From positions 1 to 34,547 of the forward strand of contig CANMIP010000041.1 of assembly GCA_947497945.1 (NCBI GenBank): a stretch of 34,547 nucleotides of DNA. Direction: 5' to 3'. This DNA is from an uncultured Tropicimonas sp. (GTDB lineage: Bacteria; Pseudomonadota; Alphaproteobacteria; Rhodobacterales; Rhodobacteraceae). Under the pieces are notes generated by a model. That model searched no databases and was not told where the DNA came from. It saw nothing but the letters and a program-made list of their open reading frames with translations. This document shows positions 1 through 34,547 of this stretch, in pieces. A program made the position numbers and the translations under genes. Position 1 is the stretch's first letter. Each line of letters begins with the position of its first letter.

Positions 1-97
1 CTTGCCCAACCCGAAACCGATCAATATCAAACCCGCAGACTCTCGTTATGACTGAGAGATCAACGGGGGGCAGGTCACCTTCAAAGAGATCCCCAAC

Positions 98-673
98 GTG
101 ATCCTCGCCGGAACCTACGCCCTGCCCGAGAGCCAGTACATCGGCTTGGCCCATGCCAGCACCGGCATACCTGTTGGCGACAACCTCCCCGACGACCTCG
201 TCAACGAGATCCGTCTCGGCGAGCATGGTCACAACATCCTGCAGGGTCTCTGTCGGGCTTCTGTGCGGGGAAGCCTTGGCTCTCGATGCCGTCCCTGCAA
301 CGCCTATATCATCGCGGCCAAGGGTTCAGGTATCCGGAAGGCGCTGCCAACATGGTTTCCCGGCTGCAAGGTGAAGACTTGGCGACCACACCACAAGTCG
401 CTGCAGGGAAAGGTGAAGGATGCCGTGGAGTACCTGAAGCGATGCCTTGTTGCTGATCCAACCATTGCAATCACCTTCAGCAAACTAATGGCGGTCTTGA
501 GAATCTCCAATAAGTCCAACTTCAACAAAATGATCAGGAAGCATGAGGACTTCAAGGAGGCTATCGAGGCCCTTGGTCTGGAGGAGGTGCCCATTGGCAC
601 GAGTCGTTACCTGAACGCCTTCAGACCGGTCTGGGATCCGGATCCGGATGGCGACTACATCGCGGATGTTTAG
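98..673 (+). CDS. C-terminal piece of a helicase-like mobile-element protein, possibly broken
   Basis: This 191-residue frame starts at a GTG with no convincing ribosome binding site. The same frame is also open from base 2 until a TGA at 53-55 and then reopens, so the frame may be the tail of a longer gene interrupted by one stop. Near residues 48-55 it has a QGLCRASVRG stretch that resembles the arginine-rich motif VI region of superfamily 2 helicases. This is followed by CRPCNAYIIAAK and a block ending in KVKTWRP, then a charged helical tail. I do not recognise the exact family. It lies on the integrase side of the tRNA-Leu, which fits an integrated element. It could instead be an intact small gene of unknown function. 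Confidence 0.4.
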   Translation: MILAGTYALPESQYIGLAHASTGIPVGDNLPDDLVNEIRLGEHGHNILQGLCRASVRGSLGSRCRPCNAYIIAAKGSGIRKALPTWFPGCKVKTWRPHHKSLQGKVKDAVEYLKRCLVADPTIAITFSKLMAVLRISNKSNFNKMIRKHEDFKEAIEALGLEEVPIGTSRYLNAFRPVWDPDPDGDYIADV

Positions 674-970
674 GGGTCACATGTCTGAGAGGCTATCCTA
701 TCTCGGGGGAGGGCGAACTTCCCCCATACCCTTGCTCGACGTCACCAGCCACGGCATGAAAGGCGCTCTACAGCCTCAACGAGAGGTCCGAATGAGAACG
801 ACCAAGGGTACCTGTAGGGAGGCTGTAGGGGTTGGTCCAGCGCCGTAGACCAGATCGTAGACCAACTGGTGCCTCTTGACGGGGAATCACCAATGCAGAT
901 ACCCCTTGTTTTGTTGAAGGGAGACCTGAAGAGGGTGCCTGCAACGGGAACTGAACCAAAGATCACCAGA
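674..970. other. Non-coding stretch of the element, with short direct repeats
   Basis: No convincing gene is seen between the helicase-like fragment and the left inverted repeat. Short frames present on both strands lack ribosome binding sites and recognisable protein sequence. The notable content is a run of short direct repeats at 812-864, described separately. The stretch sits where the arm of an attachment region would lie if the integrase acts on the neighbouring core. Confidence 0.5.
812..864 (+). repeat. Phased short direct repeats (CTGTAGGG x2, CGTAGACCA x2), candidate integrase or excisionase arm sites
   Basis: CTGTAGGG occurs at 812-819 and 823-830, 11 bases apart. CGTAGACCA occurs at 844-852 and 856-864, 12 bases apart. 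The same CGTAGACCA nonamer recurs at 1038-1046 in the left inverted repeat and, on the other strand, at 2230-2238 in the right one, immediately in front of the integrase start. Spacing near one helical turn is typical of protein-binding arrays. Arm-type sites of tyrosine integrases are short direct repeats close to the core, so this role is plausible but inferred. Confidence 0.45.
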
Positions 971-1054
971 TCTCCTGGGCACCATCCCATCAGGTAAGCC
1001 GCTGTTTCCCTTCAGTTTTCGCCAATGCGAGCTGGGGCGTAGACCATGCTGGAG
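971..1054 (+). repeat. Left 84-bp inverted repeat: tRNA-Leu 3' end plus integrase leader and start codon
   Basis: This block matches the reverse complement of 2222-2305 at 83 of 84 positions. Reading rightward it contains the last bases of tRNA-Leu with CCA, about 60 bases of spacer, a GGGG where the right copy has the Shine-Dalgarno GGAG, and ATG CTG GAG. It ends exactly where the integrase stop codon (TTA on this strand, 1055-1057) begins. The only mismatch is at 1036 versus 2240. In the present orientation its ATG opens only a 12-codon frame (1046-1084). It is inverted relative to the tRNA, so it is not a normal directly repeated att site. Confidence 0.9.
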
Positions 1055-2230
1055 TTATGCTGCCGTGTTCAACCATTTGCTTAGTATTTCCAGTGGGTAA
1101 CCTGAGCCGTAGCTCTGTCCGACGCCCTCCGTCTGCCAGCCGCCGATCTGGTCCACGATGTCTGCCGGGCACTCAACTGCCCGCAGTCTGTCCCGCATCG
1201 AGTGACGGAAGCTATGCATGGTGCAGCTTTCTGGCCCGTATTGCTTGATCCATTTGTTCAGCGCTGCGCTGGCTGAGTTCGCATTTGTGGTTTCAGTCTT
1301 GTTATAGCGAGGGAAGGCGAATTTGCTTCCGGTCTCCGTCTGCAAGACCCGCTTTGCTGCCCATAGAGCCGATCCGACCAACGGAACCTTGCGGCTGCTG
1401 CTCGCGGTCTTGAGGCGTCGCCATGAATGTTCCTGCACGACCAAATGCGGAACAGGATCATCAAGCTTCAAATCGTCTCTCAGCAAACCTGCGGCCTCGG
1501 CAAGGCGCATTCCAGTGTCCGCGACCAAAGCCACCAGCCATCGTAGTTCATCATCGAGGTTACGGCATTCGCACTGAAGCTTGCGGATGGTGTCCAGCGG
1601 TAGCGGCGCTCTTTCCTCGACGCCTGCCTTGCGGTCGAAATACACCTTCCCGAATGGGTTGTTCATGTCGATGCCAGTCTCGCTTGCCGCGAAGTTGATG
1701 ATAGAGCGAACAGTTCCGAAGATCCGCGTGATGCTGCTGCCTGCAAGCTTCCGCTCGATCAAGTTGTCGCGAAAGGCGTTGGCGTCCTTCTTGGTGTAGG
1801 CAGTGATGTCCTTATCGCCACAGATGTCGATCACATAGCCACAGGACCGTTCAGCCGCACGGTGGAAGGTGACGGGACGACCACTCCCTTTGAGGCGCAG
1901 GTAGATGCCCACAGCTTCGGAGAGGGTGACTGTGTTCTGCTCAGTCCCCGCCTGAGGTGTTTGTAGACTCAAAGCAGACTGGCTCTGACATCGCAGACGG
2001 TGCTTTCCGGGCAGGTCAACATCCTGAACACGGAGGTGGTACCAGTGTTCATCGAGTTGCAGCGCCGCTCTCGTTGCCCTGGTGTTGGCTACGACAGCCG
2101 ACTTGGTCCTCAGCGAGTAGCTGATCCTGTCGGTGTCATAGTGGTGGGAAAGGTCGCTCGGGACACGACGTGAGAAATAGAAGATCCCTTGCTTCACAAA
2201 TGTGAAGGCGGCAGTTTTGGTCTCCAGCAT
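1055..2230 (-). CDS. Tyrosine recombinase / site-specific integrase
   Basis: This 391-residue phage-type integrase would recombine attachment sites at the neighbouring tRNA-Leu. An N-terminal arm-binding-like part is followed by a core-binding SAM-like region (about 105-200) and a catalytic domain. Visible catalytic elements are the first arginine in DTGMRLAEAAGL, a lysine in the KTASSSRKVPL strand, the HSFRHSMRDR box, GGW, and the nucleophile tyrosine near the C-terminus in GQSYGSGY. The ATG at 2228-2230 is preceded by GGAG eight bases upstream. The gene follows the tRNA-Leu on the same strand after 61 bases with no terminator visible, so read-through from the tRNA promoter could express it. 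The body, from codon 4 to the stop, fills exactly the space between two inverted repeats. Base composition looks less GC-rich than neighbouring chromosomal genes, consistent with transfer. Confidence 0.9.
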   Translation of the reverse strand: MLETKTAAFTFVKQGIFYFSRRVPSDLSHHYDTDRISYSLRTKSAVVANTRATRAALQLDEHWYHLRVQDVDLPGKHRLRCQSQSALSLQTPQAGTEQNTVTLSEAVGIYLRLKGSGRPVTFHRAAERSCGYVIDICGDKDITAYTKKDANAFRDNLIERKLAGSSITRIFGTVRSIINFAASETGIDMNNPFGKVYFDRKAGVEERAPLPLDTIRKLQCECRNLDDELRWLVALVADTGMRLAEAAGLLRDDLKLDDPVPHLVVQEHSWRRLKTASSSRKVPLVGSALWAAKRVLQTETGSKFAFPRYNKTETTNANSASAALNKWIKQYGPESCTMHSFRHSMRDRLRAVECPADIVDQIGGWQTEGVGQSYGSGYPLEILSKWLNTAA

Positions 2231-2305
2231 GGTCTACGCTCCAGCTCGCATTGGCGAAAACTGAAGGGAAACAGCGGCTTACCTGATGGGATGGTGCCCA
2301 GGAGA
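2222..2305 (-). repeat. Right 84-bp inverted repeat overlapping tRNA-Leu 3' end and integrase start
   Basis: This is the partner of 971-1054. On the minus strand it runs from inside the T-arm and acceptor 3' strand of tRNA-Leu through CCA, the intergenic spacer, Shine-Dalgarno GGAG (2239-2242), the integrase ATG and codons 2-3. The two copies face each other, so recombination between them would invert the integrase body rather than delete it. Confidence 0.9.
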
Positions 2306-2378
2306 GGACTCGAACCTCCACGTCCATACGGACACTAGCACCTGAAGCTAGCGCGTCTACCAATTCCGCCACCTGGGC
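2292..2378 (-). tRNA. tRNA-Leu (anticodon CAG)
   Basis: On the minus strand the 7-base acceptor GCCCAGG pairs with CCTGGGC, and the discriminator A and CCA are encoded. The D-arm reads GGCGGAATTGGTAGAC. The anticodon stem CTAGC/GCTAG encloses loop TTCAGGT, giving anticodon CAG. A long variable arm TGTCCGTATGGACGTG marks a class II (leucine) tRNA, and the T-loop is TTCGAGT. It reads CUG codons. Its 3' end is the target of the adjacent integrase and is copied in the left inverted repeat. Confidence 0.95.
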
Positions 2379-2397
2379 AGGTGTCGTGAGCGCGGTG

Positions 2398-2424
2398 ATT
2401 ATATCCGGTCCTGGGGGGTGTCAA
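2398..2424 (-). promoter_or_regulatory. Consensus promoter of tRNA-Leu
   Basis: On the minus strand TTGACA (2419-2424) is followed after 15 bases by TATAAT (2398-2403), which is twenty bases before the tRNA 5' end. Both hexamers match the sigma-70 consensus; the spacer is short. Because no terminator separates the tRNA from the integrase, this promoter may also drive the integrase. Confidence 0.7.
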
Positions 2425-2559
2425 CGGCAATCGAATGCTTTTTTTGAAATCCTCCGACCAGATGTGCTGGTCGGCCGGGGCCGCGACGCAATCGCTGCTT
2501 GTTCCTGTGCGCCCACAGCGCTATCTCGATGCGCAAGCCACCGAACGGAGGAAGCCCAA

Positions 2560-3540
2560 ATGTCCAAGCTCGTCACGATCTATGGCGGCTCCGGTTTTGT
2601 CGGACGATACATTGCGCGCCGAATGGCCAAGGAAGGCTGGCGCGTCCGGGTCGCAACGCGGGTGCCGGATGAGACCCTGTTCGTGCGTACCTATGGCGAG
2701 GTCGGGCAGGTCGAGCCCGTTGCCTGCAACATACGCGACGAAGCCTCGGTCTCGGCCGCGATGCAGGGGGCCGATGCTGTCATCAATTGCGTCGGAATCC
2801 TCGCGGAGTTTCGCAAGAACAGTTTCGACTCGATCCATGTCGACGGCGCCGGACGTGTTGCGCGGCTTGCCGCCGCGGCCGGAATCGAAAAGCTGGTCCA
2901 TATGTCTGCCATCGGGGCCGATGCGGAGGCCAACGCGCAGTATTCCCGGACAAAGGCCGCCGGCGAGGCTGCCGTGTTGCAGCATATGCCGAGCGCGGTA
3001 ATCCTGCGCCCGTCGGTGATCTTCGGACCGGAAGACAACTTCTTCAACCGTTTTGCCTCCATGTCCCGCTTCGGCCCGGTGCTCAACATCATCGGGGCCG
3101 ACACGAAGTTCCAGCCGGTTTATGTTGACGATGTTGCCAGGGCTGCCTTTGTGGGGGTTACCGACGCGGCGCCGGGTGTCTACGAGTTGGGTGGGCCGGA
3201 TGTGGCATCTTTCCGCGACTGGATGAAGCTCATGCTTCGGATCGTGCGCCGCGATAGCAAGCTCATCTACAACATGCCCAAGGGGATCGCGAATCTGATG
3301 GCCGGAACCTTCGGGCTGATCCAGACCGCTTCCTTCGGCAATATCGAAGCGCCGCTGACGCGCGACCAGATCCGGAGCCTCGCGCAGGACAATGTTGTCT
3401 CCGAGGGCGCGAGAGGGTTCGCAGAGCTTGGAATCGAGCCGGTTGCTGCGGGCTCCGTGCTGCCGGAGTATCTCTGGCGCTATCGCCCGACCGGGCAGTT
3501 CGAGGAACTCATGGAATCGGCAGACAATCTGAAAGTCTGA
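2560..3540 (+). CDS. Complex I NDUFA9-family protein (NAD(P)-binding SDR-like)
   Basis: This 326-residue atypical short-chain dehydrogenase belongs to the group annotated as complex I NDUFA9 subunit family in alphaproteobacteria. In mitochondria the family member is an accessory subunit of NADH dehydrogenase; a role beside the bacterial enzyme is inferred from family alone. The N-terminus has a Rossmann glycine pattern IYGGSGFVGRYIARRM (7-22). A YSRTKAAGE segment keeps the tyrosine and lysine pair, and LRPSVIFGPEDNFFNRF is typical of the family. The ATG at 2560 is preceded by CGGAGGAAG; an upstream extension in the same frame (to 2386) runs into the tRNA promoter and is not credible. A strong terminator follows at once. 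Confidence 0.85.
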   Translation: MSKLVTIYGGSGFVGRYIARRMAKEGWRVRVATRVPDETLFVRTYGEVGQVEPVACNIRDEASVSAAMQGADAVINCVGILAEFRKNSFDSIHVDGAGRVARLAAAAGIEKLVHMSAIGADAEANAQYSRTKAAGEAAVLQHMPSAVILRPSVIFGPEDNFFNRFASMSRFGPVLNIIGADTKFQPVYVDDVARAAFVGVTDAAPGVYELGGPDVASFRDWMKLMLRIVRRDSKLIYNMPKGIANLMAGTFGLIQTASFGNIEAPLTRDQIRSLAQDNVVSEGARGFAELGIEPVAAGSVLPEYLWRYRPTGQFEELMESADNLKV

Positions 3541-3564
3541 CCTTTCCCTAACACTCAAAACCTG

Positions 3565-3589
3565 AAGGCCGGCCCCGTGCCGGCCTTTT
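3565..3589 (+). terminator. Intrinsic terminator after the NDUFA9-like gene
   Basis: An AAGGCCGG / CCGGCCTT stem with a seven-base loop is followed by a short T run. It lies between two convergent genes and may also serve uppP on the other strand. Confidence 0.8.
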
Positions 3590-3593
3590 GCGT

Positions 3594-4397
3594 TCAGCCA
3601 TAGGCCATCCAGAGAAGCGCCAGCCCGAGAAGGACCCGGTAGATCACGTAGGGCGTGAAGCTGACCGAGCGCAGCAGGCGCATCATCAGGGTCAGCGCGA
3701 ACAGGGCGGCGACAAAGGCGAAGGCGGCGGCGATCGAGGCGTCCTTCAGCAGCGCCATGTCGCCATCCGAGATCACGTCGAGGCCGAGCAGCGTGCCTGA
3801 GGCCATGATGGTCGGGATCGACATCAGCATGGCGATCCGCGCCGCATCCGAGCGCTCGTAGCCGAGATGGCGGGCACCGGTGATGGTGATGCCCGAGCGG
3901 GATGTGCCGGGGATCAGCGCCACTGCCTGCCAGAGCCCCAGGATCCACGCGTGTTTCATCGACCAGTCCTCGGCGTGCAGCTCATGCGAGCCCTTCTGGT
4001 CGGCCCAATAGAGGACAAGGCCGAAGATCAGCATCGTCCAGCCGATCACGGCGATGGAGCGCATGGCCTCGTCGAGGCCGGTCACTTTCAAGGCCAGGCC
4101 GACGAGAACGACCGGGATCGTGGCAATGGCGAGCAGGAGGGCGAGGCGGGCGCCGGGCGTGTCGACCTTGCCGACCAGGAGGCGCGGCACGCCACCAAGC
4201 GCGATTTTCACGTCGGACCAGAAATAGAGAATGACCGCGAAGAGCGTGCCGACATGCGTGGCGACGTCGATGGTCAGGCCCTGGTCGTCGAGGTTGGTCA
4301 AGCTGGGCAGGAGAATCAGGTGGCCCGAGGAGGAGACGGGCAGAAATTCGGTAAGACCCTGAATTACGGCGACAAGGAGAATGTGAAAGAGAGACAT
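3594..4397 (-). CDS. uppP: Undecaprenyl-diphosphate phosphatase
   Basis: UppP (BacA) is a membrane enzyme that dephosphorylates undecaprenyl diphosphate to recycle the lipid carrier for peptidoglycan and other surface glycans; loss gives bacitracin sensitivity in the family. The 267-residue protein is the usual length and is hydrophobic with several membrane segments. The two signature motifs are present: QGLTEFLPVSSSGH at 13-26 and PGTSRSGITITGA near 165-177, containing the conserved glutamate, serines, histidine and arginine. I start it at the ATG ending at 4397 (MSLFHILL), because the 39 extra residues possible upstream are arginine-rich and non-conserved. It is convergent with the NDUFA9-like gene and divergent from gltD. 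Confidence 0.95.
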   Translation of the reverse strand: MSLFHILLVAVIQGLTEFLPVSSSGHLILLPSLTNLDDQGLTIDVATHVGTLFAVILYFWSDVKIALGGVPRLLVGKVDTPGARLALLLAIATIPVVLVGLALKVTGLDEAMRSIAVIGWTMLIFGLVLYWADQKGSHELHAEDWSMKHAWILGLWQAVALIPGTSRSGITITGARHLGYERSDAARIAMLMSIPTIMASGTLLGLDVISDGDMALLKDASIAAAFAFVAALFALTLMMRLLRSVSFTPYVIYRVLLGLALLWMAYG

Positions 4398-4545
4398 TGG
4401 CGCGAGGCCTCTTGGAGGAAAATCGCGCGCACTGTAACCGGATGATTCTGAATGGAAAGAGATTAGAAGTGTACGTCTTGCTGACCTAAATTTGCGGCGA
4501 CGCAGCGAAAACACGACGATATGGGGCGATCAATCCAACAAATAG

Positions 4546-4560
4546 GTCACGATTTGTGAC
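4546..4560. promoter_or_regulatory. GTCAC-N5-GTGAC dyad upstream of gltD
   Basis: A perfect five-base inverted repeat (4546-4550 and 4556-4560) lies 56 bases before the gltD GTG, in the 219-base divergent region between uppP and gltD. Its symmetry and placement suit an operator for a dimeric regulator of the glutamate synthase locus. It does not match the NtrC consensus well, and no regulator can be named. Confidence 0.35.
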
Positions 4561-4616
4561 TTTATTTCCCCGTCGCGCGGGTGTAAGCAGCCCGGACTGA
4601 ATGATGGAGGCAGCCA

Positions 4617-6053
4617 GTGGCCAAACAGCGAATGCTCCAATTCGTGTCCGTGGACAAGCAGATGCCCGCCAAGCGCGAGGCTGACCAGCGGGCGCATGAT
4701 TTCCTGGAGATCTATGGCGAATTTGTCGAGGCGAAAGCCGAGGAACAGGCTGGGCGGTGCAGCCAGTGCGGGGTTCCGTACTGCCAGTCGCATTGCCCGC
4801 TGCACAACAATATTCCCGACTGGCTCCGGATGACGGCCGAGGGCCGTCTGCAGGAAGCCTATGAGGTCAGCCAGCTGACCAACACCTTCCCGGAGATCTG
4901 CGGGCGGATCTGTCCGCAGGACCGTCTCTGCGAAGGCAATTGCGTTATCGAACAGTCCGGGCACGGCACCGTGACGATCGGCGCAGTCGAGAAATACATC
5001 ACCGACACGGCTTGGGAAAACGGCTGGGTACAGCCGATCAAGCCTGCGTCGGAGCGGACCGAAAGCGTGGGGATCATCGGCGCCGGCCCCGGTGGGCTGG
5101 CTGCGGCGGACCGGCTGCGGCGCGCAGGGATCCAGGTGACCGTATACGACCGCTATGATCGCGCCGGCGGGCTGCTGACTTATGGTATTCCGGGTTTCAA
5201 GCTCGAGAAGGACATCGTCATGCGCCGCAACGACCAGCTCGAGCAGGGCGGGGTCGAGTTCGTGTTGAACTGCAATGTCGGCGAGGACATCTCCTTCGCC
5301 GAGATTCGCAAGAAGCATGACGCGGTTCTGATTGCGACCGGTGTCTACAAGTCGCGCGACCTGCAGGCGCCGGGCTCCGGTGCGCATGGCATCGTGCGTG
5401 CAATTGATTACCTGACGGCGTCGAACCGGAAGAATTTCGGCGATGCTGTGCCCGAATATGACAGCGGTGAGTTGAATGCCGAGGGCCGCAAGGTTGTTGT
5501 CATCGGCGGCGGCGACACGGCGATGGACTGTGTGCGCACGGCGATCCGGCAGGGCGCGACTTCGGTGAAATGCCTCTACCGTCGGGACCGCGCGAACATG
5601 CCGGGCTCGCAGCGCGAGGTTCAGAATGCCGAAGAAGAAGGCGTTGTCTTCGAGTGGCTGACCGCGCCGAAAGGCTTCACCGGCGAGCCGGTCACGGGCG
5701 TGATGGTGCAGAAGATGCGCCTTGGCGCGCCGGATGCCTCCGGGCGTCAGCGTCCCGAGGTGATCGAGGGGGCCGATTATATCGAAGAGGCCGATCTCGT
5801 CATCAAGGCGCTTGGCTTCGAGCCCGAAGAGATTCCCTCGCTCTGGGGTGTCCCGCAGCTCGAAGTGACCCGCTGGGGCACGATCAAGGCCGATTTCCGC
5901 AACCATGAAACCTCCATGGCGGATGTCTATGCGGTGGGTGACATCGTGCGCGGTGCCTCGCTTGTGGTCTGGGCGATCCGCGACGGGCGCGAGGCCGCCG
6001 ACGAGATGATCGAGCGGTTCGAAGCGGCCGGACACGGTGTTGCGGCCGAATAG
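4617..6053 (+). CDS. gltD: Glutamate synthase (NADPH) small subunit
   Basis: GltD supplies electrons from NADPH through FAD to the large subunit GltB, which converts glutamine and 2-oxoglutarate to two glutamates in ammonium assimilation. The 478-residue protein has the N-terminal cysteine clusters for two 4Fe-4S centres (C48, C51, C56, C60 and C95, C99, C105, C109). It also has the FAD-binding GIIGAGPGGLAAADRL (152-167) and a second Rossmann VVVIGGGDTAMD near 292-303 for NADPH. The start is GTG at 4617 with GGAGG seven bases upstream. It is the first gene of a gltD / exported protein / GFA / gltB cluster, unlike the more common gltB-gltD order. Confidence 0.97.
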   Translation: MAKQRMLQFVSVDKQMPAKREADQRAHDFLEIYGEFVEAKAEEQAGRCSQCGVPYCQSHCPLHNNIPDWLRMTAEGRLQEAYEVSQLTNTFPEICGRICPQDRLCEGNCVIEQSGHGTVTIGAVEKYITDTAWENGWVQPIKPASERTESVGIIGAGPGGLAAADRLRRAGIQVTVYDRYDRAGGLLTYGIPGFKLEKDIVMRRNDQLEQGGVEFVLNCNVGEDISFAEIRKKHDAVLIATGVYKSRDLQAPGSGAHGIVRAIDYLTASNRKNFGDAVPEYDSGELNAEGRKVVVIGGGDTAMDCVRTAIRQGATSVKCLYRRDRANMPGSQREVQNAEEEGVVFEWLTAPKGFTGEPVTGVMVQKMRLGAPDASGRQRPEVIEGADYIEEADLVIKALGFEPEEIPSLWGVPQLEVTRWGTIKADFRNHETSMADVYAVGDIVRGASLVVWAIRDGREAADEMIERFEAAGHGVAAE

Positions 6054-6084
6054 GGCCGCGACGAAGGCAGGAAGGGATCGGAAC

Positions 6085-6813
6085 GTGGATCGACACCTGA
6101 CAGGGATCTGGATGATCGCGTGTGCGCTGGCGTTTTCGACGTCGGCGCAGGCAGGCACCGTTGAGGTGCCCGAGGGCTGCGATGCCTTTCTGACGGTGCA
6201 GCAAAAGAATTGCGGTGTCTCGCATTACTGGCGCTGCGAAAAGGCTCCCGAGGGCACGGTCTGGGAAGTGCATTACGACGTTGAGGGGGTCTACTCCCTC
6301 TCCGTCTACGATCGCGAGTTCCAGTGGCTGGACAGCCAGTATTACCGGGACGGCACCCGTGAACATCTCGTCGGCGACGCGCCGGACCCGGCCTCGATGA
6401 GCGAACTGCTGGAAAGCGGTTCGGACAGCTATGCTTTCGTGATCCGCGAGGATGGACCGGAGGGGAGCCGCGATGTGGTTCACCAGGGCTATGACAGCCT
6501 GACCGGCCGCACGGTCGAGATCGATGGCGTGTCACTCCTGGAGACGGAATTCGCCTCCACCGCGATGGACGCGGTGAGCGGCGAGGAGATCTTCGCCGTG
6601 GCTGGCAATCAATATGTGCTGGTCGAGGAGAGGCTCTTTTTCCTCGGCCCGGACAGTTTCCTCCAGGATGGCGAAGAGATGTCCAACGATTTCAGCCCGG
6701 TACGGTTCATCCGCCCGGGCGAGGCAGGGTTCACCGACATGACCCCGCTCTACGGATGCGACGCCAGCGAGGAAATCCTGTTCCGCCCGCAATTGCCGGA
6801 GGCCGCGGAATGA
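6085..6813 (+). CDS. Exported cysteine-containing protein of unknown function
   Basis: I do not recognise the family. The likely GTG start at 6085 is preceded by AGGAAGG and gives a signal peptide: hydrophobic ILWMIACALAFSTSAQA-like core ending near residue 24 at an AQA cleavage site. The mature part, about 220 residues, has cysteines in EGCDAFLTVQQKNCGVSHYWRC near its start and another near its end, suggesting periplasmic disulfides, and is otherwise acidic and beta-rich. The frame can be extended upstream to 6037 inside gltD, but that would bury the signal peptide. Its stop overlaps the next start (ATGA), so it is probably translated with the GFA and gltB genes. Its presence between the glutamate synthase subunits does not by itself tell its role. 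Confidence 0.75.
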   Translation: MDRHLTGIWMIACALAFSTSAQAGTVEVPEGCDAFLTVQQKNCGVSHYWRCEKAPEGTVWEVHYDVEGVYSLSVYDREFQWLDSQYYRDGTREHLVGDAPDPASMSELLESGSDSYAFVIREDGPEGSRDVVHQGYDSLTGRTVEIDGVSLLETEFASTAMDAVSGEEIFAVAGNQYVLVEERLFFLGPDSFLQDGEEMSNDFSPVRFIRPGEAGFTDMTPLYGCDASEEILFRPQLPEAAE

Positions 6814-7231
6814 AGGGGCGCTGCATGTGTGGGGCCGTCACGCTGGACGTGACGCCGGAAAAGCGCGAGCTGCATGCCTGCCATTGCGAGATGTGCCGGC
6901 GCTGGACCGGGTCCGCTTTCGTCGAGATCGACGTGGCGGCACCGGATCTGACGGTCGAGGGGCCGGTGAAAACCATCGCCTCCTCTGACTGGGCCGAACG
7001 GGCCTGGTGTGACGCCTGCGGTTCGGCGCTCTGGTACAAGATCACCCTGCCCGGACATGAGCGCTACTCGGTCGCCGCGGGGCTGTTCGAAAATGCCGGC
7101 GGCTTCACGCTGGCCAAGGAAATCTACATCGACTGCAAGCCGCAAGGGTTCTCCTTTGCCGGCGAGCGTCTCACCGAAACGAAATCCGAAGTCGAGGCAC
7201 GATTTGCCTCCTTTGCACAAGGAGAGTCCTG

Positions 7232-7232
<1 letters not shown>
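6810..7232 (+). CDS. GFA-fold zinc-binding protein (Gfa/CENP-V family)
   Basis: This 140-residue protein has the zinc cysteine pattern of the glutathione-dependent formaldehyde-activating enzyme fold. CMC is at residues 5-7, CHCEMC at 24-29, and CDACGSALWY about 70 residues in. The family name derives from a Gfa protein proposed to speed S-hydroxymethylglutathione formation, but most members have no proven activity, so only the fold is assigned. The ATG at 6810 overlaps the previous stop by four bases (ATGA), and the stop overlaps the gltB ATG (TGATG), giving tight translational coupling. A longer upstream start within the previous gene is unlikely because the CMC motif belongs near the N-terminus. 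Confidence 0.85.
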
Positions 7233-11770
<4,538 letters not shown>

Positions 11771-11791
11771 GCTCGGTGCGATATCGACAGG

Positions 11792-11823
11792 AGACCCCGG
11801 CCTCGGCTGGGGTCTTTCTTTTT
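11792..11823 (+). terminator. Intrinsic terminator after gltB
   Basis: An AGACCCC / GGGGTCT stem with a ten-base loop is followed by TTCTTTTT, closing the gltD-gltB cluster. Confidence 0.85.
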
Positions 11824-11913
11824 GTGACCCTGTGGCGGCACCTGCGAACGCGAAGCCGCCGCGGGCAACCCGATGCTTGACGACGCGGCGCCGGCCACGG
11901 CATTTCTTCGCCC

Positions 11914-12660
11914 GTGGCACAGGCAAAGAGCAGCAAGAAGAAGACCGGCCGGAAAGCCGGGCGCACGCGACGGGACCCGATCGCGGTGCGGGTTGCGCTG
12001 TTTGTGCGAACCTGGATCTGGCGGGCGTTGCTGGCGCCTGTTGTGCTGATGCTGCTGCTTGTCCTCCTTTTCCGTTTCGTGAACCCGCCGACGACCCACA
12101 CGATCTGGACGGAAGCCCGCCGGCTTGGCGGGGTGGAGCGGGAATGGGTCTCCCTGGAGGAGATGTCCCGGGACGTGCCCCGCTCCGTGGTTGCGGCAGA
12201 GGATGCGAATTTCTGCCTGCATTGGGGCTTCGACATGGCAGCGATTCGCGCCGCGCTGGATGAGGGCGCCAATCGCGGCGCCTCGACATTGACCCAGCAG
12301 ACCGTGAAGAATGTCTTCCTCTGGCAGGGTCGTTCCTGGCTTCGCAAGGCGTTGGAGGCAGGGATCACGCCGCTGGTCGAGCTGGTCTGGCCGAAGCGGC
12401 GCATCCTGGAGGTCTATCTGAACGTGGCGGAGATGGACGAGGGCGTGTTCGGCATCGAGGCGGCCTCTCGAGGCTATTTCGATCGCTCCGCCTCCCGGCT
12501 TACGGCGGCCCAGGCGGCGCGGATTGCGGCCGTGCTTCCCAATCCGAAGGGGCGCGACGCCGCCAATCTGAGCAAGAGTCAGCGCAAGCGGGCGTCTTCC
12601 ATTGCCGATGGAGCCGCAACCATCGCGGCGGATGGCCGGTCGGCTTGTTTCGAGGATTGA
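11914..12660 (+). CDS. mtgA: Monofunctional biosynthetic peptidoglycan transglycosylase
   Basis: MtgA polymerises lipid II into glycan strands at the periplasmic face of the inner membrane. The 248-residue protein has a lysine/arginine-rich cytosolic start, one membrane anchor at about 37-55, and a glycosyltransferase family 51 domain. The catalytic glutamate lies in AAEDANFCLHWGFD (E96), and the second motif is RGASTLTQQTVKN (121-133). VYLNVAEMDEGVFGIEAA is the conserved later motif. No transpeptidase domain follows, which separates it from class A PBPs. The GTG start lacks a good Shine-Dalgarno, so the exact N-terminus is uncertain. Confidence 0.93.
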   Translation: MAQAKSSKKKTGRKAGRTRRDPIAVRVALFVRTWIWRALLAPVVLMLLLVLLFRFVNPPTTHTIWTEARRLGGVEREWVSLEEMSRDVPRSVVAAEDANFCLHWGFDMAAIRAALDEGANRGASTLTQQTVKNVFLWQGRSWLRKALEAGITPLVELVWPKRRILEVYLNVAEMDEGVFGIEAASRGYFDRSASRLTAAQAARIAAVLPNPKGRDAANLSKSQRKRASSIADGAATIAADGRSACFED

Positions 12661-12721
12661 AAAACGCGCCGGGGCGCGGCAGAAAAGGCCATCCTTCCCG
12701 CGTTGCGCACAAAGGCTTTCG

Positions 12722-13387
12722 ATGAATCGTCTGTATCATGTCCCCCTGTCTCCCTTTTGTCGCAAGGTTCGTCTGGCGCTGGCGGAGAAGAAGATCGAGG
12801 TGGAGTTGGTCGAGGAGCGCTATTGGGAACAGGATCCGGATTTCCTGCGCCGCAACCCGGCCGGCAAGGTGCCTGTGCTGCGGATGGACGGGATGATCAT
12901 GGCCGAGAGCCAGGCGATCTGTGAATATCTCGACGAGACCGTTCCCGAGCCGCCGCTGTTTCCCAAGGGCGCCAAGGAGCGCTACGAGGTGCGCCGGATC
13001 TGCGCCTGGTTCGACGACAAGTTTCACCACGAGGTAACGGCCAACCTGCTCTACGAACGGGTCAACAAGAAGATCACCAAGCAGGGCTATCCGGAGAGCA
13101 AGAACGTCAAGGCCGGCGCACGGGCGATCCGCTACCATCTCGACTACATGACCTGGCTTCTGGACCAGCGGCGCTGGCTGGCAGGGGACCAGATGACGCT
13201 GGCGGATTTTGCCGCCGCCGCCCATATCTCGGCGCTGGACTATATCAGCGATGTCGACTGGAACCGGAGCGCGAATGTGCGCGACTGGTATGCGAAGATC
13301 AAGTCGCGCCCGGCCTTCCGCGGGCTGCTGGCCGACCAGGTCCCGGGGTTCCCGCCGTCACGGCAATATGCCGATCTCGACTTCTGA
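12722..13387 (+). CDS. Glutathione S-transferase family protein
   Basis: This 221-residue protein has an N-terminal thioredoxin-like domain starting [17 protein letters not shown], with a serine/cysteine site at 10-13. NPAGKVPVL is the cis-proline loop, and [12 protein letters not shown] is the glutathione-contacting segment. The C-terminal helical domain contains [22 protein letters not shown]. Such proteins conjugate or otherwise use glutathione; the substrate cannot be told. The ATG at 12722 begins the conserved strand; longer frames start in the end of mtgA. Its last 20 bases overlap queG in another frame, so the two are probably co-translated. Confidence 0.9.
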
Positions 13388-14426
13388 TCCCGGCGCTCTG
13401 AAGGAGCGCCTCGCCCGCCAGGCCGATCTTGAGGGATTTGCGTTGATGCGGATCTGTCCACCCGACCGGATCGGGCATGTCCCCGGGGCGCTGGAAGCGT
13501 TCGTCGGGCAGGGATTTCACGGACAGATGGGCTGGATGGCGGAGCGGATGGGCTGGCGAGGCGATCCGCTGGCGCTCTGGCCCCAGGTGCGCTCGATTAT
13601 TGTCCTGGCGGAGCCCTATACGCCCGAGGAGGAGCCCGAAGCCAGCACTGTCCTGGCCGATCGCGGAACCGTCTCGGTCTATGCGCGGGGCAAGGACTAC
13701 CACGACCTCGTCAAGAAGCGGCTGAAACGCTTGGCGCGCTGGTTGATTGCGGAGGCCGGTGGCGAGGTGAAGGTCTTTGTCGATACCGCGCCTGTGGCCG
13801 AGAAGCCGCTGGGAGAGGCGGCCGGACTGGGTTGGCAGGGCAAGCATACCAATCTTGTCAGTCGGGATCTCGGCAACTGGTTCTTCATCGGATCCGTCTT
13901 CACGACACTCGATCTGCCGCCGGATGAGCCCGAACAGGATCATTGCGGCTCCTGCCGGGCCTGTCTCGATGCCTGTCCCACGGATGCCTTTGTCGCGCCC
14001 TACCGGATGGATGCGCGGCGCTGCATCTCCTATCTGACCATCGAGCATCGCGGTGAGATTGCCCCGGAGCTGCGGGCAAGGATGGGCAACCGGATCTACG
14101 GCTGTGATGCCTGTCTCGCCGCCTGTCCCTGGAACAAGTTCGCGGTCGATGCGCGGGAGATGCGCTATGCAGCGAGGGACGATCTCGCGGCGCCGAAACT
14201 TGCGGAGCTGGCAGCCCTGGACGACGCGGCTTTCCGCGCAAGGTTCGCCGGCAGCCCGATCAAGCGGATCGGACGGGACCGGTTCCTGCGCAATGTTCTC
14301 TATGCCATCGGAAACTCCGCCCGGCCCGAGTTGAAGGCGGTTGCCGCCGGAAGCCTTGACGACGCGGACCCGGCGGTGCGGGACGCCGCGCATTGGGCGC
14401 TCGAGCGATTGTCGGGCGCGATCTGA
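13368..14426 (+). CDS. queG: Epoxyqueuosine reductase
   Basis: QueG reduces epoxyqueuosine in tRNA to queuosine, using cobalamin and two 4Fe-4S clusters, as the last step of queuosine modification at the wobble base of GUN tRNAs. The 352-residue protein has the family body ([46 protein letters not shown]) and two ferredoxin-type cysteine sets, [12 protein letters not shown] from about residue 193 and [14 protein letters not shown] from about 246. A HEAT-like tail rich in aspartate and alanine follows. The ATG at 13368 lies inside the end of the transferase gene and is chosen because conserved sequence begins soon after; longer starts translate an out-of-frame part of that gene. Confidence 0.95.
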
Positions 14427-14490
14427 TCGGTGTCATTTCTGTCCTGGAGCCGAATCGGTTAGGATGGGGCACCCACCAAGTGAGGATCCC

Positions 14491-14688
14491 ATGACCAAGC
14501 ACATTCTTGATCGTCAGCACAGCCGGGCCCATTCGAAGGTGATGCCTTTTGCAGAGGTCTCCCGCCGCACGGCTCCGGAAGGTTCCAACCCGGCGGCGAA
14601 GCAGCTTCTGCGTCGGAAAAAGGGACCCATGAACGCGTCCCTGCGCAATCGCGCCTTCCTTCGGATCGATCGCGGAATCACGGCCTGA
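14491..14688 (+). CDS. Small basic protein of unknown function (65 aa)
   Basis: A 65-residue frame starts MTKHILDRQHSRAHSKVMPF after a GTGAGGAT Shine-Dalgarno-like sequence. It is strongly basic, with a QLLRRKKGPM stretch and no cysteines or membrane segment. It lies 64 bases after queG on the same strand and convergent with the next gene. I recognise no domain. Charge and size would suit a nucleic-acid or ribosome-associated protein, but this is speculation. A longer in-frame extension upstream overlaps the end of queG and is less likely. Confidence 0.5.
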   Translation: MTKHILDRQHSRAHSKVMPFAEVSRRTAPEGSNPAAKQLLRRKKGPMNASLRNRAFLRIDRGITA

Positions 14689-14740
14689 CTTTCGAAACGA
14701 CCCTCGGCGGCTCGTCCGGGCGCTCTCCTTGAGCGCGCGC

Positions 14741-15214
14741 CTACCACGTAAACTTCTTTGCCGCGCGCGCGCGTTCCTGTTTGGCAATCGCGACCGCTTC
14801 GGACACGAGTTGAACGGATTGCGGCGCGGATCGAGGCGAGAAGGGCCCCAACCGCTTCTGGTCTACAAGTAGGGTGATCTGAGGGGGGCCGTTATTGGCG
14901 CTCGGGTGGACGCGAAAGACAGAGTTGAGACCCTTGCCGTAGAAAGCCTTGTTGAGCTTTCGAGCGAGTTCCTTTGCCGCCCGGATCCCGTCTTCCGAGT
15001 CCTCCGTCGTCACGATGCCCTGAACATCGATATGTTCGACCGTGATGCCCCGGGCCACGAGCCGCTCGACCGTCAGGGCGAGCGGGCGAAAGGTCGGATC
15101 GCCCGTTATGTGGTAGTAGCTCAGGGCGAGAGTCGCCGGCGTTGCGATTGCAACTATCAGGATCGCGATGATCGAGAGTTGCCGTTTGGGCCGGGAGCGG
15201 AATGACGGTTGCAT
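14741..15214 (-). CDS. Membrane-anchored protein of unknown function
   Basis: A 157-residue protein starts MQPSFRSRPKRQ, a positively charged leader followed by a single hydrophobic segment (about 13-33) and a periplasmic domain of about 120 residues. The domain has a VERLVARGITVEHIDVQGIV strand-helix-strand look, and its KFTW C-terminus ends flush with the gene. I do not recognise the family. The chosen ATG ends at 15214; a start seven codons upstream is possible. It lies downstream of ilvE on the same strand but is separated from it by a terminator, so it is probably transcribed separately or by read-through. Confidence 0.65.
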   Translation of the reverse strand: MQPSFRSRPKRQLSIIAILIVAIATPATLALSYYHITGDPTFRPLALTVERLVARGITVEHIDVQGIVTTEDSEDGIRAAKELARKLNKAFYGKGLNSVFRVHPSANNGPPQITLLVDQKRLGPFSPRSAPQSVQLVSEAVAIAKQERARAAKKFTW

Positions 15215-15273
15215 GCAGGCAGTGATGCACGGCAATTGCGAAAAAGCCGTTAAGCCCTTCTGCGCATTTTAGG

Positions 15274-15301
15274 AAAAAGCCGGCCCGGTTTGCGGGCCGG
15301 C
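15274..15301 (-). terminator. Intrinsic terminator after ilvE
   Basis: On the minus strand, GCCGGCCCG / CGGGCCGGC with a five-base loop is followed by TTTTT, just past the ilvE stop. Confidence 0.9.
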
Positions 15302-15307
15302 GAGCGG

Positions 15308-16177
15308 TCAGGCGCGGACCATTTTCTCGTAGGATTCCGCGATCTCGCGGGTCAGGGCGCCGACTTCGAAATTGTAGTCTCCGATCTGGCCCACCGGCGT
15401 GACCTCGGCGGCGGTCCCAGTCAGCCAGCATTGCTCGAAGCCTTCGAGTTCTTCGGGCATGATATGGCGCTCTTTCACCACGACACCTTTGTCCCGCAGC
15501 ATCCCAATCACCGTTTGCCGGGTAATTCCGTTGAGGAAACAGTCCGGCAGTGGCGTATGCACTTCGCCGTCGCGGACGAAGAAGATATTCGCGCCGGTCG
15601 CCTCGGCCACGTAGCCGCGATAGTCGAACATCATCGCATCCGAGCAGCCTTTCGCTTCCGCGGCATGCTTGGACATGGTGCAGATCATGTAGAGACCCGC
15701 CGCCTTGGCCGCGCTCGGGATGGTTTCCGGGCTCGGGCGTTTCCATTTGGAGATGTCGAGCTTGGCGCCCTTGAACTTGGCGTCGCCGTAATAGGCGCCC
15801 CATTCCCAGGCAGCGATGGCCATGCGGACCGGGTTGCGTGCTGACGCTACCCCCATGTCCTCGCCTGCCCCGCGCCAGGCGACCGCGCGGACATAGGCAT
15901 CGTCGAGCCCGGATTCCTTGAGGATGAGCGCCTTGGCGGCCTCGATTTCGTCGACCGAGTAGGGAATTTCGAAATCGATCATCTCGGCGGATTTCCGAAG
16001 CCGCTCAGAATGTTCCCGGCTCTTGAAGATCGTGCCGTGATAGGCGCGTTCGCCTTCGAATACGGAAGAGGCATAGTGCAACGCATGGGTCAGGATGTGC
16101 ACGTTCGCATCGCGCCAGGGCACGAGCTTCCCGTCCATCCAGATGACTCCGTCTCGATCATCATAAGCGCCAGCCAT
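15308..16177 (-). CDS. ilvE: Branched-chain amino acid aminotransferase
   Basis: IlvE transfers the amino group between glutamate and the 2-oxo acids of leucine, isoleucine and valine, the last step of their synthesis. The 289-residue protein is a class IV PLP enzyme. HALHYASSVFEGERAY (31-46) is the family signature, the PLP lysine is K158 in PSAAKAAGLYM, and YVAEATGANIFFV binds the cofactor phosphate region. PLPDCFLNGITRQTVI also fits. I start it at MAGAYDDRDG (ATG ending at 16177), since the 20 residues upstream lie over the palindromic promoter region. A D-amino acid or 4-amino-4-deoxychorismate role is possible for class IV enzymes but less likely given these motifs. Confidence 0.9.
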   Translation of the reverse strand: MAGAYDDRDGVIWMDGKLVPWRDANVHILTHALHYASSVFEGERAYHGTIFKSREHSERLRKSAEMIDFEIPYSVDEIEAAKALILKESGLDDAYVRAVAWRGAGEDMGVASARNPVRMAIAAWEWGAYYGDAKFKGAKLDISKWKRPSPETIPSAAKAAGLYMICTMSKHAAEAKGCSDAMMFDYRGYVAEATGANIFFVRDGEVHTPLPDCFLNGITRQTVIGMLRDKGVVVKERHIMPEELEGFEQCWLTGTAAEVTPVGQIGDYNFEVGALTREIAESYEKMVRA

Positions 16178-16207
16178 AACCGTATTCTCCTTGGCCTTTT
16201 CCGAAAG

Positions 16208-16248
16208 TTGCGCAAATAATGTCCGCTTCGGACGCAATGTTGCGCAAA
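16208..16248. promoter_or_regulatory. Paired TTGCGCAA palindromes between ilvE and petP
   Basis: TTGCGCAAA occurs at 16208-16216 and again at 16240-16248, 32 bases apart, close to three helical turns. The core TTGCGCAA is a perfect palindrome. A small hairpin GTCCGCTTCGGAC lies between them. They sit in the divergent promoter region and would be suitable operators for a dimeric winged-helix regulator, such as the MarR-type protein encoded next door. That link is inference. Confidence 0.5.
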
Positions 16249-16332
16249 AACTGATCGGAGCTAACAGTTGCCCCTAGCAATGTCAACAAGGCTGACATAA
16301 AACGTGATGCAGAGACGAGTTGAGAGGCGAAA

Positions 16333-16845
16333 ATGGCGGAAGGTCCCAGGCCGGGCGGGCAGCATGGCGAGACGCTGCTCTTTCTGACGGACGAACAGCT
16401 GCGCAAGGGGATCGAGGCAATGTTCTTTGCCTACAAGGGGTTTACCTCGGATCCCGACCGTATCCTGGAGCCGCGCGGCTACGGGCGGGCGCATCACCGG
16501 GCAGTCCACTTCATTCACCGCTCCGAGGGAACGACGGTGAACAACCTGTTGGCGATCCTCGGGGTGACGAAGCAGTCCCTGAACCGGGTGTTGCGGACAT
16601 TGATCGAGGATGGCCTGGTGGAAAGCCGGGTCGGCACGCGCGACAAGCGGGAGCGCAATCTGTACCTGACAGACGAGGGAAAGCTGCTGGAGCGGGAGCT
16701 TTCGGATGCCCAGCAGGCGCGGGTGCGCGATGCGTTCCGGGCTGCCGGGCCGGGCGCCGTGGCCGGTTTTCGCACCGTGCTGGAAGCGATGATGGACCCG
16801 GAGATGCGGCGGCGCTATCAACGGTTGACGGAGAATGCCCGATGA
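16333..16845 (+). CDS. petP: MarR-family regulator, PetP-like
   Basis: A 170-residue winged-helix protein with helix-turn-helix and wing in TTVNNLLAILGVTKQSLNRVLRTLIEDGLVESRVGTRDKRERNLYLT (given here by position, about 65-115, key motif VTKQSLNRVL). It overlaps the following response regulator by ATGA, the arrangement of petP-petR in Rhodobacter, where PetR is known to be needed for cytochrome bc1 expression. The assignment to PetP rests on this pairing. GAGAGGCG precedes the ATG at 16333. The neighbouring TTGCGCAA palindromes could be its sites. It could regulate other genes if it is only a PetP paralogue. Confidence 0.8.
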   Translation: MAEGPRPGGQHGETLLFLTDEQLRKGIEAMFFAYKGFTSDPDRILEPRGYGRAHHRAVHFIHRSEGTTVNNLLAILGVTKQSLNRVLRTLIEDGLVESRVGTRDKRERNLYLTDEGKLLERELSDAQQARVRDAFRAAGPGAVAGFRTVLEAMMDPEMRRRYQRLTENAR

Positions 16846-17561
16846 GTGAATTGCCGGCGGGCGCCGAGGTCGAGGCGCATCTGCTGATCGTGGATGATGA
16901 TGAACGTATCCGGGCGCTTTTGAAGAAGTTCCTGATGCGCAATGGATTCCTTGTCAGTGCGGCACGGGATGCGGCGCATGCGCGTCGGCTGCTCGGCGGG
17001 TTGGAGTTCGACCTGATCGTGCTCGACGTGATGATGCCGGGCGAGGACGGGATGAGCCTGACACGGTCGCTTCGGGTGGAAATGTCGACGCCGATCCTGC
17101 TGCTGACGGCGCAGGGCGAGACAGCGGACCGGATTGCCGGTCTGGAGGCGGGGGCGGATGACTATCTCGCCAAGCCATTCGAGCCCAAAGAGCTTCTGTT
17201 GCGAATCAACGCGATCTTGCGGCGCGTGCCGGTAGAGGCGCGGGTCGATGCCGGACCGAAGATGCTGACGCTTGGGCCGGTGCGCTATGACGTGGACAAG
17301 GCGGAGCTTTGGAGCGGCGAGGAGCCGGTGCGGCTGACGGCGACGGAAGTCTCGCTGATGCGGATTTTTGCCGCCCATCCGGGCGAGCCGCTGAGCCGGA
17401 CGCGCCTTGTCGAGGAGCTTGGCCGGGATGGCGGGACGGCGCAGGAGCGGGCCGTGGATGTTCAGATCACGCGACTGCGGCGCAAGATCGAGACCGATCC
17501 GCGTCAGCCGCGCTATCTCCAGACGGTGCGCGGCTCGGGATATATGCTGGCGCCGGACTGA
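16842..17561 (+). CDS. petR: OmpR-family response regulator, PetR-like
   Basis: A 239-residue two-domain regulator. The receiver domain (about 12-125) has the acidic pair D18-D19, phosphoacceptor D62 in VLDVMMPGEDG, T89 and K111 in the AKPF motif. The C-terminal winged-helix DNA-binding domain (about 140-238) ends with the usual RGSGYMLAPD. In Rhodobacter capsulatus the homologue PetR is required for cytochrome bc1 synthesis. There is no histidine kinase next to it here. The ATG overlaps the petP stop by four bases, with translation probably coupled. The petABC genes are not in the window. Confidence 0.82.
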   Translation: MSELPAGAEVEAHLLIVDDDERIRALLKKFLMRNGFLVSAARDAAHARRLLGGLEFDLIVLDVMMPGEDGMSLTRSLRVEMSTPILLLTAQGETADRIAGLEAGADDYLAKPFEPKELLLRINAILRRVPVEARVDAGPKMLTLGPVRYDVDKAELWSGEEPVRLTATEVSLMRIFAAHPGEPLSRTRLVEELGRDGGTAQERAVDVQITRLRRKIETDPRQPRYLQTVRGSGYMLAPD

Positions 17562-17599
17562 CGACGCCGGGCTGTTTGGTGAGGTCTGCCGGTTTTTTT

Positions 17600-17632
17600 G
17601 CCTCCGGCGGGGATATTTGCAGAAAAAGGAAG
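17600..17632 (+). promoter_or_regulatory. GC-rich leader with CCTCC and AAGGAAG before the deacetylase gene
   Basis: The leader reads GCCTCCGGCGGGGATATTTGC, then AAAAAGGAAG, just before the next gene. From memory, close variants of this pattern recur upstream of many Rhodobacterales genes; I could not check this. The CCTCC could pair with the downstream GGCGGGG or with AAGGAAG, so it might modulate translation. Confidence 0.35.
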
Positions 17633-17644
17633 ATGGGGCCGCTC

Positions 17645-18580
17645 ATGACGACAGCGCTTTTCACGCATCCTGATTGTCTTGGGCATGTGACGCCTGAGGG
17701 TCACTCGGAGCGGGCAGACCGATTGCGGGCGATCTGGAAGGCGTTGGAGGCTCCGGAGTTTGACGCTCTCGATCGGCGGGAGGCGCCGATGGCCGAGCGC
17801 TCGGAGTTGCTGCGGACGCATCCGGAGGCGCATGTGGCGGCGGTCGAGGCGGCGATCCCGTCGGAAGGCTCGGTGGCACTGGACGCGGATACGCATGTGA
17901 TGGCCGGCTCTTTGACGGCGGCGCTGCGGGGCGTCGGGGCGGTTGTGGCGGCTGTAGACGCAGTCATGGCGGGCGAGGTCGGCAACGCGTTCTGCGCGAT
18001 CCGGCCGCCGGGACATCATGCGGAAAAGGCGACGCCGATGGGGTTCTGTCTCTTCGGGAATGTGTCGATTGCCGCCAAGCGGGCGCTGGATCATCATGGC
18101 CTGGAACGGGTCGCGATTGTCGATTTCGATGTACACCATGGCAACGGCACCCAGGACCTGCTCTGGGACGAAGAACGGGTGCTTTTCTGCTCGACGCATC
18201 AGATGCCGCTGTATCCGGGGTCGGGCGAGGCGCGGGAGACAGGCGCGCATGGCAATATCATCAACGCACCATTGCCGCCGGGGGCCAATGGGGCGGCCTT
18301 TCGGAAGGTGATGGAGCAGCAGATCCTGCCGGCGCTGGAAGAGTTTCAGCCGGAACTGGTGCTGATCTCGGCCGGGTTTGACGCGCATAGGGACGATCCG
18401 TTGGCGCAGCTCGAGTTCGGCATCGAGGATTTTGTCTGGGTGACGGAGAAGCTCTGCGACCTGGCCGAGCGCCAGGCCGGCGGGCGGGTCGTCTCGACTT
18501 TGGAAGGCGGCTATGATCTGGAGGCGCTGGCGGCCTCCACGGCGGCCCATGTGAAAGTGCTTATGGAGCGGAGCGGATGA
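17645..18580 (+). CDS. Histone deacetylase / acetoin-utilisation family deacetylase
   Basis: A 311-residue zinc-dependent deacylase of the class II HDAC-like family (HDAC/AcuC/Aph). Visible are RPPGHHAEK with the catalytic histidine pair (H124-H125), DFDVHHGNGTQD with zinc ligands D162 and H164, SAGFDAHRDDPL with the third ligand, and STLEGGYDLEAL. Substrates of bacterial members include acetylated proteins and polyamines, and cannot be told here. The ATG at 17645 begins the conserved TALFTHPDCLGH; an in-frame ATG at 17633 would put the AAGGAAG too close. The stop overlaps xseB (ATGA), placing it first in an operon with xseB, ispA and probably dxs. Confidence 0.92.
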   Translation: MTTALFTHPDCLGHVTPEGHSERADRLRAIWKALEAPEFDALDRREAPMAERSELLRTHPEAHVAAVEAAIPSEGSVALDADTHVMAGSLTAALRGVGAVVAAVDAVMAGEVGNAFCAIRPPGHHAEKATPMGFCLFGNVSIAAKRALDHHGLERVAIVDFDVHHGNGTQDLLWDEERVLFCSTHQMPLYPGSGEARETGAHGNIINAPLPPGANGAAFRKVMEQQILPALEEFQPELVLISAGFDAHRDDPLAQLEFGIEDFVWVTEKLCDLAERQAGGRVVSTLEGGYDLEALAASTAAHVKVLMERSG

Positions 18581-18819
18581 GCGAGACAGCGGTCGAGGAA
18601 ATGAGCTTCGAGGCTGCGATGGCCGAGTTGGAGCAGGTGGTTCAGAAGCTGGAGAATGGCCAGGTGGCGCTGGAGGAATCGATTCTCCTCTATGAGCGCG
18701 GTGCGGCACTGAAGGCGCGCTGCGAGGCTCAGCTCAAGGCGGCCGAGGAGAAGGTGGCGGCAATCACCACGGATGCCAGCGGTGCGCCTACGGGCACCAA
18801 GCCTTTCGACGCGGAATGA
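18577..18819 (+). CDS. xseB: Exodeoxyribonuclease VII small subunit
   Basis: XseB binds several copies to one XseA to form exonuclease VII, which degrades single-stranded DNA from both ends. The 80-residue protein has the usual helical hairpin: SFEAAMAELEQVVQKLENGQ, then VALEESILLYERGAALKARCE, and a short tail. The ATG overlaps the stop of the deacetylase gene (ATGA), and its own stop overlaps ispA in the same way. Linkage of xseB with ispA and dxs is common in proteobacteria; xseA is not in the window. Confidence 0.95.
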   Translation: MSETAVEEMSFEAAMAELEQVVQKLENGQVALEESILLYERGAALKARCEAQLKAAEEKVAAITTDASGAPTGTKPFDAE

Positions 18820-19688
18820 GTTTCCAGGAAGCACTGACCGATGCGGCGGAGCGCGTGCAGACGCATCTGTCGGTCGAACTGGCCGGCTACACGGAACAGC
18901 CGGTGATCGCCGCGATGCGCTATGCGGTTGGCGGCGGCAAGGGGCTGCGCGGTTTCCTCGTGCTGGAGAGCGCGGCGTTGCATGATGTCCCGGCCTGGCA
19001 GGCGGTCTGGGCGGCCTCGGCAATTGAAGCCGTGCATGCCTATTCGCTGGTGCATGACGATCTTCCGGCGATGGATGACGACGATCTGCGGCGGGGGCAG
19101 CCGACCGTGCACCGGAAATGGGACGATGCAACGGCGATTCTCGCTGGCGACGCCCTGCAGACGCTGGCCTTCGAGCTTTTGTCGCATGAGGATTGCTCCC
19201 CGGATCCGGCGGTTCGACTGCGCCTGATCGGCGCGCTCGCGAAGGCGGCTGGCGCGCGCGGGATGGTGCTGGGGCAGGCGCAGGATATTGCCGCCGAGAC
19301 CGCTTCCGCGCCCTTGAGGCTGGAGCAGATCACCGAGCTGCAGGAGAACAAGACCGGGGCCTTGATCCGCTGGTCCGCCGAGGCCGGCGCGGTCCTCGGC
19401 CTTGCCGATCCGAAACCAATGCGGCGCTTCGCGACCGCGCTCGGGCTTGCCTTTCAGATCGCCGACGACATCTTGGACGTGGAGGGCGATGCCGACAAGG
19501 CGGGCAAAGCGCTTCGCAAGGATGAAGTGGCCGGAAAGGCGACTTTTGTTTCGCTGCTGGGGTTGGAGGGCGCCAAGTCGCGGGCGCTTGCCCTTGTGGA
19601 AGAGGCCGAAGAGGCGTTATCCGCGTATGGCGCGCGCGCTGTGCGTTTGAGGGAAGCTGCCCGCTTCGTGGTCTCGCGCGAGAATTGA
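18816..19688 (+). CDS. ispA: Farnesyl (geranyl) diphosphate synthase
   Basis: IspA condenses DMAPP and GPP with IPP to give farnesyl diphosphate for quinones, undecaprenyl carrier and other isoprenoids. The 290-residue protein has the first aspartate-rich motif [10 protein letters not shown] from D81 and the second, [12 protein letters not shown], near 210-225. The two-residue insertion in the first motif and an aromatic residue five before it (Y76) are features of short-chain bacterial FPP synthases, so a C15 product is expected. [15 protein letters not shown]-binding segment is at 39-49. It is coupled to xseB by ATGA and followed by dxs after 52 bases. Confidence 0.95.
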
Positions 19689-19740
19689 CGACCGGCCCGG
19701 GTCAGGGCCGGTGGAGCCGCGGCCAACGGAGGGCCGAGCC

Positions 19741-21675
19741 ATGGGAACGAGACCGATCACGCCGCTTCTGGACCGGGTGCTGAGCCCGGCGGACCTCAAG
19801 CAGTTCAGCGATAACGAGCTGGTGGACCTCGCCGAAGAGCTGCGCGCCGAGACCATCTCGGCCGTGAGCGAGACGGGTGGACATCTGGGGGCAGGGTTGG
19901 GCGTGGTCGAACTGACCGTCGCCCTTCATGCCGTCTTCGACGCACCAAGGGACAAGCTGATCTGGGACGTCTCCCATCAATGCTACCCGCACAAGATCCT
20001 GACCGGCCGGCGTGACCGGATCCGGACCCTGCGTCAGAAGGATGGCCTTTCGGGTTTCACCAAGCGGTCCGAATCGCCCTATGATCCGTTTGGTGCGGCC
20101 CATAGCTCGACCTCGATCTCCGCAGCACTCGGTTTCGCCACCGCCCGCGATCTCGGCGGGATCACCGAGGAAGGTCTCGGCGACGCAATTGCGGTGATCG
20201 GCGACGGGGCGATGAGCGGCGGCATGGCCTTCGAGGCGATGAACAATGCCGGACATCTCGACAAGCGCCTGATCGTGATCCTGAACGACAACGAGATGTC
20301 CATCGCGCCGCCGGTCGGCGCTCTGTCCTCCTATCTCTCGCGTCTCTATGCCGGCGCGCCCTTCCAGGACCTGAAGGCGGCTGCCAAGGGGGCGCTGAGC
20401 TTTCTGCCCGAACCTTTCTATGAAGGCGCCAAGCGGGCGCGGGACATGGTCAAGCATGTGACCGTCGGCGGCACGCTCTTCGAGGAGCTGGGCTTCGAAT
20501 ATATCGGCCCCATCGACGGGCATGACATGGACATGCTGCTCTCGGTGCTGCGCACGGTGAAGGCGCGGGCCGATGGGCCGGTGCTGATTCATGCGATCAC
20601 CCGCAAGGGCAAGGGCTATGCGCCCGCCGAGGAGGCGCTGGACAAGGGCCATGGCGTCGGCAAGTTCGACGTGGTGACCGGCGCGCAGAAGAAGGCTGCT
20701 TCCAATGCGCCGAGCTATACAAAGGTCTTCGCCGAGGCGCTGATGCAGCATGCCGCCTCCGATGATCGGATCACCGCCATCACCGCCGCCATGCCGGATG
20801 GAACCGGCCTGAACCTCTTCGCCGAGCGTTATCCGAGCCGCTGCTTCGATGTCGGCATTGCCGAGCAGCATGCGGTGACTTTCGCCGCAGGGCAGGCGGC
20901 GGGCGGCATGAAGCCCTTCTGTGCGCTCTATTCGACCTTCCTGCAGCGCGGCTATGACCAGGTCGTGCATGACGTGGCCATCCAGCGCCTGCCGGTGCGC
21001 TTCCCCATCGACCGGGCCGGGCTTGTCGGCGCCGATGGCGCGACCCACGCTGGCGCGTTCGACGTGGCCTTCCTCAGCAACCTGCCCGGCTTCGTTGTCA
21101 TGGCAGCTGCCGATGAGGCGGAGTTGAAGCATATGGTCGCCACGGCGGTGGCGCATGACGACGGCCCGATTGCCTTCCGGTTCCCGCGTGGCGAAGGGGT
21201 CGGGGTTGAAATGCCGGAGCTTGGCGAGGTGCTGGAGATCGGCAAGGGCCGGATGATCCGGCAGGGGAGCGGCGTGGCGCTGCTGTCCTTCGGAACCCGT
21301 CTTCAGGAGGTCGAGAAGGCCGCCGAGAGCCTCGCGCGGCGCGGGATCAGCCCGACGGTTGCCGATGCGCGTTTTGCCAAGCCGCTGGACCGAGAACTGA
21401 TCCTGGAACTGGCCCGCAATCACGAGGCGCTCATCACCATCGAGGAAGGCGCGATTGGCGGTTTCGGCAGCCATGTCGCCCAACTCCTCGCCGAGGAAGG
21501 GATCTTCGACACCGGGCTGAAATATCGCTCCATGGTGCTGCCGGATAGCTTTATCGACCAGGCCAATCCGAAGGACATGTATGCTGTTGCCGGCATGAAT
21601 GCCGAGGAGATCGAGGCGAAGGTGCTCGACACGCTTGGCGTGGCCCGGATTGGAGCGGCCAGCGCATCGGCCTGA
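19741..21675 (+). CDS. dxs: 1-deoxy-D-xylulose-5-phosphate synthase
   Basis: DXS joins pyruvate and glyceraldehyde 3-phosphate with thiamine diphosphate, the first step of the MEP isoprenoid pathway. The 644-residue length is standard. The ThDP motif [16 protein letters not shown] is near 157-172. The catalytic glutamate is in [13 protein letters not shown], and GPIDGHDMD also fits. The ATG at 19741 has GGAGGGCC ahead; an earlier in-frame start lies in the ispA spacer. It probably shares the transcript of ispA, giving consecutive supply of precursors. No terminator is seen in the 12 bases before the convergent gene. Confidence 0.98.
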
Positions 21676-21687
21676 CCCCGCGCGGAT

Positions 21688-22263
21688 TCAGTCGCAGTAG
21701 AAGGCGCGCGTGTTCAGGGCCGGATAATCCGCCCAGTCACGTGGCCGATAGGGCAAGGGTTTGCCGGCGCTGTCGAATTCCACAAGGGGGACTCGTGGCT
21801 CGAAATCCTGCTCGAGCACCTGGCAAATGGATTGCGGGCGGATTTCCGCAGCCCTCGCCTCCAGCAATCCGAGGCCGGAGATATCCACAAGATGACCCGC
21901 CTTCTTGCGGGTGCCGAGGACCCCGAATGTCAGGGGGTCGCGCAAGGAGAAGCTCTCCGAGGGGGCCGCATCATCGCGCAATGCCTCGAACCTGAGCCGA
22001 TAGGTTCCAGGCGGAACCAGCAGCTTGAAGAAGCGTCCGCCGTCGATATGCGCCCCAATCGCGGCTTGACCGGTCTGGGCATCTTCCAAGGTCAGGAAGT
22101 AGTCCTGTCCCTCGCGTGTCTTCACCTGCAGCGGAAACACGGCCGGCAACCCGGTGCGGTTCCAGGCAAGGCCATGTGCCGCCTCTTGCGCTTGCGCCAG
22201 TAGCGGCAGGATCAGCGCGAAGAGCAGGGACAATGCGCCAAGGGAGCGGAAGGCGCGGGTCAT
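21688..22263 (-). CDS. Exported protein of unknown function
   Basis: A 191-residue protein with a clear signal peptide: arginine at residue 3, a hydrophobic run to about residue 22 and a LAQAQEA cleavage region. The mature part has VFPLQVKTREGQDYFLTLEDAQ and VPPGTYRLRFEALRDD, resembling a small beta-sandwich of the carboxypeptidase-regulatory type, then a region with two cysteines. I do not recognise the family. Its start overlaps the upstream SDR-like gene stop by ATGA, so the two are coupled. It converges with dxs. Confidence 0.75.
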   Translation of the reverse strand: MTRAFRSLGALSLLFALILPLLAQAQEAAHGLAWNRTGLPAVFPLQVKTREGQDYFLTLEDAQTGQAAIGAHIDGGRFFKLLVPPGTYRLRFEALRDDAAPSESFSLRDPLTFGVLGTRKKAGHLVDISGLGLLEARAAEIRPQSICQVLEQDFEPRVPLVEFDSAGKPLPYRPRDWADYPALNTRAFYCD

Positions 22264-23132
22264 TTGCCGACCGTCGCTTCCTCCGCCGCCACGAGCGCGG
22301 CCAGCCCGGCCCGGTAGTCCGGATAGCGCAGCTCGACGCCGAGCTCTTCACGGATCCTGTCATTCCGCACCTTCTTGCTCTCCGCATAGAAGCTGCGGGC
22401 CATTGGCGTCATCTCGGCGGTCTCGAAATCGATGGCCGGAGGAACGGGCAGGCCGAGCAGTTCGGCGGCATGGGCAATGACATCTTGCGGCGGGGCGGGG
22501 TCGTTGTCGCAGAGATTGTAGATCGCACCGGGATTGGGGCGCTCCATCGAGGCGATCAGGACGGTCGCGATATCCTCGACATGAATGCGCGAGAAGACCT
22601 GTCCCGGCTTGATGACCCGGCGGGCCGTGCCGGCGCGCAGCTTGGCGAACGGGCCGCGGCCGGGGCCGTAGATCCCGGCAAGGCGGAAGATGTGCAGCGG
22701 TAGCCCGGCCTCCTCGGCCAGCGCTTGCCAGGCAGCCTCGGCCTCGACCCGAAGCGTGCCGCGTTTGGTTGACGGCGCCAGCGGCGTCTCCTCGTCGACC
22801 CAGCCGCCCTGGTGGTCGCCATAGACGCCAACCGTGGAGAGATACCCGACCCATTCCGGCGGGCGCTGCCGCAGGGCGTCGGCGACATGGGGCAGGAACG
22901 GGTCGCCCTCGGCGCCCGGTCCGGCGGAGATGAGAAGATGCGTGGCCTGTTCGAGCAGTGGCGCCAGCGGCGTGCCGGGCCAGAGATGGATCTCGGTCTT
23001 GTCCGTGCGGGTGTCGGCCGCTTCGGTGGCGGTGCGGGTCGTGCCGAGGAGGCGCCAGCCCTCGGGGGCGAGGCGGCGAGCGAGGGCGCGGGCAGTGTAG
23101 CCGTGGCCGAGGGTCAGGAGGCAACGTGTCAT
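22260..23132 (-). CDS. NAD(P)-dependent epimerase/dehydratase-like (atypical extended SDR)
   Basis: A 290-residue Rossmann protein starting MTRCLLTLGHGYTARALARRL, where the glycine motif is the variant seen in YeeZ-like SDRs. YLSTVGVYGDHQGGWVDE holds the Ser and Tyr positions, but the usual YxxxK is altered, which suggests an enzyme with modified or lost catalysis. FRLAGIYGPGRGPF and RIHVEDIA are family features. The substrate is unknown. It is expressed with the exported protein downstream (ATGA). Confidence 0.85.
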   Translation of the reverse strand: MTRCLLTLGHGYTARALARRLAPEGWRLLGTTRTATEAADTRTDKTEIHLWPGTPLAPLLEQATHLLISAGPGAEGDPFLPHVADALRQRPPEWVGYLSTVGVYGDHQGGWVDEETPLAPSTKRGTLRVEAEAAWQALAEEAGLPLHIFRLAGIYGPGRGPFAKLRAGTARRVIKPGQVFSRIHVEDIATVLIASMERPNPGAIYNLCDNDPAPPQDVIAHAAELLGLPVPPAIDFETAEMTPMARSFYAESKKVRNDRIREELGVELRYPDYRAGLAALVAAEEATVGK

Positions 23133-23231
23133 GCTCTACGATATGGGCGAAAGGGGCGGGCTTGGAAAGGGCGTGGGCTTGCCCGGGGGAACGGGATTGG
23201 CTAGGCCTTGCCGCGATCGCGATGGTGCGAT

Positions 23232-23275
23232 GGAGGACGGCCTCCCCCGCAACGGGCAGCAATCGGGACGGCCCG
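23232..23275 (+). promoter_or_regulatory. Guanidine-II riboswitch (mini-ykkC)
   Basis: Two hairpins with identical ACGG tetraloops stand 18 bases apart: GGAGG-ACGG-CCTCC (23232-23245) and CGGG-ACGG-CCCG (23264-23275). Paired stem-loops with ACGR loops shortly before a start codon define the guanidine-II class, which binds guanidinium as two loop-loop joined hairpins and exposes the ribosome binding site. Here GGGAGGGG (from 23280) follows directly, and the regulated gene is an SMR exporter, the expected partner. Confidence 0.92.
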
Positions 23276-23291
23276 TAACCGGGAGGGGAAC

Positions 23292-23606
23292 ATGCCCTGG
23301 ATCCTGCTTTTCCTGGCCGGGCTGATGGAAATCACCTGGGCCTTCTGCATGAAACAATCGGACGGGTTCACCCGGCTCGGGCCGACCGCGGTGATGGTTG
23401 TGACGATGATTGCCTCGGTCTGGTTGCTGGCCATGGCAATGAAAAGCCTGCCTTTGGGGACGGCCTACATGGTCTGGACTGGCATCGGCGCGCTCGGGGC
23501 CTTCGCGCTCGGGGTGCTGCTGCTGGGCGAGGCCGTCACGCCGATGCGGTTGGTGGCGGCGGGGTTGATCCTTGCCGGGCTGGTGCTGATGAAGGCCGCT
23601 TCGTGA
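23292..23606 (+). CDS. gdx: Guanidinium exporter, SMR family
   Basis: A 104-residue SMR transporter with four membrane helices. Glutamate E13 in GLMEITWAFCMK is the proton and substrate carboxylate, and the tryptophan three residues later marks the Gdx (formerly SugE) subtype. GTAYMVWTGIGALGAF is the conserved third helix. Gdx exports guanidinium in exchange for protons as dual-topology dimers, and a guanidine-II riboswitch directly upstream supports this substrate over broad quaternary ammonium export. The ATG at 23292 has GGGAGGGG before it. Longer frames begin inside the riboswitch and are not credible. Confidence 0.93.
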   Translation: MPWILLFLAGLMEITWAFCMKQSDGFTRLGPTAVMVVTMIASVWLLAMAMKSLPLGTAYMVWTGIGALGAFALGVLLLGEAVTPMRLVAAGLILAGLVLMKAAS

Positions 23607-23703
23607 CGATTTCACCGTGATCGCTTGGCATTGCGTCCCATTCCCTTCAGGATCTGCGTGAGAACCGAGCGGAGGTTCGGGCGGGGTAAAGGTGGAACGC
23701 GGT

Positions 23704-25308
23704 ATGGTACTGAGGCTGTTGAGCGGGATCTTTCGCAGGCGCAGGGAACAACGCAGCGCTTTCGACAAGTTGGCCGAAACGGATCACATGAGCGCCGCGG
23801 ATCGACAAGCCCTGTCGGAAAAGCTGTCAGCGGCCATGAGCGAACCTGGCAAGTCCGCAGCAAAGCCGGAAAAGCTGGAAGAGCGAAGCACTGCCTCGGC
23901 CTTCGACGCGTTCGCGCGAAACAGCGCGCGTCCAGGGCGGCCGCAGAGCTCGGATGCAGGGATGCGCGAGGAGGTCCGCAAGCAGGCCGAAGCTCTCTCC
24001 GCCATGACGCTCGACGAGATCGACGCGATGTTCCCGGAGCCGGTCGCGCCCTTGCCGCCTGTTCTGGTCCTGCGCGACTATCGCGGTGACGGAGCGGCCT
24101 TCGGGCGTGGTTCAAGCTGGCTCGGCGGCTTGCCGATGCTGGGCGACCTGCCCTGGCCGCGTGAAGCCTCCGGGCAGGCGATGCATCACCTTGCGACGCT
24201 CGATCTGGCGGAACTGTCCCGGGAGGTGCCCGAGGCGGGGCTGCCGGAGAGCGGACAGCTGGTCTTCTTCCTCCGTCTAACAGATGGGATGAGCGCGCCC
24301 TTTGTCGCCCATGTGACCGCGCCGGGCATGTCCCTGCCGCCGGACGATCTGGAGCGGCTGGACCAGGGCGGCGGCGGGGTGTTGCAGGCACGGGCTTTTC
24401 CGGACCGGCAGGATCTGCGGGTCTTTCCACGCTGGCCGGTGAGTTTCCATCGGCTTGCCGCCAATGACAGGGGCGAGCCGGATCGTGCCGAGATCTTTCG
24501 GATCGCAGGGGAACCTGCGGGGTACTTCCTCTCGACAAAGGCCTTTGCCGAGTATCTGCCCAATGGCGAAGGCCCGTGGCTCTGGGACAGCGCACAGCGT
24601 TTCGCAAGCTCGCTGCGGTTGACGCCCGAGGAGATGGCCCGCGCCGAGAAGCGCGCGACCTCCCGGATGTCGCGGCTGAAAAACGACCTGGACGTGGCGC
24701 GGGACCGTGGTGACCCGGAGAGGATCGCGCCGCTTGAGGAGCAATGTGCGATCGCCGAGCAGGACCTGCGCATGGCGCGCGACGGGGCCGCGGATTTCCG
24801 AAAATTCGCAGCGGAGATTGCCAACTGGGCAGGGCGTTGGGACCGATGGGCGGCGATGGGGCCGGAGGATGTCGCGCGGCTGGAGGCGTATTTTGCCGAG
24901 ACGCTTTTCGACTTTTTCGGCAAGGTTCAGAGCCGCTTCGGCATCTTCTACCATCAGGGTGGGCGGCGCTACCACAGCCTTGAGGCCGTCGCGAGCGACA
25001 CGCTGCGGGCGCTTGCCTCGGCACCTCCAGAGAGCTTTGGAACATTGCCCGAAGAGGTCCGGACCATCATCGCGCGGGAATACCGGCTGCCGCACGCGCA
25101 TGGGTGGCATCAGGCCTTTGGCGCGGGGGGGGATATCCAGGAGGAGAACGCCGAAATGGCGGACCGCTACATGCTGCTGCAGCTGAGCCATGACAACCTG
25201 ATGGAATTGGGCTTTGGCGACATGGGGTCGCTGAAATTCTGGATCCGTCCCGAGGACATGGCCGCTGGCCGGTGGGATCGGGTCGAGGCGACGATGCGGG
25301 GCCACTGA
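23704..25308 (+). CDS. DUF1963 (YwqG-like) domain protein
   Basis: A protein of about 534 residues. The first 110 residues are charged and look disordered, with lysine and alanine repeats. From about 125 it has the DUF1963/YwqG pattern: LGGLPMLGDLPWPR, MHHLATLDLAEL, SGQLVFFLRL, then a helical insert rich in arginine and glutamate (about 300-380). The C-terminal HQAFGAGGDIQEENAE, MLLQLSHDN and GDMGSLKFWIRPEDM are the end of the domain. The function of the family is not established. I favour ATG 23704 after AAAGGTGG over the GTG four codons upstream. It converges with rpsO. Confidence 0.8.
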   Translation: MVLRLLSGIFRRRREQRSAFDKLAETDHMSAADRQALSEKLSAAMSEPGKSAAKPEKLEERSTASAFDAFARNSARPGRPQSSDAGMREEVRKQAEALSAMTLDEIDAMFPEPVAPLPPVLVLRDYRGDGAAFGRGSSWLGGLPMLGDLPWPREASGQAMHHLATLDLAELSREVPEAGLPESGQLVFFLRLTDGMSAPFVAHVTAPGMSLPPDDLERLDQGGGGVLQARAFPDRQDLRVFPRWPVSFHRLAANDRGEPDRAEIFRIAGEPAGYFLSTKAFAEYLPNGEGPWLWDSAQRFASSLRLTPEEMARAEKRATSRMSRLKNDLDVARDRGDPERIAPLEEQCAIAEQDLRMARDGAADFRKFAAEIANWAGRWDRWAAMGPEDVARLEAYFAETLFDFFGKVQSRFGIFYHQGGRRYHSLEAVASDTLRALASAPPESFGTLPEEVRTIIAREYRLPHAHGWHQAFGAGGDIQEENAEMADRYMLLQLSHDNLMELGFGDMGSLKFWIRPEDMAAGRWDRVEATMRGH

Positions 25309-25312
25309 ACGC

Positions 25313-25340
25313 AAAACGCCCGCTCCTTGCGGGGCGGGCG
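25313..25340 (-). terminator. Intrinsic terminator after rpsO
   Basis: On the minus strand, CGCCCGC / GCGGGCG is followed by TTTT, 27 bases past the rpsO stop. The stem lacks a T run on the plus strand. Confidence 0.8.
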
Positions 25341-25366
25341 CATCACTGTCCTTTCGGACGAAAACC

Positions 25367-25636
25367 TTAGCGGCGGATGCCGAGGCGCTTGATGAGGTCC
25401 TGGTAACGGGCCTCTTCCTTGCCTTTGAGGTAGTCCAGCAGCTTACGACGCTGGGCAACGAGCTTCAGCAGACCACGGCGGGAATGGTTGTCCTTCTTGT
25501 GGGTCTTGAAGTGCTCGGTCAGGGTGTTGATCCGCGAGGTGAGGATGGCGACCTGAACTTCGGGCGAACCGGTGTCGCCTTCCTTGGTCGCGAATTCCTT
25601 CATGACGCGATTCTTTTCTTCAACAGTAATCGACAT
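25367..25636 (-). CDS. rpsO: 30S ribosomal protein S15
   Basis: S15 binds 16S rRNA helices early in 30S assembly. The 89-residue protein has the full family pattern: [46 protein letters not shown] and a C-terminal [19 protein letters not shown] precedes the ATG (minus strand). A leader of about 100 bases separates it from a likely promoter at 25740-25768; S15 leaders are often autoregulated, which is not shown here. It usually sits between truB and pnp. Here an RTX gene and a DUF1643 gene separate it from truB, and pnp is not downstream. Confidence 0.98.
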
Positions 25637-25739
25637 CGGGGTCTCCTTGGTTTGAAGGGTTCATGGCGCGAGCCGGGATGTCGTCCAGCAAGGCCCTTGG
25701 AGAAACACCGCGCGACGGATTCGTCGGGCGGATGCGCGC

Positions 25740-25768
25740 GTATAGACGATTCCCACGGCTGGCGTAAG
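25740..25768 (-). promoter_or_regulatory. Probable rpsO promoter
   Basis: On the minus strand, CTTACG (25763-25768), a 17-base spacer and CTATAC (25740-25745) form a sigma-70-like promoter of the CTTGCG-type -35 common in this group. It gives an rpsO leader of roughly 100 bases. The rest of 25637-25939 holds no gene. Confidence 0.5.
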
Positions 25769-25866
25769 CCCCTTTCCCTGCGTCATCCCATTGTCTCCGT
25801 GACTGGGGCAATTCTTCTGGGTGCTCTTTCACTGTTTCATTGATAGCGTTCAAATTGTTGGAAAAT

Positions 25867-25896
25867 TTGACGCAACGGCTTTCCCGCAAGTATTTC
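25867..25896 (+). promoter_or_regulatory. Possible promoter of the RTX gene
   Basis: TTGACG (25867-25872), an 18-base spacer and TATTTC (25891-25896) stand 44 bases before the RTX start, with GAGGGTAAAG as the binding site. The -10 match is moderate. Confidence 0.35.
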
Positions 25897-25939
25897 TGCG
25901 GCAGGGATGGTTTTTTTTACTGGGTAGTCGAGGGTAAAG

Positions 25940-26947
25940 ATGAACGCCGATCTTATTTGGGGCCTGCTGGCCGCCGGATTGCTGTTGGGGCTGTCCGGCG
26001 TTCTTGGTGGCGATGACGACGACTCGAGCGACGATCACAACGATAACGAGGAACAGGCAGAAGACCTGCCGGAGCCGGAATACAACACCTCCGCGCCGCC
26101 GGAAGGGGCCGACTATGTCGAGGTGACAGACGCCACGGACCATGACGACAATGTCTGGATCGGTACGGATGCCGACGAGCAGATCGCCGGTCTGATGGGC
26201 AATGACGAACTGTCGGGCGCTGGCGGCATGGACGAACTCGATGGCGGCGATGGCGATGATATCCTGCTTGGGGGTGATGGCGACGATGTCCTGCATGGCT
26301 CGGTCGGCAATGATCATCTGGAAGGCGATGCCGGCGATGACGATCTTTATGGCGGCACAGGCGATGACGATATTTTCGGTCTCGACGGCAAGGATTATGC
26401 GCTTGGCAATGAAGGGGACGACGTCATCCTTGGCGGCAATGGCGACGACCTGCTGCGTGGCGGTGCTGATGACGATATTCTCGACGGAGGCGCAGGGCGC
26501 GACCTGCTTGACGGCGGCGAAGGCAATGACGCGCTCTATGGCAACACCACGCTAGACGGCACCGAGACGGAAGAAGAGTTCAGGGCTCAGTTGAAACAGG
26601 GCAATGACACTGACGCCGATACCATCCAGGGCGGTGCCGGCGACGACCTTCTCATTGCCGGGTCCAGCGACGAGATGACGGGCGACGAAGGTGAGGATAC
26701 CTTTGTGCTCGGACACTGGCTGGCGGACGGCGAGCCGGCGATCGTGACCGATTTCAATGCCGCCGAAGATAGCATCACCGTGGCCTATGACAGTACGATC
26801 AATGCCGATCCGGCGATCGATATTGTCGACAACGCGGCGGGTGACGGTGCGTCTATTCTCCTCGATGGCGAGGTGCTTGCCGAGGTGGCCGGGGCGCAGG
26901 GTATGTCTTCTGACGAGATCTTCCTGGTCGATATCGCCACGTTCTGA
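25940..26947 (+). CDS. RTX calcium-binding repeat protein
   Basis: A 335-residue, very acidic protein. Residues 6-24 are hydrophobic (WGLLAAGLLLGLSGVLGG) and are followed by an aspartate/glutamate-rich linker. From about 80 to 200 there are around a dozen glycine- and aspartate-rich nonapeptides of the GGxGxDxLx type (GGDGDDILLGGDGDDVLHG), which fold as a calcium-binding beta-roll. A C-terminal domain (TFVLGHWLADGEPAIVTDF, SDEIFLVDIATF) resembles those of type I secreted roseobacter RTX proteins. No enzyme domain is seen and no secretion genes lie nearby. The N-terminal hydrophobic stretch is unusual for a purely type I substrate and may anchor it. It lies on the strand opposite to its neighbours, between rpsO and the truB pair. 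Confidence 0.9.
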   Translation: MNADLIWGLLAAGLLLGLSGVLGGDDDDSSDDHNDNEEQAEDLPEPEYNTSAPPEGADYVEVTDATDHDDNVWIGTDADEQIAGLMGNDELSGAGGMDELDGGDGDDILLGGDGDDVLHGSVGNDHLEGDAGDDDLYGGTGDDDIFGLDGKDYALGNEGDDVILGGNGDDLLRGGADDDILDGGAGRDLLDGGEGNDALYGNTTLDGTETEEEFRAQLKQGNDTDADTIQGGAGDDLLIAGSSDEMTGDEGEDTFVLGHWLADGEPAIVTDFNAAEDSITVAYDSTINADPAIDIVDNAAGDGASILLDGEVLAEVAGAQGMSSDEIFLVDIATF

Positions 26948-26952
26948 TCGGG

Positions 26953-27468
26953 TCAGGACCCGGTTGGCCAGGGTGCCGGCCGGGTTCCGTAGCCGATATA
27001 GAGCGGATGGCGCGGGTGACCGCCACGCGTCTGGCCGAGGCTGAGGAGCGGTCGCTCGGTTTGTGCGAGCAGCGCCCGGACCTCGTGGCCGCGCCCCAGA
27101 TGGTCGCCATGAGCGCCCCAGGCGCAAAGAATGTCATCGGCCCAGACGCAGCTGTCGCGGAGGACTGCGTCGTTTTCCGGGCCGACCGGTTCGGCGGCGC
27201 GTTTCAATGCCGCCGGATCCGTTTCCCGCCAGGCGAAGATGTTGCAGGCCCGGAAGGCGCCGTAGCCGAGCGCGCGGGCGCGGCGTTCGCAGCGTTCTAT
27301 GGTGGGATCATTGGCCAGTTCCGTCGCCTTTGACGGGTTCAGCATGATGTAGAGCAAGCGTTTGCCGGTCTCGTCCCATGTGCGGGTGAGCGCATAGCGG
27401 TACTGCTCGCAATCCGAGTAGAGCGCGGAGGAGGGGGCGTCGCCTTTGGTTGCTTCGCGGGCGATCAT
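26953..27468 (-). CDS. DUF1643 domain protein
   Basis: A 171-residue protein with the DUF1643 pattern: [20 protein letters not shown], then [21 protein letters not shown], followed by [17 protein letters not shown] and a tail with GHPRHPLYI. The family is widespread, of unproven function. It starts at MIARE, whose ATG overlaps the truB stop (ATGA), so it is translated with truB. A longer frame into truB is a shadow. It ends 5 bases from the convergent RTX gene. Confidence 0.85.
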
Positions 27469-28385
27469 TCGGTCTCGGGCAGGTTGAAGACCCGCGCCGG
27501 GTGCAGCTCGCCGCTGCGATAGATGCCGATGGCGACCGGTTTTCCCTGATAGGCGGCCCAGGCGGTGTCGCCATAATCGACATCTGGCGCTGCCATGACC
27601 ATGCCGGGATTGCCGTTGCGCAGGCGCGTCGCGCCTTCGGGCGTGCAAGGCAGGCGGGGCAGGTCGACCAGACCCTCCTCGAGCGGACGGATATGGACGT
27701 CCAACTCGGGCGTGCGGGCCTGGGCTTCCAGGGTTTCCCAGGTGAGCGCGCCTTCGGTGTCGAAGGGGCCGGACCAGGTGCGGCGCAGCTCCAGCACATG
27801 GGCACGGCAGCCGAGCGTGTCGCCGAGATCGCGGGCGATGGAGCGGACATAACCGCCCTTGCCGCAGACCATTTCAAGCACCGCCGTGTCGGCATCCGGC
27901 CGTTCGACAAGCTCCAGGCTGTCAACATAAAGCGGGCGGGCGGCGAGTTCGAAATCTTCCTCCTCGCGCGCCAGCGCATAGGCACGCTCGCCGTCGATTT
28001 TGACCGCGGAATACTTGGGGGGGACCTGGAGAATGTCGCCCACAAACGGCTCCAGCGCCGCCCGAATCGCGTCATCTTCGGGACGTTGGTCGCTTTCGGC
28101 GATCACTTCGCCCTCGGCATCGTCGGTGTTGGTCGCCTGTCCCAGCCGGATGGTGAAGCGATAGGCTTTCAGCGCATCGGTCACATAGGGAACCGTCTTG
28201 GTCGCCTCGCCGAGGGCGATGGCGAGCAGGCCGGTGGCGGCGGGGTCCAGCGTGCCGGCATGGCCCGCCTTCTTCGCCTCGAAGGCCCAGCGGACTTTGT
28301 TGACCACTGCCGTGGAGGTCGGGCCGGCAGGTTTGTCGACGATGACCCAGCCGGAGATATCGCGGCCCTTGCGCCTGCGTGCCAT
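27465..28385 (-). CDS. truB: tRNA pseudouridine(55) synthase
   Basis: TruB makes pseudouridine 55 in the T-loop of tRNAs. The 306-residue protein begins [21 protein letters not shown], and the catalytic aspartate is D47 in [23 protein letters not shown] and the C-terminal [22 protein letters not shown] region fit the family. AGGAAA precedes the ATG. In most bacteria truB is next to rpsO; here it is followed by DUF1643, then by the oppositely oriented RTX gene. Confidence 0.97.
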
Positions 28386-28457
28386 GGAGATTTCCTCATG
28401 CGTTGAGGGCGGCGGGGTAGCCCGGCAGGCGGGCCGCTGTCAATGGCTGGATGGGAA

Positions 28458-28535
28458 GCATGTAGCTCCGGTACCGCGATCTGGGTGGGGGCTATAAATT
28501 CGCGGTACCGGAATGAGCCGGAGCTCTCTACATGC
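28458..28535. repeat. 78-bp nested palindrome
   Basis: The ends GCATGTAG (28458-28465) and CTACATGC (28528-28535) are exact inverted repeats. Inside, TCCGGTACCGCGA (28467-28479) pairs perfectly over 13 bases with 28500-28512, leaving a 20-base loop that holds GGGGGCTATAAAT. CTCCGG (28466-28471) can instead pair with CCGGAG (28518-28523), so two alternative folds exist. It lies between truB and DUF2794, transcribed away from each other. There is no T run, so it is not a simple terminator. It may be a miniature mobile element or a regulatory structure. Confidence 0.75.
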
Positions 28536-28656
28536 GATCAATCTGCCGGATCGCTTGGGCCGCGATAGGGGCAAAAGGGGGAGAGCCGGGGGTCATTTTG
28601 CGGCAGAAATGCGGCAAGGCTTGATTTTCCGCTGCGGAAGGATTCATTCTGGGACC

Positions 28657-29001
28657 ATGAACATGGAGACACCGACGCCATTGAAATCCGGCCGCCTGCC
28701 GGAGCAGGTGGCCTTTGATCGCAAGGAACTGGGGATCGTCCTCGGGCTCTATGGCCGGATGGTTGCGGCCGGGGAGTGGCGGGATTACGGGATTTCGCAT
28801 CTGCGCGAGGTTGCCGTCTTTTCCATCTTTCGTCGAACCGCCGAACAGCCCCTCTATCGGGTCGAGAAACGCCCAAGGTTGCGGCATCGCCAGGGGATGT
28901 ATTCGGTGATCGGGATGGACGGCCAGATCCTCAAGCGCGGGCATGACCTCAAGACGGTCCTGCGTGTGCTGGAGCGGAAACTGATCCGGGCGGTCGACTA
29001 G
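28657..29001 (+). CDS. DUF2794 protein
   Basis: A 114-residue protein of the alphaproteobacterial DUF2794 family, with VAFDRKELGIVLGLYGRMVAAGEWRDYG (positions about 16-43), SIFRRTAEQPLYRVEKRP and VLRVLERKLIRAVD. The function is unknown. The ATG at 28657 gives the conserved N-terminus; a second ATG two codons on is possible. The stop codon TAG is the complement of the stop codon of the convergent NlpC/P60 gene: both lie in CTAG at 28998-29001. Confidence 0.9.
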   Translation: MNMETPTPLKSGRLPEQVAFDRKELGIVLGLYGRMVAAGEWRDYGISHLREVAVFSIFRRTAEQPLYRVEKRPRLRHRQGMYSVIGMDGQILKRGHDLKTVLRVLERKLIRAVD

Positions 29002-29834
29002 GCCCCGGACAGGCGTTTGCGGACGATCAGTGCGCCAAACTCGTTCGCAGCGATGCGGGCGAGGGCGGCGTCGATGGATTCATAGGCCACCGCCATGTGA
29101 AACGCATTGGCATGGATCAGGGTGTCGGAATCGGCGGCCATCGCGACATGGCCTTTCCAGAAATAGAGATCGCCACGCGCAGGCAGCGCGTCCTCGGGGA
29201 GCGGGTCGCCCAGGGCTTCGCGTTGAAGGTCACTGTCGCCTGGGCAGGGGATTCGGGCGGCGGAGAGCGCGGCCTGGACAAGCCCGGAGCAGTCGATGCC
29301 GGCGCTGGAATTCCCGCCCCAGAGATACGGCGTGCCGAGAAGGGACGCTGCGGTGTCGACCGGGTCTGCGGGGGCAGAATCCAGCGCTGCGAGGTGGCCG
29401 TGATGGATAAAAAGGCCACTGTCGGTTTCACACCAGCTCCCTGTCCGGCCGGTAATGGTCAGCAGGCTTCCATGGGAGAGCCAAGCCGCTTCCGGGCTCT
29501 TGAGATCTGGCGCCGGGTAGAGATGCGTTGCGCGGGCGGTGACGCGATGTGTCGGCCGGGCATCGGGCGCGAGCGCCGAAACCGGAATGTAGCCGACATA
29601 GGAATCCTGTTGGGATTGCAGGAAAGCCATCCCGTCTTCAATGTCCAGAACACGGACGCGCTGGCCGTGCAGGAGTTGGCGATTGCGCCTGCCGCCGGGG
29701 GTGTCCAGCAGATCGACCACGGTGAGGCAGATACGGTGCCAGTTCCCGTCCACGAAGCGCGGTGCGTCGAGCGTGCCGCGCAGTTCCCTGGCGGCGACGC
29801 GGCTGTTTGCGGGCAGCAGGCGGCGGTCGGTCAC
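28998..29834 (-). CDS. NlpC/P60 family peptidase with SH3-like domains
   Basis: A 278-residue cysteine peptidase that should cut cell-wall peptides, typically gamma-D-glutamyl-diamino acid bonds. N-terminal SH3-like parts (about 30-150) precede the NlpC/P60 domain (about 158-278), with nucleophile C182 in GIDCSGLVQAAL, H229 in WKGHVAM and H241 in LIHANAFHM. LLGTPYLWGGNSS is the typical lead-in. There is no signal peptide, pointing to cytosolic recycling of peptides. It overlaps the aminopeptidase upstream by ATGA, so the two are translated together and could act in series on imported muropeptides. Confidence 0.92.
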   Translation of the reverse strand: MTDRRLLPANSRVAARELRGTLDAPRFVDGNWHRICLTVVDLLDTPGGRRNRQLLHGQRVRVLDIEDGMAFLQSQQDSYVGYIPVSALAPDARPTHRVTARATHLYPAPDLKSPEAAWLSHGSLLTITGRTGSWCETDSGLFIHHGHLAALDSAPADPVDTAASLLGTPYLWGGNSSAGIDCSGLVQAALSAARIPCPGDSDLQREALGDPLPEDALPARGDLYFWKGHVAMAADSDTLIHANAFHMAVAYESIDAALARIAANEFGALIVRKRLSGA

Positions 29835-31210
29835 AGGCCGAGCACCTCCGGCAGGGCGTCGAGAATGGCCCGGATGCCCTGGCCGACGCCGCCGACCGGG
29901 CGGGCGGGAGCAGCGGCGGGTTGCCAGCCATAGATGTCGAAATGGGTGTAGTTATTGGCGCCTTCGGCAAAGCGTCGCAAGAAGAGCGCGGCCGTGATGG
30001 AGCCGGCCATACCGCCCCTGGGGGCGTTGTCGAGATCGGCCACGCCGGGTTCGATCATCGCTTCGTAGGGCTCGTGGAAAGGCAGGCGCCAGACCGGGTC
30101 CGCGACCCGCAGCGCAGCGGCGGCGAGGGCGGCGGCCATGGGTTCCTGCGTGCTGTAGAAGGGCGCGATATCCGGTCCTACGGCGACCCGCGCGGCGCCG
30201 GTCAGCGTGGCCATGGAGATCAGGCAGTCCGGGTCTTCCTCGGTGGCGAGGGTCAGCGCGTCGGCAAGAACGAGGCGCCCTTCGGCATCCGTGTTGTTGA
30301 TCTCGACGGTCAGCCCCTTGCGGGAGGGCAGGATGTCCTGCGGGCGGAAACTGTTGCCCGCGACGGCGTTTTCCACGGCCGGAATCAGGACGCGCAGGCG
30401 CAGGGGAAGCTTGAGCGCCATGATCATGCTGGCGAGGCCGAGAACATTGGCCGCGCCGCCCATGTCCTTTTTCATCAGACCCATGGATGCGCCGGGCTTG
30501 AGATTCAGTCCGCCCGTGTCGAAGCAGACACCCTTGCCGACAAGGGTCAGGGTTGGGCCGGTTTCTCCCCAACGCATGTCAATCAGGCGGGGCGCGCGCG
30601 GCGAAGCGCGGCCGACAGCGTGGATCAGCGGAAGGTTCGCGCTGATGAGGGCGTCGCCGGTCGTCACGTCGATCGCGGCGCCATGGGCATCCGCGAGGCT
30701 GCGGGCCGCCTGTTCGAGCTCGTCCGGACCCATGTCATTGGCCGGAATATTGATCAGGTCACGGGCAAGGGCTTCGCCGGCGGCGATTGCCTCGATCAGG
30801 GCCGCATTGATGCCAGCGGGCGCTTTCAGCCGTGCTTTCGCGCCGGACCTGGGGGTGTATCGATCGAAGACGTGACCGGCGAGGAGCCAGCCGAGAGCGC
30901 TTTCGGCAAGCAGTTCCTGCGGCAGGTCGGTTGCGATCTCATAGACGCCCTCCGGCAGCTTGCCGGCGATGGTCGCCATATGGAAGCGGCCGCGCGCCTG
31001 TTTTGCCGGGGTGCCCCAGCCGGCAACGGCGATCGCGCCCGGTCCGTCCGGGAGCAGGGCGACCTCGTCCTGTGCGCCAGAAAAGCCTATGCGTTCCAAC
31101 CAGTTGCGTGGCTCTTGCCCGAGCGTCTCACGCCAGGCAGGCAGATTCTCACGGGAAACGATATGCAGCTTGGTCGCTGGGACCTGGGGCTCGGCGAAGC
31201 GGAGAGTCAT
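29831..31210 (-). CDS. M17 leucyl aminopeptidase family protein
   Basis: A 459-residue zinc aminopeptidase of family M17. The metal-binding and catalytic segments are VGKGVCFDTGGLNLKPG with the first lysine and aspartate, MKKDMGGAAN, and the signature NNTDAEGRLVLADAL with the arginine and metal-binding acids. It is somewhat shorter than PepA (about 500), as seen in the subfamily common in alphaproteobacteria. It removes N-terminal residues from peptides. Its stop overlaps the start of the NlpC/P60 gene, so it is the first gene of a two-gene cell-wall peptide unit. Confidence 0.93.
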   Translation of the reverse strand: MTLRFAEPQVPATKLHIVSRENLPAWRETLGQEPRNWLERIGFSGAQDEVALLPDGPGAIAVAGWGTPAKQARGRFHMATIAGKLPEGVYEIATDLPQELLAESALGWLLAGHVFDRYTPRSGAKARLKAPAGINAALIEAIAAGEALARDLINIPANDMGPDELEQAARSLADAHGAAIDVTTGDALISANLPLIHAVGRASPRAPRLIDMRWGETGPTLTLVGKGVCFDTGGLNLKPGASMGLMKKDMGGAANVLGLASMIMALKLPLRLRVLIPAVENAVAGNSFRPQDILPSRKGLTVEINNTDAEGRLVLADALTLATEEDPDCLISMATLTGAARVAVGPDIAPFYSTQEPMAAALAAAALRVADPVWRLPFHEPYEAMIEPGVADLDNAPRGGMAGSITAALFLRRFAEGANNYTHFDIYGWQPAAAPARPVGGVGQGIRAILDALPEVLGL

Positions 31211-31279
31211 GTTGGGCGGTCCTCAATCCGGTGGTCGGAGCTCGGACAGTAACGCCTCGCGGCCCGCCTGCAAGGGGCT

Positions 31280-31660
31280 TCAGAAGGGGGGATCCTGCAG
31301 GTCCCAGACCGCGGTCAACGATCGGTCCCCTATCCGTTCCAAACGACATAAGGTAGCGCCCAGGGCGATCTGGTCCCCGCTCTCGGCGCAGTCCGCGACA
31401 TCTCTGGAGACACGGGCGAAACTGGCCAGCCCGACCTGGCTGGATATGGCTATGAGGCTGCGGGCGACATGGGCCAGCTCTTGCAGGCGGCCCGTGCGAT
31501 GGAGCGCGGCGAGATCCGCAAGGCGAAGTGCCAGTTCTTCCATTGCTCGGCAGACGACGTTTTCGGCCCCTGCCGGGCCGAGCTCGGAGTAGAGCGATTC
31601 AAGGCTGTCAGGATCTAGTCGAACCTGCTCTTCATGGTTCAGTGTCGCGAAATAGGCCAC
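31280..31660 (-). CDS. HPt-like helical protein of unknown function
   Basis: A protein of about 126 residues, all helical in appearance. LQELAHVARSLIAISSQVGLASFARVSRDV looks like a degenerate histidine phosphotransfer helix: a histidine followed by an arginine and small residues, then a glycine as in HPt proteins (key His in AHVAR, about residue 69). The pattern is imperfect, so this is a fold suggestion. The GTG at 31658-31660 has GGGGAG upstream; a TTG start at 31681 is the alternative. No kinase is adjacent. It is followed, after 69 bases, by the aminopeptidase on the same strand and diverges from the carbonic anhydrase. Confidence 0.55.
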   Translation of the reverse strand: MAYFATLNHEEQVRLDPDSLESLYSELGPAGAENVVCRAMEELALRLADLAALHRTGRLQELAHVARSLIAISSQVGLASFARVSRDVADCAESGDQIALGATLCRLERIGDRSLTAVWDLQDPPF

Positions 31661-31810
31661 CGGACTCCCCGTTTTGATCAACTTCCCACCCCTAGGGTGC
31701 CGACAGGATCGCCAAAGGCGTTGAATATTCGGTTATTACCGGGAACAAGAATTACGCTCGAATTTCGTAAAAATACGTCCTAGGGATGGGGAAACAGACG
31801 GAGCCGCGAG

Positions 31811-32494
31811 ATGACAGACGATATCAAGCAAACGACGGGAGCGGAGGTTCATGCCGCGCCGCTCCCCCCTTATCTTTCCACGCGCTACGCGGGTTGGCGG
31901 GCGACGACCTATCGGGACAACAAGATCTGGTATCGCCGCCTTGCCCGCGATGGACAGCATCCGCGGATCATGGCCGTGGCCTGCTGCGACAGCCGGGTCG
32001 ATGTGAACAAGGTGTTCAGCGCGGAGACCGGAGACATCTTCCTGCACCGCAATATCGCCAATGTCGTGCCTCCCTACCTGCCCGATGGCGATCCTCATGG
32101 CACCTCGGCAACGGTGGAATACGCGGTCAATGTTCTGCGCGTGGCCCATATCCTGGTGATCGGGCATTCAGATTGCGGGGGCATCAAGGGCTGCCACCAG
32201 ATGTGTTCGGGCCATGCGCCGGAAATGGAGGCCAAGGAGAGCTTTATCGGTCGCTGGCTGGAGATCCTGAGGCCGGGCCATGAACGCGTCGCCCATATCG
32301 AGCATGAACCAACATTGTTGCGGGCGTTGGAGAAGGAAGCTGTTGTCGTTTCGCTCGAAAACCTTTGGGACTTTCCCTTTGTCCGCAAGGCGATCGAAGA
32401 GGAGCGCCTGTCGTTGCACGGTCTGTGGTTCGACATCGGCGAGGGAACGCTCGAGCACTACCTGGCGGACGAGGGTCGTTTCGCCCCGATCTGA
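31811..32494 (+). CDS. Beta-class carbonic anhydrase
   Basis: This 227-residue enzyme interconverts CO2 and bicarbonate. The zinc ligands are C59 in ACCDSRVD, H119 and C122 in GHSDCGG; D60 and R62 form the catalytic dyad. RNIANVVPPY and TSATVEYAVNVL are family segments. It has no signal peptide, so it is cytosolic, supplying bicarbonate for carboxylations. GACGGAG precedes the ATG. It has its own strong terminator. Confidence 0.95.
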   Translation: MTDDIKQTTGAEVHAAPLPPYLSTRYAGWRATTYRDNKIWYRRLARDGQHPRIMAVACCDSRVDVNKVFSAETGDIFLHRNIANVVPPYLPDGDPHGTSATVEYAVNVLRVAHILVIGHSDCGGIKGCHQMCSGHAPEMEAKESFIGRWLEILRPGHERVAHIEHEPTLLRALEKEAVVVSLENLWDFPFVRKAIEEERLSLHGLWFDIGEGTLEHYLADEGRFAPI

Positions 32495-32498
32495 AATG

Positions 32499-32532
32499 CA
32501 CAAAGGCGCCGCGGTCCCGCGGCGCCTTTGTG
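32499..32532. terminator. Strong, probably bidirectional terminator
   Basis: A 14-base perfect stem CACAAAGGCGCCGC / GCGGCGCCTTTGTG with a six-base loop. The A and T tracts within the stem make it active in both directions, between convergent genes. Confidence 0.85.
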
Positions 32533-32550
32533 ATCAAGTGTTCGACAGGT

Positions 32551-32754
32551 TCATTTCGAAGGCAGCTGCCGCTCAAGAGGTGGCGGCGCGAGTATCGAGA
32601 TGTCTTTTGAAAGCGCGGCCTTCAGAGCGCGGCGCCGGGAATAGTCGGCTTTCGCGGCGCGACGGGCGCGCAGTCGCTCCAGTGGATTGAAACTGAACCA
32701 GGGAACCGCAACACGAATGCTGGGGCTTTGCTCTAATCGTGTCTGACGTCCCAT
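32551..32754 (-). CDS. Small arginine-rich protein (67 aa)
   Basis: The ATG ending at 32754 has GGGGGA just ahead and gives MGRQTRLEQSPSIRVAV, PWFSFNPLERLRARRAAK and a basic helix DYSRRRALKAALS, ending ERQLPSK. I do not recognise it. The bidirectional terminator immediately downstream supports a real gene. A longer frame reaches 32844 but has no binding site. A short, basic protein of this kind may bind nucleic acid or membranes; nothing decides. Confidence 0.5.
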   Translation of the reverse strand: MGRQTRLEQSPSIRVAVPWFSFNPLERLRARRAAKADYSRRRALKAALSKDISILAPPPLERQLPSK

Positions 32755-32929
32755 GAATCCCCCGAAAACGCTGCACTTTGTAAACCAAGATGGATCGCAT
32801 TCATGGCAGGGCGACCCATTCGCCAAACCGGCGAGTTTGATCAAGTGAATATCACGAGGCTTCAGGTCAAGACGATTCCCGGACCTGCGGGACTTTACGT
32901 TGTGTTAACCAGCCCTTTTGGGCCGGTTT

Positions 32930-32951
32930 CGGGCGGGGAATACCCCGCCCG
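32930..32951 (-). terminator. Hairpin downstream of asd
   Basis: CGGGCGGGG / CCCCGCCCG with a four-base loop lies 36 bases past the asd stop. No clear T run follows on the minus strand, so the terminator call is tentative. Confidence 0.5.
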
Positions 32952-32986
32952 ACCGTTAGTTCCGAAGTCTTTGCGGCTGCGGCGAC

Positions 32987-34009
32987 TCAGCCTTTCTTGA
33001 GGACTCTGTTGCCCAGAAGCTCGGCAATCTGGACCGCGTTGAGGGCAGCGCCCTTGCGCAGGTTGTCCGAGACACACCAGAGGTTCAGGCCATTCTCGAT
33101 GGTCGAATCCTGGCGGATTCGGCTGATATAGGTCGCGAATTCCCCGACGCATTCGACAGGGGTGACGTAGCCGCCATCCTCGCGCTTGTCGATGACCATG
33201 ATGCCGGGCGCTTCACGCAGGATATCGCGGGCCTCGTCTTCATCGAGGAAGTCCTCGAACTCGATATTGATCGATTCCGAATGGCCGACAAAGACCGGCA
33301 CGCGGACGCAGGTGGCCGTGACCTTGATCGACGTGTCGACGATCTTCTTTGTCTCGGCGACCATCTTCCACTCTTCCTTGGTCGAGCCATCGTCGAGGAA
33401 GACGTCGATATGCGGGATCACGTTGAAGGCGATCTGTGCCTGGAATTTCGACGGCGCCACCTCCTGACCGGGGACATACATGCCCTTGGTCTGGTCCCAG
33501 AGCTCGTCGATGCCTTCCTTGCCGGCGCCGGATACGGACTGGTAGGTCGAGACGACCACGCGCTTGATCCGGGCGCGGTCATGCAGCGGCTTGAGCGCCA
33601 CGACCATCTGCGCCGTCGAGCAGTTCGGATTCGCGATGATCATGCGGTTGCGGTATCCCTCGATCGCGTCGGGGTTACACTCCGGCACGATCAGCGGGAT
33701 GTCCGGCTCGTAGCGATAGAGCGAGCTGTTGTCGATCACCACACAGCCGGCGGCCGCGGCTTTGGGCGCGTAAGTCTTGGTGGCGGAAGAGCCGACAGCA
33801 AAGAGCGCCATATCCCAACCCTCGAAATCGAAAGTATCGAGATCCTGGGTCTTGAGGGTTTTGTCGCCAAAGCTGACCTCGGTGCCGAGAGATTTTCGGC
33901 TGGCCAGAGCTGCAATCTCGTCAACAGGGAACTGGCGCTCGGCCAGGATGTTCAGCATTTCGCGGCCCACGTTGCCCGTGGCACCCGCGACAACGACACG
34001 ATAACCCAT
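32987..34009 (-). CDS. asd: Aspartate-semialdehyde dehydrogenase
   Basis: Asd reduces aspartyl phosphate to aspartate semialdehyde with NADPH, on the path to lysine, diaminopimelate, threonine and methionine. The 340-residue protein has the nucleotide motif VVVAGATGNVGREML (5-19), the catalytic cysteine C130 in ANPNCSTAQM, YQSVSGAGKEGIDEL, and VGHSESINIEF near the catalytic histidine. The ATG ending at 34009 has GAGAAGGACC just before it; a longer frame to 34183 is not conserved. It is transcribed away from the rrn leader at the right edge. Confidence 0.97.
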   Translation of the reverse strand: MGYRVVVAGATGNVGREMLNILAERQFPVDEIAALASRKSLGTEVSFGDKTLKTQDLDTFDFEGWDMALFAVGSSATKTYAPKAAAAGCVVIDNSSLYRYEPDIPLIVPECNPDAIEGYRNRMIIANPNCSTAQMVVALKPLHDRARIKRVVVSTYQSVSGAGKEGIDELWDQTKGMYVPGQEVAPSKFQAQIAFNVIPHIDVFLDDGSTKEEWKMVAETKKIVDTSIKVTATCVRVPVFVGHSESINIEFEDFLDEDEARDILREAPGIMVIDKREDGGYVTPVECVGEFATYISRIRQDSTIENGLNLWCVSDNLRKGAALNAVQIAELLGNRVLKKG

Positions 34010-34401
34010 CGGTCCTTCTCCTAATAAGTGCGCGGGCCTCATAGCAGCGCCACTCGCGTTCGGGAAGGGAGGATTCTGCATGGCGGCATGCGTGATGCGG
34101 AGTTGCCAGCCTTTGCATGTCGTCGGAAGCCCCGTTCTGGAGTGACTTGGCCAAGGAAATCGTGGCCTGATCTCGGCCGTCATCGGTGAATGTCATACTA
34201 CTTACATATGGGCACTGTAGGGTCGCTATCTTAACCGAGCCTATTTCAGGCGCCGGATTCGGCGGGGAATCGTGAGTCTCAATGGCATCCAGGCCGGACG
34301 ACTCGGCAGATTCACAGCAAACGAATCCGATTCAGGCCCGTTTTCGCCGCGATTCTGTGCGGAAAACGGCTGGGGGAGGCAGTCCATGCGGTCGGATCGA
34401 C
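34010..34401. other. Spacer between asd and the rrn promoter, with a hairpin
   Basis: No gene is seen in these 390 bases. They must hold the asd promoter, which I cannot place with confidence. A stem CCGTTTTC / GAAAACGG (34338-34345 and 34362-34369) with GC-rich flanks around a loop is the only clear dyad. An asd leader frame (to 34196) is a shadow. Confidence 0.5.
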
Positions 34402-34547
34402 AAAAAAATTCACTCTAACTTCTTGAATTTATTATATTTTCAAAAAAGTTTCAGATTTTGTGCCAAAACCGCTTGCGGGTGTCCCGTACTATCCGTAGAA
34501 CCCCCTTCACCGGCGGCGCTGAGGCGCACGACGGGGCGCCAGACGGG
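34402..34547 (+). promoter_or_regulatory. Probable rRNA operon promoter and start of leader
   Basis: An AT-rich tract (about 34402-34460, with runs of A and T) resembles an UP element. A candidate -10 TACTAT is at 34487-34492; CTTGCG at 34472-34477 resembles the group's -35 but is too close to pair with it, so the exact promoter is unsure. The following ACCGGCGGCGCTGAGGCGCA at 34511-34530 resembles, from memory, the leader of Rhodobacteraceae rrn operons. The 16S gene would lie beyond the window. Confidence 0.6.

Follow-up and report, generated by a model that had tools for sequence, protein, structure and literature searches.

Judged from its sequence organization, the integrase gene studied here forms the tRNA-proximal end of a larger integrative element, and the repeat arm beyond its stop codon, together with the outer flank of that arm, represents a complete second attP (P-core-P', termed attP2) in inverted orientation. 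This attachment-site layout, a tRNA-inserted island with 2-micron-like topology, is real and conserved and is undescribed as far as a search of the open-access literature shows (no description of two inverted attP sites was found in titles and abstract starts). According to the best reading of the layout, the excised circle would probably be inverted by its own integrase, perhaps for replicative amplification. The window, i.e. the whole stretch of DNA analysed (34,547 nt), is the entire contig C41 of a draft assembly with 115 contigs (Table 1).

Table 1. Features at the tRNA-proximal end of the element in the window
Feature	Position	Strand	Remark
Terminus of a repeat present in several copies (probably an insertion sequence); truncates the element and closes the contig	1..77	+	Contigs C29, C36 and C52 begin with the identical sequence
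Helicase-like element gene, C-terminal part; 5' end cut by the repeat at 1-77	98..673	+	Genes of 633/636 aa in L058 and TM1040 are 43-49% identical
P arm of attP2, a conserved block in which GGTGCCTGCAACGGGAAC closely precedes the core	840..970 (about)	+	
Putative arm-type site GTAGACCA in P arm	845..852	+	
Putative arm-type site GTAGACCA in P arm, 12-bp spacing to the previous site	857..864	+	
Left inverted-repeat arm (core and P' arm of attP2)	971..1054	+	
Putative arm-type site GTAGACCA in P' arm of attP2	1039..1046	+	
Tyrosine integrase, 391 aa	1055..2230	-	DUF6538 and Phage_integrase
Second putative arm-type site GGAGACCA, 12 bp deeper in the gene	2218..2225	-	
Right inverted-repeat arm (core and P' arm of attL, up to and including integrase codon 3)	2222..2305	-	
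Putative arm-type site GTAGACCA over the integrase start codon	2230..2237	-	Covaries with P-arm sites across loci
Core at attL, final 14 nt of the tRNA (TCTCCTGGGCACCA)	2292..2305	-	Also at 971-984
tRNA-Leu(cag), complete, integration target	2292..2378	-	ARAGORN

Inverted repeat around the integrase gene

The two arms of the inverted repeat comprise 84 nt each, are separated by a 1167-nt spacer and differ at a single position (1036 G/2240), so that recomputation reproduced the originally predicted match at 83 of 84 positions; they frame the integrase gene from codon 3 to the stop codon. The runner-up among the inverted repeats reported for the 34.5-kb window is 42 nt long at 74%. In each arm, 14 nt of the tRNA-Leu(cag) 3' end are joined to the leader and integrase codons 1 to 3; the last base of the right arm is the end of codon 3 (2222), and the left arm stops one base short of the stop codon (1055-1057). 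In silico inversion of positions 1055 to 2221 gave an unchanged 391-aa protein starting at 1046, and the predicted recreation of a complete integrase by inversion is therefore correct.

The integrase starts 61 bp past the end of tRNA-Leu(cag), and the element is inserted at the tRNA 3' end with the tRNA restored. Six residues (R242, K274, H339, R342, W365 and Y374) are invariant across 30 aligned integrase relatives. Taken as the catalytic set of the family, they are complete in the window protein and assign it to the tyrosine recombinases. No homology to Flp was found, the protein being a phage-type integrase with DUF6538, a domain for which no paper was found in the open-access literature. 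In a PDB profile search with the integrase, two 'Int protein' sequences were the sole, weak matches.

The copy in the window is truncated, and its mobility as a complete unit may be lost. Its helicase-like gene is cut at about position 76 by the multi-copy repeat, and the remainder of the gene was not found in the assembly (E 0.001). Likewise, a third exact copy of CTCCTGGGCACCA is absent from the genome assembly, and no attR was found for this copy. A related integrase in the same genome (contig C37, L014 9894-11220), located at tRNA-Phe(gaa), breaks off after approximately 105 codons, with what resembles an IS3-type transposase frame behind it (by inspection). A more distant integrase (32%; contig C26, L013) is located at tRNA-Leu(gag) without an inverted repeat.

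Second attachment site and putative arm-type sites

The outer flank of the left arm corresponds to a block common to 19 aligned loci, which consists of TTGAC, CCTTGTTTTGCTGA and GTGCCTGTAACGGGAA (variable) and is followed by the tRNA-end core. The block is recognizable, in more variable form, in most of the 34 loci displayed and not in L076 and L116; L116 is a rearranged copy with 59 nt of the repeat without core and an adjoining inverted piece of the P arm. An 18-nt P-arm pattern also matched one unrelated contig (L123). A sigma-70 promoter in the P arm, an idea raised by the TTGAC box, was discarded after a consensus scan, which gave no sigma-70-like promoter at positions 680 to 2420.

The tandem GTAGACCA-n4-GTAGACCA of the P arm matches the GTAGACCA over the integrase start, and the putative arm-type sequence changes jointly in other elements, to GTAGTAC in L016 and L058, GTAGAAC in L060 and TGACC in L067 and L071; in L062 the arms disagree (GTAGAAC vs GTAGTAC). 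An exact match between P and P' tandem sites at 12-bp spacing was found in 20 of 35 testable loci compared to 0 of 700 shuffled P arms, the other 15 loci being without an exact tandem match. With at least 11 of 12 letters, the match was present in 25/35 loci and in 9/700 shuffles. The matched sites are located 99-129 nt from the outer edge of the arm. That the repeat takes in the start codon is probably due to the overlap of this codon with the putative P' arm-type site GTAGACCA. A cassette consisting of the integrase only and bounded by the two arms was rejected, given the conserved P arm outside the left arm and the third core that ends complete elements.

Conservation in Alphaproteobacteria

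Integrase searches, which overlapped in part and counted the window's own genome, gave matches in 49 of 394 genomes of the family (E 1e-30), 25 of 390 of the order (E 1e-90) and 10 of 385 of the class (profile, E 1e-60); 13 integrase loci were obtained from GTDB contigs. A total of 58 distinct integrases, all of full length and without interruption, were scored from the window and 71 loci; broken or partial integrases, re-fetched short loci and partial genes (L025, L029-L057, L083-L104, L128-L146) were left out.

A flanking inverted repeat of 27 to 265 nt was present in 51 of these 58 integrases, including two marginal members (L120 with a 27-nt repeat only, L069 with 77% identity). It was not found for L073, L075, L151, L164, L158, L126 and a second, more distant integrase in L110; the contigs of L158 and L126 stop 83 and 196 bp past the gene, and L126 has attP2-like sequence after the stop codon and an altered 5' end (by inspection). 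A complete tRNA was located upstream in 39 of the 51 loci with repeat, representing 15 anticodons (Leu cag, caa, taa, gag; Phe gaa; Thr tgt, ggt, cgt; Ser tga, gga; Arg ccg, acg; Gly gcc, ccc; SeC tca), with the selenocysteine tRNA as target in L162. Another genome of the genus, G005 (L015), encodes a 63% identical integrase; the leader and tRNA end of this gene are quite different in sequence, and an inverted copy of both comes directly after it. The class of tRNA-inserted elements characterized by this layout is widespread in Alphaproteobacteria; its members are referred to here as twin-attP elements.

None of nine control recombinase loci (L006-L008, L010, L012, L013, L052, L055, L056; approximately 3-4 kb each, five with a tRNA somewhere on the locus) contained an inverted repeat, which excludes the repeat as a general property of integrases; a tenth control locus (L009) gave no tblastn match. 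Among plasmid records, 34 showed a match, only one of them with a coverage of at least 80%, namely TM1040, where the element is integrated. Phage records yielded three matches at 25-31%, and three integrase loci came from viral contigs. In L063, L064 and L112, the integrase frames continue beyond the position of the usual stop (ADMVYGS...) and enter the inverted arm, the C-terminus thus being encoded by the attP2 arm.

Complete elements and their ends

Eleven relatives (4.3 to 13.2 kb) are complete. They end in an ordinary attR, formed by a third, directly oriented core that follows a nearly identical P arm. Of the 22 loci that extend 8 kb or more past attP2, 11 contained the three cores along with both repeat pairs, which overlap in the 15- to 28-nt core; in the other 11, the second P arm was not found in the stretch fetched. 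The integrated order is tRNA, core, P', integrase, inverted attP (P'-core-P), cargo, P, core and host, the P-side arms (197-3183 bp) being 97.8-100% identical. One complete element, of about 12.8 kb, resides on the complete megaplasmid of Ruegeria sp. TM1040, and the same layout with different sequences was found in the single-contig genomes G052, G606, G520, G860 and G1026. These complete and single-contig relatives rule out chance as the origin of the repeat.

Since attL and attR are both present in the 11 relatives, the inverted copy represents an additional complete attP. The original prediction had set the arrangement apart from ordinary tRNA-integrating elements; this stands for the extra inverted attP and fails for the ends, as direct repeats exist there too. 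From attL and attR, we infer that the cores are the actual recombination sites. If attL and attR are joined, the result is a circle with two head-to-head attP sites, which separate an integrase half (between the P' arms) from a cargo half (between the P arms). That 16 of the 51 repeat-bearing loci end within 300 nt beyond attP2 would be explained by the P arm being a two-copy repeat.

For L117, an empty site was identified in the same-genus genome G296, where an uninterrupted tRNA-Leu(gag) is followed, 135 nt on and with no integrase in between, by the homologous right flank (69% over 0.5 kb). The corresponding site for L110 was not found in G1033, where the flank is located behind another tRNA-like end with an integrase-like frame (by inspection). 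No second recombinase is annotated between attP2 and attR in TM1040, and conjugation or relaxase genes were neither recognized among the cargo proteins scanned (part of the cargo ORFs) nor annotated in the TM1040 element.

Arm co-evolution and orientation of the halves

In all 49 loci whose repeat measures 60 nt or more, the identity of the two P' arms was equal to or higher than that to the best other locus, and in 32 of them it was exactly 100%; the median P' identity to the nearest other locus was 75%. L058 has two P arms without a single difference over 3183 bp, compared to 86.6% identity over 2.2 kb between the P arms of L058 and L016. Since identity within pairs equals or exceeds that between loci, the arms of one element evolve together.

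Differences in orientation were found for the cargo half and not for the integrase half. On the chromosome of G052, 5054 bp of cargo (89% identical) are present in L068 and L071 in opposite orientations relative to the integrase; as the two integrases share only 52% identity, cargo halves have also been exchanged between element types. The helicase-like gene adjoins attP2 in some elements and attR in TM1040. With P-side arms of up to 3183 bp, homologous recombination alone could flip the cargo without the integrase.

A flipped integrase was not found in any of the 58 cases. No tRNA was recognized up to 3 kb past the stop codon, and in 42 of the 58 a complete tRNA on the strand of the gene immediately precedes the integrase. 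This indicates that the products of attP1 x tRNA recombination dominate or that flipped forms are lost. The comparison with related genomes for either orientation, suggested earlier, thus gave one integrase orientation only, and the originally predicted self-inverting integrase switch in the chromosome is not supported.

Proposed mechanism and alternatives

It is likely from the arrangement of the sites that the integrase of an element with two inverted attP sites integrates and excises at the tRNA and also recombines both attP sites, and that the arms are kept alike in this way. Excision by attL x attR recombination would produce a circle with two inverted attP sites. Recombination of the two attP sites of one element would then turn one half relative to the other while regenerating both sites, as Flp does, and exchange at the attP pair, or gene conversion there, would keep the arms alike. 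A flip during replication would lead to a double rolling circle and a higher circle copy number. That a double rolling circle with raised copy number is the payoff of the flip is a tentative guess by analogy, albeit the likeliest one. If true, one recombinase would serve integration, excision, isomerization and copy-number control, and restriction systems and other cargo would ride on a half-circle able to turn round. A point against the proposed mechanism is that attP x attP recombination is poor in phage lambda.

It is improbable that the second attP is a passive relic without a role, left by a head-to-head inverted dimer circle which lost one integrase and in which gene conversion keeps the arms alike. 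Arm lengths do vary widely (27-265 nt on the P' side, 197-3183 nt on the P side), and the second arms of L068, L070 and L072 retain 103-185 bp of the integrase 5' end, as would fit such an origin; yet the second site keeps its core and recognizable arms across integrases down to approximately 50% identity, and a useless copy should have decayed in many lineages instead of persisting as flanking repeat in 51 of 58. A switch of integrase expression, with inversion between attL and attP2 moving the gene between the tRNA promoter and a P-arm promoter, is quite improbable. Such an inversion would yield an identical integrase, and integrase genes with state-dependent promoters have been reported in ICEKp1 (PMC13023037), but neither a flipped integrase (0/58) nor a sigma-70-like promoter in the region scanned was found. 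Very improbable, too, is a docking site, i.e. an attP2 left free in the chromosome for other circles to insert and build arrays. It would agree with the several copies per chromosome (four matches each in G052 and G1026) and with the second integrase of L150, where P-arm-like sequence runs into core and P' arm like a tandem junction (by inspection); tandem growth, however, requires only attL or attR, and no insertion at an attP2 core was noticed on incidental inspection. An assembly or amplification artefact, a caveat of the original prediction to which the draft assembly and the contig end approximately 1 kb away might point, is practically excluded, and for the family refuted, by the same layout in the complete TM1040 megaplasmid and the single-contig genomes.

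Comparison with known systems

Twin-attP elements, for which integrase-driven inversion of the excised circle is the preferred reading, resemble tRNA-targeting islands and ICEs in the integrase directly downstream of the tRNA 3' end, the restored tRNA, the varied cargo and, in complete relatives, the direct core repeat at the far end. They differ in the extra complete inverted attP after the integrase and the duplicated P arms around the cargo and, from ICEs, in that no conjugation genes were recognized among the proteins scanned. Tyrosine-recombinase DNA switches such as fim and the shufflons have inverted sites around a segment. The recombinase sites of twin-attP elements are likewise inverted around a segment, which here is the recombinase gene itself and occurs in one orientation only.

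The 2-micron circle has two inverted recombination sites (FRT) in inverted repeats, two unique halves and a recombinase encoded on the circle, and inversion by Flp gives rise to two isomeric forms and is able to initiate double rolling-circle replication (PMC3147054). Compared to this description, the inverted repeats of twin-attP elements also contain putative recombinase sites and split the circle, and the elements encode a recombinase; in contrast, they insert in tRNA genes, have putative arm-type sites and a bacterial phage-type integrase, and their autonomous replication and flipping are hypothetical. By analogy, a bacterial counterpart of the 2-micron plasmid, in which the integrase flips the attP pair on the excised replicating circle, starts double rolling-circle replication and then reinserts the element, is conceivable, if rather doubtful, and offers a testable parallel. 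The strand-biased elements SE-6945 and SE-6283 are described as carrying two recombinase genes (intA and intB) and 19-bp imperfect end motifs (PMC9345347). Like these, twin-attP elements are marine bacterial, integrative, equipped with a tyrosine recombinase and bounded by inverted core-like motifs; unlike the SEs as described there, they have one recombinase, full attP sites and tRNA targets.

Cargo and neighbouring sequences

Replication-type genes are part of the cargo in several elements. L068 has phrog matches to DNA primase and replication origin binding, L153 encodes an AEP primase with PriCT and DUF5906, and the helicase-like family is present in the window, L016, L058, L059, L064, L105, L110 and TM1040; no recognizable replication gene was found among the ORFs scanned in L117, L149 and L150. 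The structure model of the helicase-like gene product is of low confidence (pLDDT 65, pTM 0.38), and its best Foldseek matches, XPD/DinG helicases, are weak (TM approximately 0.2-0.3), for which reason the gene is named helicase-like only.

In the TM1040 megaplasmid (L082, 21511-32430), identical BRO genes within the inverted arms flank a type I restriction system. L058 contains two divergent repeat-rich genes of secreted type (3771-10219 relative to the integrase start) with different N-termini and identical C-termini, and its long P-arm repeat extends into both of them. More related integrases were located downstream in L150, L149 and L154, or behind a core preceded by unrelated or P-arm-like sequence, an arrangement resembling tandem arrays. 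In L017/L107, L018 and L058, a fragment of approximately 47 bp from the 3' part of tRNA-Phe was observed, which starts near the anticodon stem and seems to be the mark of another island type that cuts there; in L018 and L058, the twin-attP elements are located directly downstream of these fragments.
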